64,000 nucleotides of DNA from an uncultured Latescibacterota bacterium (GCA_951812755.1 OX638329.1:3046522-3110521); one strand, 5' to 3'. Shown: positions 1 to 64,000, counted from the stretch's first letter. Made by a program: numbers and translations. Notes: generated by a model not told the origin, from the sequence alone.

Positions 1-21
1 CGACTCTGACATGGCTGTCTC

Positions 22-1314
22 CTACGCTTGGGTAATTCCGCTTTTAAGCGTTGTTTTTATCGCGCACAGGTCGTTTTGTGAAAAAATTTGTTGCGCACGC
101 TTTTTGAGGTCTTTGAGTACGATGGTATTTGCAGACACCTCGTCTGGTCCAATAACTGCTGCAAAGGGGATATTTTGACGATCTGCATATTTGAATTGTC
201 TGTCGAGACGCTGTCCCGGAATGAGATGGAGTTCTGTTGCGATACCCTCCTGGCGCAGTTTTTCGGCAAAAGAAGACGATTGGACGAGAAGGTCTTCGGA
301 GAATACCGTAACGAATACGCGGGCACCGGGCGTTTCGAGTTGGGGATAAATGTCTATTTCTTTCAGCAATTCGGTGATGGCCATATCGCCGACTGCAAAT
401 CCCACACCCGGCACCTGGCGCTTGCCGCCTACTTGACGTGTGAGATTGTCGTAACGACCACCTCCAAAGAGGGCGCGGCGCAATGAGGTTTTTGCCCATG
501 CTTCAAATACCGTGCGCGTATAGTAGTCAAAACCGCGCACGATTTTGAAGTCGAGTTTTACGAAGTCTATAACATCATTTTTGTCGAGTTGCTCAAAAAT
601 GCTCTGGAGCCAGGGGGAAAACGTCAGGTCTGCTGTTTGGAGGATTTCGTAGAGGGTATCGATTTGACCTGAACTGAGATCCAGATCATCGGCCAAATAG
701 GTGCGGAATTTTTCCTCGGGCATTTTGTCTATGCGGTCAATAGCCCCAAAAACGGGTTTGATGTTCTCGGGCGACAAGTCCAGTTTTTTGGAGATTAAAA
801 TTTCGAGGGCCTGTCGGTCGTTGACTCTGATGGTGGCGTGTTCGGTCGTGAGACCGAGGTGTTTGAATAGCGTACAAGCTATGGTGATTATTTCGGCATC
901 GGCCAGATAGCTATCGCTGCCGAGCGCGTCTATGTTCCATTGGAAAAAGGAACGCCCGCGCCCGCGTTGGGGGCGCTCGTAGCGAAAGAACCGGCCATAA
1001 GATTGCCAGCGAATGGGGAAGGTGAGTTCGCCTTCTTTTTGGGCGACCATGCGCGCGAGTGTGGGCGTGAGTTCTGGGCGCATGACGAGTTGTTTGTCGT
1101 CCCGATCAGATAGCGTGAATGTCTGCTGTGTGACGATTTCTTCGCTGCTTTTGCCCAGGTAGAGGGCCATGTATTCGAGTATTGTACTTTCGTATTCTCT
1201 GTATCCAAAGAGGTTGCCAACGCCGATAAATTTCTCGCAGAGCCACTTCTGGTAGGCCCAGTCTTCGGGATAAAAATCGCGGGTGCCTTTTACTTTTGGA
1301 ATCAACTGTGGCAT
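22..1314 (-). CDS. hisS: Histidyl-tRNA synthetase
   Basis: Class II aminoacyl-tRNA synthetase charging tRNA-His in the cytoplasm. The 430-residue length is normal for the family. Seen: the N-terminal KGTRDFYPED segment, class II motif 2 (FRYERPQRGRGRSFFQ) near residues 110-125, the histidine-specific FDYYTRTVFE block near 265, and the motif 3 region FGGGRYDNL...PGVGFAVGD near 285-310. The C-terminal ~100 residues match the HisRS anticodon-binding domain. The ATG at 1314 directly precedes the conserved N-terminus. It lies downstream of the RNase HII gene on the same strand, 74 bases away, so the two may be co-transcribed. Nothing abnormal is seen. The identification is secure. Confidence 0.97.
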   Translation of the reverse strand: MPQLIPKVKGTRDFYPEDWAYQKWLCEKFIGVGNLFGYREYESTILEYMALYLGKSSEEIVTQQTFTLSDRDDKQLVMRPELTPTLARMVAQKEGELTFPIRWQSYGRFFRYERPQRGRGRSFFQWNIDALGSDSYLADAEIITIACTLFKHLGLTTEHATIRVNDRQALEILISKKLDLSPENIKPVFGAIDRIDKMPEEKFRTYLADDLDLSSGQIDTLYEILQTADLTFSPWLQSIFEQLDKNDVIDFVKLDFKIVRGFDYYTRTVFEAWAKTSLRRALFGGGRYDNLTRQVGGKRQVPGVGFAVGDMAITELLKEIDIYPQLETPGARVFVTVFSEDLLVQSSSFAEKLRQEGIATELHLIPGQRLDRQFKYADRQNIPFAAVIGPDEVSANTIVLKDLKKRAQQIFSQNDLCAIKTTLKSGITQA

Positions 1315-1388
1315 GGGTGCATATCCGTTGCAGATTATTTTTTATAAGAAGGAACGAAAATAAAGGTAAGAGGTGGTATTGTCAAGGT

Positions 1389-2699
1389 TTAAGAGGCGAA
1401 ATTTGAGGATTGGTCCTGAGCTGTAAAGGCGTTTTCGTAGTGTCGGATGGCAGGGCGCGGTTGTGTCAGGTCAACGGCGATGACGTCAAATCTCGGTGCC
1501 GCGTGGTCGGGGTGTTGGTGCAGGTAGGCTTTTGCGATTTTGATAATTTGCGCTTGCTTGGCAGGTGTTACTCTGGTTTCTGGTTGTCCAAAATGCGGGG
1601 TGGTCGCGGTTTTGACTTCGACGAAGATCAAGACGTTGTTTTTTTCTGCAATGAGGTCGATTTCACCGCCCAGGGCGCGAAATCCGCGCGCGCGAATGCT
1701 ATATCCCTTTTGCTCTATAAATTTTTCCGCCAATTGTTCGCCTTTTGGACCGGATTGTTGCAGGCGGGTGCGTCGTTTTCGAAATAGCATACGCAGGGCC
1801 TGGACCTCGTCTTGTGGGATATGTTTGCTGGCACTGGCAATGGTTTTTCCGATGGCCTGAAGTTGACCGCGGTTTGTGGCGGTTTGAATACCTTCGGCAA
1901 AAATTTTAAAGTCCTCAGAGCGGTTGGCTTCAAAGACGCCTCGGAAAGATCGTCGGTGGATGGGACATGGGCCGTGTTTTTGCAAGGCGGCGAGGTGATC
2001 GGCGCTGCCATATCCTTTGTGACGGGCAAAGCCATAAGCGGGGTATTGCGCGTGGTAATCGATCATCAGGCGGTCGCGCGTTACTTTGGCGATGACAGAC
2101 GCGGCGGCGACAGAAAGCGACTTGCGATCACCGCCGATGAGCGCTTGTTCGGGAAATGGGCTGCCCGGGGTGGCATTGCCGTCAATGAGCACGCGGTCGG
2201 GTGAGATGCCGAGGGCGGCGAGTGCCTCGCACATGGCGTGGTGGGTGGCGTTGCGGATGTTGTATTTGTCTATTTCTTGTGGAGACGCTTTGCCCACGCC
2301 AATGGCGAGAGCTACGTCGTGGATGGTTTCAAAAAGGTCTTCCCTGCGTTTTTTGGATAGTGCTTTGGAGTCGTTTAAGCCGGGGATGAGTGTATCGGGC
2401 GGGAGGATAACTGCAGCGGCGACAACGGGACCCGCGAGGGGACCTCGCCCGGCTTCATCTACGCCTGCGATGTGCTGGATGCCCCGTTCTCTGAGTTTTT
2501 TTTCTATAATGAGCATTTGTTCGAGGCGTGCGTTTTCACGGGCTTGTGCTTTTTGCTTTTTTCGCAATTGTTCTGCAAGTGCGCGAACACCGGCGCGGGG
2601 ATCTTGTTCGAGTGCGCGGAGGGATGCTTCATCAGGGGGATTGATAGATTTGATATGGGCGCGAATTTGTGCGATGGTCATTGTTGAGAGATTTTTCAT
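1389..2699 (-). CDS. rnhB: RNase HII fused to YraN/UPF0102 nuclease-like domain
   Basis: Two domains in one 436-residue protein. Residues ~1-70 resemble the N-terminal extension of Bacillus-type RNase HII. Residues ~75-265 are RNase HII, which removes ribonucleotides and RNA-DNA hybrids from DNA. Seen there: IAGVDEAGRGPLAGPV with the DE catalytic acids, LNDSKALSKKRRE, and SVAAASVIAKVTRD with further active-site residues. A linker leads to residues ~320-420, a UPF0102/YraN domain with GGEIDLIAE and VFVEVKTA, the restriction-nuclease-like D...ExK signature. rnhB and yraN are commonly separate neighbours; here they are one reading frame with no internal stop. The ATG at 2699 lacks a clear Shine-Dalgarno; the ATG at 2681 is an alternative. 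Domain calls are strong; a combined function is inference. Confidence 0.92.
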   Translation of the reverse strand: MKNLSTMTIAQIRAHIKSINPPDEASLRALEQDPRAGVRALAEQLRKKQKAQARENARLEQMLIIEKKLRERGIQHIAGVDEAGRGPLAGPVVAAAVILPPDTLIPGLNDSKALSKKRREDLFETIHDVALAIGVGKASPQEIDKYNIRNATHHAMCEALAALGISPDRVLIDGNATPGSPFPEQALIGGDRKSLSVAAASVIAKVTRDRLMIDYHAQYPAYGFARHKGYGSADHLAALQKHGPCPIHRRSFRGVFEANRSEDFKIFAEGIQTATNRGQLQAIGKTIASASKHIPQDEVQALRMLFRKRRTRLQQSGPKGEQLAEKFIEQKGYSIRARGFRALGGEIDLIAEKNNVLIFVEVKTATTPHFGQPETRVTPAKQAQIIKIAKAYLHQHPDHAAPRFDVIAVDLTQPRPAIRHYENAFTAQDQSSNFAS

Positions 2700-2730
2700 G
2701 GCTCAATCAGAGGTAGGAGATGAGATGGGC

Positions 2731-2759
2731 TTGATTAAATTAAAAGGTATCTTTATATT
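2731..2759 (+). promoter_or_regulatory. Predicted sigma-70-like promoter for the ABC exporter pair
   Basis: TTGATT (2731-2736), a 17-base spacer and TATATT (2754-2759) lie in the AT-rich gap between the leftward RNase HII gene and the rightward ABC genes. It would leave a leader of about 100 nt. Predicted from sequence only. Confidence 0.35.
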
Positions 2760-2862
2760 TTAATATCTATTCTTAAATATTATTTATGGTTACTCAAAGA
2801 TGCATAAATAAAGAAGCGTCGAGATCCAAAAATCTGCAACTTATTTTTGAGATGAGAGCAAT

Positions 2863-4638
2863 ATGGCAGAAGAGAGCAATACTGACAAGCTGCGCAAGCT
2901 CGCGCATTTTGTTACGCCTTACAAATCGCGCCTGATCTTGCTGTTTTGCCTGACGGCGACAATGACGGCACTGAGTATGCTGCCTCCTCTGGTGATGAAG
3001 TTTATCATCGATGATGTCATTACTATGGGGAATTGGCAGTTGCTGGAAGTGCTTTTGTTTATTTCGATTTGTCTGCCTATCACGTCCGCTGCGATGCGCG
3101 TTTGGGTCTCATTTACCAATGCCTATGTGGGGTGGGGGATAACGACGAGTATGCGGAAGTTCACGTATGAATACATGTTGAAATTGCCCATGCGCTTTTA
3201 CGACGAGATGGGGACGGGTAAAATTATGACGCGCATTATGTCTGATATTGCGAGTGTGCGCAGTATGGTAACGTCGCGCATGCTGGGCATTCTTGTTGAT
3301 TTTGTGTCGTTCTGGGTGGCGCTTGCGCTGTGTATGAGCTTGAATTGGAAGATGGGGTGTCTGCTACTTTTGCTGATGCCTTTGTATTTTTTTAATTATT
3401 ACGGGTGGCGCACGCCAATGAGGGAGTCGTACAGTCTCTGGCGCAGAAAAATGGATCAGGTGTCGGTTGGACTACAAGAGCGGTTGTCCGGGGTGCAACT
3501 GGTAAAATCTTATGGGCGAGAGCGCAGAGAACATCGCGCATTTGCGGAAGATACGCACCAGAGTTTGGATGCGGCAATGCAGACTGCCACAAATCGCGCG
3601 GGCTATATGGCTGGCTCCTGGGGGGTGTCGGGCCTTCGCAATACGGTGATTTTTTGTTTGGGCTGTTATTACGTGATTGAGGGTGAAATGACTTATGGGG
3701 CTGTGATGGCCTTTTTTTCTTATTCGAGCCGGATGTTTCAGCCCATTCTCAATCTCACGCAAATTGCCATGCGTCTTCAATCCGTGATGGTGTCTGTGGA
3801 TCGCGTTTTGGAAATTTTAGATTTTCCCATAGAGATTAAGGACAAGGAAGATGCTGTCGCATTGCCGCCTATAAAAGGACATATTAAATTTGAAGATGTG
3901 CATTTTGAATACAAAGAGGGGGAACCTGTTTTAAAGGGTATCAACCTCGAGGTGCAGCCGGGACAAATGGTGGCGCTGGTGGGGCACACGGGATGCGGCA
4001 AGACGACGTTGACGAGTTTGTTGATGCGATTTTACGATGTAAAGGAGGGGTGTATTACAATTGATGGTCACGATTTGCGAGATGTGAAGCTGCGGACCCT
4101 GCGTACTCAGATCGGCCAGGTGTTGCAAGATTCGGTGATGTTTGATGGGACGATTCGGGAGAATTTGCTATACGGTCGCGCAGATGCCACAGATGCCGAG
4201 CTGATTGAAGCGACGCGCATTGCCGAGATTCACGAATTTATTATGCGTACGCCCGAGGGTTACGATTCGATGTTGGGGAAGGATGGCATTAAGTTGTCTG
4301 TGGGAGAGAAACAGCGTCTCGCCATTGCGAGAGCCGTGCTGACCAACCCGTCGGTTTTAATTCTCGACGAGGCGACTTCGTCACTCGATTCCCTGTCGGA
4401 AGCTCTGATACAAAAGGCGATGACCAGGGTACTAAAAGGACGCACGTCCTTTGCGATTGCACACCGATTATCGACGATTGTCAATGCGGATATTATTGTT
4501 GTGATGGATCACGGCGAGATTGTGGAACAGGGGACGCACAGCGAGTTGTTGCAAATACCCGATGGAAGGTATCGCCAGCTTTACGAGCAGCAGGCTGCGG
4601 GTTCTATTGAAGAGGCTGTAGAGGCGATGGCGAGTTGA
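2863..4638 (+). CDS. ABC exporter half-transporter, subunit with canonical Walker B
   Basis: Inner-membrane ABC exporter subunit (591 aa) with a six-helix N-terminal membrane domain and a C-terminal ATPase. Seen: Walker A GHTGCGKTT near residue 374, the signature altered to LSVGEKQ near 478 (consensus LSGGQ), Walker B ending in LDEATSSLD with the catalytic Glu near 503, and the H-loop His in IAHRLST. The next gene starts 4 bases downstream and has the reciprocal defects. By analogy with heterodimeric exporters of the BmrCD/TM287-288 type, this subunit supplies the intact Walker A/B of the competent ATP site and the poor signature of the degenerate site. The substrate is unknown; lipid or drug export is typical of the family. 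Confidence 0.93.
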   Translation: MAEESNTDKLRKLAHFVTPYKSRLILLFCLTATMTALSMLPPLVMKFIIDDVITMGNWQLLEVLLFISICLPITSAAMRVWVSFTNAYVGWGITTSMRKFTYEYMLKLPMRFYDEMGTGKIMTRIMSDIASVRSMVTSRMLGILVDFVSFWVALALCMSLNWKMGCLLLLLMPLYFFNYYGWRTPMRESYSLWRRKMDQVSVGLQERLSGVQLVKSYGRERREHRAFAEDTHQSLDAAMQTATNRAGYMAGSWGVSGLRNTVIFCLGCYYVIEGEMTYGAVMAFFSYSSRMFQPILNLTQIAMRLQSVMVSVDRVLEILDFPIEIKDKEDAVALPPIKGHIKFEDVHFEYKEGEPVLKGINLEVQPGQMVALVGHTGCGKTTLTSLLMRFYDVKEGCITIDGHDLRDVKLRTLRTQIGQVLQDSVMFDGTIRENLLYGRADATDAELIEATRIAEIHEFIMRTPEGYDSMLGKDGIKLSVGEKQRLAIARAVLTNPSVLILDEATSSLDSLSEALIQKAMTRVLKGRTSFAIAHRLSTIVNADIIVVMDHGEIVEQGTHSELLQIPDGRYRQLYEQQAAGSIEEAVEAMAS

Positions 4639-4642
4639 GGTT

Positions 4643-6607
4643 ATGGAAAACTTAAAGCGATTTATCATTTTGTATATCAAGCCGTATTGGGGGCGCCTGT
4701 TGTTGGTCATTGCCATGGCCACTATTACGTCGTCCTATACGTTTTTGCTCGGGTTTATTTCAAAAATTACGGTTGACGAAGTCTTGCAACTCAAGCCTGC
4801 TGGTGAAGTTGTTTCAGAGGCACACATGCGGTCTTTGATTCAGGAGGAGACTCGTCCCAAGCGCGACCCACAGGCGACGATTCCGGGGCTGGGCAAAGAA
4901 GGCGGGATAATGCTGCCCAAAACGCGCACGGAAAAACTGGAATGGTTGGGGTGGATTTTCATTCTCTACCTGGTCGTGAGATCGTTTTTTGCCACGCTCA
5001 ACTGGTTTTATACGTATAGCATCGCCTATGTGGGGCAGCGGATTGTTTTCCGCATTCGCCTGGCTTTGCACGAGAAGGTGCAGCAGTTGCAGATGACGTT
5101 TTTTGATCGCCAGCAAACCGGGCGGATTATGGCGCGCATTTTGGATGATGTGGGGTTGTTGCAGAGCGAAATTACGACGACATTTGTAGAGACACTGCGG
5201 CATGTTGCGCGCATTTTGATGGGTACGGTGATTCTGTTTACGATTGATGTTGAGCTCGCACTGATGGCTTTTGTTGCATTGCCCGCGTATGTCGTGACCT
5301 ATAAGGTGTTTCAGCGTCCAATAGCAAATGTTTTTATGCGGTTTCGGGAGGATTATAGCGAGGTTTCTGCATTGCTGGAAGAACGCTCAAAGGGGATTCG
5401 TCTCATCCTGTCTTATGCGCGAGAAAGACGGGAGTTTCGGGACTTTTTCAGGCGTCTGATCGGGTTGTATCGGTTGGGCGTCAAACAGTCTGTTTTGAGT
5501 TCTGGTCTGGGGTCAGTCTGTTCGGTTGTGGGGGGGATTGCAATGGGCCTGATCTTTTATTTTGGCGCGTTGCAGGTTCGCGGCGGTGTGATGACGGTTG
5601 GGGAATTGGTTTATTTTAGTATGTCGATGGGGAATCTTTTTTCGCCACTGGTTGCACTTGCCAATGTGAATGCCACGCTGCAACAGATGCTGGTGGTGAT
5701 CAGTCGCGTGTTTGAGGTGCTGGATGAAGAGGTGATTATTCGGGATAGAGAAGATGCGAAGACCCTCGACAAAGTGCGTGGTCGCGTGTCGGTTCGCAAT
5801 GTGTCGTTTCGCTATACAGAGACGGGCGATTATGTCATAAGAAATCTCAATTTTGTCGTGCGGCCGGGCACTTCGGTGGCTGTGGTTGGGCCTTCGGGGT
5901 CGGGTAAGAGTACGCTGGTGAGTTTGTTGATGCGTCTTTATGAACCCACAGAGGGGAAAATTATTCTGGACGATTACGATATACAAGATGTCAAAATTTC
6001 TTCTCTGCGACAGCACATCAGTATGGTGCCTCAGGAACCCGTTCTGTTTTCCGGGACGATTGCCGATAATATTCGCTACGGTCAGTCCGATACCGCGCCA
6101 GAGCAGATAATGGCTGCGGCCCAGGCGGCTGAGTTGCACGATTTTATTATGACGCTGCCAGAAAAATACGAAGCGCCGGTCGAGGAGCGCGGTACCAATC
6201 TGTCGGGTGGTCAAAAACAGCGTCTGGCTTTTGCGATGGCTGTTGTCACCGATCCCAGTATTCTGATTTTAGACGATACGACTTCGGCACTGGATGCAAA
6301 GACAGAGGCGAAAATTCAAGAGACGCTGGATCATTTGATGGAGGGGCGCACGACGTTTGTGATTACGCACCGGATTTCTACGGCGATGCGGGCAGATCGC
6401 ATTCTGGTGCTGGACAACGGTCGCATGGCGGGCTGGGGTGTCCACGACGATTTGCTGGAAGAGTGCGAGGTCTATCGCTTGCTCTACGAACAGCAGCAAA
6501 AGCAGAAAGAAGACGCGGCAGATGAATTTATTGAGGGGATTATGACTGCGGTGGAAGAGGTTGAAAAGAGCGCGAAGGAATTACAAGCTACAGAAAAAAA
6601 TCGATAA
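4643..6607 (+). CDS. ABC exporter half-transporter, partner with degenerate Walker B
   Basis: Second subunit (654 aa) of the same exporter, 4 bases after the first and surely co-transcribed. Seen: Walker A GPSGSGKST near residue 416, a perfect LSGGQKQ signature near 520, but Walker B reads LDDTTSALD, so the catalytic Glu is Asp; the H-loop is ITHRIST. These features complement the partner, leaving one catalytic and one degenerate ATP site in a heterodimer. Between the first and second predicted helices is an extra hydrophilic stretch of roughly 60 residues (about 45-100), absent from the partner, which should face the periplasm. The C-terminal ~40 residues are charged and probably cytoplasmic. 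Function beyond export is not evident. Confidence 0.93.
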   Translation: MENLKRFIILYIKPYWGRLLLVIAMATITSSYTFLLGFISKITVDEVLQLKPAGEVVSEAHMRSLIQEETRPKRDPQATIPGLGKEGGIMLPKTRTEKLEWLGWIFILYLVVRSFFATLNWFYTYSIAYVGQRIVFRIRLALHEKVQQLQMTFFDRQQTGRIMARILDDVGLLQSEITTTFVETLRHVARILMGTVILFTIDVELALMAFVALPAYVVTYKVFQRPIANVFMRFREDYSEVSALLEERSKGIRLILSYARERREFRDFFRRLIGLYRLGVKQSVLSSGLGSVCSVVGGIAMGLIFYFGALQVRGGVMTVGELVYFSMSMGNLFSPLVALANVNATLQQMLVVISRVFEVLDEEVIIRDREDAKTLDKVRGRVSVRNVSFRYTETGDYVIRNLNFVVRPGTSVAVVGPSGSGKSTLVSLLMRLYEPTEGKIILDDYDIQDVKISSLRQHISMVPQEPVLFSGTIADNIRYGQSDTAPEQIMAAAQAAELHDFIMTLPEKYEAPVEERGTNLSGGQKQRLAFAMAVVTDPSILILDDTTSALDAKTEAKIQETLDHLMEGRTTFVITHRISTAMRADRILVLDNGRMAGWGVHDDLLEECEVYRLLYEQQQKQKEDAADEFIEGIMTAVEEVEKSAKELQATEKNR

Positions 6608-6635
6608 ACAAAGCAGCCGCGATCCAGTGTTTGTG

Positions 6636-6673
6636 AACTGTGAATGAGAAAATAATCCATTCACAGTTTTTTT
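6636..6673 (+). terminator. Rho-independent terminator after the ABC exporter pair
   Basis: An 11-bp inverted repeat (AACTGTGAATG / CATTCACAGTT) with an 11-base loop is followed by a run of Ts, 29 bases after the stop of the second ABC gene. Confidence 0.85.
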
Positions 6674-6780
6674 ATGCACCAATCCCAAAAACTACAAAAA
6701 AACAGAAATACGCAGTGGGAATCACATACGCATGGTTCCTCTCTTTGAGTAAGCTGGATCGCAAGAATAGAAAAACAAAA

Positions 6781-6813
6781 GGAGGTTCTTTCAGGCTTGC
6801 TGGAAGAACCTCC
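6781..6813. terminator. Hairpin in front of the M16 module
   Basis: A 10-bp perfect stem (GGAGGTTCTT / AAGAACCTCC, 6781-6790 and 6804-6813) has an A-rich left flank and a T-rich right flank, as a bidirectional terminator or leader hairpin would. No gene ends just before it other than the ABC pair, which already has a terminator, so a regulatory leader role is possible. Confidence 0.5.
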
Positions 6814-6825
6814 AAATTTTATACT
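6797..6825 (+). promoter_or_regulatory. Possible promoter for the first M16 module
   Basis: TTGCTG (6797-6802), a 17-base spacer and TATACT (6820-6825) precede the first M16 gene by about 50 bases. The -35 hexamer is poor and lies in the loop of the preceding hairpin. Confidence 0.35.
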
Positions 6826-6874
6826 GTGTAGTGCAAGACGAAACAACCACGATCAGCTTTGCCGAGTATCAAAC

Positions 6875-8326
6875 ATGATAAAAACTTACGCACTCATCTC
6901 ATTCCTTGCCTGCGTCTTGTCCAGTACCTGCTCGGCATACCAGCTTATTGGCACAGCCGCATTATCCGAAGAACTCATCGCGCAACACTACACTATCAAT
7001 CCCAGACTCGACGCTGTTATCGTTGTAGATCGAACAACTCCTACCTTTGAATACCAGACCTTTTACTGTGCCGGCTCGGCAGATGAAGAGGAAGGTGAAC
7101 AAGGACGACTACACTTCTTAGAGCATATTATCTCAGGTACTGGCAGCCATGAATATGGGCAACTCAAACAAATCATTAACGAGAATGGGGGACAATCAAA
7201 TGCCTTTACTTCTTCTCATATTACATACTTTGTAATGAGATTTCCAAAGGACAAATTTGATCTTGCAGTTGAGATAGACCGCGATAGATATTACCACACA
7301 GTGATCAATAAGGAAGTTGTTGAAAAGGAAAAGAGAATCGTACTGACGGAAAAAAGTCGTAATTCAGCAAACCCAAACAAAATTTTTTCCAATCGCTTTG
7401 GGGGCCTGGTCTATAAAAAAAAGAATTTTAGTGGCGTTGGGACTGAGGACTTTATTAAACAACTCGAAGCCGATGATTTGAAAGATTACTATGAAGATTT
7501 CCTGCGCCACCAGAAGAGATTGGTTGTGGTGATTGGCGATGTGGATATGGACCATGTCCTGACCAAACTGGACGAAGCTTATGGCAATGAGCAAATATCG
7601 AGTGAATGGCCCTCTTCGCAATTTTCCAAACCTGAAATACTCGGGGAAAAAATAAAAGATACTTCAAAAAATCTCCGTATTGCCAAATTCTGGAAAAGTT
7701 GGCAAACTCCCAATTTGGGCCATCGCGATTATGCGACCTTGCTCATTCTTGGTCGCATTATGACCAAAACCTCAAATTCCCTGCGATCTTCTGTGATTGA
7801 TGCTAAGCTCGCCCGGATTTTCAGGGTGTCGTTTAACCACTATAAAGGATTTAGTTTGCTGAGTTGCACGGCAGACCTGCCGCTCGACACTTCCATAGAG
7901 GCTATTGAGACCGCTATCCAAACAGAATTGGAGAAAATCAGAGCGCGTGGTGTCTCAGAGGATGAATTTACTGCGGCCCAAAATTTACATTTAAAGTCAA
8001 TGTATTCCGACTTTTACGACCGCTCAGACATGGCTCTTAAGTTCGGGCGGGCATTCGCCCATGCCAACGATCCCTTGCTATATCCAAAATTGATAAAAGA
8101 CCTCAAATCTGCCCGCAGAGACGACATCCCGCGCCTGGTAGATCAATACCTGATGGACGATAATTCGATAACGCTTTCTCTAACATTACCACAACAAGAA
8201 AAAACCTCCTTGAGAACCCTGTTATACTATGCGTTTATCTTCTGGGTATTAGCAGGTTTTGTATCGCTGGTGGGATGGGGGATAAGAAGATTAAGTTCTC
8301 CCGAAAGGCTATCCTCAAATGAATAG
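6875..8326 (+). CDS. M16 family zinc peptidase, membrane-anchored (module copy 1)
   Basis: Exported M16 (pitrilysin-type) metallopeptidase of 483 aa. The ATG at 6875 is chosen because it opens a typical signal peptide (MIKTYALISFLACVLSS...CSA) that matches the paralogue at 10729; an upstream in-frame ATG at 6797 would add unlike residues. Seen: the inverted zinc motif HFLEH at residues 80-84 and a Glu in VLTEKSR at 159, 75 residues later, the usual spacing for the third ligand. A C-terminal membrane helix (LLYYAFIFWVLAGFVSLVGW) is followed by basic residues, anchoring the peptidase to the inner membrane facing the periplasm. The next gene overlaps by 8 bases and encodes the inactive half. Inference: the two form one peptidase chamber. 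Substrate unknown. Confidence 0.88.
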   Translation: MIKTYALISFLACVLSSTCSAYQLIGTAALSEELIAQHYTINPRLDAVIVVDRTTPTFEYQTFYCAGSADEEEGEQGRLHFLEHIISGTGSHEYGQLKQIINENGGQSNAFTSSHITYFVMRFPKDKFDLAVEIDRDRYYHTVINKEVVEKEKRIVLTEKSRNSANPNKIFSNRFGGLVYKKKNFSGVGTEDFIKQLEADDLKDYYEDFLRHQKRLVVVIGDVDMDHVLTKLDEAYGNEQISSEWPSSQFSKPEILGEKIKDTSKNLRIAKFWKSWQTPNLGHRDYATLLILGRIMTKTSNSLRSSVIDAKLARIFRVSFNHYKGFSLLSCTADLPLDTSIEAIETAIQTELEKIRARGVSEDEFTAAQNLHLKSMYSDFYDRSDMALKFGRAFAHANDPLLYPKLIKDLKSARRDDIPRLVDQYLMDDNSITLSLTLPQQEKTSLRTLLYYAFIFWVLAGFVSLVGWGIRRLSSPERLSSNE

Positions 8327-9674
8327 ATTCCAGAGTGTAGTTTTTGGCCTTGTACTGTATTGTCTGTGTAGTATCTTGCCTGCTTTTGCAGAAGTTACCA
8401 ACCACCAAATTTTTTATCGCGAGGACAAACGCGCGCCATTGACCAAAATTGAAATCGTCTTTCTCGGAGCGGGAAGCAATCAGGCGCTTCCTACTCAGAG
8501 CGGGATTGCAAACACAGTCTCAAAGCTGATATGGGAGTCCGCAAAAAATCAGGGGCACATAGATCAACTGGCAGTATTAGGCACTGAGTTATATGTCTTT
8601 GCCAACACAACCTCCCTGACCATATCCATTTCTACCCTGTCCGAGAATTGCGCTGAGTCCATAGAAATAGTCCGCGATTTTATACACAACTTCGAGTTTT
8701 CTGAGTCTGATCTGGAAGATGTGAAAACGCGAGAGGTGACTAATTATCAGAATGATCGGGAAAGAAATACCGCTAATCTTATGAGAAATTTTGCACTTGC
8801 ACGAACAAAAGGCATAAAGAAACTCAGGTCCTTAAAAACGCTGAAAAACCTTTCTGCAAAGGACATCAGACAATATTATGCGCGGCTTCAGAAAACAGAA
8901 GTGGTGTTTTTTAAGGTACTCTCAAACCGAGATTCCACCGAGATTGCCAAAATGCTTCATCCAATTATAGAAAAACGCGAGACCCGACGACAGGCAGGTG
9001 GGTTTGTGCATTCATTGGAACCTTCAGAGGCCAATTATTATTTTGGTCCTTCGGCTTTTGTCTTTGAGAATTATTCAAACTTAAAGAACGTTTTCTGTTA
9101 TTGGTTGATCCCTTATGGGAGTATAGGTGAAACAAATTATATTTCCCCAATGATATCCATGACCCTTGGGCGACATGGTGCCCAAGGGTTGCTCTATAAA
9201 TATTTTAGAAAAGAGTTGGGACTGGTCTATGGTACTGCTTGCCATTATCGATCATCAAAAAATATCAGGTTTCTCGAAATTTATGCAGATCCCCAGTTAC
9301 AGAACAGCGAAGAATTGATCGCAAAAATGCTCGACTTCATCCGAGGCCTTTCCGATAATCCCCGCTTTTGGGAGAAAATAAAAGAATTGCGTGAGAATAG
9401 AAATGTCACCTATGCCCATGTCCATGAACGATTGACACCACAGCGAAGACTGGACAATGAGGTATATCGAGCCATCTATAATCCGCCAATCCGCAAAGGC
9501 GGTTATGATTCCATCACCGATACTGAGGTGCGTGCTTTTATCGAAAATTTTTTTGTGCCAGAAAATATGATCATGATCTTTGTCGGACCAAAGGATCACA
9601 TCATAGATATTCTAAATAAACACTTGCCTGAAGTTGATATTCGCGTTCACGATACCAAAGAATTGATTGAATAG
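8319..9674 (+). CDS. M16-like non-catalytic partner (module copy 1)
   Basis: Periplasmic M16-fold protein of 451 aa with a signal peptide (VVFGLVLYCLCSILPAFA). The N-terminal half has the M16 pattern of a beta-rich start followed by LSENCAESIEIVRDFIHN and helical stretches, but no HxxEH motif, as in the inactive subunit of bacterial M16 pairs. The C-terminal half contains GLLYKYFRKELGLVYG, like the conserved (L)r..LaY region of M16 C-terminal domains. It overlaps the catalytic gene by 8 bases (ATGAATAG), implying translational coupling and a stoichiometric complex. A close paralogue lies at 12176. No substrate can be named. Confidence 0.82.
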   Translation: MNRFQSVVFGLVLYCLCSILPAFAEVTNHQIFYREDKRAPLTKIEIVFLGAGSNQALPTQSGIANTVSKLIWESAKNQGHIDQLAVLGTELYVFANTTSLTISISTLSENCAESIEIVRDFIHNFEFSESDLEDVKTREVTNYQNDRERNTANLMRNFALARTKGIKKLRSLKTLKNLSAKDIRQYYARLQKTEVVFFKVLSNRDSTEIAKMLHPIIEKRETRRQAGGFVHSLEPSEANYYFGPSAFVFENYSNLKNVFCYWLIPYGSIGETNYISPMISMTLGRHGAQGLLYKYFRKELGLVYGTACHYRSSKNIRFLEIYADPQLQNSEELIAKMLDFIRGLSDNPRFWEKIKELRENRNVTYAHVHERLTPQRRLDNEVYRAIYNPPIRKGGYDSITDTEVRAFIENFFVPENMIMIFVGPKDHIIDILNKHLPEVDIRVHDTKELIE

Positions 9675-9730
9675 ATCCGCAGAAAAAACGCGAGTAATTT
9701 GAGCGTTTTACGCGGATGGACACAGATGGA
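9675..9730. repeat. CAGAT/CGCAG dispersed repeat directly after a stop codon
   Basis: ATCCGCAGAAAAAACGCG ... GAGCGTTTTACGCGG followed by ATGGACACAGATGGA starts in the base after the TAG of the preceding gene. The left part also occurs at 19993-20009 and, inverted, at 21031-21050. Confidence 0.7.
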
Positions 9731-9781
9731 AACCCGTAGGGCAAAGGACGTAGCAATAACCACTAACATGAGGAACCGACC

Positions 9782-10354
9782 GTGGAAGCGTTTATTATTA
9801 TGACCGTTCTCATTATCGTAGTCCTGGGAATTGGTGGACTCTTGGCAAAGCGTTTCTTTGGCTACTCCTGCTACGAGTGTGGATCCAAACTACAGCCCTT
9901 TGAAAAATTGTCCAATGATGATAAGGCCGATATTCTGGCGTATTTCAGACGTTTCGAGAATCGCGAGCCAGATGTGGAGTACATTTCCGTATGTGGTAAT
10001 TGTCGGCTTGTGTCCGGCGATTTTTCAAGATGGTACTGCAAGGTATGCGACTCTGCAGGTCTGGAGTATATAGGTGCCATGGTAGCTCCTGGCGAGTTGG
10101 TGAAATACCAGGAACAGAACAAAAACCTGGTCGAACAAATCGAGTGCCTGCGATGCAAAAGAAACCCTTCAGGACACTTGGACTGCATCCCCTGTGATAC
10201 AGAGATCAAGATAAAGGCTTGCCGACGTTGCTATTCAGTCCATGCACAGATGCCTGTTAATGGCAGTCGATACAGATTTCAGGTTCTGCTTTCGGACAAG
10301 ACAGAGCTCAAGAAGTCACCCGACTCAAAGTGGCGTGTATTTGAAGCTGAGTAA
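9782..10354 (+). CDS. Membrane-anchored six-CxxC protein (module copy 1)
   Basis: Unrecognised protein of 190 aa. The GTG at 9782 is chosen because GAGGA lies 7 bases upstream and the paralogue at 13578 has ATG at the same position. Seen: one N-terminal membrane helix (FIIMTVLIIVVLGIGGLLA), then six CxxC pairs (CYEC, CGNC, CKVC, CLRC, CIPC, CRRC), enough for about three zinc ribbons. If the helix inserts as an uncleaved anchor, the ribbons could be cytoplasmic or periplasmic; the sequence does not settle this. It follows the M16 pair by 107 bases in both module copies, so a functional link to the peptidases is inferred from conserved order only. Confidence 0.75.
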   Translation: MEAFIIMTVLIIVVLGIGGLLAKRFFGYSCYECGSKLQPFEKLSNDDKADILAYFRRFENREPDVEYISVCGNCRLVSGDFSRWYCKVCDSAGLEYIGAMVAPGELVKYQEQNKNLVEQIECLRCKRNPSGHLDCIPCDTEIKIKACRRCYSVHAQMPVNGSRYRFQVLLSDKTELKKSPDSKWRVFEAE

Positions 10355-10460
10355 ACAACCTTGCTCACCTCAGGCGGAGACATGTATCGCAGTTATACAA
10401 TCGTTTGTCGTATAAAGTAAAAAAAATAAAAAAATCTAACATACGAACAATAATTCTAAG

Positions 10461-10643
10461 AGACTGTTTTAAAACTCATTTTGCCCCTTCTCGGCGATGC
10501 GCTATTGCCCTGTCATTCTGAGCGGAGCGCAGCGGAGTCGAAGAATCTGCTACTGACGCAGGTGGAAAAGATGCTTCGGCTACGCTCAGCATGACAAAAC
10601 GCCGGACATGCGTAACATCAGGTATTAATTTTAAAACAGCTTC
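10461..10643. repeat. MITE-like hairpin element between the two M16 modules
   Basis: The outer inverted repeat is CTGTTTTAAAA (from 10464) with TTTTAAAACAG (to 10639). Inside, GTCATTCTGAGCG (10512-10524) pairs imperfectly with CGCTCAGCATGAC (10582-10594), and the core ending in ATGCGTAACATCAG matches the element at 34124-34282. The rest of the 374-base gap (10355-10728) shows no gene. Confidence 0.7.
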
Positions 10644-10728
10644 TAATATATGAGCAATCTTTTTTGATTGAAATTACAGGCGCGATGGTATTATCATAAA
10701 AAAGCCGCTGACAAGATCAGGATCAGAT

Positions 10729-12204
10729 ATGAAAAAAATTTATGCACTCATCTCATTCCTTGTATGCGTCTTGCCGACGGGCACTTGCGTTGCCTACGAT
10801 CTTGTTGGCACAGCCGCATTATCTGAAGAACTCGTCGCGCAACATTACACCATCAATCCTAACCTTGACGCCGTTATTGTTGTAGATCGAACAACTCCGA
10901 CCTTTGAATACCAGACCTTTTACTGTGCTGGATCAGCAGATGAAGCGGAAGGCCAACAAGGACGGCTACATTTCTTAGAGCATCTTATGTCAGGCCATGA
11001 CCAAATCGTTATTGAGAATGGAGGATATAAAAACGCTGCTACTTCTCATCATTATACGTACTTCATATTGAGATTTCCAAAGGGCAAACTTGACCTCGCA
11101 GTCGAGATAGACTCGGAAAGATATTACAGCACAGTGATCAATAAGGAGGTCATAGAAAAGGAAAAGAAAATCATATTGACAGAAAGAAGTCGTAGCTTAC
11201 CAAACTTAACACGCAGGTTTACAAATTATTTTTTTGGTTTAATCTATAAAAAGAAGAGTTTTAATGCCCTTGGTACTGAGATTTTTATTAAACAACTCGA
11301 ACCTGTTGGTTTGAAAGCGTATTATGAGAATTTTCTGCGTTTGCAAAAGAGATTGGTCGTTGTCATAGGCGATGTAGATGTCAACCAAGTCCTGACCAAA
11401 CTGGACGAAACTTATGGCAATGAGCAAATACCAGGCGAATTGTCAGACAAATTGCAGGCTTCTCAATTTTCCAACCCTGAAATACTGGGCAGAAAGTTCA
11501 GGATTACTTCACGGAATCTCAGTATTTCCAAGTTCAGGAAGAGTTGGTACACACCCAGTTTAGGCCATCGCGACTATGCGGGATTACTCATTCTGACTAC
11601 CATTTTAAACAAGACCGCAAATTCATTGACGTCTTATATAGTTGATTCTGAACTCGCGAGAGTTTTCATTGTGGGGCTTAGCTACTATAAAGGATTTGGT
11701 TTGATGAGTTGTGCGGCAGACCTACCACATGATACATCCTCAGATGCTATCCAGGCCATTATCCGTGTTGAATTAGAAAAGATAAAAGTCATCTCTGAAG
11801 ATGAACTTGATGCATCCCGTAATGAACTTTTGCATAGCATGTATTCCGAATTTTATGATCGCTCAAGCATGGCTGATTCATTTGGGCGAGCATTCGCCCA
11901 TGCCAACAATCCCTTGCTATATCCAAAATTACTAAAAAATATTAAATCCATTCGCAGAAAAGACATACCGCGCATCATTGATCAGTACCTGACGAATGAC
12001 AATTCGATAACCCTTTCCTTAACATTGCCTGCAAAAGAAGAACCATCATTAATAAAAAAATTAATGCCGCGAACTCCCTTACATTATGGAATTATGATAT
12101 TGATATTCGCAGGTTTTCTAACGCTGTTGATATGGAGTAAAAAAAAATTGCACAGAAAGTTCTCCCGAAAGGCCAATGAATATGTTGCTGAAAGTGATGC
12201 TTAG
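10729..12204 (+). CDS. M16 family zinc peptidase, membrane-anchored (module copy 2)
   Basis: Paralogue of the gene at 6875, 491 aa, with long identical stretches such as AALSEEL, AQHYTINP and VVDRTTPTFEYQTFYCAGSA. AGGA lies 7 bases before the ATG. Seen: signal peptide (MKKIYALISFLVCVLPTGTCVA), HFLEH at residues 81-85 and the downstream Glu in ILTERSR at 152. The spacing is 8 residues shorter than in copy 1 because the loop after the zinc helix is trimmed (SGHDQIVIENGG against SGTGSHEYGQLKQIINENGG). A C-terminal helix (LHYGIMILIFAGFLTLLIW) anchors it. Active-site residues are kept, so both copies look functional. The altered loop may change specificity; that is inference. Confidence 0.88.
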   Translation: MKKIYALISFLVCVLPTGTCVAYDLVGTAALSEELVAQHYTINPNLDAVIVVDRTTPTFEYQTFYCAGSADEAEGQQGRLHFLEHLMSGHDQIVIENGGYKNAATSHHYTYFILRFPKGKLDLAVEIDSERYYSTVINKEVIEKEKKIILTERSRSLPNLTRRFTNYFFGLIYKKKSFNALGTEIFIKQLEPVGLKAYYENFLRLQKRLVVVIGDVDVNQVLTKLDETYGNEQIPGELSDKLQASQFSNPEILGRKFRITSRNLSISKFRKSWYTPSLGHRDYAGLLILTTILNKTANSLTSYIVDSELARVFIVGLSYYKGFGLMSCAADLPHDTSSDAIQAIIRVELEKIKVISEDELDASRNELLHSMYSEFYDRSSMADSFGRAFAHANNPLLYPKLLKNIKSIRRKDIPRIIDQYLTNDNSITLSLTLPAKEEPSLIKKLMPRTPLHYGIMILIFAGFLTLLIWSKKKLHRKFSRKANEYVAESDA

Positions 12205-13507
12205 CTTTGCCCTGTGTCACCTATTTGGCGTCCTCCCCACTTCTGCCGAAATTCCCAACCACCATATTTTTTATCGCCAGGACAAACGCGCGCCACTGAC
12301 CAGTATTGAAATTGTCTTCCTCGGAGCAGGGAGAAACCAGGAACAGCCTTCTCAGATTGGGCTTGCAAACACAGTCTCAACATTGATTTGGGAGGCTGCC
12401 AAAAAGCAAGGGTACATGGATCAATTATCAGCATTAGGAGCCAATCTGGATATTATCACTCACCCTCTATATCAGGCAATATCCATTTCTGCCTTATCTG
12501 AGAACTGTGGCGAGTCTATAAAAATAGTCTGCGATTTCATGCATAACCTTGAATTTTCTGATTCCGACTTGCAATATTCAAAAAAACAAGAAGTGGCTGA
12601 CTACCAAAGTGACCTACGGATTAATACTTATAAGTTTATGAGAACCTCTGCGATTTCACAAATAACAGGGAAGAAGAAATTCAAGTCCTTAAAAACGCTG
12701 AAGAATCTCTCGCTTGAGGATGTTAGGCAATACTATGATCAATTGCTGAAAGCAGATGTGGTGTTTTTTAAGATAATCTCAAACCGCGATTCTACTGAGG
12801 TTGCGAAGTTGCTTCATCCGATTACAAAAGAACGACAACGGAGCGGGTTTGAGCATTCATTGAAATTCCCAACAACCGGTTCTAATATTGGCTTTAAGGC
12901 TTTTGTCTATACGGATTATTCACATTTAAAGAGTGTGTTCTGTCATTGGATGATTTTCTGTGGCAGTGTGGGGGAAGAAAATTATATTCCTAACCTCATA
13001 TCCGATACGCTTACAGGCGATGAACGAGGGCTAATTTCCAAATATTTTAGAGAAGAATTGGGGTTGGTTTATGGTCCTTCTTGTGCGATGTTGTCTTCAG
13101 AAGGCATCAGATATCTCAATATTTATGCTGATCCTCGGCTCCATAACAGCGAAGAATTGATCGTAAAAATGTCCGACTTTATCCGAGGGCTTTCCGATAA
13201 CCCCCGCTTTTGGGAGGCACTCAAAGAGCGCCGTAAGATTCTCAAAGTCTCTTATGTCCATAACTTGACACCCCAGCAAAGCCTTGACCGCGAGGTAAAT
13301 ATAGCTATTTACAACGCGCCATATCGCAAAGGCGGTTATGATTCCGTCACCGACGCTGAGGTGCGTACTTTTCTCGAAAAATTCTTTGTGCCGCAAAATA
13401 TGATCATGATCTTTCTCGGCCCGAAGGATCAGATTATAGACATCCTGAATAGACATTGGCCTGAAGTTGAGATTCATGAGGAAAGTGTGCAGAGTTTGAT
13501 TGAGTAG
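12176..13507 (+). CDS. M16-like non-catalytic partner (module copy 2)
   Basis: Paralogue of the gene at 8319, 443 aa, without HxxEH. The signal peptide is within MLLKVMLSFALCHLFGVLPTSA. It overlaps the catalytic gene by 29 bases, more than the 8 bases in copy 1; ATGs at 12176 and 12182 are both possible, the second having better spacing from AAAGG. Conserved blocks shared with copy 1 include FYR.DKRAPLT.IEIVFLGAG, SLKTLKNLS, FRGLSDNPRFWE (IRGLSDNPRFWE in both) and YRKGGYDS (IRKGGYDS in copy 1). Divergence is spread through the protein with no frameshift, so both copies appear maintained by selection. Confidence 0.82.
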   Translation: MNMLLKVMLSFALCHLFGVLPTSAEIPNHHIFYRQDKRAPLTSIEIVFLGAGRNQEQPSQIGLANTVSTLIWEAAKKQGYMDQLSALGANLDIITHPLYQAISISALSENCGESIKIVCDFMHNLEFSDSDLQYSKKQEVADYQSDLRINTYKFMRTSAISQITGKKKFKSLKTLKNLSLEDVRQYYDQLLKADVVFFKIISNRDSTEVAKLLHPITKERQRSGFEHSLKFPTTGSNIGFKAFVYTDYSHLKSVFCHWMIFCGSVGEENYIPNLISDTLTGDERGLISKYFREELGLVYGPSCAMLSSEGIRYLNIYADPRLHNSEELIVKMSDFIRGLSDNPRFWEALKERRKILKVSYVHNLTPQQSLDREVNIAIYNAPYRKGGYDSVTDAEVRTFLEKFFVPQNMIMIFLGPKDQIIDILNRHWPEVEIHEESVQSLIE

Positions 13508-13577
13508 ATGCAACCACAGAGGAACAGGGATAAAAACCCGTAGGCAGAGAACGTAGCAATAACATGAGGAACCGACC

Positions 13578-14177
13578 ATGGAAGCGTTTATTATTTTGAC
13601 CATTCTCATTATCGTATTCCTGGTGATCGGTGGCCGATGGGCAAAGAATTTCTTTGGCTGTTGCTGCCACGAGTGCGGAACCAAAATGCAGCCTTATGAA
13701 CAATTGTCCGATAGTGATAAGTCCGATATTCTGGAATACTTCAGACGTTTTGAGGACCGCGAGCCAGACGTGGATGGCATTTTCGCGTGTGGGAATTGCC
13801 TGCTGGTGTACGATGACTTTTCAGGCGAAAAGCGAACGATGGATGGTGACGAAATGTCATTCTGCAAGGTGTGCAACTCTTCAGGTGTATCGTATATAGG
13901 CCCCATGTCTTCTGGCGATTTGGAGAAATTCCAGGAACGGAACCAAAACCGGATTGAACAAATCGAGTGTCTGCGATGCAAAAGAAAACCTATGGGGATT
14001 TGGGACTGTGTTCCATGCGACACAGAGATCAAGATAACGGCTTGCAGGCGTTGCTATTCGATCTATGCTCAGATGCCCGTTAATGGCAGTCGATACAGAT
14101 TTCAGGTCTTGCTTTCGGACAAGACGATAATCAAGGACTCACCCGATTCAAGGTGGGGGCTATTTGAAGCTGAGTAA
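13578..14177 (+). CDS. Membrane-anchored six-CxxC protein (module copy 2)
   Basis: Paralogue of the protein at 9782, 199 aa. GAGGA lies 7 bases before the ATG, and the preceding ~35 bases are nearly the same in the two copies. Seen: N-terminal helix (FIILTILIIVFLVIGG), then the same six CxxC pairs (CHEC, CGNC, CKVC, CLRC, CVPC, CRRC) and a conserved end (VNGSRYRFQVLLSDKT...DSRWGLFEAE). An insert of about 9 residues (GEKRTMDGDEMS) precedes CKVC. All twelve ligand cysteines survive in both copies, which argues that metal binding matters. Function not recognised. Confidence 0.75.
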   Translation: MEAFIILTILIIVFLVIGGRWAKNFFGCCCHECGTKMQPYEQLSDSDKSDILEYFRRFEDREPDVDGIFACGNCLLVYDDFSGEKRTMDGDEMSFCKVCNSSGVSYIGPMSSGDLEKFQERNQNRIEQIECLRCKRKPMGIWDCVPCDTEIKITACRRCYSIYAQMPVNGSRYRFQVLLSDKTIIKDSPDSRWGLFEAE

Positions 14178-14212
14178 ACAGTCATCTGCAAGGCAGTTTG
14201 AGAACATGATAA

Positions 14213-14246
14213 AATCCCCCATCGCGTATTATTGCGATGGGGGATT
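14213..14246. terminator. Bidirectional terminator hairpin
   Basis: A perfect 13-bp stem (AATCCCCCATCGC / GCGATGGGGGATT) with an 8-base loop lies between the convergent six-CxxC gene and the leftward zinc-ribbon gene. Confidence 0.8.
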
Positions 14247-14278
14247 GATTTTGGGGCCTCTCACCTCTTACCGCCTTA

Positions 14279-15058
14279 TCAAACTTTCCCTTGCTCGAGC
14301 AATTTGAGAAAGGTCTCGTCTTCGCCCAGGTAGCGTTTTTCGCACAGGTCGCAATCGAGGCAGGAGCGTTCGTAGCAGTTTTTGTGAATGCGAATGGGGT
14401 ATTGTTTTTGGAAGGCTTCGTTGCATTTGCTTGAACAGAAGACATAGCGCATCTGGGTGGTGCCGAAGGCCGCATAGACAATGATATTTTCATCACCATC
14501 ATCTGCGAGCGATTTTTCGCACCAACTGCATATTCCCGTTTCTTCTTTTGCGCGGGATTCGCGTTTGCGCTGGACTTCTTCGTCGGTCCAGGAAAATTCG
14601 ATGTATTCGACATTTTCTTTGGGCACTTTGGCGCGAACAACGCCATTTGTGATGCCGAGTACAAAGTCGCCTTTGGTGTCGAATGTGGTGCCGCATTCGA
14701 TGGTGCGCCCACTTTGCAGGTGGATGTGAGATTTGCCCTCTTCGGGCGAGATGAATGAAAACCAACCGCAACTGGAACACACAGTTGTAAAGAGAAATTG
14801 CCGCAGTGTTTTGTGGCCACAGGATGGACAGTGGCCCTCTTGCATGAGTCTCAGATCGCGCAGGGAGGCTCTGGCGGCTTCTCTTACGGTTTCATTAACT
14901 TCGTCAAGGGCTTCGTCGAGTTCATCTTGATCCTCTTGTGCGAGGAGGTCCATGGCTTCCTGAACGTGCTCGTCTTGCCCTTCGATGTGGATTTGTCTTT
15001 CTTTTGTTGTACCATTTTCTGGTTCTTCGTCATTTTTATTAAAAAAGCGTTTCAACAT
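14279..15058 (-). CDS. Acidic zinc-ribbon protein of unknown function
   Basis: Soluble 259-residue protein without signal peptide. The ATG at 15058 is preferred over the in-frame GTG at 15070 because AGGA lies 5 bases before it. Seen: an acidic, helical region near residues 20-70 (EDQDELDEALDEVNETVREAA), then CPSC...CSSC, a ribbon; a beta-rich middle; then CSWC, CSSKC and CERSCLDCDLC. The segment IVYAAFGTTQMRYVFCSSKCNEAFQKQ resembles the MYM/TRASH-type treble-clef pattern (FCSxxCxxxF). It lies tail to tail with the M16/CxxC modules but shares no obvious sequence with their CxxC proteins. No function is assigned. Confidence 0.7.
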   Translation of the reverse strand: MLKRFFNKNDEEPENGTTKERQIHIEGQDEHVQEAMDLLAQEDQDELDEALDEVNETVREAARASLRDLRLMQEGHCPSCGHKTLRQFLFTTVCSSCGWFSFISPEEGKSHIHLQSGRTIECGTTFDTKGDFVLGITNGVVRAKVPKENVEYIEFSWTDEEVQRKRESRAKEETGICSWCEKSLADDGDENIIVYAAFGTTQMRYVFCSSKCNEAFQKQYPIRIHKNCYERSCLDCDLCEKRYLGEDETFLKLLEQGKV

Positions 15059-15108
15059 TTGAGTCCTCACTTGAAAGCGTAGAATTACGATGTTTTATGC
15101 TTACTTAT

Positions 15109-15137
15109 AAGGTACGATATAAGGGTGAATATGTCAA
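15109..15137 (-). promoter_or_regulatory. Predicted promoter of the zinc-ribbon gene
   Basis: On the minus strand TTGACA (15137-15132), a 17-base spacer and TACCTT (15114-15109) lie about 50 bases upstream of the ATG. The -35 hexamer is perfect and the -10 weak. Confidence 0.45.
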
Positions 15138-15191
15138 CCTCATACCCCAGGAAATCAAAGGCCATTTGGGGAATTTGGATTGGCGACTAAA

Positions 15192-15959
15192 TCAAAGCCG
15201 GTGCATGTGGAATCCGCCGTCAACCGGGATTGCTGCGCCGGTTGTGAAGTCGAAATAGCCGAGTCCAATGGCTGCTACAGCTTTGCCGATGTCTTCGGGT
15301 TGTCCCCACCTGCGGATAGGGGTCAGGCCATCGGCTATGAGGTGGTCGTATTTTTCTTTTACGGGTCCCGTCATGTCGGTCTGGATGATTCCCGGCTGGA
15401 TTTCATTGACGGGGATGCCGTGTTCTGCGAGCCGGTCGGCAAATAGGCGCGTCATCATGCTCAGGCCGGCTTTTGAGACGCAGTATTCGCCGCGTGCTGT
15501 TGAAGAGGTATAGGCCGATATGGAGGTGATGACGACGATGCGCGGTGTTTGTATTTTCCTCTGTTTTTTGAGTGCGATCATGTGGTTTGCCGCGTATTGG
15601 GTCAAAAAGTAGGGGCCTTTGAGGTTGGTGTTCATGACGTCTTCATAGCTTTCTGGCGTGGCTTCGAGTATGTCGGCGCGCACGCGGGGGGCAATGCCGG
15701 CGTTGTTGACGAGCATGTCGAGGCGGCCAAAGGCGTCGAGTGTGGTATCTACGAGGCGTTTGCCGTCTTCTATGCGGGTTATGTCGCCTTGACATATATG
15801 GACGTTTTGCCCGCGTTCTCGGATACCTGTTGCGGTTTCTTCTGCTGCTGCCTGGTTGCCTGCGTAGTTGACGAGGATGTCGTAGCCCGCGTCGGCAAGG
15901 CAGAACGCAATGCCTCTGCCTATACCTCTGCTGGATCCGGTGACGAGTGCTGCTGGCAT
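15192..15959 (-). CDS. SDR family oxidoreductase (3-ketoacyl-reductase type)
   Basis: Classical short-chain dehydrogenase/reductase, 255 aa, NAD(P)-dependent. The ATG at 15959 has GGAGGA just upstream. Seen: the dinucleotide-binding TGSSRGIG (residues 7-14), LVNNAG (84-88), catalytic Ser in ITSIS (146-148), Tyr159 and Lys163 in YCVSK, then QPGIIQTDM and the C-terminal DGG. The pattern is like FabG-type or sugar/alcohol dehydrogenases; the substrate cannot be read from sequence. It is divergent from the MBL-fold hydrolase, with starts about 92 bases apart, and its upstream region is shared with that gene. Confidence 0.9.
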
Positions 15960-16051
15960 GGTTCCTCCTGTTTTTTGTTGCAATTATTTTCTATGGGGAT
16001 AAGATAAGACATAAGGCGTTAAGTGCGAAGTGCAAAGTTGGAGGTGAAAGA

Positions 16052-16909
16052 ATGGCGATTGTAGATTATAGGCAAAGTGGTGGTTGCGATGTGTGGGTGT
16101 TATCTGCCGGGCATGTGAGAATGGATGGCGGCGCGATGTTTGGGGTTGTGCCTTGGCCGCTGTGGGAAAGGTGTTATGCGCCCGATGAGCGCAATCGCAT
16201 TGGGTTGACGATGAATTGTCTGCTTGTGAGAGGGCATGGGGAGATTGTGCTGATTGAGACCGGGTTTGGGGGCAAGGTGACGGAAAAGCTGCGGGAGATT
16301 TACGCGCTTGATGAGTCGGATGGCCTCATGTCATCCCTGGAGGCGTTGCATATTGCGCCCGAGGAGATTACGCGGGTTGTGTTGACGCATTTGCATCAGG
16401 ACCATGCCGGGGGGTGTACGGTGCAAGAGGATGGTGAATATGTGCCCGCTTTTCCAAATGCGACTTATTATGTGCAAAAGGGGGAATGGAACGATGCGGA
16501 GCATGCCGATGGGCAGACGGTGAATGGGTACCGATACGACGAGGTGATGAGGCCGTTGTCGCCTGTGCTCGCGCTGTTGGAGAGGGATGAGCGTATTTGT
16601 CCTCTTATTGAGGTCGTGGTTACGCCAGGGCATACGCGCAGGCATCAATCTGTGCTGGTGCATACGGGCGAGGATACGTTCTGTTTTGTGGGGGATCTGA
16701 TTCCCACGACGCATCATCTGAAGCCGATTTATGTGATGGCTTACGATCTGTATCCGCGGCAGACTTATCTGGTTAAGCAAGAGGTTATGGAGAGGGCGGT
16801 TGCAGAGAACTGGGTTATGGTGTGGCCGCATGATCCGGATATTGCATGGGGACGATTGAGACGAGATGATGCGGAGTCTTATGAAGTCCTGCCCCTTTTC
16901 GTTGATTGA
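16052..16909 (+). CDS. MBL-fold metallo-hydrolase
   Basis: Metallo-beta-lactamase-fold hydrolase of 285 aa. The ATG at 16052 has GGAGGTGA upstream; an in-frame ATG at 15947 would run through the divergent SDR start. Seen: the metal-binding THLHQDHAGG (His113, His115, Asp117, His118), TPGHTRRHQS with a further His, and FVGDLIPTTHH with the bridging Asp. The layout is like lactonase or glyoxalase II-type dinuclear zinc enzymes. The substrate is unknown. No signal peptide, so cytoplasmic. Confidence 0.88.
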   Translation: MAIVDYRQSGGCDVWVLSAGHVRMDGGAMFGVVPWPLWERCYAPDERNRIGLTMNCLLVRGHGEIVLIETGFGGKVTEKLREIYALDESDGLMSSLEALHIAPEEITRVVLTHLHQDHAGGCTVQEDGEYVPAFPNATYYVQKGEWNDAEHADGQTVNGYRYDEVMRPLSPVLALLERDERICPLIEVVVTPGHTRRHQSVLVHTGEDTFCFVGDLIPTTHHLKPIYVMAYDLYPRQTYLVKQEVMERAVAENWVMVWPHDPDIAWGRLRRDDAESYEVLPLFVD

Positions 16910-16910
16910 G

Positions 16911-16939
16911 TTGACAAACGTGAGTTCTATGACTATACA
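16911..16939 (+). promoter_or_regulatory. Strong predicted sigma-70 promoter
   Basis: TTGACA (16911-16916), exactly 17 bases, then TATACA (16934-16939). It sits directly after the hydrolase stop and about 55 bases before the next start, so the gene at 17000 probably has its own promoter. Confidence 0.6.
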
Positions 16940-16999
16940 TGTGCCCCGCAGGATATCAACTCAATTTTGTGCTGATAGGTTCTTAAGAAGGGTAAAAGT

Positions 17000-17737
17000 A
17001 TGCCTCGTGGACGGTGTCATTTTGCGCTGGTGCTTGAGTTGCAGGAACTGCTTGATCGCGATTTGCCAGAAGTAGGTGCATTGAGCGGGCGGTATTTGCC
17101 GGAGCTTGTGGCGGGGTCTATGGCACCGGATGCGATGCGTTTGTTGGGGAAGATGGGCAAGTACGGATCGCATTTTTACGAAGAGGAGCGGCGCGAGACG
17201 TGGGGCAAGTCCGTTTCGGGTATGTTTGAGGAGCATCCCGATCTGGCGGATTATCAGAATATGGATCCGCGAGACCGCGTTTTGTTGATGGGGTATATCG
17301 CGCATCTGACGACGGATGAAGCGTTTCGCGATGAGGTGACCGTTCACGTACATGGCATTGAAGACTGGCGGCCTGTTATTTACGGGTTGTGGTCTTATGT
17401 AGATCAATTGCCCATTGATCACCCAGACCTCGCGGGGGTGCTGGATCAGTTTGAAGGGCGTGGGGGGGTGGGTTTTATTGACCGCGAAACAGTATCTCAA
17501 TTTGTGAGGCGCGCCCGGGGATGGGCAGAGAGCGAAGACCCTGTTGTTCACGAGCAGATATTGCTCAAGATGATGGGGCGCCCTCTGTCTGATGATGTGG
17601 AAATACGGCTTGCTGAGAATAGGGGGCGGGCAGATGCGTTTTTTGATGAGAATATAAAAGCGCGTTTTGTCGATGAAGCTATTGCGCGGGGGCGAGATGA
17701 GATTGAGAAATTTGTCAATGGGGTGTATAGTAGGTGA
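17000..17737 (+). CDS. Putative zinc-dependent phospholipase C-like protein
   Basis: Protein of 245 aa, mostly helical, AAGAAGGG 7 bases before the ATG. Seen: His7 near the start, APDAM (Asp44), SHFY (His58) and GYIAHLTTDEAFRDE (His102, Asp106). This spaced His/Asp order resembles the Zn_dep_PLPC family (phospholipase C / S1-P1 nuclease fold). There is no signal peptide, so it would be intracellular, unlike secreted members. The family call is by pattern and moderate; the enzyme activity is not established. Its own predicted promoter lies just upstream, and a dispersed repeat follows the stop. Confidence 0.55.
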   Translation: MPRGRCHFALVLELQELLDRDLPEVGALSGRYLPELVAGSMAPDAMRLLGKMGKYGSHFYEEERRETWGKSVSGMFEEHPDLADYQNMDPRDRVLLMGYIAHLTTDEAFRDEVTVHVHGIEDWRPVIYGLWSYVDQLPIDHPDLAGVLDQFEGRGGVGFIDRETVSQFVRRARGWAESEDPVVHEQILLKMMGRPLSDDVEIRLAENRGRADAFFDENIKARFVDEAIARGRDEIEKFVNGVYSR

Positions 17738-17741
17738 GGGT

Positions 17742-17846
17742 ATCCGCAGATGGACGCAGATGGACGCAGATAAATACAGATGAGAAGGAATAATTTGCAT
17801 TTAATCTGTGAAATCCCTGAATCCGCGAAAATCCGCGATTCAGACA
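17742..17846. repeat. CAGAT array plus ATCCGCG tract
   Basis: Begins 5 bases after a stop codon: ATCCGCAGATGGACGCAGAT with a further TGGACGCAGAT unit and degenerate units to 17782, followed by AATCCGCGAAAATCCGCGATT near 17820-17840. Same family as at 19970, 38081, 49690 and 59472. Confidence 0.7.
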
Positions 17847-17863
17847 GTTAGAAATGGTTCGTT

Positions 17864-19960
17864 ATGGGAATTAAAGTGTGGGTCGCACTTATAGGTGTTT
17901 TTGCCAGTTTTGTGTTTCTGGTGCAGGGGATGGGATATGTCGCGTTTTACCTTTCGCCGCGCGATCCGGATGCTATACAACGGGCATCGGAATTTGAGGC
18001 TATGATGGGCAGTCTGGTGCGTGCGCCCAAGGATGGTGTTGTGCCTGTGGTGCCGGTAGATGGGGATCGGGACCTCGAGGCTGTGATGGCGGATGTTGAG
18101 ATACCCAATCGCCATCCCGATGCAGCGGGGGCGGTGCATCGGGTGGCGGAATGGTCGGGTGGGCAATTTGCCGAAGCGCCTATGCTCGCCCAACGGGTGC
18201 GAGAAGGACATTTGCCACCTGTATCGGAACGCCTGCCGGAAGATCCTCTGGTTATTGTACCGCCGCAACAGCATGGGCCTTATGGGGGGACGTGGACGCG
18301 GTTTGCCACTGGTCCCCGCGATGTGGGTATTGTCGAAGCCCGGTTTGCGTATGAGGGCCTGGTGCGGTGGGATGCGATGGCGCAGAAAGTGATTCCCAAT
18401 CTGGCTGTGCGGTGGGAGACTGCCGATGGTGGGCGCAGTTTTGTATTTTATTTGCGCGAGGGGGTCAGGTGGTCAGACGGGCAGCCGTTTACGGTCGATG
18501 ATCTGGTCTTCTGGTATGAGGATGTGTTGCAAAATGAGGAGATAACGCCTGTTGTTCCGCGCGATTTTAAGCGGGGGGGACAGGTGATGGGGTTGGAGAA
18601 AGTCGATGATTATACGGTGCGGTTCACATTTTTGGAACCCAATGGGTTGTTTATCAAAAAATTGGCGTCGGGCCGCGGTTATGAGATGTTGCGCTATCCA
18701 GCCCATTATATGAAGCAGTTTCATCCGAAGTACACGTCTTTGGAAAAGCTCGAGGCGATGAGCGAGGCTGCGGGTTTTGATTTGTGGAAGCAGCTTTTTG
18801 AAGATATGCGCGATTGGCGCAATCCGGATATCCCGCGTTTGTGGCCGTGGATTGTGGTCGCGCCGCCGCCTGCGCGCCCGGCAGTGCTGGCGCGCAATCC
18901 CTATTATTGGAAGGTCGATCCCGATGGGAATCAACTGCCGTACATCGACCGCATGACATTTGAGATTTTTGATCCCGAGACCATTAATCTCAAGGCGATC
19001 AACGGGGAAATAGGCATGCAGGGGCGGCACCTGCAGTTCCAGAATTATCCGCTGTTTATGGAGGGGAGAAAGAAGGGCGATTATCGGGTTGTGCATTGGA
19101 TCAATGGATCGGCGGGATCAAATATCCTGGCGTTGAATTTGAATCACCGCGATCCGGAAATAAAGAGAATTATCGGGGATCACAGATTTAGAAAAGCCCT
19201 GTCGCACGCGCTGAATCGCGATGAATTAAACGAGGCGGATTATTTTGGGATTGGGAAGCCGAGGCAGGTTTGTCCGCCGCCATCGTCGCCGTTTTACGAC
19301 GCAGATTACGAGCGCGCATATATCGAATACGATCCCGAACGCGCAACCGAACTGCTCGACGAGATGGGTCTGAAACGCGGGAGAGATGGCATGCGACTGC
19401 GGGCAGATGGCGAACCGATTAAGCTCTATATTGAGACGACATCTCTGAACAATCGCATTCTGGAACTGGTGGCGAGTTATTGGACTGCGGTGGGGGTTCA
19501 GTCAGAAGTCAAGGAAGAAGCGCGGCAGTTGTTTTACGAGCGCAAAAAGGGTTTGTTGCACGATGTTGGCGTGTGGGGTGGGTCGGATGAGCAGATCGCT
19601 GTTCTGGATCCGCGCTGGCTCGTTCCATTTAGCGATGAGTCTGTACACGCGGTGGATTATGCGCGGTGGTATCGCACGGAGAAAAAACGCGGCGAAGAAC
19701 CCCCCAGAGATATGCGGCGGTGTATTGAGCTGTTTTGGGAGATTGAGAAGACGATTGATGAAGCCGAACAGATCAGGCTTATGGGAGAAATTATCGATTT
19801 GAATCGGAAGAATCTGTGGGTTATCGGCACGGTGGGGGCATTGCCCTCGTTTTATCTGGTTAAAAATTCATTTCGCAATGTGCCCGAGGTCGCGATGTCC
19901 GGCTGGGCATTTCGCACGCCCGGGAATACAGCGGTTGAGTGTTATGCGATAGAGGAATAG
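17864..19960 (+). CDS. Family 5 ABC substrate-binding protein (oligopeptide/nickel type)
   Basis: Extracytoplasmic solute receptor of 698 aa, longer than the usual 500-600. Seen: an N-terminal hydrophobic segment (VWVALIGVFASFVFLVQGMGYVAFYL), then an unusual spacer to about residue 125, then the SBP_bac_5 core: HGPYGGTWTRF, LAVRWETADGGRSFVFYLREGVRWSDGQPFTVDDLVFWYE, LSHALNRDELNEADY (RKALSHALNRDEL) and a C-terminal lobe. There is no clear lipobox, so it may be anchored by its N-terminal helix. The matching permeases and ATPases start at 21080; a nucleotidyltransferase cassette separates them. The substrate is not predictable from sequence: peptides, sugars and opines are all known for this family. 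Confidence 0.9.
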   Translation: MGIKVWVALIGVFASFVFLVQGMGYVAFYLSPRDPDAIQRASEFEAMMGSLVRAPKDGVVPVVPVDGDRDLEAVMADVEIPNRHPDAAGAVHRVAEWSGGQFAEAPMLAQRVREGHLPPVSERLPEDPLVIVPPQQHGPYGGTWTRFATGPRDVGIVEARFAYEGLVRWDAMAQKVIPNLAVRWETADGGRSFVFYLREGVRWSDGQPFTVDDLVFWYEDVLQNEEITPVVPRDFKRGGQVMGLEKVDDYTVRFTFLEPNGLFIKKLASGRGYEMLRYPAHYMKQFHPKYTSLEKLEAMSEAAGFDLWKQLFEDMRDWRNPDIPRLWPWIVVAPPPARPAVLARNPYYWKVDPDGNQLPYIDRMTFEIFDPETINLKAINGEIGMQGRHLQFQNYPLFMEGRKKGDYRVVHWINGSAGSNILALNLNHRDPEIKRIIGDHRFRKALSHALNRDELNEADYFGIGKPRQVCPPPSSPFYDADYERAYIEYDPERATELLDEMGLKRGRDGMRLRADGEPIKLYIETTSLNNRILELVASYWTAVGVQSEVKEEARQLFYERKKGLLHDVGVWGGSDEQIAVLDPRWLVPFSDESVHAVDYARWYRTEKKRGEEPPRDMRRCIELFWEIEKTIDEAEQIRLMGEIIDLNRKNLWVIGTVGALPSFYLVKNSFRNVPEVAMSGWAFRTPGNTAVECYAIEE

Positions 19961-19969
19961 AAGGCGAGT

Positions 19970-20040
19970 ATCCGCAGATGAACGCAGATGAACGCAGAAA
20001 AAACGCGAAAATGTAGGGGCAAAAGATATTTTGCCCAATG
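19970..20040. repeat. CAGAT array plus GTAGGGGC hairpin
   Basis: ATCCGCAGATGAACGCAGAT with a third unit and CGCAGAAAAAACGCGAA (19993-20009), then GGGGCAAAAGATATTTTGCCC (20016-20036), a hairpin. The array begins 10 bases after the SBP stop codon and is part-inverted at 20955-21052. Confidence 0.7.
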
Positions 20041-20090
20041 GCGAAGTAGCACCTACCTACCCACACGAGAAATTAGAGACAGGAGACTGT

Positions 20091-20357
20091 ATGGCTTATA
20101 AAACACAATCGCGGGACACGAATCCCAGGGTAGAACGCCTGCTCATTGAAGCGTATCGGCGAATGACACCACACGAAAAAGCCGAAAAAATATCCCAACT
20201 CTCTCAGGCGTGTACAGACCTTGCAATTTCGGGCATTCGCAGCCGGTATCCCGAAGCAGATGAGCGAGAAATCCGCCTTCGCCTCGGCGCGTTGCGGCTC
20301 CCCCGGCAGACCATGATTAAAGCATTTGGCTGGGACCCACACAAAGAGGGCTATTGA
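20091..20357 (+). CDS. Small partner of the nucleotidyltransferase cassette
   Basis: Helical protein of 88 aa; the ATG at 20091 has AGGAGA 5 bases upstream. Seen: RVERLLIEAYRRMTPHEKAEKI, then ACTDLAISGIRSRYPEADEREIRLRLGALRLP and a GWDP end. From general knowledge, proteins of this layout often sit next to nucleotidyltransferase genes in diverse bacteria; no function is established to my knowledge. It ends one base before the GTG of the next gene, so the two are translationally coupled. A toxin-antitoxin-like role is inference. Base use is less GC-biased at third positions than the transporter genes on either side. Confidence 0.75.
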   Translation: MAYKTQSRDTNPRVERLLIEAYRRMTPHEKAEKISQLSQACTDLAISGIRSRYPEADEREIRLRLGALRLPRQTMIKAFGWDPHKEGY

Positions 20358-20358
20358 G

Positions 20359-20937
20359 GTGATTTCTGAACCCCTTTGCGTCGCCCTGCAAATGGCTGAA
20401 ATTTTTGAAAACCTGGATATTCCGTATCTGGTGGGCGGGTCAATTGCCAGTTCAATCTACGGAGAGCCTCGCGCCACACAGGATATCGACATGGTTGCAG
20501 AACTGAAGAATCACCATATTCAAGCTCTCATTTCAAATACCAAAAACGCATTTTATATCGAAAAAGAAGACGTTATTCGCGCTATCTCTCGGCACAGTTC
20601 CTTCAATGTTATCCATCTCGAAACAATGATTAAGGTAGATATTTTTGTACCTGGTTCTGAAGCGATTGACCGCGAAGAAATGCGTCGTCGAAGGCCGCAG
20701 ACCATTGCTGACACGCAATTGGTCGTAGCAACGCCAGAGGATATTGTGCTGCAAAAATTGATCTGGTATCGAAAAGGTGGCGAAGTTTCAGACCGGCAAT
20801 GGCGGGATGTATCGGGTATCTTAAAAGTACAGGGCGACAGGTTAGATTGGGATTACCTGAACCACTGGGCGGAATCTCTAAATTTGTCTGAACTATTGCA
20901 ACGGACAAAAGAAGCGTCTGAGGAACACAATGGCTGA
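20359..20937 (+). CDS. Nucleotidyltransferase-fold protein
   Basis: Protein of 192 aa if read from the GTG at 20359, which lies one base after the upstream stop with GAGGG 8 bases before it; an in-frame ATG at 20326 would overlap the neighbour. Seen: the Pol-beta-type nucleotidyltransferase core YLVGGSIASSIYGEPRATQDIDM with GGS (26-28) and DxD (Asp42, Asp44), followed by KVDIFV with a possible third acidic residue, and EDIVLQKLIWY. This matches the AbiEii/MNT-like group of stand-alone nucleotidyltransferases. The cassette is bounded by inverted dispersed repeats and splits an ABC importer, which suggests it was acquired. Confidence 0.82.
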   Translation: MISEPLCVALQMAEIFENLDIPYLVGGSIASSIYGEPRATQDIDMVAELKNHHIQALISNTKNAFYIEKEDVIRAISRHSSFNVIHLETMIKVDIFVPGSEAIDREEMRRRRPQTIADTQLVVATPEDIVLQKLIWYRKGGEVSDRQWRDVSGILKVQGDRLDWDYLNHWAESLNLSELLQRTKEASEEHNG

Positions 20938-20947
20938 ACTCAAAATA

Positions 20948-21052
20948 GTTTTATCTTCATTTATCTGCGTCATCTGCGAAAAACGCTCAAATGAACTGGC
21001 CTGAGAGGCGGCCAGTTGTACCCCGCTCATTCGCGTTTTTTTCTGCGGATAG
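20948..21052. repeat. Inverted CAGAT/CGCAG repeat with internal hairpin
   Basis: ATTTATCTGCGTCATCTGCG, then a hairpin (ACTGGCC / GGCCAGT, about 20995-21018), then CGCGTTTTTTTCTGCGGAT (to 21050). It is the inverse of the repeats at 9675 and 19993, placed after the cassette. Confidence 0.65.
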
Positions 21053-21079
21053 TTTTTTTACCTCCCAGGAAATTTTTAT

Positions 21080-22075
21080 ATGCTCGTCCTCATCATTAAA
21101 CGCTTACTATGGATGATTCCCACGATGGTCATCATCTCATTTATTTCATTTTCGATTATCCAGCTTCCACCGGGGGATTATCTCACGTCGTATATTGCTG
21201 CGTTGGGTGAAACGGGGGAGACTGTGGATGAGGCACAGGCTGCGGCACTGCGGGCGCGTTACAATCTCGATCAGCCTTTTATGGTGCAATACTGGCGGTG
21301 GCTGGTCGGCATGACGCGGGGCGATTTGGGGATGTCGTTTGAGTGGAATCGGCCCGTGACTGAGCTGATTGGCGAACGCATTTTGTTGACGTCTATTATT
21401 TCGATTGTGACGTTGTTGATGACGTGGGCGCTGGCGATTCCGGTTGGGATTTATTCGGCTGTGAAGCAGTATTCACTGCCGGATTATTGTTTTACGTTTC
21501 TGGGTTTTATCGGGCTTGCGACGCCCAATTTTTTGCTCGCGCTCGTTTTTATGTATATCGGGTATTCCGTGTTTGGAGTGAGCGCGGGCGGTCTGTTTTC
21601 TCCGGAATATCAGAGTGCGGCGTGGTCTTTTGGCAAATTTCTCGATTTGCTTGGGCATTTGTGGATTCCGGTGATTGTAATTGGTACGTCGGGTACGGCG
21701 GGATTGATACGGGTGATGCGGGGCAATTTGCTGGATGAATTGCGGAAGCAATACGTGATGACTGCCCGCGCCAAAGGCGTGCGCTATTGGGTGTTGCTGA
21801 TGCGGTATCCGGTGCGCGTCGCGCTCAATCCGCTCGTCAGTACTGTGGGATGGGTTTTGCCGGGCATTGTGTCTGGGGCGACTATTACGTCTGTGGTATT
21901 GGGCTTGCCGACGACGGGACCACTGTTGTTGCGCGCGCTTATGAATCAGGATATGTATTTGGCGGGCAGTATGGTGATGATGTTGAGCCTGCTGACACTT
22001 GTCGGTACGCTTATATCAGACATTTTGTTGTTGTGGCTCGATCCGCGCATTCGCTATGAAGAGGGGGAGCATTAG
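21080..22075 (+). CDS. ABC importer permease, DppB/OppB type
   Basis: Inner-membrane permease of 331 aa with six predicted helices. Seen: N-terminal IKRLLWMIPTMVIISFISFSIIQLPPGDYL typical of DppB, RYNLDQPFMVQYWRWL, and the EAA-loop region VMRGNLLDELRKQYVMTARAKGV that contacts the ATPases. It ends immediately before the next permease ATG (TAG then ATG), so the two are coupled. It belongs with the substrate-binding protein at 17864. Confidence 0.93.
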   Translation: MLVLIIKRLLWMIPTMVIISFISFSIIQLPPGDYLTSYIAALGETGETVDEAQAAALRARYNLDQPFMVQYWRWLVGMTRGDLGMSFEWNRPVTELIGERILLTSIISIVTLLMTWALAIPVGIYSAVKQYSLPDYCFTFLGFIGLATPNFLLALVFMYIGYSVFGVSAGGLFSPEYQSAAWSFGKFLDLLGHLWIPVIVIGTSGTAGLIRVMRGNLLDELRKQYVMTARAKGVRYWVLLMRYPVRVALNPLVSTVGWVLPGIVSGATITSVVLGLPTTGPLLLRALMNQDMYLAGSMVMMLSLLTLVGTLISDILLLWLDPRIRYEEGEH

Positions 22076-23209
22076 ATGGCTATGCCACGGGAAGAAGTTG
22101 TCGAGCGAGATGTGCAGACCGGGGAAACGGAAGCGTATGCCGCGTCTCAGTGGCAATTGATGTGGTGGAAGTTTCGCAAGCACCGCATGGCGATGGCTGC
22201 GGGTATGGTTATTGTCGCGCTTTATGTGGTGGCTGTGTTTTGCGAGTTTTTGGCGCCTTATACGCTCAATCATCGGCAGGTCGCCTATGCGTTTGCCCCG
22301 CCCCAGCGGTTGAATTTTGTGTCGGATGAGGGGGTGCATTTGAGGCCGTTTGTGTATGGGTTTAAAGGCGTGCGGCATCCGGAAACGCTTCGGAAATTCT
22401 ACATAGAAGATCGAGAACAGCGCTATGCCATACGTTTATTTGTGCGGGGCGCGCCCTATCGGTTTTGGGGATTATTTGAGACGGATGTCCATCTCTTCGG
22501 CGTTGATGAGGAGGGCACACTTTTTCTTTTGGGTACGGATCATCTTGGGCGGGATTTGCTTTCGAGGATTATTTACGGTTCGCGCATTTCGCTGACGATA
22601 GGGCTGGTAGGGGTGACACTGAGTTTTGTGTTTGGTCTGGTAATCGGTGTGGTGTCTGGATACTACGGAGGGTGGATCGACAATCTCATTCAGCGCGGGA
22701 TTGAGATTCTCAGGTCGTTTCCGTCTATTCCGCTGTGGATGGCCCTGGCCGCGGCCCTGCCTTCGTCGTGGTCGCCCTTGCAGATTTATATGGGTATTAC
22801 GGTTGTGTTGTCCTTTATTGGGTGGACGGGTTTGGCGCGGCAGGTGCGCGGGAAAATTTTGTCGTTGCGAGAAGAGGATTTTGCAACCGCTGCACTGATT
22901 GTCGGCGCGAGTCGCTGGCGAATTATGACGCGGCATCTGCTGCCTTCGTTTATGAGCCATATTATTGTGAGTTTGACGCTCGCTGTGCCGGGCATGATTT
23001 TGGGCGAGACCTCGCTGAGTTTTCTCGGTCTTGGGCTGCGTCCGCCTGTGACGAGTTGGGGCGTGTTGCTCAAAGAGGCGCAAAATGTTCAGGCGGTGGC
23101 TTTTCAGCCGTGGCTTTTGACGCCTGTGATTTTTGTGATTATTACTGTGCTCGCATTTAATTTTGTCGGCGACGGTCTGCGCGACGCCGCCGATCCTTAT
23201 TCACGTTAG
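22076..23209 (+). CDS. ABC importer permease, DppC/OppC type
   Basis: Second permease, 377 aa, starting in the base after the first one's stop. Seen: an N-terminal cytoplasmic tail with QLMWWKFRKHRMAMAAGMVIVALY (first helix), an enlarged periplasmic segment between helices 1 and 2 (about residues 60-145), LGTDHLGRDLLSRIIYGSRISLTIGL typical of OppC, and the EAA loop EEDFATAALIVGASRWRIMTRHLLPS. The enlarged loop is longer than in classical DppC and is seen in some family members. Confidence 0.93.
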   Translation: MAMPREEVVERDVQTGETEAYAASQWQLMWWKFRKHRMAMAAGMVIVALYVVAVFCEFLAPYTLNHRQVAYAFAPPQRLNFVSDEGVHLRPFVYGFKGVRHPETLRKFYIEDREQRYAIRLFVRGAPYRFWGLFETDVHLFGVDEEGTLFLLGTDHLGRDLLSRIIYGSRISLTIGLVGVTLSFVFGLVIGVVSGYYGGWIDNLIQRGIEILRSFPSIPLWMALAAALPSSWSPLQIYMGITVVLSFIGWTGLARQVRGKILSLREEDFATAALIVGASRWRIMTRHLLPSFMSHIIVSLTLAVPGMILGETSLSFLGLGLRPPVTSWGVLLKEAQNVQAVAFQPWLLTPVIFVIITVLAFNFVGDGLRDAADPYSR

Positions 23210-23221
23210 GGGATTAGACTT

Positions 23222-23974
23222 ATGGAACTTCGACAGAATCGAGTGAAACACAAGTTGCAACGCGGCGAACAGGCGTATATCGCCGGTGGATTTACGCACG
23301 CGGATGATATCGACGCATTTGGTCCCGCAAATTTTGATGGGATATGGATTGAGGGAGAGCACGGTGCGATGACTTTTGACGAGTTGGGCAATCTCACGCG
23401 CGCCTGTGACTTGTGGGGCATGACGTCTATTGTGCGCGTCAATCGCAATGATCAGACGCTTATTTATCGCACGCTGGATAGGGGGGCGCAGGGCATTGTG
23501 GTGCCGCATGTGAATACGCGCGAAGAAGCGGAAAATGTCGTGGCTGGCGGGCGGTTTGCCCCCATTGGGCAGCGCGGTATGTTCACGAGCCGGCAGGGCT
23601 ATGGGGTCGCGGATTATTTTGCAAAGGCCAATGACGAGGTATTGCTCACCATTTTGATTGAAGATATCGTCGCGGTGGAGAATTTGGATGAGATTTTGAC
23701 TGTGGATCAGATTGATGTGTTTTTTGTTGCGCCTTCAGATCTGGGGGCGTCGATGGGATATATTGGCGATTTGGAAAATAAAGTGGTGCAAAAGACGATT
23801 GACTACGCGCTTGCTAAGATCATCGCGGCGGGGCGCGTAGCGGGTACGATGACCTCGTCGGATAATGTAGGTAACTTTGCTGCTGCCGGGGTGCAGATGA
23901 TGCTGGTGAATAGCACTGGGTGGTTGCAAGAGGGCGCAAGGACGTTTATAGCGCGGGCAAGAGAGGCCGTGTGA
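23222..23974 (+). CDS. HpcH/HpaI-type class II aldolase
   Basis: Cytoplasmic TIM-barrel aldolase of 250 aa. Seen: FDGIWIEGEHGAM (family pattern with the acidic metal-site region), SIVRVNRNDQTLIYRTLDRGAQGIVVPHVNT with the arginine and the PHV segment, and GQRGMFTSRQGYG. Known members cleave 2-keto-3-deoxy or 4-hydroxy-2-oxo acids to pyruvate plus an aldehyde with a divalent metal. Position inside the importer operon (12 bases after a permease, 1 base before an ATPase) implies the imported compound or its product is a hydroxy-keto acid; that is inference. Confidence 0.88.
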   Translation: MELRQNRVKHKLQRGEQAYIAGGFTHADDIDAFGPANFDGIWIEGEHGAMTFDELGNLTRACDLWGMTSIVRVNRNDQTLIYRTLDRGAQGIVVPHVNTREEAENVVAGGRFAPIGQRGMFTSRQGYGVADYFAKANDEVLLTILIEDIVAVENLDEILTVDQIDVFFVAPSDLGASMGYIGDLENKVVQKTIDYALAKIIAAGRVAGTMTSSDNVGNFAAAGVQMMLVNSTGWLQEGARTFIARAREAV

Positions 23975-23975
23975 T

Positions 23976-24983
23976 TTGGACAATGTGCTGACCATAAATA
24001 ATTTGAAGACGCACTTTTTTCTCGATGAGGGAACGGTTCACGCAGTGGATGGCGTGACGATGGATATTCCCCGGGGGAAGACGGTGGGTATTGTGGGTGA
24101 GAGTGGTTGCGGGAAGAGCGTGACGGCTTTTTCGGCTTTGCGCCTGGTGTCATCGCCCGGGCGAATTGTGGCGGGTGAGATTGTTTTGCACCGGTCCAAC
24201 CGCGAGATTCGTTTGACGGATCTGGATGAGGAGGGCGAGGATATCCGCGCGATTCGCGGGCATGAGATTGCGATGATTTTTCAGGAGCCGATGACGTCGC
24301 TGAGCCCGGTGCATACGGTGGGGTTTCAAATTGTGGAGGCGATTCGGTTGCATCTCAACTTGCGAGGTGAAGAAGCGCGGTCACTCGCCGTAAATATGCT
24401 GGATCGGGTTGGGATTCCAGATGCGGATCGGCGGTTTGCACAATATCCGCACGAGATGAGCGGTGGGATGCGACAGCGCGTGATGATTGCCATGGCGCTT
24501 TCGTGCCGTCCTGCACTGTTGATTGCCGATGAACCCACGACGGCATTAGATGTTACCATTCAGGCGCAGATACTGGATTTGATGCGCGATTTGCAAGACG
24601 AGTTTCAGATGTCGATTATGCTGATTACACACGATTTGGGTGTGGTTGCAGAGATGGCAGATGAGGTTGCGGTAATGTATATGGGGCGCATTGTGGAACA
24701 CGCGGCGACAGAGGAGATTTTTGAAAATCCCAAACATCCCTATACGCAGGCATTAATGCAATCTATCCCGGGTATGATCCGGGAGAGAAAGACGCGGTTG
24801 CAGACGATCAGGGGGTCTGTACCCGATCCCTATACGCAATTGCAGGGGTGTCCTTTTCATCCGCGATGTGAAGAGGCGCAGGACGGGGTATGCAATGTGG
24901 GCGAAAGGCCGGAATTGCTCGTTGTCGGAGATGGGCATGCGGTTGCGTGTGTGCTGTATGGGAAGGATGTGCGCGATGCGTGA
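23976..24983 (+). CDS. ABC importer ATPase, DppD/OppD type
   Basis: ATPase subunit of 335 aa. A TTG at 23976, one base after the aldolase stop, is taken as start; a GTG at 23985 is an alternative. Seen: Walker A GESGCGKS near residue 45, signature [14 protein letters not shown] near 165, Walker [14 protein letters not shown]-loop ITHDLGVV, and the C-terminal oligopeptide-family Cys cluster GCPFHPRC...C. It pairs with the next gene to energise the permeases. It overlaps the following gene by 8 bases. Confidence 0.93.
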
Positions 24984-25989
24984 ACAGAACGCTCTGCTGC
25001 GGGTGCGCGATTTGAAAAAGCACTTTCCCATTACGCGCGGTTTTTTCAATACGGTTGTCGGTCAGGTCAAAGCCGTGGATGGCGTGAGTTTTGATTTGTT
25101 TGAAGGGGAGTGCCTGGGGCTGGTTGGGGAAAGCGGATCGGGTAAAACAACGGTTGGGCGCACGATTTTGCGGGCGATAGCTCCCACGGCTGGCGAGGTG
25201 TGGTTTCGCAAGGATAGCGAGGAGGTCGATGTTGCACGGGCACCTCACGATGTGCTCAAGTCGCTGCGCCGAGATATGCAGATGATTTTTCAGGACCCTT
25301 ATGCCTCCTTGAATCCGCGTATGACGGTGCTCGATATTATTGGTGAACCGTTGCTGGTCAATGGGGTTGCAGATCGACACGAGCGGGAGATGCGCGTGCG
25401 GGAATTGCTCGTTCAGGTGGGGCTGAATCCCCATTTTTTGCGGCGGTATCCACACGCTTTTAGCGGGGGGCAGAGGCAGCGCATTGGCATTGCGAGGGCA
25501 CTGGCATTGCATCCCAGGTTGATTGTGGCGGATGAACCTGTTTCCGCGCTGGATGTCTCTGTACAGGCGCAGGTGCTCAATTTGCTTCAGGAGTTGCAAG
25601 AAAAGTTCGGGTTGACCTATTTGTTTGTCGCACACGATTTGAGTGTGGTGCGCCATATTTCCGATCGCGTGGCGGTGATGTATGTGGGTAAGATTGTGGA
25701 GTTGGCTCCGGTTGATCAGCTTTTTCAAAGTCCCGCGCATCCCTATACCGAGGCACTCTTGTCGGCGGTACCCAATCCTGATCCCAAACAAAAGAAGAAG
25801 CGCGTTTTACTTTCTGGCGAGGTGGCGGATCCTGGAGATACACCTTCGGGGTGCGCGTTTCATCCGCGTTGCCCTTATGCTGAGGATCGGTGTAAGGAGG
25901 AAGTTCCAGAATTGCGCGAGATCGCGTCAGGGCATGCAGTGCGCTGTCATTTGAGCGATGTATTGCAGTTGGAAGGCATGACGGGGTAG
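24976..25989 (+). CDS. ABC importer ATPase, DppF/OppF type
   Basis: Second ATPase, 337 aa. The ATG at 24976 overlaps the previous gene's end by 8 bases (ATGCGTGA); an in-frame ATG at 24868 would extend far into that gene and is rejected. Seen: [13 protein letters not shown], typical of OppF/DppF starts, Walker [10 protein letters not shown], Walker [13 protein letters not shown], signature [15 protein letters not shown]-loop VAHDLSVV, and the C-terminal [14 protein letters not shown] cluster. This completes a five-part importer. Confidence 0.93.
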
Positions 25990-26034
25990 GGGCAGACCCG
26001 AAAATCTGTCCATCATTTTAACAAGGAGAAAGAG

Positions 26035-26421
26035 ATGAAGGTTGAACACATTGCTTTTGTGGTTGATGATCCCGATGTGGTTGCAAAATGGTATTGCGAT
26101 AATCTGGGCATGCGCGTTGTGCGCCAGGGACCGCCGCCGATCAAGATGACGTTTTTGGCAGATTCGGAAGGGGAGACGGTGTACGAGGTTTATCATCAGC
26201 CAGAAGTGGAGACCCCAGATTATGCTTCGATGCACCATCTGGCGCTGCATTTTGCTTATGCGACGGAGGATATTGAGGCTGATTTTGCGCGTTTGAAAGC
26301 CGCGGGTGCAACGGTTGTGCAGGAACCCGAACCCACGGATGCAGGCGATACGCTGGCTATGCTGCGCGATCCCTGGGGCGTTTGCGTCCAACTGGTGCAT
26401 CGCAAAGAGAAGATGCTTTGA
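26035..26421 (+). CDS. VOC (glyoxalase/dioxygenase superfamily) protein
   Basis: Single vicinal-oxygen-chelate domain protein of 128 aa with AAGGAG before the ATG. Seen: VEHIAFVVDDPDVVAKWYCDNLGMRVV with the first metal-ligand His, a Glu-containing strand, HHLALHFAY with the second His, and LRDPWGVCVQLVH at the end. Such domains bind a divalent metal and act as glyoxalases, epimerases or extradiol dioxygenases. It sits 45 bases after the importer ATPase, so it may act on the imported compound. Exact activity unknown. Confidence 0.85.
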   Translation: MKVEHIAFVVDDPDVVAKWYCDNLGMRVVRQGPPPIKMTFLADSEGETVYEVYHQPEVETPDYASMHHLALHFAYATEDIEADFARLKAAGATVVQEPEPTDAGDTLAMLRDPWGVCVQLVHRKEKML

Positions 26422-26432
26422 GGATTAAAAAT

Positions 26433-26541
26433 TGACGTTACGCAAAAAAAAGAAGCGCGTTTTACACAGATGAACAAGGGGTTGTAAGGGAAAAATCTTT
26501 TGCCTATTTCATGTAGGTGCGGGTTTCAAACCCGCACCTAC
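26433..26541. repeat. Intergenic repeat mosaic with a perfect palindrome
   Basis: Starts with TTGACGTTACGCA (same motif as the end of the 34124 element) and a CACAGATGAACAAGG unit. At 26513-26541 there is a 14-bp perfect inverted repeat, GTAGGTGCGGGTTT and its complement around a single C. No gene is seen between 26422 and 26609. Confidence 0.6.
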
Positions 26542-26609
26542 TCAATTATTGACCATTATGTCCGTTAATGGTAGATTATGGCCCGATTCTGATTTGGGGA
26601 GGAGGGTGT

Positions 26610-27656
26610 ATGCCTGTTCTGGATGTTGAGAGGCTCAAAGGGGCCTGTACACAGGTGTTTGAAGGCGCGGGACTGGGCGCGAAAGAAGCGCGGCAGATTG
26701 CGCATTCGCTGGTGTTATCCAATTTGATGGGGCACGATTCGCACGGTGTGATTCGCCTTGTGCAATACGTTCAGGCACTCGAGGAAGGGCGCGTGAGTGC
26801 GGGACAAGAGATCGCGGTTGTGCGCGAGGCCGATGCCTCGGCGGTTGTCGATGGTGGTTGGGGGTTTGGACAAACCGTTTGTCATCAGGCTATGGCGCTG
26901 GCAATGGAGAAGGCAAAACAGCGGTCGGTTGCGGTGGTCGAGCTTTTCAATAGCGGTCATATTGGGCGTTTGGGTGAATATGTGGAGGTTGCTGCCGAGG
27001 CTGATATGATCGGTATTGTGATGTGCAATAATCACGGCGGGGGATTGCTTCAGCATCCGTTTGGCGGCATTGACGCGCGCATGTCGCCAAATCCCATTGC
27101 TGTGGGTATTCCCACGGGGGACGATTTTCCGATTGTCGTGGATTTAACCACGAGTGTTGTTGCGGAAGGGAAAATTCGGGTGAAGCGCAATTTGGGCGAG
27201 TCCTTGCCCGAAGGCTGGGTGATTGATGCAGAGGGCGATTCGACGACGGATCCGGCAAAGTTTTACGGTCCACCCAGAGGGGCTATTTTGCCTTTTGGAG
27301 GAATTTCCGCGCATAAGGGCTACGCGCTTTCTGTGGTGGTCGATGTTTTGTCTGGCGCACTCGGTGGCGGTGGTTGCAGTCGCGAGGGCGGGCTTTCTGG
27401 CGGCAATGGGGTGTTTATTATGGCACTCGATATTGGGGCTTTTGTTGGACGCGACCAATTTCGCGATGAAATGCAATCATTTGTACAATTTTTGAAAAGT
27501 GCCCGGCTCGCGCCCGGGTTTGATGAGATTTTGATGCCGGGCGAGATGGAAGCGCGCATGCGGCGGGAGAAAGAAGCGCGTGGCGTAGATATAGATGATG
27601 AGACCTGGCGACAGATTTGCGAAACAGGACGTGCAGTTGGTATAACTTTAGCTTAA
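26610..27656 (+). CDS. Malate/L-lactate dehydrogenase family (LDH2/ureidoglycolate type) oxidoreductase
   Basis: NAD(P)-dependent 2-hydroxyacid dehydrogenase of the LDH2 fold, 348 aa. The ATG at 26610 follows GGAGGAGGG; an in-frame ATG at 26568 lacks such a site. Seen: GHDSHGVIRLVQYVQAL with the family's catalytic His region, GWGFGQTVCHQAMALAMEKA, SGHIGRLGEY, NNHGG and ISAHKGYALSVVVDVLSGAL. Known members oxidise malate, lactate, ureidoglycolate, sulfolactate or 2,3-diketogulonate. Next to an HpaI aldolase and a VOC protein it probably belongs to a hydroxyacid pathway; inference. Confidence 0.9.
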   Translation: MPVLDVERLKGACTQVFEGAGLGAKEARQIAHSLVLSNLMGHDSHGVIRLVQYVQALEEGRVSAGQEIAVVREADASAVVDGGWGFGQTVCHQAMALAMEKAKQRSVAVVELFNSGHIGRLGEYVEVAAEADMIGIVMCNNHGGGLLQHPFGGIDARMSPNPIAVGIPTGDDFPIVVDLTTSVVAEGKIRVKRNLGESLPEGWVIDAEGDSTTDPAKFYGPPRGAILPFGGISAHKGYALSVVVDVLSGALGGGGCSREGGLSGGNGVFIMALDIGAFVGRDQFRDEMQSFVQFLKSARLAPGFDEILMPGEMEARMRREKEARGVDIDDETWRQICETGRAVGITLA

Positions 27657-27666
27657 GGAGGGTGGT

Positions 27667-28485
27667 TTGTCGAAGGATGAACTCAATGCCGTTGTGACAC
27701 AGCGTCTCGAAGTGACTCCAGATTTGGTTATTCTTCGCGTGGTGCCCGACGGATGGGAATTGCCAACTTTTGAAGCCGGGCAATTTGGCGTGATCGGATT
27801 GCCTCCCGAAGCACCCCGCACAGAGTATTCAGACCCTGTCGAAGATTATGAGAAGCCGCAGAGAGGCTTGATCCGGCGGGCGTATTCTATTGCATCTTCT
27901 TCGGTGGCAACAGAGTACCTCGAGTTTTATATTACTCTGGTGAGGTCGGGGGCATTGACGCCCAGGCTTTTTGCGCTCGAAATTGGTGACCGCCTCTGGT
28001 TGGGTCCAAAAATTACGGGCATGTTTACGCTGCAAGATGTCCCGCCGAATAAAAATGTCGTGATGGTGGCGACGGGCACGGGGTTGGCGCCTTATATGAG
28101 TATGCTGCGGACTTATTTGCGGGAAAACACAGAGCGGCGTTTTGTGGTGTTGCACGGGGCGCGACATTCATGGGATTTGGGGTATCGGTCAGAATTGGAG
28201 GTAATGCAAGATTTATGCGCCAATTTTATTTATATTCCCCAGATTAGTCGTCCGGCAAATGAGCATGTGGCGTGGAGCGGGCATACGGGCTATGTTCAGA
28301 ATTTGTGGACAGATGGTCCGCTCGATGAGGTCTGGGGCGGACATCCTACGCCTGAGGATACGCATGTGTTTGTATGTGGTAATCCCTATATGTGCGATGA
28401 TGTGACAAAAATTCTGGTTTCAGAGGGTTTTAAGGAACACAAGCGGAGAGATCCCGGGCAGATACATATAGAACGCTACTGGTAA
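27667..28485 (+). CDS. fpr: Ferredoxin/flavodoxin-NADP+ reductase
   Basis: FAD-dependent reductase of 272 aa. The TTG at 27667 is used because AAGGAGGG is correctly spaced and the conserved region starts soon after. Seen: RRAYSIASS (the RxYS FAD-binding motif), a second FAD segment LTPRLF, GTGLAPYMSMLRTYL (NADP-binding), VCGNPYMCDDV and the C-terminal HIERYW that resembles the E. coli Fpr end. It moves electrons between NADPH and ferredoxin or flavodoxin. It follows the LDH2-type dehydrogenase by 10 bases, so it is in the same operon. An IS element lies just beyond. Confidence 0.9.
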   Translation: MSKDELNAVVTQRLEVTPDLVILRVVPDGWELPTFEAGQFGVIGLPPEAPRTEYSDPVEDYEKPQRGLIRRAYSIASSSVATEYLEFYITLVRSGALTPRLFALEIGDRLWLGPKITGMFTLQDVPPNKNVVMVATGTGLAPYMSMLRTYLRENTERRFVVLHGARHSWDLGYRSELEVMQDLCANFIYIPQISRPANEHVAWSGHTGYVQNLWTDGPLDEVWGGHPTPEDTHVFVCGNPYMCDDVTKILVSEGFKEHKRRDPGQIHIERYW

Positions 28486-28574
28486 AGGGAATTGGGAATT
28501 AGGAATTGAGAATTAGGAATTACCCCGCCCCGCCGCCCCAGGGCAACATCACCGCTGACCACTAACCATTAACT
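28486..28574. repeat. AATTAGGAATT tract and ACTAACCATTAACTACT tract
   Basis: GGGAATTAGGAATTGAG units, then CACTAACCATTAACTAC. The same two kinds of tract occur together, inverted, at about 56975-57088, and AATTAGGAATTAAAAATT tracts recur at 30315, 34101 and 55540. The IS is inserted at the end of this tract. Confidence 0.55.
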
Positions 28575-30294
28575 ACTTAACCCGACTAATTCATGAACAG
28601 TAATGTTTGGTTGTGTATGGCAGTCGGCGTGGGTTCCAAGCATCAAAATTAGGGCGTTTGCAGTCTTGTCTGCCTGCATAGGCGTGTTCATAAGGTGCAA
28701 GCCGCCCAGCATCATCACCTGCCCGTCCCTGACGGTGTCAAAAAGTACAGACTCGCCCTTGCCTGCTCTTTGTGTGGAGCGGTCGGTGTATTTGTAAAGT
28801 CAGCCAATGATGGTGCAGCCCCCTTCCCCTCCCCGGTTGACAAGTTATGGCACAGCTTTTGCCAGATTGCTCAGGATTTTATCATACAAGTGTGGCAATG
28901 GAAATGACATAGGCAGATGGAAGGTGATCTTGGTTTTCAACTCACAGACGCGTCCGGCGACTTTAAGGAAGCGATTTTGGAGTGTATCAAACTGTGCGTT
29001 TATCCACATTGTGCCTTGTAATCCGATGTGCGCTAAGGTGTGCAACAAGACATAGGCAGCCGAATGGAGGAAGAGGCGAAACTGATTGGCTCCAAAAGCG
29101 TGACAGGATGTGCGGTCTGAGTGGAGAAAGGTCTTGTGATTTTTAATGAAGTTTTCCATCTGTCCGCGCGCACAATAGATGTTTTGGTAGATAAAGGAGG
29201 CCCTTGAACTTTCAAGGTTGGTCACGACAAAGCGTGTGTTTTGGCCTCGGGTGGTGATTTCAGCTTTGCAGATGATGCGTCTGGCACAGGCCCAAGTCTG
29301 GGCTTGGTAATAAAATGAGGTAAAAAGTCGCACCGGTTGCCCGGTATCTGCATACAGGCTTTTGGCCTGATCTATAAGGGGCTTTGCCAAGGTTAAAAGT
29401 CGGGTATTGGCGGTCTGTCCGAGGATAAAATAGAGGTCCTTTGTCGCACAGAAGTCCTGGACTTCTGGACTTGAGAAGTGGGCATCGCCTCGCAAAAAGA
29501 GTGCCACATGAGGCCAAGCCTGACGAATATAAGCGACTAACCGCTTGAGAATCGTGACAATCTGTTTGCCATCAGGACGCACACCCGGACGCAAAATCGT
29601 CGTGATTAGCTTACCCGATTGCCCTTCGTAAATGTGCAAGGGTTGGTAGGCGTAGGCACCCAAATACCCATTGAATAAGGACAACTGCTGCGTCCCATAA
29701 ACCGTGTCTTGTGTATCATCTATATCTAAGATGATCGACGAAGGCGGCTTTTTATACGAGGCAATAAAACAATCGAGGAAGGCACGCGCAACGCGATACA
29801 AATCGCTTCTGCTCATCTGATTCTCAAACCGACTCATCGTGGGTTGACTACTCAGATCTTTCCCCTGCAAGGGCAAGCGACCACACGCCGCCTTGAAGCC
29901 GGGATCGCTTTTTAAGGCATCGCAATCATTGGCATCTTCATACCCGCAGGCGATTTGAAACACCCGCTGCTTGACCAACTCTGACACACTGTGAGCCACA
30001 TAACTTGGATGCCGACGGTCTTTGACCGCCTCAATGATGCGTGATAAAATGCCGGTTTTGGCCTCCACTTCTCTCAGCAATAAGACACCGCTATCGCTGG
30101 TGAGAATACCCCCATCAAAGGCGAGGTCGAGACGTTTTCCGAAAATGCTTGCCAAAGGAACCTTGCTATGATTATCTTGTGTGCTCACGGTAGTTTCTCC
30201 CAAGTTTATTGTTCAATGGTTATGCGTGTAACCTAATATAATACAATAACTTGAATAGGGAAACTACCTTTTTTATGAATTTTTCGGGTTAAGG
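28575..30294 (-). mobile_element. IS1380-like insertion sequence
   Basis: The terminal inverted repeats CTTAACCCGACTAATTCAT (28576-28594) and the complement of 30275-30293 differ at 2 of 19 positions. Adding one base gives ACT flanking both ends as a possible short target duplication, but the exact boundary is uncertain. The element is about 1.72 kb with one transposase; about 250 bases between the left repeat and the transposase stop hold no gene. It sits between fpr and a flavoprotein gene without breaking either. Confidence 0.85.
28845..30188 (-). CDS. IS1380 family transposase
   Basis: DDE transposase of 447 aa. The GTG at 30188 is chosen because GGGAGA lies 7 bases upstream; an in-frame TTG at 30203 is possible. 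Seen: LAFDGGILTSDSGVLLLREVE, ACGYEDANDCDALKSDPGFKAACGRLPLQGKDLSSQPTMSRFEN (all family-typical), SIILDIDDTQDTVYGTQQLSLFNGYLGAYAYQPLHIYE with the first catalytic Asp, FLRGDAHFSSPEV with the second, and GQMENFIKNHKTFLHSDRTSCHAFGANQFRLFLHSAAYVLL with the catalytic Glu. Full length and unbroken, so probably functional. Confidence 0.93.
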   Translation of the reverse strand: MSTQDNHSKVPLASIFGKRLDLAFDGGILTSDSGVLLLREVEAKTGILSRIIEAVKDRRHPSYVAHSVSELVKQRVFQIACGYEDANDCDALKSDPGFKAACGRLPLQGKDLSSQPTMSRFENQMSRSDLYRVARAFLDCFIASYKKPPSSIILDIDDTQDTVYGTQQLSLFNGYLGAYAYQPLHIYEGQSGKLITTILRPGVRPDGKQIVTILKRLVAYIRQAWPHVALFLRGDAHFSSPEVQDFCATKDLYFILGQTANTRLLTLAKPLIDQAKSLYADTGQPVRLFTSFYYQAQTWACARRIICKAEITTRGQNTRFVVTNLESSRASFIYQNIYCARGQMENFIKNHKTFLHSDRTSCHAFGANQFRLFLHSAAYVLLHTLAHIGLQGTMWINAQFDTLQNRFLKVAGRVCELKTKITFHLPMSFPLPHLYDKILSNLAKAVP

Positions 30295-30348
30295 ACTGCT
30301 GAGTTTTATTGGCGTTTTTTAATTCGTAATTTTTAATTGGTAATCGTT

Positions 30349-31953
30349 ATGGGAGAGGATACTGCTGATGTGATTGTGCTGGGTGCTGGGCACAATGGCC
30401 TCATTTTGCAGGCGTATTTGTGTCGCGCAGGACTCAATGTGATTTGCCTGGAGCGATCGGATAAACCCGGAGGCGGGCTGGCGACTGTTGAAGACCCCCG
30501 TTATCCGGGTTTTTTGCACAATACGCATTCTTTTTTTCATCGCGGCATCACGCAAATGCCGTGGTTTGGCGATTTGCACCTAAAACGATATGGCGCGCGC
30601 TATATTGAACCCGAACTGAATGTGGCTCTTGTGCTGAGAAATGGCGATGTGCTGAAATGGTACACGGATTTTGAACGCACGGAAGATAGTTTTGCGCGGT
30701 TTAGCAAAAGGGATGCAGAAACTCTTCGGCGATGGCGCGATGCATTTGATCCCGTTGTACGAAATATCCTGTCTGTAGAAGCACAGGCACCGCCTTTGCC
30801 GCAGGAGTTGAGGCAAGATATTCTGTCGCAGACCCGGGAGGGGAAGATGTTGCTCGAAGTCAGCGCGCTTTCTCCGCTTGCGTTTGTGAATCGGGAATTT
30901 GAACATCCGGTTGTTCGGGCTGGATTGTTGTTTTTCAATGGGCTGCGCGAAGTGGATTTGCGCGCCGCGGGGTTTGGGCACCATATACCGGCGTTGTTGG
31001 CGAGCAGAGGGAAAGCGCAGATGTGTGTGGGCGGGGCAGCGGGGTTGTCGCGCGCGCTGGTTGCCGCTATTTCTGAGATGGGCGGCGAGATCTGGTTGCA
31101 AACCGAGCCCGGGCGCATTGTTGTGGAGGATAACCGCGTTAGAGGTGTTGAGACGGCGGATGGGAAGTACATCAAAGCGCCTGTGGTCGTGTCCGGCCTG
31201 AATCCCCATCAGACATTTCTCGATTTGATTGACCGCGAGGCGTTGCCCAGGACGTGGCGAAACCGGGTCGAGAGATTTCAGTACAATGTGCTGGCACCGC
31301 TGTTCGCACTCCATTTGAATTTGAGTGAACCGCCGCGTTATCGCGTTGTGGAAAAACATCCGGAAGTGGCGGACGCGCTGATGGTTATTCTGGGGCTGGA
31401 GCACGCGGATCAATATGTGGATATTGTTGCCCACCACGAAAAGGGGACGATTCCACCGACTGTGATGTGGGGCGCGTGTCCGACGCATTTTGACGCAACG
31501 CAGGCTCCTTTGGGCAAACACACGGCGTTTATGTGGCAGAAGTTGCCGTTTCATCTGTATGGCGATTCTGCAAATTGGGATCGGCAGCGGGATGCGGTTG
31601 GTCGCGATATGCTGGATATGTGGTCTGAATACGCGCCCAATTTGAAGGATTGTGTGATCGATTCTTTTGTTCGCAGTCCACTGGATGTTGAGCGCGCATT
31701 GCCCAATATGCGGGATGGGGATTTGCTCGTTGGTGCATTTACAAATGGGCAGACGGGTTATAATCGTCCCTTTCCCGGTGCCGGGCATTATCGGGGATGT
31801 TTTGAAGGGTTATATCTTTGCGGGTCGTGCTGCCATCCCGGCGGCAATGTGACCGGGTTGCCGGGGTATAATGCCGCCCAGGTTATTCACAGTGATCTGG
31901 GTATTAACGCTTCATGGATACCTGAGCCTGTGGATGTACGATTGGGGAGATAG
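30349..31953 (+). CDS. Phytoene-desaturase-like FAD-dependent oxidoreductase
   Basis: Flavin amine-oxidase-superfamily protein of 534 aa. The ATG at 30349 directly precedes the nucleotide fold; it has no clear Shine-Dalgarno. Seen: VIVLGAGHNGLILQAYLCRAGLNVICLERSDKPGGGLATVE (Rossmann GxGxxG and the second glycine motif), AAGLSRALVAAISEMGGEIWLQTEPGRIVVEDNRVRGVETADG and the C-terminal GLYLCGSCCHPGGNVTGLPGYNAA, the FAD-binding end seen in CrtI/CrtN relatives. No carotenoid genes are nearby, so a carotenoid role is not supported. It ends 3 bases from the convergent rhomboid gene. Confidence 0.88.
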   Translation: MGEDTADVIVLGAGHNGLILQAYLCRAGLNVICLERSDKPGGGLATVEDPRYPGFLHNTHSFFHRGITQMPWFGDLHLKRYGARYIEPELNVALVLRNGDVLKWYTDFERTEDSFARFSKRDAETLRRWRDAFDPVVRNILSVEAQAPPLPQELRQDILSQTREGKMLLEVSALSPLAFVNREFEHPVVRAGLLFFNGLREVDLRAAGFGHHIPALLASRGKAQMCVGGAAGLSRALVAAISEMGGEIWLQTEPGRIVVEDNRVRGVETADGKYIKAPVVVSGLNPHQTFLDLIDREALPRTWRNRVERFQYNVLAPLFALHLNLSEPPRYRVVEKHPEVADALMVILGLEHADQYVDIVAHHEKGTIPPTVMWGACPTHFDATQAPLGKHTAFMWQKLPFHLYGDSANWDRQRDAVGRDMLDMWSEYAPNLKDCVIDSFVRSPLDVERALPNMRDGDLLVGAFTNGQTGYNRPFPGAGHYRGCFEGLYLCGSCCHPGGNVTGLPGYNAAQVIHSDLGINASWIPEPVDVRLGR

Positions 31954-31956
31954 GCG

Positions 31957-32781
31957 TCAGGACAGGAGGAGTGGGAAGTATTCTAAGATTGAGAGGACAA
32001 AGCCGAGGACAGTGAGGAGGAGACAGAGCAGGGCTATGAGAATGGTGATGCGTCCTTCGCGGTATTCTGCACTGGAAACGAGGATTTGTGCTGCGATCCA
32101 GCCTCCGATAAAACCGCCCAGGTGTGCCCAGTTGTTGACGCCGCTCATGAGAAAGCCCATGACAAATAGCAGGATGGCCCATTGCCACATCTGCCGCGTC
32201 ATGAGTGACATCATCTGCGTTTTGTGGTTGCGGCCGTACACAATGATGGCGGCAAAAAGTCCAAAAATAGCCCCTGAAGCGCCTACGGTTGGGTAGCCTG
32301 AGATCAGATTGGAGAGGATAAAGCCGATAGCTCCTGCGACGGTGTAGATGATAAAATAACGCGCGGGTCCAAAGAAATGCCCGACATCGGGACCGAGTTG
32401 CCGAATCCACAGGGCGTTGAACAGGATGTGGAGGAGGCTACCGTGAAGATATGTCGCGGTGAGCACGGTCCACCAGGGTGCTTCGCCGTGGGTCATGCCG
32501 AGAACGATCAGCGGGATATTGCCGGGGCTTAGCATGCCAAAAAGCCCACCGCCCATCGACAGCGCGGCACCGAGGTCGAGCAATAGACTGATTGCGTAAA
32601 GGGCAATACACGCGGTGGGTATCAGGGTGAGGACATCGATGCGACCGCCAAAGAGCCGGTTCAGCGCGGGACCGAGACCCCAGAGGTTGGGATTATAAGC
32701 GCCGCAATGGGGGCATCGTTTCTCGTCGGTATTTATGAGGGTGCCACAGCCTGGGCAGATCATGGAAGTGGGGTTTGACAT
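31957..32781 (-). CDS. Rhomboid family intramembrane serine protease with zinc ribbon
   Basis: Protein of 274 aa. The start ATG at 32781 lies 5 bases beyond the upstream gene's stop. Seen: an N-terminal zinc ribbon CPGC...CPHC (Cys9, 12, 23, 26), then about six to seven membrane helices, HGSLLHILFNALW on helix 2, the catalytic GASGAIFG (Ser169) and NWAHLGGFIGG (His220). Rhomboids cut membrane proteins within the bilayer. A small N-terminal ribbon is common in bacterial members and probably binds zinc in the cytoplasm. It is co-transcribed with the class V aminotransferase upstream; no functional link is apparent. Confidence 0.93.
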   Translation of the reverse strand: MSNPTSMICPGCGTLINTDEKRCPHCGAYNPNLWGLGPALNRLFGGRIDVLTLIPTACIALYAISLLLDLGAALSMGGGLFGMLSPGNIPLIVLGMTHGEAPWWTVLTATYLHGSLLHILFNALWIRQLGPDVGHFFGPARYFIIYTVAGAIGFILSNLISGYPTVGASGAIFGLFAAIIVYGRNHKTQMMSLMTRQMWQWAILLFVMGFLMSGVNNWAHLGGFIGGWIAAQILVSSAEYREGRITILIALLCLLLTVLGFVLSILEYFPLLLS

Positions 32782-32785
32782 GGGG

Positions 32786-33925
32786 TTACTCGAATTGTGA
32801 CCAGTTGTTGAGGATGAGCGAGAGGCCCTTGAGAATGCGTCGCATATCGCGTTCTGACGTGTGGCCCATAGCTGCAATGCGAAAGGCCTGGTTTTTGGTA
32901 TCGCCATAGCCCGGGGCGAGTTGAACATTGAGCAATTTTTTTGCGCGATCGACAAAATCGGAACCCGAGATGTAGTCTGGCAAGAGGATGGCATTCACGG
33001 TCAGGCTCTCGTATCCCGGTTTGGCAATAAGGCTCAGGCCGTGTTTTCTTGCCCATTCGCGTTGCATGAGGGCGAGGCTCTGGTGGCGTTTGAAGCGCTG
33101 GTCGCCTTCTCGTTTCATTTCTTCCAGACGCGCATTCAGGCATTGTAAGGTCAGGTCGGCTACGGTCATGGGGGTTTGGGCTGTTTCTGCGCGCGTTCGC
33201 CATTCGATCAAGTCGAGGACATAACCGCGGTTTGGCGTGGTTGCGGCAACGTCAAACGCGCGGTCTGATACAATCATGACAGAGCCGATGGTGGGGCACG
33301 CAAAGTCTTTTTGTAGGCTCCAGAGATAGTAATCGGGACGCAGGGTCTCAATCGGCGTATCTGATGCTCCTGCAATGCTGACTGCGTCGATGGCAATCAG
33401 GGTTTTGGGAGATGTGTTGCGGACGGTGTCACACATTTCCTGTACGGGCAGCATAACACCGGTAGATGTTTCGTTGTGGGTCAAAAGGGCAAGGTCGTAG
33501 TTTTTGGCAATGGCGTTGGACCAGGTCCGAGCACATAAGCCTTCGCCCCAGTCGGCTTTTAAGATGTCGATGTTGCGCCCGCGACTTGTGAAGACCTGTG
33601 CCCATTTTTTGGAAAAGGCGCCGATGTCCATGCCCAATGTCGCACTGTTGCTGGGCGTATTGGTGACGACCATTTCCCAGTTATAGCTGCCGGTGTGGCC
33701 GAAGATGAGGGGCGTAAATCCGCGTGGAATTTGAAAGACCTCGCGCAGCAAGGCCACGGTTTTTTGATAGCAGGCTTGAAATACAGCGGATCGGTGGGAG
33801 TAGGTCGCCTGATATGTTTGCAAAACGCGGCGAACCGCGGGGGTGAGCATGTGTGGACCAGGTGCCCAAAGGGCAAGCGCGGGCAGGCGCAGGTTGGCTA
33901 TTTCTCGGGCAAGCATTGTCGACAA
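32786..33925 (-). CDS. Class V PLP aminotransferase (alanine/serine-glyoxylate or phosphoserine type)
   Basis: PLP-dependent fold-type I enzyme of 379 aa. The TTG at 33925 is used because GGAG lies 8 bases upstream, whereas the ATG at 33916 is too far from it. Seen: WAPGPHMLTPAV and SHRS near the N-terminus, FGHTGSYNWEMVV, THNETSTGV, LIAIDAVS with PLP-binding Asp180, and LWSLQKDFACP with the Schiff-base Lys206. The pattern fits the alanine-glyoxylate / serine-pyruvate / phosphoserine aminotransferase group; which amino donor is used cannot be decided. It lies just downstream of tRNA-Gly. Confidence 0.85.
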   Translation of the reverse strand: MSTMLAREIANLRLPALALWAPGPHMLTPAVRRVLQTYQATYSHRSAVFQACYQKTVALLREVFQIPRGFTPLIFGHTGSYNWEMVVTNTPSNSATLGMDIGAFSKKWAQVFTSRGRNIDILKADWGEGLCARTWSNAIAKNYDLALLTHNETSTGVMLPVQEMCDTVRNTSPKTLIAIDAVSIAGASDTPIETLRPDYYLWSLQKDFACPTIGSVMIVSDRAFDVAATTPNRGYVLDLIEWRTRAETAQTPMTVADLTLQCLNARLEEMKREGDQRFKRHQSLALMQREWARKHGLSLIAKPGYESLTVNAILLPDYISGSDFVDRAKKLLNVQLAPGYGDTKNQAFRIAAMGHTSERDMRRILKGLSLILNNWSQFE

Positions 33926-33941
33926 GCGGTTTGCTCCACAA

Positions 33942-33966
33942 AAAAAACCCGTTAATTTAACGGGTT
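33942..33966 (-). terminator. Terminator of tRNA-Gly
   Basis: On the minus strand the stem AACCCGTTAA / TTAACGGGTT is followed by a T run, 7 bases after the tRNA CCA end. Confidence 0.85.
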
Positions 33967-33973
33967 AAGTTAA

Positions 33974-34050
33974 TGGAGCGGGAAACGGGATTCGAACCCG
34001 CGACCTTCTGCATGGCAAGCAGATGCTCTAGCCAGCTGAGCTATTCCCGC
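33974..34050 (-). tRNA. tRNA-Gly (GCC)
   Basis: Complete cloverleaf: acceptor GCGGGAA/TTCCCGC, D-arm GCTC...GAGC, anticodon stem TCTGC/GCAGA with loop TTGCCAT (anticodon GCC), T-arm GCGGG TTCGAAT CCCGT, discriminator T as usual for bacterial Gly, and an encoded CCA (33976-33974). Confidence 0.97.
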
Positions 34051-34123
34051 TCATTATGAGGAATCAAAAATTACAAAAAGGATCATGGCTTGTCAAGGTC
34101 AATTTTAGGAATTAAAAATTAGG

Positions 34124-34282
34124 AACTGACGTTACGCATAGGTACAATATCATACGCCTGTCATTTTGAGCGGAGCGCAGCGGAGTCGAAAAATCTACGA
34201 CCAACGCAGGTGGAACAGATGCTTCGGCTCCGTTTCACTCCGCTCAGCATGACAAAAACACCAGACATGCGTAACATCAGTT
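34124..34282. repeat. 159-bp MITE-like hairpin element
   Basis: Terminal inverted repeats AACTGACGTTACGCAT (34124-34139) and ATGCGTAACATCAGTT (34267-34282) match at 15 of 16 positions. The core GTCATTTTGAGCGGAGCGCAGC...CGCTCAGCATGAC is shared with 10512-10594. The direct repeat AGGAATTAAAAAT flanks it on both sides (34107-34119 and 34284-34296, approximately), as a target duplication or chance pairing of dispersed tracts. It contains no gene. Confidence 0.75.
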
Positions 34283-34311
34283 AGGAATTAAAAATCAACA
34301 AGGAGATGGTG

Positions 34312-36390
34312 GTGAGTAAGGAGGCATATACGCTTGCAATAGATATCGGCGGCACGTTTACAGATGTTGTGTTGAGAGAACACGCTTCGGGTATTTTGTC
34401 TGTAGCGAAGGTGTTGACGCAGTCTCCAGACCCTTCAGTCAGTGTGCTGGAAGGCGTGAAAGAGGTGCTCAATGGGGTGTCGCCCGGCGCGATTTCCCGG
34501 GCGGTTCACGGCACGACGCTGGTGACAAATGCCCTGATTGAGCGCAGGGGGGCCAGGACCGGGCTGATTGCGACAGCAGGTTTTCGAGATGCGCTGGAAA
34601 TTGGGAGAGAGGGGCGTTACGATATCTACGATTTGTTTTTAAAATTGCCCGAACCCCTCGTTGAGAGGCGGTTGCGCGTTGAGGTGCGGGAGCGGCTGTA
34701 CGCGCGTGGCGAGGTGATGACGCCATTAAACGAAGATGATGTGATCAAAGCCTGCGAGGTGTTGCGTGAAGCTGGGGTGGAGGCAGTCGCCATTGTGTTT
34801 TTGCACGCTTATGTCAATCCCGATCACGAGCGTCGTGCAGGGGAAATTGTGCGTTCTCTTATGCCCGGTGTGGGCATTTCGGTTTCGCACAGGGTTGCCG
34901 CCGAATTGCGAGAATTTGAGCGCACTTCCACGACTGTGGCAAATGCTTATGTGCAGCCTATGGTGGCAAGATATCTCGCGCGTTTGGAAGATGGGTTGAA
35001 GGCGTTGGGGGTTTTGGCACCGCTGCATATTATGCTTTCAAACGGCGGGTCGTGTTCTGTGCAAACCGCGGTGCGTTTTCCCGTGCGCCTGGTAGAATCC
35101 GGTCCTTGCGGCGGTGCGCTTGCCGCGGCGCATTATGGCAATCGGTCAGGGCATCGGCAGATTCTCGCTTTTGATATGGGGGGCACGACGGCAAAGGCCA
35201 TTTTGAGCGAAAATGGGGCGTTTCCAGTTACGACTGAATCAGAGGTCGCACGGGTTTATCGCTTCAAACGCGGCAGCGGGTTGCCCTTGCTCGTGCCCGT
35301 GCTCGATATGATCGAGATTGGAGCAGGTGGGGGCAGTATCGCGCATGCGAGTGAATTGGGTTTGCCCACGGTTGGGCCGCAAAGTGCGGGAGCAGATCCC
35401 GGTCCTGCCTGTTATGCGCGCGGGGGGCAGTTGCCCACGGTGACGGATGCCGATCTCTTGCTGGGCTATTTGAATGCTGAATATTTCCTGGGCGGGCAAA
35501 TGGACCTGGATGTGGATCGCGCTGCGGATGCGGTTGATGAATTTGCGCGATTTACCAGGCTGGATCGCATGCGCGCCGCACAGGGGATTCACGATTTGGT
35601 GAATGAAAATATGGCCAATGCCGCGCGGGTTCACGCTGCCGAGCGCGGGATCGATTTGAATGGATACTCGCTGGTTGCGACGGGTGGGGCTGGTCCTGTA
35701 CACGCATGCGGCGTTGCGATGCGGTTGGGGATTGATCGGGTGATTGTGCCGCCGGCTGCGGGTGTTGGGTCGGCTTTTGGTTTGATGCTCGCGCCTATTG
35801 CTTTTGATTATGTGCGGAGTTTTGTAGCGCGGATCGCCGCATTGGATCACGAGGTTGTCAATAAGCTCTATGGGGAAATGGAAGACGAAGGCCGCGCGCT
35901 TGTGCGAGAGGCGGGGATTGATGATTCTGAGATCCGCGTGGTACGCACAGCAGATATGCGCTATGTGGGGCAGGGGCACGAGATAAGCGTTCCCGTGCCT
36001 TTGGGAGAGTTGACGGAAGGTTCCGATGGCGAGATTCAAGCAGCTTTTGATGCTTCCTACAAAAAATTATACGGACGTCTGTGCGATGGGGTTCCCGTTG
36101 AGGCTATTCACTGGCGCGTGACGATTTCGGGGCCAGAGCCGGAAATTTCCGGCTCTGGATCCATTGAAGAAGTCGCTGATGATCAAGGAGCCGTGGGACA
36201 GCGCGATGTTCTTTTTGCAGAAGGGAAATGCAGGACTGAGGTTTACAGGCGAGACAAGCTCGGAAGAGGGGCTGTTTTGAAAGGTCCCGCTATTGTCGAG
36301 GAAGTCGAATCCACTACGGTATTGCCGCCCGGATGGGTGTTGCATGTCGATGATACGGGTAATCTGATTCTCATCAGGGAGGATGCATGA
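34312..36390 (+). CDS. Hydantoinase/oxoprolinase A-type subunit (ATP-binding)
   Basis: ATP-dependent ring-opening hydrolase subunit of the HyuA / N-methylhydantoinase A family, 692 aa. GTG at 34312 (6 bases after AAGGAG) fits better than the ATG at 34306 that touches it. Seen: LAIDIGGTFTDVVLRE (N-terminal phosphate loop), HGTTLVTNALIERRGARTGLIATAGFRDALEIGRE, ESGPCGGALAAAH, ILAFDMGGTTAKAIL, GPQSAGADPGPACYARGG and ATGGAGPVHACGVA. Known members open hydantoins, 5-oxoproline or acetone-type substrates with a B subunit. The B gene overlaps by 4 bases. Substrate not decidable. Confidence 0.93.
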   Translation: MSKEAYTLAIDIGGTFTDVVLREHASGILSVAKVLTQSPDPSVSVLEGVKEVLNGVSPGAISRAVHGTTLVTNALIERRGARTGLIATAGFRDALEIGREGRYDIYDLFLKLPEPLVERRLRVEVRERLYARGEVMTPLNEDDVIKACEVLREAGVEAVAIVFLHAYVNPDHERRAGEIVRSLMPGVGISVSHRVAAELREFERTSTTVANAYVQPMVARYLARLEDGLKALGVLAPLHIMLSNGGSCSVQTAVRFPVRLVESGPCGGALAAAHYGNRSGHRQILAFDMGGTTAKAILSENGAFPVTTESEVARVYRFKRGSGLPLLVPVLDMIEIGAGGGSIAHASELGLPTVGPQSAGADPGPACYARGGQLPTVTDADLLLGYLNAEYFLGGQMDLDVDRAADAVDEFARFTRLDRMRAAQGIHDLVNENMANAARVHAAERGIDLNGYSLVATGGAGPVHACGVAMRLGIDRVIVPPAAGVGSAFGLMLAPIAFDYVRSFVARIAALDHEVVNKLYGEMEDEGRALVREAGIDDSEIRVVRTADMRYVGQGHEISVPVPLGELTEGSDGEIQAAFDASYKKLYGRLCDGVPVEAIHWRVTISGPEPEISGSGSIEEVADDQGAVGQRDVLFAEGKCRTEVYRRDKLGRGAVLKGPAIVEEVESTTVLPPGWVLHVDDTGNLILIREDA

Positions 36391-38102
36391 AGGATCGCAC
36401 AATTGATGCTGTCGAATTAGAAGTGCTTTGGAATCGCCTCATTTCAATTGTGAATGAACAGGCAGCAGCATTGATGCACGCTTCTTTTACAACGGTGGTG
36501 AGAGAGGCTGGCGATTTGTCTGCGGGGGTGTTTGACCGCGCGGGCAATATGCTGGCACAAGCGGTGACGGGGACGCCGGGGCATATCAATACAATGGCGA
36601 ATTGCGTGCGGCATTTTGTGAAAGCGTATCCGATTGACACGCTGAAACCCGGCGATAGTTTGCTCACCAATGATCCGTGGCTGGGGTCGGGACATTTGCA
36701 CGATATTACGGTTGTTACGCCCGTTTTTTATCGGGGCAGGGGCGTGGGGTGGTTTGCCAATACCTGTCATGCTATGGATATTGGCGGTCGCACGCTGGGA
36801 GCCGGTGCCCGTCAGGTGTATGAAGAGGGCTTGAATATCCCGATTATGAAATTGTTTGATGAAGGGGAGATCAATCGCGATTTGATCGCTATTGTGCGGG
36901 CAAATGTGCGCGAGCCAGATCAGGTTGTCGGCGATTTGTACGCGCAGCAAGCTGGGAATGATGTGGGGGCTGTCAAGTTGCTTCAGGCACTGGAAAATTA
37001 CGATCTCGCTGATATAGAGGGATTGTCGGGGCTGATTTTGGACCGGTCAGAAGCGGCAACCCGAGAGGCGATTTTGGAGATTGCAAATGGCGTTTATGAG
37101 GATGAAGTAGAACTCGATGGGTATGATAGGCCGCTGGTTATTCGCGCAAAAGTAATTGTCGAAGATCGCAGTTTGATCGTTGATTATACGGGCACATCGC
37201 CACAGGTAGATCGCGGGATCAATGTGGTGTACAATTATACGCATGCTTATACGACGTATCCCTTGAAATGCGCCATTAGTCCGCATATTCCCAATAATGA
37301 AGGTAGTTTTCGGCCCATAACAGTTACGGCACCCGAGGGATGTATCTTAAACGCGCAATTTCCATGTGCTGTGGGCGCGCGGCATCTGGTTGGACATTTT
37401 CTTTCGCAACCGCTGTTTGGGGCGCTTTCTCAGGCGATTCCCGATCGCGTGATTGCCGATGGGTCGGCTGGGCTTTGGAATACGCAGTTGGAGGGGGTAG
37501 GGCGTACGGGGGAACGCTTTTCGTATATCTTTTTTTCCGCGGGTGGTATGGGCGCGCGTCCTGGCGATGATGGGATTTCGGCGACGGCATTCCCCAGTGG
37601 GATTAAGGGCGTGCCTGCCGAAGCGATTGAGTCCGTGTCGCCGGTGATTATGCACAGGCGCGCGCTGATTCCCAATTCCGGTGGTGCAGGTACCTTTCGA
37701 GGCGGTCTGGGGCAAGAGATGGTTTTGTCTGTTGACTCCGATCATCCCACGCTGCATTCGTGTATGTACGATCGCACGCGCTATGCCCCACGCGGTTTTT
37801 TGGGGGGGGGCGATGGCAGGCGTGGCGAACTTTTTTTGTCGGATGGCACTGTTCTGCCACCAAAGGGACGCTATGATCTCCAACCCGGGCAGTCAGTGAC
37901 GTTGCGTATTCCGGGTGGTGGAGGCTATGGGTCGCCTTTTGAGCGCGATCCCAAAAGGGTGCTGGAGGATGTCAAACAAGAGCGGCTATCGCACGAAGCT
38001 GCGCGAGACTGTTATGGCGTGGCGATCACGGCTGATCTCGAAGTGGATGTTGAGGAGACCGCTGTTTTGAGGGGAAATGCATCCGCAGATAAACGCAGAT
38101 AG
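36387..38102 (+). CDS. Hydantoinase/oxoprolinase B-type subunit
   Basis: B subunit of 571 aa, start overlapping the A gene by ATGA. Seen: VELEVLWNRLISIVNEQAAALMHASFTTVVREAGDLSAGVFDRAGNMLAQ, HINTMANCVRHFV, DSLLTNDPWLGSGHLHDITVVTP, NVVYNYTHAYTTYPLKC and RIPGGGGYGSPFERDP near the end. Domains and length are normal. The last seven codons (residues ASADKRR and the TAG stop) are formed by a CAGAT-type dispersed repeat that continues downstream, so the original C-terminus has been replaced or extended by repeat sequence. Confidence 0.93.
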   Translation: MKDRTIDAVELEVLWNRLISIVNEQAAALMHASFTTVVREAGDLSAGVFDRAGNMLAQAVTGTPGHINTMANCVRHFVKAYPIDTLKPGDSLLTNDPWLGSGHLHDITVVTPVFYRGRGVGWFANTCHAMDIGGRTLGAGARQVYEEGLNIPIMKLFDEGEINRDLIAIVRANVREPDQVVGDLYAQQAGNDVGAVKLLQALENYDLADIEGLSGLILDRSEAATREAILEIANGVYEDEVELDGYDRPLVIRAKVIVEDRSLIVDYTGTSPQVDRGINVVYNYTHAYTTYPLKCAISPHIPNNEGSFRPITVTAPEGCILNAQFPCAVGARHLVGHFLSQPLFGALSQAIPDRVIADGSAGLWNTQLEGVGRTGERFSYIFFSAGGMGARPGDDGISATAFPSGIKGVPAEAIESVSPVIMHRRALIPNSGGAGTFRGGLGQEMVLSVDSDHPTLHSCMYDRTRYAPRGFLGGGDGRRGELFLSDGTVLPPKGRYDLQPGQSVTLRIPGGGGYGSPFERDPKRVLEDVKQERLSHEAARDCYGVAITADLEVDVEETAVLRGNASADKRR

Positions 38103-38170
38103 ACGCAGATAAATGCGGATAAATGCAGATGAAAGGTGAGAGGTAGGGGCAAAAAATTTTTCGTCCAAGA
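38081..38170. repeat. CAGAT array running out of a coding sequence, plus GTAGGGGC hairpin
   Basis: ATCCGCAGATAAACGCAGAT with five roughly 10-base units in all, to 38131. It encodes the last codons and stop of the preceding gene. It is followed by GTGAGAGGTAGGGGCAAAAAATTTTTCGTCC (split here as GGGGCAAAAA / TTTTTCGTCC), a weak hairpin. Confidence 0.7.
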
Positions 38171-38190
38171 TATAAAAAGAACCTCTCTTG

Positions 38191-38226
38191 TTCTTCGTGT
38201 TCTTCGTGTTCTTCGTGTTCTTCGTG
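38191..38226. repeat. Four exact copies of a 9-bp unit
   Basis: TTCTTCGTG repeated four times directly upstream of the ABC exporter start. It replaces the position where a ribosome-binding site would be expected. Confidence 0.85.
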
Positions 38227-38237
38227 GATCTCATTTT

Positions 38238-40022
38238 ATGACCAAAAACCAAACATATTCCCCTGTGGCATTGTGGCTGGCGTGGAAGCGAATTTTTGCT
38301 TTTGCCCGGCCATACTTGTTGCGGCTCGTCCTGGGGCTGGTATTTACCGCGTTTTCCTCAAGTGTGTGGCTGCTGATTCCACTGGGCTTGCGGTCGCTTT
38401 TGGATTCTGTGTTTGAGCAGGGCGATCGACACCAGTTGGATTTGCTGGCACTTGGCATGCTGGTGCTGTTTGTGCTTCAGTCGCTTTTGCATGTGGGCAG
38501 CCATTACTGGATTTCCTGGGTGGGGGAGCGCGTGGTGACAGATCTGCGAAAGAAGGTTTACGCACATTTGCACCTTTTGGGACTTCGCTTTTATGCCGAT
38601 CACAGGTTGGGCGAACTCATGTCGCGTTTGACCAATGATGTGGGAGCTATCAGAAATGCCGCGACGGGGGCTATTTCGCAGGTTTTGATGACGGGGATTA
38701 TGACTGTTGGCTCTGTGGCGGCTATGGTTGCTCTCAATTGGCGATTGAGTCTGGTGGTGTTTGCCGCCGCGCCGGTTGCCGCTGTTGGGGCGCGCTATTT
38801 TGGACAGCGCATCCGCGAGTTGTCTCGCACGGTGCAGGATCGGTTGGGCGATACGACTGCGATTGCCGAAGAAGCGCTGTCGGCTGTGCGGGTTGTCAAG
38901 GCGTTTGCACGCGAAGTTTTTGAGGTAAATCGATATGGCGAGGCAAACGAAGATTTGTTTCGCACGTCGCGCTATCGCGTGATTATGGAAGCGGTTTTTT
39001 CTGCTTGTATCGCATTTCTTTTTATGCTGGCACTGGTGGTGATTTTCTGGTACGGGGGCACGGAGGTGCTGGCCGGGCGCTTGTCGGCAGGCGATCTGGT
39101 GGCGTTTATTTTTTATGCGATGAATATTTCCCGGTCTGTGATGGGGATTTCGCGTCTTTATGCGTCCTTAAATTCTGCTGTGGGCGCGTCAGAACACATT
39201 TTTGAATTGCTCGATACGCGACCGGAGATCGCCGATGGCGAGGGTGCGTTTCCACTTGCAGATGTTCGCGGTGCCGTGGCGTTTGAAGATGTTTGGTTTG
39301 GATACCAGCCTGATCGCCCGGTGCTCAAAGGGATTTCGTTTGAGACTCTGCCCGGACAAACCATAGCACTTGTGGGGGCGAGTGGTGCGGGCAAGACGAC
39401 GCTGATGAATCTGATTCCGAGATTTTACGATGCGACCTCTGGGGTTGTGCGCGTGGATGGTGCGGATGTGCGCGATGTGCAGATTGTATCGCTGCGCGAC
39501 CAGATTGCGCTGGTATCACAGGATGTGGATTTGTTTGGCACATCTATTGGTGAAAATATCCGATACGGGCGATTGGACGCGGCGGATGAAGAGGTTGAGC
39601 AGGCGGCGCGAGATGCGAATGCCCACGATTTTATTGTGGAATTGCCCGATGGATACGATGCGTTAGTGGGGGAAAAGGGCGTGAAATTGAGTGGGGGACA
39701 GCGGCAGAGGGTTGCGATTGCGCGTGCTCTGTTGAGAGACGCGCGCATTTTGTTGCTGGATGAAGCGACTTCATCGCTGGATTCAGCTTCGGAGGCACAG
39801 GTGCAACAGGCATTGGAACGGTTGATGGCAGGGCGCACGACGTTTATTATTGCGCATCGGTTGTCAACAGTACAACATGCAGATTGCATTCTGGTACTGG
39901 ATCAGGGCGAGATCGCACAGTGCGGAACGCATGAGGCGTTGTTTGATAGGGGTGGACTTTATCGCGAGTTGTGCGATTTGCAATTTCGGAATATGGAGAT
40001 TGGCAAAGATAAGGCTATCTGA
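38238..40022 (+). CDS. ABC exporter (homodimer type)
   Basis: Half-transporter of 594 aa with an N-terminal six-helix domain and C-terminal ATPase. The ATG at 38238 starts the conserved part; an in-frame GTG at 38136 would translate the tandem repeat as LRVLRVLRVLR and is rejected. Seen: Walker A GASGAGKTT near residue 380, signature LSGGQRQRVAIARA, Walker B ILLLDEATSSLD and IAHRLST. All motifs are canonical, unlike the pair at 2863-6607, so it can work as an MsbA-like homodimer. No Shine-Dalgarno is visible. It overlaps the convergent kinase gene by 8 bases. Confidence 0.93.
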   Translation: MTKNQTYSPVALWLAWKRIFAFARPYLLRLVLGLVFTAFSSSVWLLIPLGLRSLLDSVFEQGDRHQLDLLALGMLVLFVLQSLLHVGSHYWISWVGERVVTDLRKKVYAHLHLLGLRFYADHRLGELMSRLTNDVGAIRNAATGAISQVLMTGIMTVGSVAAMVALNWRLSLVVFAAAPVAAVGARYFGQRIRELSRTVQDRLGDTTAIAEEALSAVRVVKAFAREVFEVNRYGEANEDLFRTSRYRVIMEAVFSACIAFLFMLALVVIFWYGGTEVLAGRLSAGDLVAFIFYAMNISRSVMGISRLYASLNSAVGASEHIFELLDTRPEIADGEGAFPLADVRGAVAFEDVWFGYQPDRPVLKGISFETLPGQTIALVGASGAGKTTLMNLIPRFYDATSGVVRVDGADVRDVQIVSLRDQIALVSQDVDLFGTSIGENIRYGRLDAADEEVEQAARDANAHDFIVELPDGYDALVGEKGVKLSGGQRQRVAIARALLRDARILLLDEATSSLDSASEAQVQQALERLMAGRTTFIIAHRLSTVQHADCILVLDQGEIAQCGTHEALFDRGGLYRELCDLQFRNMEIGKDKAI

Positions 40023-41562
40023 CCGTTGCCATCTGGATTTGGTCAATCTGGTGATGCAGATCCTGTACGGCCGGATAAATTTGTTTGTGTACGCGGTTGT
40101 AAATTGTGTTGTAATGCGCAACCTGTTCGGGGATGGGGTGAACGGTGTGCATGGGGATGTCAAGCGTATGCAGGGCATTGGCTACGTCTGTGTAAACACC
40201 TGTGCCTAATCCCGCGAGCACTGCCGCGCCCAGAGCCGTTGCTTCATCCATTTCGGCGAGGGCGATGGGCTGATTGAGAACGGTGGCTTTGATTTGCATG
40301 AGGAGTTGGTTGCGGATACCTCCGCCGATCGCGACAATATTTTTTGTTTCGGGCACGTCGGGATGGGATTTAGACGCCTCGATCATAAGGCGCATTTCCA
40401 GAGATAGACCTTCGAGGATTGCACGAAAGAGCGTGCCGCGGTTGGCATCGGGTGTCAGACCAATAAATGTGCCGCGCGCTATGGCTTCTGCATGGGGTGG
40501 GTTGGTAAAGCGCAGTTGTGGGAGAAAGCCAACGCCCAGGCTGCCGGGGGGGGATTCGCTCGCTTCAGAAATTAAGGTGTTATAGTCTGCGCCTTCGCCA
40601 AATAAGCTGCGGAACCATTCGATGCTCGCACCGCTTGTGAACAATCCGCCGAGGAAGTAATATTGGTCGGGTGCGACATGTGCGCCTATGGTGAAGTTTT
40701 GGCGGCCTATTTGCGGGTCTGTAAGCGGCTGGGAAATGGGCAGGCACAGGGCTTCTGCGGTGCCCAGAGAATTGAGCATTGTTCCCGGTTCTGTAACGCC
40801 AACGGCAAGTGCGCCGCAAATATGGTCGTGTCCACCAGCGCATATTCGCGTGTGTTGAGGCAGGCCGGTTTCGCGTGCGATGTCGGGAAGGATGGGACCA
40901 AGGTCTGTTCCCGCAGCGCAAAGTGGCGCAAAGAGATTTGGAGAAAGACGGACTTCACTGAGGAGGTCGTTTGCCCATTGTCGCCTGTGGAGGTCAAAGG
41001 CAAGGGTGCGAGAGGCGAGCGAATAGTCGGTGGCGGGTGTGCCTGATAGTCGGAAAGCAATATAATCGGCAGTGTTGAGCCAGGTCGCGGTTCGCGCAAA
41101 GGCTTCGGGCTGATGTTCGCGTATCCAGAGGATTTTGCACAGGCCAGAAATAGGTTGTAGTGGAAGCCCTGTAAGCGAGAAGAGTTCGTCACGGTCAAAG
41201 GTTTTTCGCAGTTGTTCGCATTGCGGACGGGTGCGCTGGTCAAACCACGCTATTGCATGACCGGTTGGATTTCCACGCTTGTCAATGGGGATGCCCGTTT
41301 CGCCAATGCTCGCGGTGGCTATGCCGGTGATGTTGGCGGGGTTGTCGATTTGTGCTATGGCCTTTTTCAGGACGCCGCACACGGTTTCCCAGAGTTCATC
41401 GGGTTTGTAATATGCCCATTCTGGCTGTGGATGGTGCGTGGGCGTTTTGGATTGTGCACGGGCGATCTCGTGGCCCCGAGGATCAAAGATCAGGGCTTTG
41501 ATGTTGGTGGTTCCAACATCGATACCGATGAGTAAAGGGTCGGAGGATGTTTTTGTGTTCAT
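40015..41562 (-). CDS. FGGY family carbohydrate kinase
   Basis: Sugar kinase of 515 aa in the xylulokinase/gluconokinase group. Seen: LLIGIDVGTTNIKALIFD (phosphate-1 loop), GIATASIGETGIPID, AWFDQRT, SGLCKILWIREHQPE, AGGHDHICGALAVG, ALGGGIRN-like VAIGGGIRNQLLMQIKA (adenosine region) and EATALGAAVLAGLGTG. It phosphorylates a pentose, hexose or polyol; substrate unknown. A promoter with TTGACA is seen upstream. It is divergent from the GarR-like reductase, which may process the same substrate. Confidence 0.9.
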   Translation of the reverse strand: MNTKTSSDPLLIGIDVGTTNIKALIFDPRGHEIARAQSKTPTHHPQPEWAYYKPDELWETVCGVLKKAIAQIDNPANITGIATASIGETGIPIDKRGNPTGHAIAWFDQRTRPQCEQLRKTFDRDELFSLTGLPLQPISGLCKILWIREHQPEAFARTATWLNTADYIAFRLSGTPATDYSLASRTLAFDLHRRQWANDLLSEVRLSPNLFAPLCAAGTDLGPILPDIARETGLPQHTRICAGGHDHICGALAVGVTEPGTMLNSLGTAEALCLPISQPLTDPQIGRQNFTIGAHVAPDQYYFLGGLFTSGASIEWFRSLFGEGADYNTLISEASESPPGSLGVGFLPQLRFTNPPHAEAIARGTFIGLTPDANRGTLFRAILEGLSLEMRLMIEASKSHPDVPETKNIVAIGGGIRNQLLMQIKATVLNQPIALAEMDEATALGAAVLAGLGTGVYTDVANALHTLDIPMHTVHPIPEQVAHYNTIYNRVHKQIYPAVQDLHHQIDQIQMATVR

Positions 41563-41601
41563 GGTTGGCTCTTTATTGTGACGATAGGGCAGGTTAAGGT
41601 T

Positions 41602-41630
41602 ATATTATATTGAAGTATTTCAGTTGTCAA
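41602..41630 (-). promoter_or_regulatory. Predicted promoter of the FGGY kinase
   Basis: On the minus strand TTGACA (41630-41625) is followed, 17 bases on, by TAATAT (41607-41602); a TATAAT at 15 bases overlaps it. About 40 bases upstream of the ATG. Confidence 0.5.
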
Positions 41631-41667
41631 AGACAAATAGATGTTTTACCAGGGAAGGAGTGGCGAG

Positions 41668-42567
41668 ATGGATAAAATTGGATTTGTCGGTCTGGGCATT
41701 ATGGGGAAGCCTATGTGCCACAATTTGTTGCAGGCCGGTTTTGATGTGACATTTTATGCGCGTCGAGACGAGATTGTGGCCGAGATGGAGGGCGCGGGAG
41801 CGACTTTTGTGCCTTCGTCACAGGCTGTGGGCGAGGCTGCGGATATTATTATTACGATTGTGACGGCTGACCCCGAGGTTCGCGAGGTTATTTTGGGCGA
41901 TCAGGGCGTTTTGGCCGGGGCGTCTGATGGCGATCTCATTGTGGATATGAGTACGATTTCGCCGTTGACCATTCAGGATGTGGCAGAGCAGGCGTCGCAA
42001 AAAGGGGTTCGCGTGATGGATGCGCCGGTAAGTGGCGGCGATATTGGGGCGATTAACGGTACGCTGACTATTATTGCGGGCGGGGCAAAGGATGACTTTG
42101 ATCGCTGTCAGGGGATTTTTGACGCGATGGGCAATAGCGAGAATATTTTTCATGTGGGGGATGTTGGCGTTGGGCAAACGGTTAAAATTGTCAATCAGTT
42201 GCTCGGCGGTATTACGATGGCGGCGATTGCAGAGGGTCTTACCCTGGGCGTTAAAGCGGGTGCTGATCCCGAGGTGATGCGGCAGGTGATTAGCGTGAGT
42301 TCGGGCGATTCGTCGGCTTTTCAGGCGCGCGTTGCTGATTTTGTGTTCAAGGATGAGTACGCGCCGGGGTTTATGCTCGATTTGATGAAGAAGGATATCG
42401 GTATTGGTGTGGAGATGGGGCGCGTGATGAATGTGCCCGTGCCTCTGGGGGCTGTGGCTTATCAAATGTATGCTGCCGCCAGTAGTCTGGGCGCAGGAGA
42501 ACTCGATTTCTCTGCTGTGACAAAGACTATTGAGACTTTGGCGGGTATCAAGATCAGTGATGGATGA
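41668..42567 (+). CDS. Beta-hydroxyacid dehydrogenase, GarR-like (tartronate semialdehyde reductase type)
   Basis: NAD(P)-dependent 3-hydroxyacid dehydrogenase of 299 aa. The ATG at 41668 follows GGAAGGAG at normal distance. Seen: IGFVGLGIMGKPMCHNLLQAGFDVTFY (Rossmann fold), VMDAPVSGGDIGAINGTLTIIAGG (substrate-binding), and VKIVNQLLGGITMAAIAEGL with the catalytic Lys, then KDIGIGVEMGRVMNVPVPLG. Closest general type is 2-hydroxy-3-oxopropionate reductase or 3-hydroxyisobutyrate dehydrogenase. Divergent from a sugar kinase, which suggests sugar-acid use; inference. Confidence 0.9.
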   Translation: MDKIGFVGLGIMGKPMCHNLLQAGFDVTFYARRDEIVAEMEGAGATFVPSSQAVGEAADIIITIVTADPEVREVILGDQGVLAGASDGDLIVDMSTISPLTIQDVAEQASQKGVRVMDAPVSGGDIGAINGTLTIIAGGAKDDFDRCQGIFDAMGNSENIFHVGDVGVGQTVKIVNQLLGGITMAAIAEGLTLGVKAGADPEVMRQVISVSSGDSSAFQARVADFVFKDEYAPGFMLDLMKKDIGIGVEMGRVMNVPVPLGAVAYQMYAAASSLGAGELDFSAVTKTIETLAGIKISDG

Positions 42568-42632
42568 TTAAAGACTGGACAGAGGGCGTGGTCTGCGTTA
42601 TTTTTTCCCGGAAGAGAGAAGAGCTTTGGTAA

Positions 42633-43133
42633 ATGAAACGATATGATATTCCATATCCGGTTTCTGCATATACCTTTCCTCAAAAAGCCCTTATTCATCG
42701 GGTGCGTTTTGATGATGTGCATATTCATATTGAATTAATTGAGCAGGACAACAACTACTTCCAGGTTGCGCCAGCTAGCGCAATGGTGAGAGTAGGAGAG
42801 GCCGTTAATGATACATTCTTTAGGTTTGTCCAACACATCATAGGCTTGCCAATACTGCCGACACAAATGAGGACTGATATTCTTGATGGGCGCAACAGGC
42901 AGAGGATTGCAGAGGCAATTGAGGCACAGAGATCGGTGAATGGCTTGGTTGATCAACATGCAAATGATCCAGACACGAAGTCAGTGTTCCAACGCATTGA
43001 GGAGACTTGTACACAAGTGCCAGCAAGTTACTTTACTGTTCCGGAAGAATTGCAGCCCGATCAAGTCATACAAGGCACTGGCGAACCACAAGAACTTTCG
43101 GAGGCAGACAATGAGCATACCGATTCCCCCTAA
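42633..43133 (+). CDS. Hypothetical protein of the GIY-YIG island
   Basis: Unrecognised protein of 166 aa, soluble, with no signal peptide or motif I can name. The N-terminal third is beta-rich (RVRFDDVHIHIELIEQDNNYFQVAP), the middle helical (RQRIAEAIEAQRSVNGLVDQHA) and the C-terminal tail acidic and disordered (ELSEADNEHTDSP). The ATG at 42633 has only a distant purine-rich site. It overlaps the GIY-YIG gene by 23 bases, so the two were probably a coupled pair. Third-position base use is less GC-rich than in the metabolic genes on either side, which fits acquired DNA. Confidence 0.65.
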   Translation: MKRYDIPYPVSAYTFPQKALIHRVRFDDVHIHIELIEQDNNYFQVAPASAMVRVGEAVNDTFFRFVQHIIGLPILPTQMRTDILDGRNRQRIAEAIEAQRSVNGLVDQHANDPDTKSVFQRIEETCTQVPASYFTVPEELQPDQVIQGTGEPQELSEADNEHTDSP

Positions 43134-43632
43134 GGAGGCACTATCATTGCACCTGAACTGGACAAGGTGTGAAGGCAATGTCTGGTGCAAGCTGAATTCT
43201 GTAAACTTGGAACACGCGCATTTCAACAATAAGCCCTGTGGCGTCTATATAATTTGGCATGGGGGTACTAAACCTTGGGCGGTGTACGTTGGTCAAGGGG
43301 ATATTAAAGAACGCATAGCCGAACATCGAAAAGATCTAGTGCATCGTGGCGTAAATCATGCCCCATATAGACATGAACAGCAAAACCTTCTGGATTGCGG
43401 CTAAAACCATGCCGCAATGACAATCGCAAGTAAGATTGATATGGGTAGTCTCTTTTGCCGCGATGAACTAGGTATTCAGAAATATGAACATATGGGTCTT
43501 TATGTAACTTGGGCAAAAGTACAGGAGCATTTCCGCGATGGTGTGGAGGCATACTTGGCTGATGCTTGGAAACCGATAGTAGGTCCACGCCATCCTAACG
43601 CCTCTCACATAGCAGTGAACTCTCCATGGTAG
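43111..43632 (+). pseudogene. GIY-YIG nuclease-like gene interrupted by a 132-bp element
   Basis: The start ATG at 43111 follows GGAGGC. Seen: GVYIIWHGGTKPWAVYVGQGDIKERIAEHRKD with GVY (44-46), YVG (59-61) and Arg68, the GIY-YIG core. Then 132 bases of a CTAG-bounded element (43336-43471) follow in frame, and the gene resumes with IQKYEHMGLYVTWAKVQEH, DGVEAYLADAW and ends VNSPW. The element carries an in-frame TAA at 43402-43404, so translation stops at codon 98, before the Glu in DGVEAYL that would serve as metal ligand. Without the insertion the protein would be 129 aa. The truncated product is unlikely to be active. Confidence 0.85.
43336..43471. mobile_element. 132-bp CTAG-bounded miniature element, copy 1
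   Basis: Bounded by CTAG at 43336-43339 and 43468-43471, with imperfect terminal inverted repeats (CTAGTGCATCGTGGC against GCCGCGATGAACTAG) and an inner hairpin ATTGCGGC / GCCGCAAT. A second copy in opposite orientation lies at 59567-59702 with exactly the same CTAG-to-CTAG spacing. It encodes no transposase. Confidence 0.85.
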
Positions 43633-43679
43633 CCATTGCGGACCTAGAAAATTGACCTTTAAAGCTTTCGAGGAGCAGT

Positions 43680-44003
43680 ATGAGTGGACTCGCTACTAAA
43701 GCGGCTTGGGAACTGGTGGCTGAGGAAAGACCTATGGAGCGACAACCAAAGAACCCTTTCCATCCGGGTGAGATGCTTCTTGAAGAGTTTCTCGAACCTA
43801 TGGGTATGAGTCAGACGGTGTTTGCGGAGAAAATTGGTTGGAGCAGCGCGCGACTTAACGCGCTTATTCGAGGCGAGCGAGGCGTGACTGCTGACGCAGC
43901 ACTCGATCTTGCTGTGACTCTGGGAACGTCGGCCAGGCTCTGGATGAACATGCAAGCGACTTACGATCTGGACAAAGCCGCGAAGGCAAGGCAAGTCGCT
44001 TAG
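43680..44003 (+). CDS. HigA-like XRE family antitoxin, no toxin beside it
   Basis: DNA-binding protein of 107 aa. The ATG at 43680 has GAGGAGC upstream; the ATG at 43734 (MERQPKNPFHPGEMLLEEFL) is the usual family start and is an alternative. Seen: HPGEMLLEEFLEPMGMSQTVFAEKIGWSSARLNALIRGERGVTADAALDLAVTLGTSARLWMNMQATYDL, which is the HigA/VapI helix-turn-helix with its dimer tail (given here by extent, residues ~29-95). HigA normally neutralises a HigB RNase encoded upstream; no HigB-like gene is found within the window's neighbouring sequence. Confidence 0.85.
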   Translation: MSGLATKAAWELVAEERPMERQPKNPFHPGEMLLEEFLEPMGMSQTVFAEKIGWSSARLNALIRGERGVTADAALDLAVTLGTSARLWMNMQATYDLDKAAKARQVA

Positions 44004-44064
44004 TTGTTTTGATGACAAATTTCGAAAAATGTATTTCTGATACAACAAACTCACAGGAGGAAGA

Positions 44065-46365
44065 ATGGCTATTCCACAGGAAGATTATTTGGGGATTACG
44101 GATTATAAGGTCGTGGGGACGCGGCCGGTGCGGCACGATGGCGCAGATAAGGTGACGGGCAGGGCGATTTACGGTACGGATCTCAATTTGCCCGATATGT
44201 TGCATGCCAGCGTTTTGCGAAGCCCGTATGCGCATGCTCGGATTAAGTCGATTGATACGAGCAAGGCCGAAGCGCTTGAAGGCGTGCGTGCGGTTGTCAC
44301 GGGGCAGGATTTGGTGCTCAATGCTGAGGAGCAGTTGGCCGATTTGGGCGAAGAGGTGGTGCGGGTTAAGGATATGTGTGCGGCAGTGCTGGCACGCGAG
44401 AAGGTGCTCTATCAGGGATATCCCGTGGCGGCAGTGGCGGCGACCAATATCCATATTGCCGAAGAAGCGCTGGATTTGATTGAGGTCGAATACGAGGTGC
44501 TGCCTCATGTGCTGGATGTGCGGGAGGCGATGGAGGATGACGCGCCCCTGGTGCATGAAGATCAGAGAACCCGTTCGATGGGCGAGCAGAGCGAGAATTT
44601 CAGCAATGTGGCGTCGCATTTTCGCACGGAATTGGGCGATATCGAGCAGGGGTTTGCAGAAGCCGATGTGATTGTCGAGCGCGAGTTTCGCACAGATATG
44701 GTACATCAGGGCTATATTGAACCACAAAATGCCACGGTGTTGTGGAATGCCGATGGGGTGGTGACGATCTGGTGCAGCAATCAGGGCGCGTTTGGCGTGC
44801 GGGATCAGACTGCGAGAATTTTGGGCATTCCCGTGTCGCAAATTAAGGTTGTACCCCTGGAGATTGGCGGGGGATTTGGCGGTAAGATCAAAGCGTATTT
44901 GGAACCGATTGCCGCGCTATTGTCGAGAAAGACCGGGCATCCGGTAAAAATGATTATGACTCGCACCGAGGTCTTGCAGGCGACTGGCCCGACGTCGGGT
45001 TCGTGGATTCGGGTGAAGATGGGCGCGACCAATGATGGTAAGCTCGTCGCTGCCGAGAGCGAATTGGCCTATGAGGCAGGGGCTTTTTCCGGCAGTCCCG
45101 TGGGCGCGGGTGCGCGCAATATGTTGGCACCTTATATTATCCCGCATGTTCTGGTGGATGGTTATGATGTGGTGAACAACAAGCCCTCCTCTTCGGCTTA
45201 TCGCGCGCCGGGCACGACGAATGCGGCTTATGCCGTTGAAACTGTGGTGGATGAACTCGCCGAGAAATTGGGGGTTGATCCGCTGGAATTTCGGTTGAAC
45301 AATTCTGCAAAAGAAGGCACGCGCCGTGCAGATGGTCCCGTGAATAAGCGCATTGGGCACGAGGAATGCGTTCGCGCTGCGGTCTCTTCTGACCACTATC
45401 AGACGGCACTCAATGGGAAATATCGCGGTCGCGGCGTGGCATCTGGTTTCTGGGGCAATGGGGGCGGTGTTTCGAGTGCGGCTGCGAGTGTGAATGACGA
45501 TGGGACGATCAATCTGGTAGAAGGTTCAACAGATATTGGGGGTACGCGTACCTCGGTTGCGATGCAGATGGCCGAGGTGCTGGGCATTTCAGAGCAGCAG
45601 ATCCGCCCGCAGGTGGGCGATACGGATTCGATTGGTTATACGGGTGTGACGGGTGGTTCGCGCACGACATTTGCGACGGGTTGGGCGGCTTATAAGTGCG
45701 CGCAGGATATCAAAGAACAGATGATGGCGCGTGCGGCGATGCTGTGGGAGATTTCCGAGGATGATGTCGAGTTCGATCAAGGGGTATTCCAATCGAAGTC
45801 CGATCCGTCGAAGTCAATTACGTTTAAGGATTTGGCGGCGCAACTCGATTCAACGGGCGGGCCGGTGATGGGGCGCGCCACGGCAAAACCCACAGGTGTT
45901 GGGGGTGCTTATGCTGTGGCGATTGTGGATGTGGAGGTCGATCCCGATACGGGCAAGGTCGATATTTTGCGTGCGTCGATTTTCCAGGATGCGGGAAAAG
46001 CGATTTATCCGCCTTATGTGGAGGGGCAGATGCAGGGCGGCGTGGCGCAGGCGATTGGTTGGGCGCTCAACGAAGAGTATGTGTACGATGAAGATGGCAT
46101 TTTGCGGAATAGCAGCTTACTGGATTATCGGATGCCTACGTGTCTGGATTTGCCGATGATTGACGCGCATATTGTCGAGGTTCCCAATCCGGGACATCCT
46201 TATGGTGTGCGCGGAGTGGGAGAGGTGCCGATTGTGCCACCTACAGCAGCGGTTGCCAATGCGATTTACGATGCTATTGGCTTGCGTCTGACCAAGTTGC
46301 CCATGTCGCCTCCGCGCGTGTTGGAAGCCTGGTGGGATAAAAACGGTGGAAATGGTTCGGCCTGA
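44065..46365 (+). CDS. Xanthine dehydrogenase family molybdenum-binding subunit
   Basis: Large subunit of a molybdenum hydroxylase, 766 aa, with AGGAGG before the ATG. Seen: GTRPVRHDGADKVTGRAIYGTDLNLPDMLHA at the start, the GGGFGGK molybdopterin segment at 268-274, RAPGTTNAAYAVE, DIGGTRTSVAMQMAE, GGSRTTFATG, and near the end GVRGVGEVPIVPPTAAVANAI with the catalytic Glu at 720. Members hydroxylate purines, aldehydes, nicotinate or CO. The FAD and [2Fe-2S] subunits that usually flank it are not in this window. A MoaD-like sulfur carrier follows by 28 bases. Confidence 0.92.
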   Translation: MAIPQEDYLGITDYKVVGTRPVRHDGADKVTGRAIYGTDLNLPDMLHASVLRSPYAHARIKSIDTSKAEALEGVRAVVTGQDLVLNAEEQLADLGEEVVRVKDMCAAVLAREKVLYQGYPVAAVAATNIHIAEEALDLIEVEYEVLPHVLDVREAMEDDAPLVHEDQRTRSMGEQSENFSNVASHFRTELGDIEQGFAEADVIVEREFRTDMVHQGYIEPQNATVLWNADGVVTIWCSNQGAFGVRDQTARILGIPVSQIKVVPLEIGGGFGGKIKAYLEPIAALLSRKTGHPVKMIMTRTEVLQATGPTSGSWIRVKMGATNDGKLVAAESELAYEAGAFSGSPVGAGARNMLAPYIIPHVLVDGYDVVNNKPSSSAYRAPGTTNAAYAVETVVDELAEKLGVDPLEFRLNNSAKEGTRRADGPVNKRIGHEECVRAAVSSDHYQTALNGKYRGRGVASGFWGNGGGVSSAAASVNDDGTINLVEGSTDIGGTRTSVAMQMAEVLGISEQQIRPQVGDTDSIGYTGVTGGSRTTFATGWAAYKCAQDIKEQMMARAAMLWEISEDDVEFDQGVFQSKSDPSKSITFKDLAAQLDSTGGPVMGRATAKPTGVGGAYAVAIVDVEVDPDTGKVDILRASIFQDAGKAIYPPYVEGQMQGGVAQAIGWALNEEYVYDEDGILRNSSLLDYRMPTCLDLPMIDAHIVEVPNPGHPYGVRGVGEVPIVPPTAAVANAIYDAIGLRLTKLPMSPPRVLEAWWDKNGGNGSA

Positions 46366-46393
46366 GAGGACCAGAGAAATAGGAGTTTTGATT

Positions 46394-46660
46394 ATGCCTG
46401 AAGTGTGGATTCCTTCGCTGATGCGCAAATTGACTGATGGCCAGGAGAAGGTGGTTGTTGGTGGCAATACGTTGCGCGAGGTGATCGAAAATCTGGATGC
46501 GCAATTTCCCGGTATTAAAGATCGGGTGGTGTACGAGGATTATCGGATTGCACCGGGACTGGCTGTTGCGATTGATGGCGTTGTCACCGAAGAAGGGTTG
46601 CGGACACAGATACCCCCCAACAGCGAGGTTCATTTTGTGACGTCGATTGCTGGTGGGTAA
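46394..46660 (+). CDS. MoaD/ThiS-like sulfur-carrier protein
   Basis: Ubiquitin-fold protein of 88 aa with AGGAG before the ATG at 46394. Seen: the pattern VVVGGNTLREVIENLDAQFPGI and a C-terminus VHFVTSIAGG ending in Gly-Gly, which is adenylated and thiocarboxylated in MoaD and ThiS. Directly follows the molybdenum hydroxylase subunit, so a role in molybdopterin dithiolene formation or a dedicated sulfur transfer for that enzyme is inferred. The canonical partner MoaE is not seen in the window. Confidence 0.85.
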   Translation: MPEVWIPSLMRKLTDGQEKVVVGGNTLREVIENLDAQFPGIKDRVVYEDYRIAPGLAVAIDGVVTEEGLRTQIPPNSEVHFVTSIAGG

Positions 46661-46691
46661 TGGTTCGCGCCAGTCCGATTACACATAGGTG

Positions 46692-46741
46692 ACAAATGAA
46701 AAAGCCCTGTGATTGAGAGATCACGGGGCTTTTTCATTTGT
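46692..46741. terminator. Bidirectional terminator
   Basis: ACAAATGAAAAAGCCCTGTGAT pairs (one mismatch) with ATCACGGGGCTTTTTCATTTGT; only the first and last ten bases of each arm need quoting: ACAAATGAAA and TTTCATTTGT. It lies between convergent genes. Confidence 0.9.
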
Positions 46742-46754
46742 GGAAGGAAGAGTA

Positions 46755-47867
46755 CTAACTACAAAACCGCCGCACCATTTCCGAGAAGGTATCTACAGCT
46801 TGATGGAGTTGTTCGATTTCGATCCATTCGTCAATGGTGTGTGCTTGTTGGATATTGCCGGGACCGAGTACGACGAGTTCCATGGTTTTGCCAAAGATCA
46901 TGCCATCGGTGCCGTAGGCTACGGTTTTGGGTTCGTCCTTGTTTGTGACGGAGAGAGCTTCTTGTACGATGCGAGATTCTACCGGGGTGTGGAGTGGGGC
47001 GAGGCCGTCGTAGATATCGACGTGGACTCCGCGTTCTTCGGCCAGTGTTCTGATTTTGTCGAGTAAGGGCGCGAAATCTTGTCCGGGCATGGGACGCATG
47101 TTGAGGGTTGCCCCGCTTTCTGGCGTGGTGATGTTCGACGCCTGTTCTCCCCCGTGTATGACGGTGTTGAGCGTGGCATGTGGGGGTGTGAAGGCGTTGT
47201 TGAGGTATTTTTCATTGGTTTTAAGTTCGCGGTCTATGGCGAGCATGTCGTTGAGGAAGGGGATGAGTTTGTGATTGGCGTTGATGCCTGTTCCCGTGCT
47301 GCTGTGCGTGGCTTTTCCCGTGGCTGTGACGCTGATTTTAACCGAGCCTTTGTGGGCGTGTACCACGTCGAGCAGAGTCGGTTCGCCAATAATGCCGTAG
47401 CGCACGTTGGATTTTTTTAATACCTCGGATTTTTGGGCGACGACATCGGCGCCTCCGCAGTTGATTTCTTCATCTCCGGTGACGACCACATAGATGGGGT
47501 GCTTGAGTTCGTCGATGGAGAAATGGCTTGCCGTAGCGATCATGCACGCGACAGAACCTTTCATGTCGGCTACGCCGCGTCCGTAGATACGGGATCCCTT
47601 TTCGACGACTTCAAAAGGGTCCCATGCCCAACCTTCGGCGGGTACGACATCGTTGTGTCCCATGAGGGCAAGGCCACCGGTGCCATTTCCTTTTTTGCCG
47701 ACGAGGTTCAGTTTGGGAACGCCGTTGGGGTCTGTGTAGGGGATGCGTTCTACTGTTAGACCGGCGTCGTGCATTCTTTCTGCCATGGCGTTTGAGCAAT
47801 CGACATTGCTCAAATAGCTGGTCGAGTTGAAGGATACAAATTCGCGCGTGAGTTGTACGGGGTCCAT
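46755..47867 (-). CDS. M20 family metallopeptidase (ArgE/DapE type)
   Basis: Zinc-dependent amidohydrolase of 370 aa, cytoplasmic. Seen: LALMGHNDVVPAEGWAWDPFE (His and Asp of the metal site), GRGVADMKGSVACMI (bridging Asp), TGDEEINCGGADVV (Glu-Glu), HKGSVKISVTATGKATHSSTGTGINA with the dimerisation-domain His, and a C-terminal FGKTMELVVLGPGNIQQAHTIDEWI containing the last His. It fits acetylornithine deacetylase or succinyl-diaminopimelate desuccinylase relatives; without other arginine or lysine genes nearby the substrate is open. Confidence 0.9.
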   Translation of the reverse strand: MDPVQLTREFVSFNSTSYLSNVDCSNAMAERMHDAGLTVERIPYTDPNGVPKLNLVGKKGNGTGGLALMGHNDVVPAEGWAWDPFEVVEKGSRIYGRGVADMKGSVACMIATASHFSIDELKHPIYVVVTGDEEINCGGADVVAQKSEVLKKSNVRYGIIGEPTLLDVVHAHKGSVKISVTATGKATHSSTGTGINANHKLIPFLNDMLAIDRELKTNEKYLNNAFTPPHATLNTVIHGGEQASNITTPESGATLNMRPMPGQDFAPLLDKIRTLAEERGVHVDIYDGLAPLHTPVESRIVQEALSVTNKDEPKTVAYGTDGMIFGKTMELVVLGPGNIQQAHTIDEWIEIEQLHQAVDTFSEMVRRFCS

Positions 47868-48061
47868 AAAATATCTTCCCAGATTATGGATGAATGGGAT
47901 AGCGGATGAGCAATATACGTTGGCGTAGCGAATGGGGCAATAGATTCTGCAACGACAATCGCTATGACTCTATGGTTGCCAATTTATCCTGCTGGATGTA
48001 GATTGTTCTGATTTTAATTCGGCCTATTGAGTGCGGAAATCAAATCTTCAGGAGCAGTATT

Positions 48062-49690
48062 ATGGCTTTTTCAACACATGGTGTGACACATAGACCAACG
48101 GTTACAGGCACGCGCGGTATGGTTGCGTGTGCGCATCCGCAGGCTGCGCTATCCGGCGTGCGGATGTTACTTGAAGGGGGCAATGCGTTTGATGCTGCGG
48201 TTGCGGTTGCTGCCGCGCTCAATGTTGTTGAACCCTATATGTCTGGCATTGCGGGGGTGGGTTATGCGATTGTATATGATGCAAAAAACGACCGCAGGCG
48301 CGTCCTGGATTATTGTGGGCGAACACCGTATCAAGCACATGCTGAGTTGTTTGATAGTCCGACGGATAAAGATGCTGGGCCGTGTTCGTGTTTGACGCCG
48401 GGTGCTTGTGGTGGCTGGTTGGAATTGTTGGAACGCTATGGCACGATGACGCCTGCAGAAGTATTTGCCCCTGCGATTGATCTGGCGGAGAACGGGTATG
48501 CTGTGACGGTGAAGAATAGCCAGTCGATGTCCAATAGTGGCGGTCGGATGAACGACAGGGCTGAACGCGTTATTCTGTCGCGTGGGCGCGGACCTCTGCC
48601 GGGGGAGATTCTGATTCAAAAGGATTTGGCGCGAACATTTCGGCGGGTCGCTGAAGGGGGAGCAGAGGTTTTTTATCGAGGCGATCTCGCGCGCGAAATG
48701 GCGGGATATATCCAGGGGGAAGGGGGCTGGTTGTCCGAGCGCGATTTGGCGGATTTTGAACCGGAATGGGTCGATTCGATAGCGACGACCTATCGTGGCT
48801 ATGAGGTATTTTGTCCGCCGCCACCGAGCGCGGGATTTCAGATTTTGGAAACGCTCAATATGCTGGAAGGATACGATCTGGCGGAAATGGAACACCACTC
48901 TGAACAGGCATTGCATCTGTTTATCGAAGCCGTGAAGTTGGGCAATGCGGATCGGATAGAATACGCGGCAGCCCCGCAGGCTCCGGTTGAAGGATTGCTG
49001 GCTAAGGGTTATGCGGCTGAGCGCCGAAAGCAGATTGGAGACCGGGCGGGTGTGCATCGGGGCGAGTGGTATCCGGCGACGAAGTTGCCGGGTGAGATTG
49101 AACCAGGCGATCCAATGGCATGGCTCAATGAATGCACGACGCATTTCGATGTGGTCGATGGCGATGGCAATGCCGTGGCTATAACTCAGAGTTTGGGATC
49201 GGGTTTTGGGTCGGGGGTGATGATGGGCAATACGGGCATGTTTTTGAACAATTTTATTCGGTGGGGCGATCTGGTGCCCGATAGCCCAAATTGTATTGCA
49301 CCCCACAAAAAAGTGGATATGTGCCTGTCGCCGATGCTGGTATTTCGAGATGGCGCGCTTTTTTCTGCGCTGGGTACGCCGGGAAGCTGGGGGATTCAAC
49401 AAACATCGGTGCAATTTTTGACCAATGTGCTGGATTACGGCATGAATATACAGGCGGCGATTGAGGCACCTCGGTTTCGCATAGAAACTGCGGGTACACA
49501 GGTGTCCATTGAAAGGCGGATGTCGAAGTCTGTTCGGCGCGCACTAAAAGCGCGTGGGCACGATGTGAAGGTGTTGCCCGATTATTCCCCTGTTTGTGGA
49601 GGCGCACAGGGTATTGTGGTGGATGTAGAATCGGGCGCGCTGATGGGCGGTGCAGATCCGAGGCGCGATGGGTATGCGATAGGAGTGTGA
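48062..49690 (+). CDS. Gamma-glutamyltransferase family protein
   Basis: N-terminal-nucleophile hydrolase of 542 aa with CAGGAG before the ATG. Seen: GMVACAHPQAALSGVRMLLEGGNAFDAAVAVAAALNVVEP typical of the large subunit, then CTTHFDVVDGDGNAVAITQSLGSGFGSGVM, where the first Thr (Thr359) is the expected self-cleavage site and nucleophile, LSPMLVF and GTPGSWGIQQ. There is no evident signal peptide, unlike periplasmic GGT, so it may act in the cytoplasm on glutathione conjugates, gamma-glutamyl compounds or cephalosporin-like amides. The stop TGA merges with a CAGAT array. Confidence 0.92.
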   Translation: MAFSTHGVTHRPTVTGTRGMVACAHPQAALSGVRMLLEGGNAFDAAVAVAAALNVVEPYMSGIAGVGYAIVYDAKNDRRRVLDYCGRTPYQAHAELFDSPTDKDAGPCSCLTPGACGGWLELLERYGTMTPAEVFAPAIDLAENGYAVTVKNSQSMSNSGGRMNDRAERVILSRGRGPLPGEILIQKDLARTFRRVAEGGAEVFYRGDLAREMAGYIQGEGGWLSERDLADFEPEWVDSIATTYRGYEVFCPPPPSAGFQILETLNMLEGYDLAEMEHHSEQALHLFIEAVKLGNADRIEYAAAPQAPVEGLLAKGYAAERRKQIGDRAGVHRGEWYPATKLPGEIEPGDPMAWLNECTTHFDVVDGDGNAVAITQSLGSGFGSGVMMGNTGMFLNNFIRWGDLVPDSPNCIAPHKKVDMCLSPMLVFRDGALFSALGTPGSWGIQQTSVQFLTNVLDYGMNIQAAIEAPRFRIETAGTQVSIERRMSKSVRRALKARGHDVKVLPDYSPVCGGAQGIVVDVESGALMGGADPRRDGYAIGV

Positions 49691-49800
49691 TCCGCAGATG
49701 GACGCAGATAAATGCAGATGAAATGAATGTAGGGGCAGTGCGTGAACGGGTCTGGACAGCGACCCGTTGTAAACCGCTCGTGCCTGCCCGTCAGATAGAC
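49690..49800. repeat. CAGAT array sharing its first base with a stop codon
   Basis: ATCCGCAGATGGACGCAGAT starts with the A of the TGA at 49688-49690 and continues to about 49722, followed by GTAGGGGCAGTGCGTGAACGG and an imperfect hairpin containing CGGGTC / GACCCG. Confidence 0.7.
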
Positions 49801-49828
49801 GCATGCATGTCTTTTTTAAGGATAAGAA

Positions 49829-51007
49829 ATGTCGGATTCTTTTGAGCTTAGAGTTGAGCAGATTACGCATGGTCCCAAACATCATTTTTTTGGGTATATC
49901 GGTCAATCGCAAACCATACCCTGGAACCAGAGCGGTCGTTATATCGTTTCATTGCGGAATGATTTTCAGGATCATATGCCCGGACCTGGCGAGGCAGCGG
50001 ATGTGATTCTGATCGATACTGAAAATGGGTATTCGGTTCAGGTGATTGACCAGTCGCAAGGGTGGAATCCGCAGCAGGGCACGATGTTTTATTGGAATCC
50101 CGAATCGCCGGAGACGCAGTTTTTCTTCAATGATCGCGATCCGGAGACGCAGAAGATTTTTACGGTTTTGTTCGATATTTCCATAGGGAAAAGGATTCGT
50201 GAGTATCGCTATGAGGATACGTCGTTTGGCAACAGCGGCGTGGCGCAAAATGGCGGCTATTTTCTGGGGTTAAATTACGCGCGCATGGCGCGTCTGCGGT
50301 TGGTGACGGGGTATCTCGGCGCGGCGGATTGGACCGAAGGGGTTGCACATCCAGAGGACGATGGAATTTTTAAAGTAGATGTGAATACGGGTAAAAAAGA
50401 GCTTATTGTATCTTTTGCCCAATTGGGAGATGCGTTGCGGGATTACCACCCGGGGGTTGAAAACAAGGAAATGTTTATCAACCATACGCTGTGGAACCGG
50501 GATGATGATCGGATTTATTTTTATGCGCGGGGCAAGTTCAATAAGCGCGAAGCGCGGCTTAATGTGCCTTTTACCGTGAATCCCGATGGCAGTGATTTGA
50601 CCATCCAGAAGGTTTTTATTGGCGGTCATCCCGAGTGGTTAGAAGGACATGAGATTCTCGGTCACAATGCAGATGATCTGGTGGTGTACGATACCGATGA
50701 GCAAAAAATTGTACGGACGCTGGGGGATCAGTCCGTTTTTCCAGAGCCTGGCGGAGACAATGCGTTTTCCCCAGATGGGAAGTGGATTATCAATGGGTCG
50801 GGGCCAAAGCGCGGAACGGTGTATGTGATGTATCGCATGGCTGACGGGGCATGGGCGCGAACTCGGCGATACGATCAGGGGAAGTGGATATCGGGGGATT
50901 TGAGGAGTGATCCTGCGCCCTGCTGGAATCGCACGAGTGACCAGGTGCTTTTTCCTTCGATTTCCAGAGATGGGACGCGTCAGTTGTTTATGATTACAAG
51001 AAGATAG
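49829..51007 (+). CDS. Putative beta-propeller (oligogalacturonate-lyase/TolB-like) protein
   Basis: Protein of 392 aa without a signal peptide. Seen: repeated short strand patterns with YWNPESPETQFFFNDRD, IFTVLFDISIGKRIREYRYED, DDRIYFYARGKF, GGHPEWLEGHEILG and AFSPDGKWIINGSG, of the kind found in TolB/WD40-like propellers. The GGHPEW and YWNP-type blocks recall oligogalacturonide lyase relatives, which use His residues and a metal in the central channel. That identification is by resemblance only; a sugar-acid role would fit the ROK kinase directly downstream (11 bases). Confidence 0.55.
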   Translation: MSDSFELRVEQITHGPKHHFFGYIGQSQTIPWNQSGRYIVSLRNDFQDHMPGPGEAADVILIDTENGYSVQVIDQSQGWNPQQGTMFYWNPESPETQFFFNDRDPETQKIFTVLFDISIGKRIREYRYEDTSFGNSGVAQNGGYFLGLNYARMARLRLVTGYLGAADWTEGVAHPEDDGIFKVDVNTGKKELIVSFAQLGDALRDYHPGVENKEMFINHTLWNRDDDRIYFYARGKFNKREARLNVPFTVNPDGSDLTIQKVFIGGHPEWLEGHEILGHNADDLVVYDTDEQKIVRTLGDQSVFPEPGGDNAFSPDGKWIINGSGPKRGTVYVMYRMADGAWARTRRYDQGKWISGDLRSDPAPCWNRTSDQVLFPSISRDGTRQLFMITRR

Positions 51008-51018
51008 GGAATAGGGTT

Positions 51019-52041
51019 ATGAGAGAGAGCGATCCGCGCTGTTTTGCGGGCCTGGATATCGGGGGAACGAGTGTGAAATCCATTCTCGTCGATGCGTCTG
51101 GCAATTTATTGGGCGATATGGTGGAGGTGGCGAGCCGCGTCAAAGATGGGTATGAGGCTACGTTTGTACAGCTTGAGGAAGCACTGGGGTTATTGACTGA
51201 TCGCGCTGGGAGAAGGCAATCGGATATTGCGGGTATTGGACTGGATGTGCCTGCGCCGAGTAGTAATGGCGTGATTCGAGTGCAGGCCAATCTGGGTGCG
51301 GATTGGGTGGGAACGAATATTCGCGACGAGTTTTCTGCGCGTGCGGGGGTGCCCGTGTATATGACAAATGACGGCAATGCAGCGGCAGCTGGTGAATACG
51401 CGGCGCGGTCAGATTGCGATGCGGGTCTTTTGCTTATTGCACCAGGAACGGGTCTGGGCGGTGGATTGGTTTTGTCAGGTGGGCAGATTTACGAAGGATC
51501 AAATGGTCTCGCGCTGGAAGTGGGGCATGCTTCGGTTCCATTTCGGGAGGCCGGTGGCGAGTTGCCAGATTGTTCGTGTGGTCTGACGGGGTGTGCGGAG
51601 GCCTGGGTGTCGCTTATGGCGTTGCGACGCAGGCTTGGGATTGAATTGGCGCAGGATAAATGGAAGGATCACGCGCTGAATGCTTCAGATGCGTCAATTG
51701 AGGAAAAGGCGTATCAACTCCGCGATTACGCGGAAAATGACGATCCGCTTGCCGTGTCGCTTTTTAAGGAGCAGGCATTTATTCTGGGTTATGCGATAGC
51801 GAATTGGGTGCGGTTATTTGATCCGGGGCTTGTGGTGATCGGTGGGGGGCTTTCAGAAGCGTCTTTTCGTGATCGGTATATGGCGTGGGTAATCGAAGGT
51901 TTTGAAGACGGGTCGTGGCCGATCTATCTCGAAAATCCCTTTGATACGCAGGCTGTCTCAACACAATTCGAATGGGCGCGCGGCGGCGATTCTGCCGCTG
52001 CACTGGGTATGGCTTTTGTCGCGAGTGAGGTGTTTGGGTAG
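51019..52041 (+). CDS. ROK family sugar kinase
   Basis: Protein of 340 aa. Seen: FAGLDIGGTSVKSILVDASG (ATP phosphate loop), GIGLDVPAP, MTNDGNAAAAGEYAA (catalytic Asp), LLIAPGTGLGGGLVLSGGQIYEGSNGLALEVGHASV with the metal-site His, and CSCGLTGCAEAW (ROK zinc-binding Cys). No helix-turn-helix at the N-terminus, so an enzyme such as glucokinase or N-acylhexosamine kinase rather than a repressor. Starts 11 bases after the propeller-like gene, probably the same operon. Confidence 0.92.
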   Translation: MRESDPRCFAGLDIGGTSVKSILVDASGNLLGDMVEVASRVKDGYEATFVQLEEALGLLTDRAGRRQSDIAGIGLDVPAPSSNGVIRVQANLGADWVGTNIRDEFSARAGVPVYMTNDGNAAAAGEYAARSDCDAGLLLIAPGTGLGGGLVLSGGQIYEGSNGLALEVGHASVPFREAGGELPDCSCGLTGCAEAWVSLMALRRRLGIELAQDKWKDHALNASDASIEEKAYQLRDYAENDDPLAVSLFKEQAFILGYAIANWVRLFDPGLVVIGGGLSEASFRDRYMAWVIEGFEDGSWPIYLENPFDTQAVSTQFEWARGGDSAAALGMAFVASEVFG

Positions 52042-52116
52042 GTGAGTAGAGGTGCTCCTGTAAAAGTTATAGGGATCCCACGTACGAAATGTAGTTAATA
52101 TCAGAAAGGGCATTAT

Positions 52117-54834
52117 ATGTTTTTTTGTCGTTTTTGGGAGAATAAATATATGTTGATTTGTCTCTTGCTGACTGCCGCTGTCAGCATGGCGATGGGGCAA
52201 GGTGGGGCGCAAGCCGCTAAAAATATTGAGCAACAATTGGGAAGCGATGAACAAACGCTCCATGAACAACTTCTTAGCGAGCTGTTCCCCCGTGAGATCA
52301 ACAGGCTTCGGAACGACGTTTTAAATTCCTACATTGTCCCGACTTTGTCAGGCGACCAGTTCCAAAATTCATACAACTTGACCGCCCGCATTCGTTCAAA
52401 AGGCGTTCACCTCTCTGCCACCGGTGGCACTATTGGTCCATTTGTGCAACAAGTTAGACTAACGGATTTGGATAGCGAAGTGACCAGAATTTCCGATGCT
52501 CTGGGGTATTCGGTATCCGTAGATGGAAACACTGCTGTCGTGGGTGCTTTGGGAGACGCAAATGACAGAGGCTCGGCGTATGTGTTCACGTATGATGATG
52601 GGGCGTGGATAGAAACGGCCAAGTTGATCCCCGCCGATGGCAAAGCCATTGACTACTTCGGGCATTCTGTGGATGTAGATGGAAACACCATCGTTGTGGG
52701 TAGCACATACCAGGCGTATGTGTTTACGTATGATGGTGAGATATGGACAGAAACAGCAAAACTCGCTCCTGATATCAACCCCGATGCCAATTTTTGGACC
52801 GGTTTGGCATCTGTGGCTGTTTCAGATAGTACTATTGTCGTGAGTACTTTTGGGGATGAGGATGATAGAGGCTCGGTGTATGTGTTCACGTATGATGGTG
52901 AGATGTGGACAGAAACGGTCGAACTGGTCGCTTTCGATGGGGAAGCCTATGATCTCTTCGGGTATTCTGTATCTATAGATGATCGCACCATTGTCGTGGG
53001 TGCTCAGGGGGATGATAGGCGGAGAGGCTCGGCGTATGTGTTCACGCATGATGGTGAGATGTGGGCAGAAACGGTCAAGCTGGTCGCTTCCGATGGGGAA
53101 GCCTATGATCTCTTCGGGCAATCTGTTTCTATTTCAGATAGCACCATTGTCGTGGGTGCTCCAAGGGACGGCGACAACGGCAGGCTTTCTGGTTCGGTGT
53201 ATGTGTTCAGGCATGATGGTGGGATGTGGACGGAAACGGTCAAGTTGACCCCCATTGATGGTGAAGCCTTTGATTATTTCGGACATTCAGTATCTGTGGA
53301 TGGTCGTACCATTGCCGTGGGTACTGATAGGGATGCCGACAGTGGCAGGTTCTCTGGCTCGGCGTATGTATTCACGTATAATGGTGAGATGTGGACAGAA
53401 ACGGCCAAGTTTATCGCTTCCGATGGGGAAGCCTATGACTTTTTGGGGCATTCTGTGTCTGTTTCAGAGAATACCATTATCGTGGGTGCTTTTGGAGATG
53501 AAAATGATAGAGGCTCGGCGTATGTGTTCACGCATGATGGTGGGATGTGGGCAGAAACGGCCAAGCTGATCGCTGCCGATAGTAATGGTTATATTAGTGA
53601 CGACTTCGGACATTCTTTGTCTATGGATGGTCGCACCATTGCCGTTGGGGCTGATAGGGATGACGATAAGAGAGGCTCGGTGTATGTGTTTACGTATGAT
53701 GGTGAGACGTGGGCAAAAACGGCCAGGTTGACCGCTTCCGATGGCGAAGCTGATGACTATTTCGGACATTCTATGTCTGTGGATGGTCGCACTATGATAG
53801 TGAGTGCTCCAGGGGATGACGATGATAGAGGTTCGGCGTATGTGTTCACGTATGATGGTGGGGTGTGGACAGAAACGGTCAAGTTGACGGCTTCCGATGG
53901 CGAAGCCAATGACGACTTCGGGTATTCTGTGTCTGTATCAGGGAACACCATTGTCGCGGGTGCTCATGGAGACGACGACAATGGCAGATCCTCTGGCGCG
54001 GTGTATGTGTTCACGTATGATGGTGAGACATGGGTAGAAACGGTCAAGTTGACGGCTTCCGATGGCGAAGGACGTGACAGCTTCGGGCGGTCTGTGTCTA
54101 TTTCAGGGAGCACTATTGTCGCAGGTGCTCAAGGGGACGATAGGCGGAGAGGCGCGGTGTATGTGTTCAGGTATGATGGAGGGATGTGGACAGAAACGGC
54201 CAAGCTGATCGCTTCCGATGGCGAAGTCTATGACTTTCTTGGACATTCTTTGTCTGTAGATGGTCGCACCATTGTCGCGGGTACTGATAGGGACGCTGGC
54301 GTTGGCAGGTACTCTGGCTCGGCGTATGTGTTCATGTATGATGGTGAGATGTGGACAGAAACGGCCAAGTTGATCGCTTCTGATGGCGAAGCTCATGACC
54401 TTTTCGGGCATTCTGTGGATGTGTCTGGTCGCACTATTGTCGTAGGTGCTCTTGGGGACGCCGACAATGGTGGGTTTTCTGGCTCGGCGTATGTGTTCAC
54501 GTATGATGGTGAGATGTGGACAGAAACGGCCAAGTTGATCGCCGCCGATGGGATTGCCAATGACTACTTTGGGGAGGCTGTGTCCGTGGATAGGGGAGTC
54601 GTCGTGGTTGGGGCTGCCGGGGGCGACAACCGCAGAGGCTCCGCGTATGTGTATCGAGTGCCACTGGTTGAGCGTGCCGATGCCGATGGCGATGGGGTCA
54701 TTGGTATGTCAGATTTTCGTGCATTTGCCGAGGCTTATGGAACCACTGATCTTCGGTTTGACTTTAATGAAGACGGAACAGTTGGTTTTTCCGACTTTCT
54801 GATCTTTATCAGTCTCTACACTGAGCCAGTCTGA
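52117..54834 (+). CDS. Secreted FG-GAP repeat protein with C-terminal dockerin-like domain
   Basis: Exported protein of 905 aa; start at 52117 (AAAGGG upstream) or 52150, which gives a neater signal peptide MLICLLLTAAVSMAMGQGGAQA. Seen: a helical segment to about residue 110, then 14 tandem units of about 50 residues following the pattern FGxSVSVDGRTIVVGAxGDxxDRGSAYVFTYDG (shown in part) with calcium-type Asp/Gly loops: an FG-GAP (integrin-like) propeller series. The last ~53 residues have two EF-hand-like loops, DADGDGVIGMSDF and DFNEDGTVGFSDF, as in type I dockerins. Dockerins in uncultured phyla often tag exported proteins outside any cellulosome. Function: surface adhesion or ligand binding, inferred. 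A terminator follows. Confidence 0.88.
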   Translation: MFFCRFWENKYMLICLLLTAAVSMAMGQGGAQAAKNIEQQLGSDEQTLHEQLLSELFPREINRLRNDVLNSYIVPTLSGDQFQNSYNLTARIRSKGVHLSATGGTIGPFVQQVRLTDLDSEVTRISDALGYSVSVDGNTAVVGALGDANDRGSAYVFTYDDGAWIETAKLIPADGKAIDYFGHSVDVDGNTIVVGSTYQAYVFTYDGEIWTETAKLAPDINPDANFWTGLASVAVSDSTIVVSTFGDEDDRGSVYVFTYDGEMWTETVELVAFDGEAYDLFGYSVSIDDRTIVVGAQGDDRRRGSAYVFTHDGEMWAETVKLVASDGEAYDLFGQSVSISDSTIVVGAPRDGDNGRLSGSVYVFRHDGGMWTETVKLTPIDGEAFDYFGHSVSVDGRTIAVGTDRDADSGRFSGSAYVFTYNGEMWTETAKFIASDGEAYDFLGHSVSVSENTIIVGAFGDENDRGSAYVFTHDGGMWAETAKLIAADSNGYISDDFGHSLSMDGRTIAVGADRDDDKRGSVYVFTYDGETWAKTARLTASDGEADDYFGHSMSVDGRTMIVSAPGDDDDRGSAYVFTYDGGVWTETVKLTASDGEANDDFGYSVSVSGNTIVAGAHGDDDNGRSSGAVYVFTYDGETWVETVKLTASDGEGRDSFGRSVSISGSTIVAGAQGDDRRRGAVYVFRYDGGMWTETAKLIASDGEVYDFLGHSLSVDGRTIVAGTDRDAGVGRYSGSAYVFMYDGEMWTETAKLIASDGEAHDLFGHSVDVSGRTIVVGALGDADNGGFSGSAYVFTYDGEMWTETAKLIAADGIANDYFGEAVSVDRGVVVVGAAGGDNRRGSAYVYRVPLVERADADGDGVIGMSDFRAFAEAYGTTDLRFDFNEDGTVGFSDFLIFISLYTEPV

Positions 54835-54861
54835 TGCCTGTGGTCTCGGATTTGCTACTTA

Positions 54862-54897
54862 AAAAGCCTCGTTGGTCAGGTTGCCAACGAGGCTTTT
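54862..54897. terminator. Bidirectional terminator
   Basis: A perfect 14-bp stem AAAAGCCTCGTTGG / CCAACGAGGCTTTT with an 8-base loop lies between the FG-GAP gene and the convergent beta-barrel gene. Confidence 0.9.
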
Positions 54898-54930
54898 CCC
54901 ATGCATGCTTCAATACTAAAAGCTGGTCGC

Positions 54931-55476
54931 TTAAAAGAAAAATTTGAGGCCCGCATAAACCCGGTCCATGTCGGTGGTGCGGTTGTCGGTAAAGATAAAG
55001 TCGTGTTTGTAGTCGAGTCCGATACGCACCCTTTTGTGGAGGACGATGTCTATGCCAGCACCGGGTGCCAAACCAAAGTTGCGGCTGCCTTCATTGGGCG
55101 CGTATAGCCCGGCGTTGAGCGAGACGTGGTACACAAAGGGGTCAAAGGCGTAGGCAAAACGCGAGCCGAGGCTGAAGATGGACATGTCGCGGTCGGAAAG
55201 ATAATTATAGCCCGCTTGAATGCCGAGCCACTGGTCCATTTCGACGCCGAGTTCAATCCCGTAGAGAAAGCCCGTGCGCGTTTTGTTGACGTCCGTCAGG
55301 TCGAAAAAGCCAGAGCCAAAAGCGGTGTTGAGATAGACGCGATGGCCCGAACTACCAAAAGGGTATCCCCCTTTGCCAAATTCGCTGTCTTCCGCCCCAT
55401 CAGTGCGGCCAGTTTGTGCGCTGGCATTGCTCCCCAAAAGTAAAGCGATTGCGAATGTGAATAACAGGTGTTTCAT
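54931..55476 (-). CDS. Outer-membrane beta-barrel protein
   Basis: Exported protein of 181 aa. Seen: cleavable signal peptide MKHLLFTFAIALLLGSNASAQ, then alternating short strands (HRVYLNTAFGSGFFDL, GFLYGIELGVEMDQWLGIQAGYNYL, IFSLGSRFAYAFDPFVYHVSLNAGLYAP, AGIDIVLHKRVRIGLDYKHDF) and a C-terminal phenylalanine in VYAGLKFFF, the usual outer-membrane assembly signal. It fits an eight-stranded OmpA/OmpW-type barrel. It ends the minus-strand envelope cluster, downstream of the LpoB gene. No specific function known. Confidence 0.82.
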   Translation of the reverse strand: MKHLLFTFAIALLLGSNASAQTGRTDGAEDSEFGKGGYPFGSSGHRVYLNTAFGSGFFDLTDVNKTRTGFLYGIELGVEMDQWLGIQAGYNYLSDRDMSIFSLGSRFAYAFDPFVYHVSLNAGLYAPNEGSRNFGLAPGAGIDIVLHKRVRIGLDYKHDFIFTDNRTTDMDRVYAGLKFFF

Positions 55477-55603
55477 TGTGTTGCTCCTTTCTGGATCAGG
55501 ATTAAAGGATGGAAGGATGTGCAGGATACCCCACCTTTAATTTTTAATGCTCAATTCCCAATTCGTAATTCCCCAACCTAATAATCCCAGGTTTCCTGCG
55601 CAA

Positions 55604-56191
55604 TTACAATCCGATGCTGCGCTTTTTGTAGGCTTTGCGGATTTCTTTTTCGTCTGTCCATATAATTTCCGATGTGGTCAGGTCCGTCAGTTGGAAGGTG
55701 GCTTTGTAGTAGATGAGTTTTTCTTTGCCCACTTCCTGCACATTCGCGCTGAGTGTGCCCGTGAGGATCATGTCTGATCCGGTCTGTTTGCCCGGTGCTT
55801 TGGCCTGTGTGGGATCGACGTAGCCGGATTGTTGATAGTCGTATTCTGTGGCGATGTCTTTGCGGTTGGTGACATCGACAAAGCGCACTTTGCCGCTCTG
55901 GATCAATGCGGTTTTGATTTTGTCAGAGAGGGCCACCATGTCGATGTGTTCGGTGGTGCGGTTGCGCATTTTGCCGAGCATGATGGCGGGTTCGGGTCTG
56001 TGCAATGGTGCTTCGAGGATTGAATTGACGACTTTTTTGGCGATGAGTTGCATGTCGTTTTCGTTAAAGCGGTCGTCGAGCAGGGCGATGGTTTTGGGAT
56101 CTTCATACGTCCCTTTTGTAAAGGCTCTGGGACCGGCGCATCCGGTTGTGATACCGATCAGAGCGATTGCTGCATAGGTGATGAGTTTCAT
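55604..56191 (-). CDS. lpoB: LpoB-like penicillin-binding protein activator lipoprotein
   Basis: Lipoprotein of 195 aa. Seen: MKLITYAAIALIGITTGCAG with lipobox Cys18; then FNENDMQLIAKKVVNSIL, IMLGKMRNRTTEHIDM, LSDKIKTALIQSGKVRFVD, and a C-terminal GTLSANVQEVGKEKLIYYKATFQLTDLTTSEIIWTDEKEIRK, all typical of the LpoB/YcfM family. LpoB sits in the outer membrane and reaches through peptidoglycan to stimulate PBP1b. The neighbouring COG3014-like lipoprotein often accompanies this family in other bacteria (general knowledge). No PBP gene is in the window. Confidence 0.88.
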   Translation of the reverse strand: MKLITYAAIALIGITTGCAGPRAFTKGTYEDPKTIALLDDRFNENDMQLIAKKVVNSILEAPLHRPEPAIMLGKMRNRTTEHIDMVALSDKIKTALIQSGKVRFVDVTNRKDIATEYDYQQSGYVDPTQAKAPGKQTGSDMILTGTLSANVQEVGKEKLIYYKATFQLTDLTTSEIIWTDEKEIRKAYKKRSIGL

Positions 56192-56289
56192 GGTCTATCT
56201 CCTTGTTGAGAGGTGAGAAAGTCAAAATGCAACCACAGATGAAAGGTGAAAGGTGAAAGGCGATAGGACGAAGTGCTACGCTCAAATTG

Positions 56290-56967
56290 TTATTCGACGG
56301 CGATCCAAAATCGACATCCAGCAATAATACTCAATGTGCCTGTTATCTTTTCGGAAACATCTTCTTGTTGACCTCTAAATTTTACGCCTTGCAAACGGAT
56401 TTCACTAAAAAAATGTGTTCTCTTTTTGAAGGCAAATTCGCTGCCGATCCCAACTACACCGCCAAAATGTAACAATGGAATCTCCTTTTGATGATCTGCG
56501 GAACGAAAGATGAAAGCCCCTAATCCGCCGCTTACATAGGTTTGTATCAGCCCTGCTGACATTTGGCATCTCAATTCGACTAGAAGCGAATTGAGCCATC
56601 CACCAAAATCAAACGAGTGGGATTCTCGGATATTTTCTAATATCCGTTGAGGCATGCGAAAAAAAGATCCGTGCAAAGACAACTCGAGTGGTTCGTACCC
56701 AATAAAAAACTCACTGTTTATCGCAAGTCCCATCTGCGCTCTGAGGAGATTGAAAGAGGTGGATCCATTCAATCCACCAACTGATCGCTTGTTCCTCTTC
56801 CAAATTTTATTTTCTAAAGGATTTTGCCGTCGGTCCTGCCATTGAGTTTGGTTTATCACGGGAAATGCGGGACCAGCCCCAAATCCAAATCCAATATAAA
56901 GTTCCTGGCAATAATTCGCAGAGGGCCAAAAGGATAAGATCAATAGTGTCATAAGGTGGAGTTTCAT
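56290..56967 (-). CDS. Putative outer-membrane beta-barrel protein
   Basis: Exported protein of 225 aa, not assignable to a named family. Seen: signal peptide MKLHLMTLLILSFWPSANYC, then glycine-rich amphipathic strands (LYIGFGFGAGPAFP, SGLIQTYVSGGLGAFIF-like, FGGVVGIGSEFAF, HFFSEIRLQGVKF) and a long loop near residues 40-65. The C-terminus CRFWIAVE lacks a terminal aromatic residue, so a barrel call is moderate. It lies between the LpoB gene and a periplasmic unknown on the same strand. Confidence 0.65.
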   Translation of the reverse strand: MKLHLMTLLILSFWPSANYCQELYIGFGFGAGPAFPVINQTQWQDRRQNPLENKIWKRNKRSVGGLNGSTSFNLLRAQMGLAINSEFFIGYEPLELSLHGSFFRMPQRILENIRESHSFDFGGWLNSLLVELRCQMSAGLIQTYVSGGLGAFIFRSADHQKEIPLLHFGGVVGIGSEFAFKKRTHFFSEIRLQGVKFRGQQEDVSEKITGTLSIIAGCRFWIAVE

Positions 56968-57089
56968 GGGGCAGTAGTTAGTGATTAGTGGTTAGCAGTC
57001 GGCCCTCTACTTTCACCTCTTAACGAACTGCTACGCAGTTGTATATCGTTCCTAATTTCTAATTCTCAATTTTTAATTTTTAATTCTTA
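56968..57089. repeat. ACTAACCACT tract and AATTTTTAATT tract
   Basis: TAGTTAGTGATTAGTGGTTAG (here 56976-56996, approximately) and TTCTAATTCTCAATTTTTAA with TTTTTAATTC. They are the inverse of the mix at 28486-28574. No gene seen. Confidence 0.5.
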
Positions 57090-57902
57090 TCACCGCCACT
57101 CGCATTCCATCCGCGTGTCAATCATGTGCCATTTGTCCGGTAGCACAACATCTTGTTTGTAGCGAATGTAGGCGCGGCAGTCTTGAATGGGTGAACTGAC
57201 TGGATAATCCATTTGATACGTTTGAACCCGTGAGAGGTCTATTGCCGGTATCTCGTCGATTTGATGGATCCCCGGGCGCGAAGATGTGAAAATCCGAACG
57301 GTTTTGCTGCCGTGTGTTTTGAGCGGGATTGTTCCCGAGAAGGTGACGCGCCGAATTTTTCGCGGGAGTAAGGGGTCTGTGGCATCGATCAGGGTGTCTC
57401 TTTTCCACTGTCCGGCGAGCACGGTGTTTAAGTCGGCAGTGAAGACGCGCTGGATTTCTCCGTCGGGAATGATGACGTAGAGAAAGCGGTGGCGCGCTGT
57501 TTGGGAATGGCCGTCAAAGGTCAAGTAAATGGTGAGGTTGAGCGATTGATTGGGTGCGAGCGCGTGTTTGGATATGGCTTGTATGACGACGGACTCAAGA
57601 CCAGCTTGTTTGAGCGCGATCAGCCCTTCGGCAGATGCATCGCCTGCATAGCGTCGTTCAGAAACCATCTGTGCGATTTGGTCGGGTTTAAAGTCGCTCT
57701 GTACCAATTGCAACAGGTCTTCACGGGTAAAGGGAAGCTGGTCGGTGCGTTCATAAACCGCGGGCAGTTCTCCACCGTCCCATTCGACGAGGTTGACGAC
57801 AATCCCTCGCGTGGGCGGCAGGTCTGATTGCGCCGCGTTTGCGGTTGAAACGAACAGGCCGAGAACGATGATGAACAGAAGGCTTCGGTGTGAAATTTTC
57901 AT
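57090..57902 (-). CDS. Periplasmic protein of unknown function
   Basis: Exported protein of 270 aa; signal peptide MKISHRSLLFIIVLGLFVSTANA. Not recognised. Residues ~55-120 are helical (FTREDLLQLVQSDFKPDQIAQMVSERRYAGDASAEGLIALKQAGL) and resemble a short helical repeat; the rest is beta-rich with NLTIYLTFDG and KIRRVTFSGTIPLK. It lies 34 bases after the COG3014-like gene and is probably co-transcribed with it, which suggests an envelope role. The second Cys pair (Cys near IQDCRAYI and MECEW) could form a disulfide. Confidence 0.7.
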   Translation of the reverse strand: MKISHRSLLFIIVLGLFVSTANAAQSDLPPTRGIVVNLVEWDGGELPAVYERTDQLPFTREDLLQLVQSDFKPDQIAQMVSERRYAGDASAEGLIALKQAGLESVVIQAISKHALAPNQSLNLTIYLTFDGHSQTARHRFLYVIIPDGEIQRVFTADLNTVLAGQWKRDTLIDATDPLLPRKIRRVTFSGTIPLKTHGSKTVRIFTSSRPGIHQIDEIPAIDLSRVQTYQMDYPVSSPIQDCRAYIRYKQDVVLPDKWHMIDTRMECEWR

Positions 57903-57936
57903 TGTGTTCCTCCTTGTGGATTGAGATGATTGCGTA

Positions 57937-59295
57937 TCATTGATATATCCTGTGATTCAAGAACGTGCGTTGGCCGGGTTTGATTTCGATGTTGGTAAAT
58001 GTTTCTGTTTCGATAATACGCCCGTTGGCGTCGCGGGCTTCGAGGGTGATGGTGTGGGTGCCGGGCGGTAGTTCGAGGCGGCCGATTTGAATATTGTGGG
58101 GCAATGAGACCCAACTGCGCGTGTCGGCGATTTCGGTTGAGATGTTGAACAGGTTGACGAAGAAACCGAGGACTTCATTTTCGTCTTTGGCCTCTCGGTG
58201 GGCTATGTATTTCACAAGCCCGCGTGCAATTGTTCTGATCATAATCCTCGGGTAGTGATCCTGGAGCGATGTTTTTGCAATCGCGGCATAATTTTGGACG
58301 ATCTGCGTTTGAACGGTGCGGTCTCCTGCGCGGATGAAAATGCGCTTTGTGCGCGGGGTAATGGCTTCGTATTTGGGAAGGGTGACGCGCAACCAGTAAT
58401 CGACATCGCGAATGGGATATACGCGGTGACGGCGGCGTGAGATTTCGGTGGCGACGGAAGATATTTTGTCGTCCTTGCCGCGTTTGATGTCCTCTTCGTA
58501 AATAGGCAGATCAATTTCCTCTTGTACTTTGCGAGGAATAAAACCGATTTCAGAAAAGATCACGAGTTCGCCATTGCCCGCGGGCTGCACAAAAGGCAGG
58601 ATGGTGAGCGAGGCAAAGCGCATGTCGGCTCCCTCGCCGTTGAGAATGTTATCTACCTGTTCGAGATCTTCAGAGATGGTTTGAGGTGGGGCGGTGTGAA
58701 ACTTTTTTTCGTAGTATGAATAGGCGTCTTGAGCGTGCTGATAGGAGACGCGGGCGTCGTTGAATTCGCCAGTGGCTTCGTAGAATAGGCCGGTGATGTA
58801 GTGAATGAAGGCGTCATTTTTGTAACTCGTCCGTCCATTGTGGATGGCGTATTGGTCGAGTTTCAAATTGGCTTTGCGACATTCGACAAGGGCGTCTTCT
58901 GGGAGGCCCAGATACCAGTAGTTCAGTGCGCGATAGTAGTGAACGGCAACCATTTCAAAGCTGTCGCCGCGATAGTTGCGTATGGCGTCATTGGTCACAA
59001 ATGCGGCGGCTTCACGGGAAACCGAGCGGGTATAGAGTCGATCTGATAGGCGCTCGGCTTCTGCAAAATAGCGGTTGGATGTTTCGTAGTGGCCCTGATA
59101 GTGGGTGAGGAGGCCATTTTCGAGGAGATAGAGCAATTGGTTGCCTCTTTTTTTCGACTTTTTGATTTTTGCACGGGCGTCTTCGTAATTTCGCGTACGC
59201 AGGCTCGTGCGAAAGTCGCCTGAAAAGTGAGCATAGGTGGTGCAGCCGTGTAGAGAGACCGCTATCAGAAGCACTATGTAGTAAATTGGTTTCAC
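57937..59295 (-). CDS. COG3014-like TPR lipoprotein
   Basis: Lipoprotein of 452 aa. Seen: MKPIYYIVLLIAVSLHGCTTY with lipobox Cys18, then TPR-like helical pairs (ALNYWYLGLPEDALVECRKANLKLDQY, YITGLFYEATGEFNDARVSYQHAQDAY), and a beta-rich C-terminal third (GRLELPPGTHTITLEARDANGRIIETETFTNIEIKPGQRTFLNHRIY). The order fits the COG3014 family, often encoded beside LpoB-like lipoproteins. First gene of the minus-strand envelope cluster. Role in outer-membrane or cell-wall assembly is inferred from the neighbours. Confidence 0.8.
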   Translation of the reverse strand: MKPIYYIVLLIAVSLHGCTTYAHFSGDFRTSLRTRNYEDARAKIKKSKKRGNQLLYLLENGLLTHYQGHYETSNRYFAEAERLSDRLYTRSVSREAAAFVTNDAIRNYRGDSFEMVAVHYYRALNYWYLGLPEDALVECRKANLKLDQYAIHNGRTSYKNDAFIHYITGLFYEATGEFNDARVSYQHAQDAYSYYEKKFHTAPPQTISEDLEQVDNILNGEGADMRFASLTILPFVQPAGNGELVIFSEIGFIPRKVQEEIDLPIYEEDIKRGKDDKISSVATEISRRRHRVYPIRDVDYWLRVTLPKYEAITPRTKRIFIRAGDRTVQTQIVQNYAAIAKTSLQDHYPRIMIRTIARGLVKYIAHREAKDENEVLGFFVNLFNISTEIADTRSWVSLPHNIQIGRLELPPGTHTITLEARDANGRIIETETFTNIEIKPGQRTFLNHRIYQ

Positions 59296-59566
59296 CGCAT
59301 ATTTCTCCGTTGAGATTTTTGCGTGCGGTAAAGGTATTGAGCAAATAGCGTGCCAATTGGGGGAGAATTATTTTAAGTTATTGAATTACAATGGGATATA
59401 AAATAGAATTGGAAATGGAATATGTGACGCGATGGCACAGGTGTGAATTTTTACAACAGTTTGGGATGCAATCCGCAGATGGACGCAGGTGGACGCAGAT
59501 GACGCAGATAAAAAAAGGGATAAAACGTAGGGGCGATCCCTCGTGGTCGCCCGCCCAATACAGCCC
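59296..59566. repeat. Repeat-filled intergenic region
   Basis: From 59296 to 59471 no gene or clear signal is seen. 59472-59510 is a CAGAT array (ATCCGCAGATGGACGCAGG with further units), followed by GTAGGGGCGATCCCTCGTGGTCGCCC in two arms (GGGGCGAT.. / ..GTCGCCC), the GTAGGGGC hairpin type. Confidence 0.6.
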
Positions 59567-59702
59567 CTAGTGCATCGTGGCAAAAAAGGCTGTGCATATC
59601 GATCTTACTTGCGATTGTCATTGCGGCATGGTTTAAGCCGCAATCCAGAAGGTTTTGCTGTTCGCTTCTATATGGGGCATGACTTACGCCACCATGCACT
59701 AG
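59567..59702. mobile_element. 132-bp CTAG-bounded miniature element, copy 2
   Basis: CTAG at 59567-59570 and 59699-59702; terminal inverted repeats CTAGTGCATCGTGGC and GCCACCATGCACTAG; inner hairpin ATTGCGGC.../GCCGCAAT. The reverse complement matches 43336-43471 over its whole length except for scattered substitutions, and lacks the TAA that stops the GIY-YIG gene. The left CTAG copy of the pair at 59699 forms the stop codon of the glycosyltransferase gene. Confidence 0.85.
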
Positions 59703-61855
59703 CCCCTAGTCCCTCGTCTCTTATCTCTTACCGTCTCTATTTTCAGTTGCTTAATCGTTGTTTCTACAGGTAAAAGAGAGGCAGATATATCAGGGAGATT
59801 CTCTATTTGGACTGAGACGCGCTGGTTTTTTTCGAGCGAAAAAAAGGCGTCCATTTGAGCGAAATTCTCTGTTGGGATGAATATCTGTTGTGTTAAGAGT
59901 GCCTGGTCCGCAAAGATGGAAACTTTGATACTCGCATGCTTGCGGAACGCATTCAGGCGTTTTACTGTGATTCTTGTTTCGTATTCTCCGAAAATAAAGC
60001 TTTGGAAGCGTTCTGGTGTCGCAGATTTGTTTGCTTGAAATGTGAACAGGTATTTCCCGCGTTTCAGGTCGTAAGACGGAGTTGTTATTACGCCGTCGCG
60101 GAGTGTTGCGGTATTGCGGATGTTGATTTGCACGCCTGTGGGAGATAGCTTACAGGTATCAAATGCAATAACACCGGGGTGCAACGGTTCGTGTGGTATT
60201 TGATTTGCGATTATCAGCGAGGGGCTTGTGGAAAATACATCGAGCATGGTTGCGGCATTTTGTTTGATGTAATCCTTTCCAATATTTTGTTCGATGTATT
60301 GCAGAATATGCTCACTATGGATTTTGTCGATGATTGCTTGTTTGGTCTGTATTTCCTCATGATGATAAGTGTAAATCTGAGATATTTCGGCTGGCAAGAC
60401 ATAGTGCACGCCAACCTTATTTTGTTCCGCGCTTATCATTTCAATAGATTGTATCGAATAGTCGCATTTTAATCTCTTGAGATCTTGTCCGTGAACACGC
60501 AGTTCTCTGGCAAAGACGACTTTTTGCACATCTTCCATCGCGTTGAGCGTATCTATGACTGCGCTTCTGGTATCTCTGGCGTTGTGCAATACTATGCCCG
60601 TTTGATAAGCGTCATAAGCGCGCGGCAGTAAAACGAGTGTAGCTGCGAGACATATAATCGGAATTGGTTTTTTGAGCTTTGGGTAAAAGTGCGCCAATGC
60701 CACATGCAGATTGTAAAAAGCAACACCTGCAAAAACGGCGATAAATGGGTACACCTGTATAAAATTGCGGTGGAAATTGACGGTCATGTCGCTCATGAAT
60801 AAAAGATAACTCGCGGGAAATAATATGATCAGGAGCAATACCGGTCGGAAAATTGTCCCAGCCAGACCGATTGCGAACAGGATGGTGCCTATTAGTCCGA
60901 TATTTTGATAAAATTTTCGTATCTGAAACGAGAAATAATCCCATCCAGGGCTGATTGTTGCGCCGGGATGTCCCGTGGTTTTGTAGTATGTAATTTGGTG
61001 TAAGATATCCTTAATAAAATTTGGGAAGTCGAGAATTGCGTAGGGCATGACAAGAAGGAAAATCACCGCAGGCAGGCAGGGGATCGCAAGCCAGTAAAAT
61101 TTTTGGCGCGGGATTTCATCTCGATAAGACATCCAAATTAGCGATGCGATGGGGAGCAAAATTGCCAGGCCCGAATTGTATTTTGTCGCTGTGGCAAACC
61201 CGACACATATTAAGCTAAAAATGAAATAGATGATTTTTTTTTGGTCGATAAACAAAATGGAGAATAGGGCGACAAGTGCGACAAATAGGGCGACTGGCGC
61301 GTCCATTGTTACAAAGCCTGAATGAATAATATGGATCGGGAGAACAGATAGAAAAAAAGCCGATATGATGCCTGTCCATCTGTTGCATATCGACCTGCTG
61401 ATTAAATATGTGATAAATACTGTTGCGGTGCCCATTGTGGCGGTCAAAAAACGGTTCGAAAAATAAAAGCTCGGATGGGATATCGTCCAGTGCCAACCAG
61501 TGTCGGCTTCAATGCGTATATTTTCCACGCTTGCCAATCCGCCTGTGAGCGAGAGATAAATACGGTATAACTGATCGACCAACAGATTTAAATAAATCAT
61601 CAGAGAACCGTACTTAAAAAAATGGGGATTGTAATCCTCCGTTTTCATCATCTGGAGCGCGTTGCTGGCTGTAAGCGGTTCATCCCAGAAATACAAATAG
61701 GGCAAACCGATGTTTAATTGGAGATATCGAAGGATAAATGCAAAGAAGATGACCAGGATGATAATAGATGTGAAATAGTGCTTCACTATCGCATGGTGGA
61801 TATCCGGGTACCGCTCATTAAAATTGGCTTTAACGGACGCGATAAAATCACTCAT
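59699..61855 (-). CDS. GT39-like integral membrane glycosyltransferase
   Basis: Multi-helix protein of 718 aa in the PMT/ArnT (glycosyltransferase 39/83) group. The ATG at 61855 overlaps the upstream gene's TGA. Seen: LPYLYFWDEPLTASNALQMM, where the Asp-Glu after helix 1 is the expected catalytic acid pair, TATMGTATVFITYLISRSICNRWTGIISAFFL, about 10-12 helices to residue ~430, then a soluble periplasmic domain. It would transfer sugar from a polyprenyl-phosphate donor. The last residues (VRDKRRGTRG and stop) are repeat-derived, formed by a GAGACGAGGGACTAGGGG tract and the adjoining CTAG element. Confidence 0.85.
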   Translation of the reverse strand: MSDFIASVKANFNERYPDIHHAIVKHYFTSIIILVIFFAFILRYLQLNIGLPYLYFWDEPLTASNALQMMKTEDYNPHFFKYGSLMIYLNLLVDQLYRIYLSLTGGLASVENIRIEADTGWHWTISHPSFYFSNRFLTATMGTATVFITYLISRSICNRWTGIISAFFLSVLPIHIIHSGFVTMDAPVALFVALVALFSILFIDQKKIIYFIFSLICVGFATATKYNSGLAILLPIASLIWMSYRDEIPRQKFYWLAIPCLPAVIFLLVMPYAILDFPNFIKDILHQITYYKTTGHPGATISPGWDYFSFQIRKFYQNIGLIGTILFAIGLAGTIFRPVLLLIILFPASYLLFMSDMTVNFHRNFIQVYPFIAVFAGVAFYNLHVALAHFYPKLKKPIPIICLAATLVLLPRAYDAYQTGIVLHNARDTRSAVIDTLNAMEDVQKVVFARELRVHGQDLKRLKCDYSIQSIEMISAEQNKVGVHYVLPAEISQIYTYHHEEIQTKQAIIDKIHSEHILQYIEQNIGKDYIKQNAATMLDVFSTSPSLIIANQIPHEPLHPGVIAFDTCKLSPTGVQINIRNTATLRDGVITTPSYDLKRGKYLFTFQANKSATPERFQSFIFGEYETRITVKRLNAFRKHASIKVSIFADQALLTQQIFIPTENFAQMDAFFSLEKNQRVSVQIENLPDISASLLPVETTIKQLKIETVRDKRRGTRG

Positions 61856-63450
61856 GGGATAAATCCTTCGCGCTTTTGTGCGATGAGCAGAAAATTCCAC
61901 GCTTCGCTCTCCACGCGGTGCAAGCGATCTAAAAGTAGGGCACTGAGTTGGATGACAAAAAATCCAATGCGCACAAAGGGGATTAGAGGACCGCGTTCAA
62001 AACGCGCCAGATAATAACAGAATCGCGCCCCGGCTGTGATCCAAAATCCCGCAAGCGCACGCGTTGTATGGACGGTCAGGCCCGATTTCTCAGCGAGATG
62101 GCGCAAGCCATAAGGCGTAAAGCGAAAATAATCGTGGGGGACTTCGTGCAAGCCCCAAATATGGGGCGCGGTGAGAATCAAATAGCCATCTGGTCGCAAT
62201 ACGCGCGCCATTTCGTCAATTGCCAATTGGGGCTGTGGCACATGTTCCAGGACTTGATTGCACAACACGGTATCGCAGGTCCCATCGCGAAAGGGGAGTG
62301 CCAGCACATCGCCCCATACGTCGGCGCGTTTATATCGCGTACGCCCTTTTTCCATGCCGATGTATTGCTGTACCCGCGCCTGAAAAATGTTGGCATAGGG
62401 CTTGTTGCCACACCCTGCATCCAGCAATTTTCCATTTACCATCTCCTTGACTTCGTCCATTGTCTGGCGCATCGTGCGGTGTATCAACCAATTTTTGCCA
62501 AATAGACCAACCGGGCGTCCATCACATCTATCGCTTTCCATATCCACACGCGACAATCCCTTCCACGCACCGATTGCAAGGCATGCAACGCCCACGAAAC
62601 TAATCCAATGCCCCAGCGCGAACAAAAAGGCCAGGGCACCTAAAACCACGCCTGTCAGCCACATCAGAGCAACTGCTGCACGCACTGGTAGTCCCCATTG
62701 CACCAACCGCTGTGCGACGTGGTCTCGGCTGGCTCGGACAATGGAGCGGCCTTTGGCAAATCGGATTGCGCTGATAAACACGGCTTCAAAGATGGGTAGG
62801 CCCAGGGCGATTAAGGGTCCGATGACGCCTATGAGACCGCCAATATGATTGGCGACAACAATAGCCATACTACTCAGCAAAAAGCCAATTAACAGGCTTC
62901 CGGTGTCGCCCATCAGGATGCGGGCGGGATGAAAATTGTGTACTAAATATCCCATGAGTGCGCCCGCTGTAACGAGTGCCCAATCGCCTGCACTTATCAG
63001 CCACAAACTCAGCGAAGCAATGGTTCCACTGCCCGCCGAAAGACCATCTTCCATGTCCAGAACATTGAACGCATGGCACATCCAGACCATCCACAACGCT
63101 GTCAGTGGGCCATCTATCCAGATAATATTTGTGAGATGAATACGCGGGCCGAGGTAGGCGGCAATGCCTGCAACCGCAAGGGTCAACGCAAATTTGTGCA
63201 GCGGCGCAAATGGCTTCCTATCGTCTAAAATGCCGATAAATGCCATCCCCACAGCACCGATAACGAGGCCCAGGGGGAGCGATTGGGGCAAGAACCAAAA
63301 GCCACAAAAAAGAGCGGCCAGCAAAGCTGTACCGCCCAGAGTTGAAACAGGCGCGTCGGGCGCATCAAAACGGCGTGCTATCAAGCGCGCAACCGCTGTG
63401 AACAACGCCGATAGAATTGCGGTAATACCGAATAAGATGACGGGCGTCAA
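61852..63450 (-). CDS. WecA/MraY-type glycosyl-1-phosphate transferase fused to a SAM methyltransferase
   Basis: Two-domain protein of 532 aa. TTG at 63450 is taken as start: AAGG lies 6 bases upstream and the first helix follows. Residues 1-~300: polyprenyl-phosphate sugar-1-phosphate transferase with about 10 helices; seen are GILDDR (Asp76, Asp77), HAFNVLDMEDGLSAG (129-136), ILMGDTGS (181-185) and SRDHVAQRL (His244 region). Residues ~310-532: class I methyltransferase with LLDAGCGNKPY (342-352), DTVLCNQVLEHVPQPQLAIDEMARVLRPDGYLILTAPH and a C-terminal amphipathic or membrane segment. The two domains are normally separate. The substrate of the methyltransferase is unknown, probably a lipid-linked sugar. 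Confidence 0.88.
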   Translation of the reverse strand: MTPVILFGITAILSALFTAVARLIARRFDAPDAPVSTLGGTALLAALFCGFWFLPQSLPLGLVIGAVGMAFIGILDDRKPFAPLHKFALTLAVAGIAAYLGPRIHLTNIIWIDGPLTALWMVWMCHAFNVLDMEDGLSAGSGTIASLSLWLISAGDWALVTAGALMGYLVHNFHPARILMGDTGSLLIGFLLSSMAIVVANHIGGLIGVIGPLIALGLPIFEAVFISAIRFAKGRSIVRASRDHVAQRLVQWGLPVRAAVALMWLTGVVLGALAFLFALGHWISFVGVACLAIGAWKGLSRVDMESDRCDGRPVGLFGKNWLIHRTMRQTMDEVKEMVNGKLLDAGCGNKPYANIFQARVQQYIGMEKGRTRYKRADVWGDVLALPFRDGTCDTVLCNQVLEHVPQPQLAIDEMARVLRPDGYLILTAPHIWGLHEVPHDYFRFTPYGLRHLAEKSGLTVHTTRALAGFWITAGARFCYYLARFERGPLIPFVRIGFFVIQLSALLLDRLHRVESEAWNFLLIAQKREGFIP

Positions 63451-63458
63451 AACATACC

Positions 63459-64000
63459 TTAGGGTTGAAAGTCGCGCACGGCTTCGATGACTTGTCCAAT
63501 TTCGCGCTCGGTCAGACTTGGAAATAGAGGGAGCGTGATCAAATCGCGCCACACGGCATCGGTGACGGGCAAGTCTGTGCGATAGGGTTTGTACACTTCA
63601 AATAAATGGCAGGGTTTGTAATGTACGCCCGCATCGATATTGTGCTGTCCCAGATGATCGATCAATTTATCGCGCTGGGATACGCGCGCCACATAAGCGT
63701 GCATCGCACTGCGAACATGGGGTTTTTCTACGGGTGTTTGCATCCAGTCGAGGGTGGCAAATGAGCGTCCGTATTCCAAAAAAATCTCTCGGCGTTGTGC
63801 ATTAGCTGATTCCAATTTTCCCAATTGCACCAGTCCAATCGCCGCATTGAGATCGTTCATGTAGCATTTATAGCCGAGTTCGCCCACTTCGTATTCCCAT
63901 CGGCGCTCCGCGCCATTTTTCCGAAACCGATCATAGGTGCCACGCGAGATGCCCATCCAGCGCAATTTTCGCGCGCGTTCGGCGAGGTCTGAATTGTTGG
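63459..64000 (-). CDS. DegT/DnrJ/EryC1 sugar aminotransferase (C-terminal part)
   Basis: Partial gene cut by the window end; about 180 C-terminal residues are visible, open to 64000. Seen: SDLAERARKLRWMGISR, WEYEVGELGYKCYMNDLNAAIGLVQLGKLESANAQRREIFLEYGRSF, HAYVARVSQRDKLIDHLGQHNIDAGVHYKPCH and LPLFPSLTEREIGQVIEAVRDF, all family-typical for PLP-dependent nucleotide-sugar aminotransferases. It ends 9 bases before the fused transferase gene. The Schiff-base Lys lies beyond the window. It indicates synthesis of an amino-deoxysugar for a surface glycan. Confidence 0.93.
   Translation of the reverse strand, partial: NNSDLAERARKLRWMGISRGTYDRFRKNGAERRWEYEVGELGYKCYMNDLNAAIGLVQLGKLESANAQRREIFLEYGRSFATLDWMQTPVEKPHVRSAMHAYVARVSQRDKLIDHLGQHNIDAGVHYKPCHLFEVYKPYRTDLPVTDAVWRDLITLPLFPSLTEREIGQVIEAVRDFQP

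What the first reader, a model, noticed from the sequence alone, without database searches (positions are those of the whole stretch)
6875..14177. Tandemly duplicated M16 peptidase pair with a six-CxxC membrane protein
Seen: the order catalytic M16 with a C-terminal membrane helix, M16-like partner without HxxEH, and a membrane-anchored protein with six CxxC pairs occurs twice head to tail with clear paralogy in all three genes, and both copies keep zinc ligands, signal peptides and all cysteines. Known: M16 enzymes act as active/inactive pairs in bacteria. Inference: a periplasmic, membrane-tethered peptide-processing or degradation machine with a metal or redox accessory. I know no described system with this third component. 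The modules differ in the loop after the zinc helix, which could mean different substrates.
Basis: partly seen in the sequence, partly recalled or inferred. Interest (0 to 1): 0.78.

Follow-up and report, generated by a model that had tools for sequence, protein, structure and literature searches.

The report
Orphaned peptide-export cassettes with paired proteases
Two side-by-side copies of a paired metalloprotease, each followed by a small zinc-ribbon-like membrane protein, turn out to be the protease ends of a cassette that in sister species also carries a gene for a secreted, very acidic peptide with a bacteriocin-type export signal; in this sponge-bacterium genome that peptide gene has been lost but the proteases are still kept.

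Summary
In detail: two diverged A-B-C modules lie at 6875-14177 (A1/A2 67%, B1/B2 60%, C1/C2 69% identical; dN/dS about 0.3). They are not an assembly duplication.

A and B are an M16B pair: A has HFLEH...E; B lacks HxxEH but keeps R-x-E-L-G-L-x-Y.

The CxxC protein C is not an obligate third component. The same genome has two more intact A/B pairs without C. Sister genomes carry C without A/B, and class-level C homologues have no M16 neighbours. Helix-flanking charges put its cysteines in the cytoplasm, as zinc ribbons, against a periplasmic redox role.

The new finding lies outside the window. In three sister species the gene 76-255 bp 5' of A encodes a precursor with a double-glycine leader and a very acidic core. 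At one locus type (three sister species) the modules adjoin a C39-peptidase ABC exporter, HlyD and a PpiC-like protein. A conserved hairpin precedes A in these cassettes. Window module 1 keeps it without the precursor; module 2 lacks 2.0 kb that in G010 holds precursor and hairpin.

Best reading: relics of an exported-peptide cassette whose inner-membrane-tethered M16 pair cleaves the peptide in the periplasm, for self-protection rather than maturation (inferred).

The parts
6615..6779 (+). Leader region of module 1; its first part (6630-6731) matches the sequence just upstream of a precursor-gene remnant in G010, the remnant itself (L067 8802-8931) is replaced by about 48 bp here; the same version is found in G002
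   Evidence: blastn and pairwise alignments
6781..6813 (+). Conserved 14-pair hairpin that in sister species lies between the precursor gene and M16-A; scored terminator-like, but its U-tract is weak
   Evidence: terminator scan; nhmmer profile, present 37-78 bp before A in 11 of 15 cassette-type A genes, 0 of 16 others; compensating changes in 3 pairs
6875..8326 (+). A1: catalytic M16B peptidase, HFLEH (residues 80-84) and Glu159, N-terminal signal-like segment, C-terminal membrane helix
8319..9674 (+). B1: M16 partner without HxxEH, with the R/Y element RKELGLVY, secreted
9782..10354 (+). C1: single N-terminal membrane helix and six CxxC pairs, predicted N-out/C-in
   Evidence: sub-threshold zinc-ribbon match
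10355..10728 (+). Spacer between modules: post-C1 sequence to 10716, then A2 leader from 10719; 2.03 kb of G010 (L067 10391-12422: response-regulator/AraC-type gene, precursor gene, hairpin) is absent here; a palindromic interspersed element sits at 10511-10596
   Evidence: gene content of L067
10729..12204 (+). A2: catalytic M16B peptidase, HFLEH (residues 81-85) and Glu152, 8-residue deletion after the zinc helix, C-terminal membrane helix
12176..13507 (+). B2: M16 partner without HxxEH, R/Y element REELGLVY, secreted
13578..14177 (+). C2: single N-terminal membrane helix and six CxxC pairs, predicted N-out/C-in
2863..6607 (+). Flank, not claimed as part: ABC exporter pair without a C39 domain, conserved beside the locus in G002 and G010

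Best explanation
Each module is the protease part of a cassette 'precursor peptide - hairpin - M16-A - M16-B (- C)' that moves and duplicates within this genus of Latescibacterota. A and B form an M16B clamshell tethered to the outer face of the inner membrane by the C-terminal helix of A. Its natural substrate is the exported acidic peptide of the cassette or of its relatives: a C39-peptidase ABC exporter cuts the precursor after its double glycine and, with HlyD, carries it out; the M16 pair degrades peptide that is in, or returns to, the periplasm (self-protection or clearance) or, less likely, trims it. In this genome the precursor genes are gone from both modules, which remain as orphan proteases. 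C is a separately acquired, cytoplasm-facing zinc-ribbon-like membrane protein, not a catalytic part. Shown: gene content, motifs, cassette structure in relatives, the gaps in the window, purifying selection. Inferred: substrate, cleavage, purpose, and that the gap is a loss here and not a gain in G010.
For: M16B motifs split between A and B as in solved heterodimers. All nine strong leader matches in 47 genomes lie beside M16 genes, and seven A genes have the precursor (or its remnant) 76-255 bp 5' on the same strand. In G004, G008 and G009 the module's C gene runs into a cNMP-C39-ABC exporter, HlyD and a PpiC/TIGR04500-like protein. Conserved hairpin between precursor and A, kept in window module 1. 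Junction upstream of A2 lacking 2.0 kb that hold precursor and hairpin in G010. A, B and C under purifying selection. Related leader-bearing precursors beside C39 exporters elsewhere in this genome, so possible substrates exist in trans. Precedent: AlbE/AlbF, an M16B pair serving a bacteriocin precursor (PMC12731061).
Against: No precursor of the M16-linked subfamily in this genome. Precursors next to M16 in only three of eleven genomes of the genus. A/B pairs at loci I and II and in the sister family stand without precursor, hairpin or C, so the pair has a role without them. Cores of 109-144 residues are large for an M16 chamber. No charge complementarity found. No biochemical evidence.
Confidence: 0.45

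Rival explanations
1. General periplasmic peptide-degrading M16B pairs (protein turnover or nutrient peptides) that multiplied in this genus; the precursor genes in three species are later passengers.
For: A/B without precursor, hairpin and C at loci I and II in most genomes of the genus, and single-copy A/B in the sister family. SPH2681/SPH2682 cleaves a range of peptides (PMC12731061).
Against: Exact and repeated placement of precursor and hairpin 5' of A in several genomes and of the exporter set at one locus type; window module 1 keeps the hairpin, so it once shared that layout.
Confidence: 0.3
2. Maturation protease: the M16 pair removes part of the precursor to make the active peptide, as AlbE/AlbF does for subtilosin.
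For: Gene order precursor-A-B and the AlbE/AlbF precedent (PMC12731061).
Against: The leader already has a C39 cleavage site and a C39 exporter; A and B carry signal-like segments and A a membrane anchor, so they meet the peptide only outside the cytoplasm; modules are retained without precursor. A/B without precursors are common.
Confidence: 0.15
3. One reading: an obligate three-part periplasmic machine with C as metal or redox accessory.
For: About ten of 16 C copies in the genus directly follow a B gene.
Against: A/B without C at loci I and II; C without A/B in G002, G003 and other families; C types exchanged between A/B types (window A1B1-C1 and A2B2-C2, G007 A2B2-C1 and A1B1-C2); cytoplasmic topology of the cysteines.
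Confidence: 0.05

Closest known systems
M16B heterodimers SPH2681/SPH2682 (PDB 3amj) and TTHA1264/TTHA1265
   Same: Two about 45-50 kDa chains from adjacent genes, HxxEH...E in one only, R/Y element in the other; best PDB sequence matches of A and, weakly, of B
   Different: Here A has a C-terminal membrane anchor in most copies, the pair is multi-copy, and in sister species it follows a precursor-peptide gene
AlbE/AlbF of subtilosin A biosynthesis
   Same: An active/inactive M16B pair encoded with a bacteriocin precursor (PMC12731061)
   Different: A and B here carry signal-like segments; the leader is of double-glycine type with its own C39 exporter; no radical SAM belongs to the cassette itself; the window has no precursor
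Double-glycine peptide exporters of HetC type (cNMP domain, C39 peptidase, ABC)
   Same: Exporter in G004, G008 and G009 has a cNMP-binding domain, C39 peptidase and ABC modules like HetC (PMC10986499)
   Different: Here with HlyD and a PpiC/TIGR04500-like gene and next to M16 pairs; not adjacent to the modules in the window
FusC/PqqL import-linked periplasmic M16 proteases
   Same: Periplasmic M16B enzymes (PMC12731061; PMC6793856, abstract)
   Different: Single-chain enzymes linked with import; none of the neighbours examined here was identified as an outer-membrane importer

Membership tests
M16B heterodimeric metallopeptidase | HxxEH and a third Glu ligand in one subunit | tested here: met
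   HFLEH in 24 of 24 full-length A; Glu at +75 (A1) and +67 (A2) from the second His
M16B heterodimeric metallopeptidase | Partner of M16 fold without HxxEH, carrying the R/Y element | tested here: met
   Pfam M16 domains in B1/B2; RKELGLVY and REELGLVY; R/Y role from PMC12731061. The motif was read by pattern, not by structure superposition
M16B heterodimeric metallopeptidase | Physical heterodimer with peptidase activity | not testable with these tools
   No complex prediction offered; single-chain model of A2 had pLDDT 31
Double-glycine exported-peptide cassette | Precursor gene with double-glycine leader beside the module, in the window | tested here: not met
   Leader searches of the own genome found none beside the modules; met in G004, G009 and G010
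Double-glycine exported-peptide cassette | C39-peptidase ABC exporter with HlyD beside the module | tested here: not met
   Not in the window; met in G004, G008 and G009
AlbE/AlbF-type RiPP maturation | Radical SAM enzyme acting on the cassette precursor | tested here: inconclusive
   A SPASM radical SAM lies next to the cassette in G004 and G009, but it has its own small precursor there and at most of its other loci
Zinc-ribbon protein (for C) | Paired CxxC knuckles and a match to a zinc-ribbon family | tested here: inconclusive
   Six CxxC pairs, four to six kept in most distant homologues; only sub-threshold DZR match, E 0.0075; model unusable
Obligate three-gene M16-M16-CxxC system | C always follows the M16 pair | tested here: not met
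   Pairs without C and C without pairs

The most novel reading that the evidence does not exclude
A polymorphic exported-peptide system in which an inner-membrane-tethered periplasmic M16B heterodimer is the immunity or clearance factor for a large, very acidic double-glycine peptide, and in which orphan M16 modules such as the window's are retained after loss of the peptide gene, as orphan immunity genes are.
Probability: 0.28. Interest if true: 0.68.

Novelty: new variant of a known kind. Interest (0 to 1): 0.5.

Why it matters
M16B pairs are common in bacteria, but their substrates are mostly unknown. A set of cassettes in which variable precursor genes sit directly before M16 pairs names candidate substrates and makes the question testable with a handful of proteins. 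It would also add a protease-based route to self-protection against exported peptides, in a sponge-associated phylum with few experimental handles.

Tried and rejected
Assembly duplication: rejected (71-86% DNA identity, both module types in other genomes). AlphaFold of C2 (pLDDT 39) and A2 (pLDDT 31) gave no usable folds, so no fold search was run. The flanking ABC pair 2863-6607 as cognate exporter: kept only as a flank, since it has no C39 domain and is conserved beside the locus in G002 and G010. The radical SAM enzyme as part of the cassette: not accepted, because it has its own small precursor at most of its loci. Defence system: no PADLOC match. Plasmid carriage of C: no match. Charge complementarity between A/B and the acidic cores: no consistent pattern. 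Precursor remnants inside the window by weak tblastn: none near the modules.

Full report
Setting. The window is 3,046,522-3,110,521 of a 6.53-Mb single-contig genome. The nearest named records are MAGs labelled Candidatus Latescibacterota; that they are sponge-associated is my inference from the phylum's known habitat (PMC12993501) and was not checked in the records.

Observation. The six genes are as described. Paralogous proteins are 67% (A), 60% (B) and 69% (C) identical, with dN/dS 0.34, 0.29 and 0.35. DNA blocks are 71-86% identical at a nearly constant spacing of about 3.84 kb. Both copies have relatives in independent genomes, so they are real, old duplicates. A2 differs from A1 by an eight-residue deletion just after HFLEH; the G010 orthologue shares the resulting 67-residue spacing, and four locus II proteins have a spacing of 70.

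What A and B are. A matches solved M16B enzymes (4nnz; 3amj, SPH2681) over most of its length. B matches the inactive subunit of 3amj weakly. A has HFLEH and the third Glu. B has neither, but keeps R-x-E-L-G-L-x-Y, the R/Y element that completes the site in M16 partners (R/Y: PMC12731061). In 19 of 24 full-length copies A ends in a hydrophobic helix with a basic tail, which fits a type I anchor with the protease domain outside.

What C is. C has one N-terminal helix and six CxxC pairs. In all 20 homologues with an N-terminal helix the segment before it has no Lys/Arg and the segment after it has 1-4, so by the positive-inside rule the cysteines face the cytoplasm. Only a sub-threshold zinc-ribbon match was found. 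The model was too poor to fold-search.

Is C part of the system? This genome has two further intact A/B pairs, at 0.28 and 2.65 Mb, plus a B with a truncated A beside the latter, all without C. The same two sites hold A/B without C in G002, G005, G006, G007 and G009, in different combinations. C stands without an adjacent pair in G002 and G003, and in G010 beside an A remnant and a small transposase-like gene. It occurs in other families with unrelated neighbours. C types are exchanged between A/B types among genomes. C is therefore a frequent companion, not a required subunit.

The missing partner. In G004, G009 and G010 small genes directly 5' of A encode proteins with a common leader (consensus ...TCKPLAILSETISPQEMSxxRGG) and cores of 109-144 residues with net charge -30 to -51. 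All nine strong leader matches lie beside M16 genes. In G004 the order is radical SAM, precursor, A, B, three precursors, A, B, a small unknown gene, C, then a cNMP-C39-ABC exporter, HlyD and a PpiC-like protein related to TIGR04500; G008 and G009 share the C-exporter-HlyD-PpiC part. A broader leader profile finds related precursors beside C39 exporters through the genus and order, including three in the window's own genome at 2.53 and 5.21 Mb, not beside M16 genes.

The trace in the window. A 33-nt hairpin at 6781-6813 has homologues 37-78 bp before A in 11 of 15 cassette-type A genes. It is absent before all 16 A genes of loci I and II and of the sister family; two of the 16 were assigned to locus I afterwards by 91-94% DNA identity. 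Cassette type was assigned by me from locus, precursor and C, and Fisher p = 5e-5 was computed on 15 and 14 genes and ignores relatedness. The hairpin shows compensating changes in three pairs. In G010 and the other precursor loci it lies between precursor and A. In the window the hairpin is kept, but the stretch holding the precursor remnant in G010 is not; G002 shares the window's version. Upstream of A2 the window passes directly from post-C1 sequence (to 10716) to the A2 leader (from 10719), skipping 2.03 kb that in G010 hold a response-regulator/AraC-type gene, an intact precursor and the hairpin. Loss in the window is the simpler reading, because module 1 keeps the hairpin, but no outgroup fixes the direction.

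Mechanism. I infer that the pair acts on the exported peptide outside the inner membrane. A C39 exporter with HlyD should carry peptide past the periplasm, so a tethered periplasmic protease would mostly meet peptide that returns. With the retention of precursor-less modules under purifying selection, this favours self-protection or clearance over maturation. AlbE/AlbF is the nearest precedent for an M16B pair serving a bacteriocin precursor (PMC12731061). None of this has been tested biochemically.

Novelty. Literature searches of the held library gave no description of this cassette; subscription papers are mostly not in it. A study of sponge-associated Latescibacterota reports ranthipeptide and RiPP-like clusters, and a text search of it found no mention of M16 (PMC12993501). 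The parts are known kinds; their combination is a new variant.

Noticed in passing
L133:9720-11383 and L134:9380-10816 (own genome); L137, L138, L140, L141, L143 and others: A SPASM radical SAM enzyme (nearest NCBIfam models: SCIFF and quinohemoprotein maturases, PapB below cut-off) with its own small precursor ending in P-F-P-(D/N)-D-D-D-W-D-D-F-D-Q-A-D; it is present in most genomes of the genus and looks like a ranthipeptide-type system.
   Followed up: partly
L135:8612-14803 and L136:6980-15192 (own genome, 2.53 and 5.21 Mb): Two further export sets: leader-bearing small genes, cNMP-C39-ABC exporter, HlyD and PpiC-like protein, next to glycosyltransferase-like genes.
   Followed up: partly
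window 10511-10596 and 34159-34254: Palindromic interspersed element with ends TGTCATTCTGAGCG / CGCTCAGCATGACA, far above chance; one copy sits in the spacer between the two modules.
   Followed up: no
window 14279-15070 (-): Another cysteine-rich protein just downstream, 94-98% conserved as the flank of this locus in G002, G004 and G009; no family match above cut-off.
   Followed up: no
L057:6282-6679 (own genome, 2.649 Mb): A truncated M16-A (both ends joined, middle missing) followed by an intact B and then an intact A/B pair: ongoing birth and decay of these modules.
   Followed up: partly
L069:10770-11171, L060:9549-9959: A small conserved protein (133-136 aa, no Pfam or NCBIfam match in the copy tested) between B or the hairpin and C in G004 and G002.
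   Followed up: no
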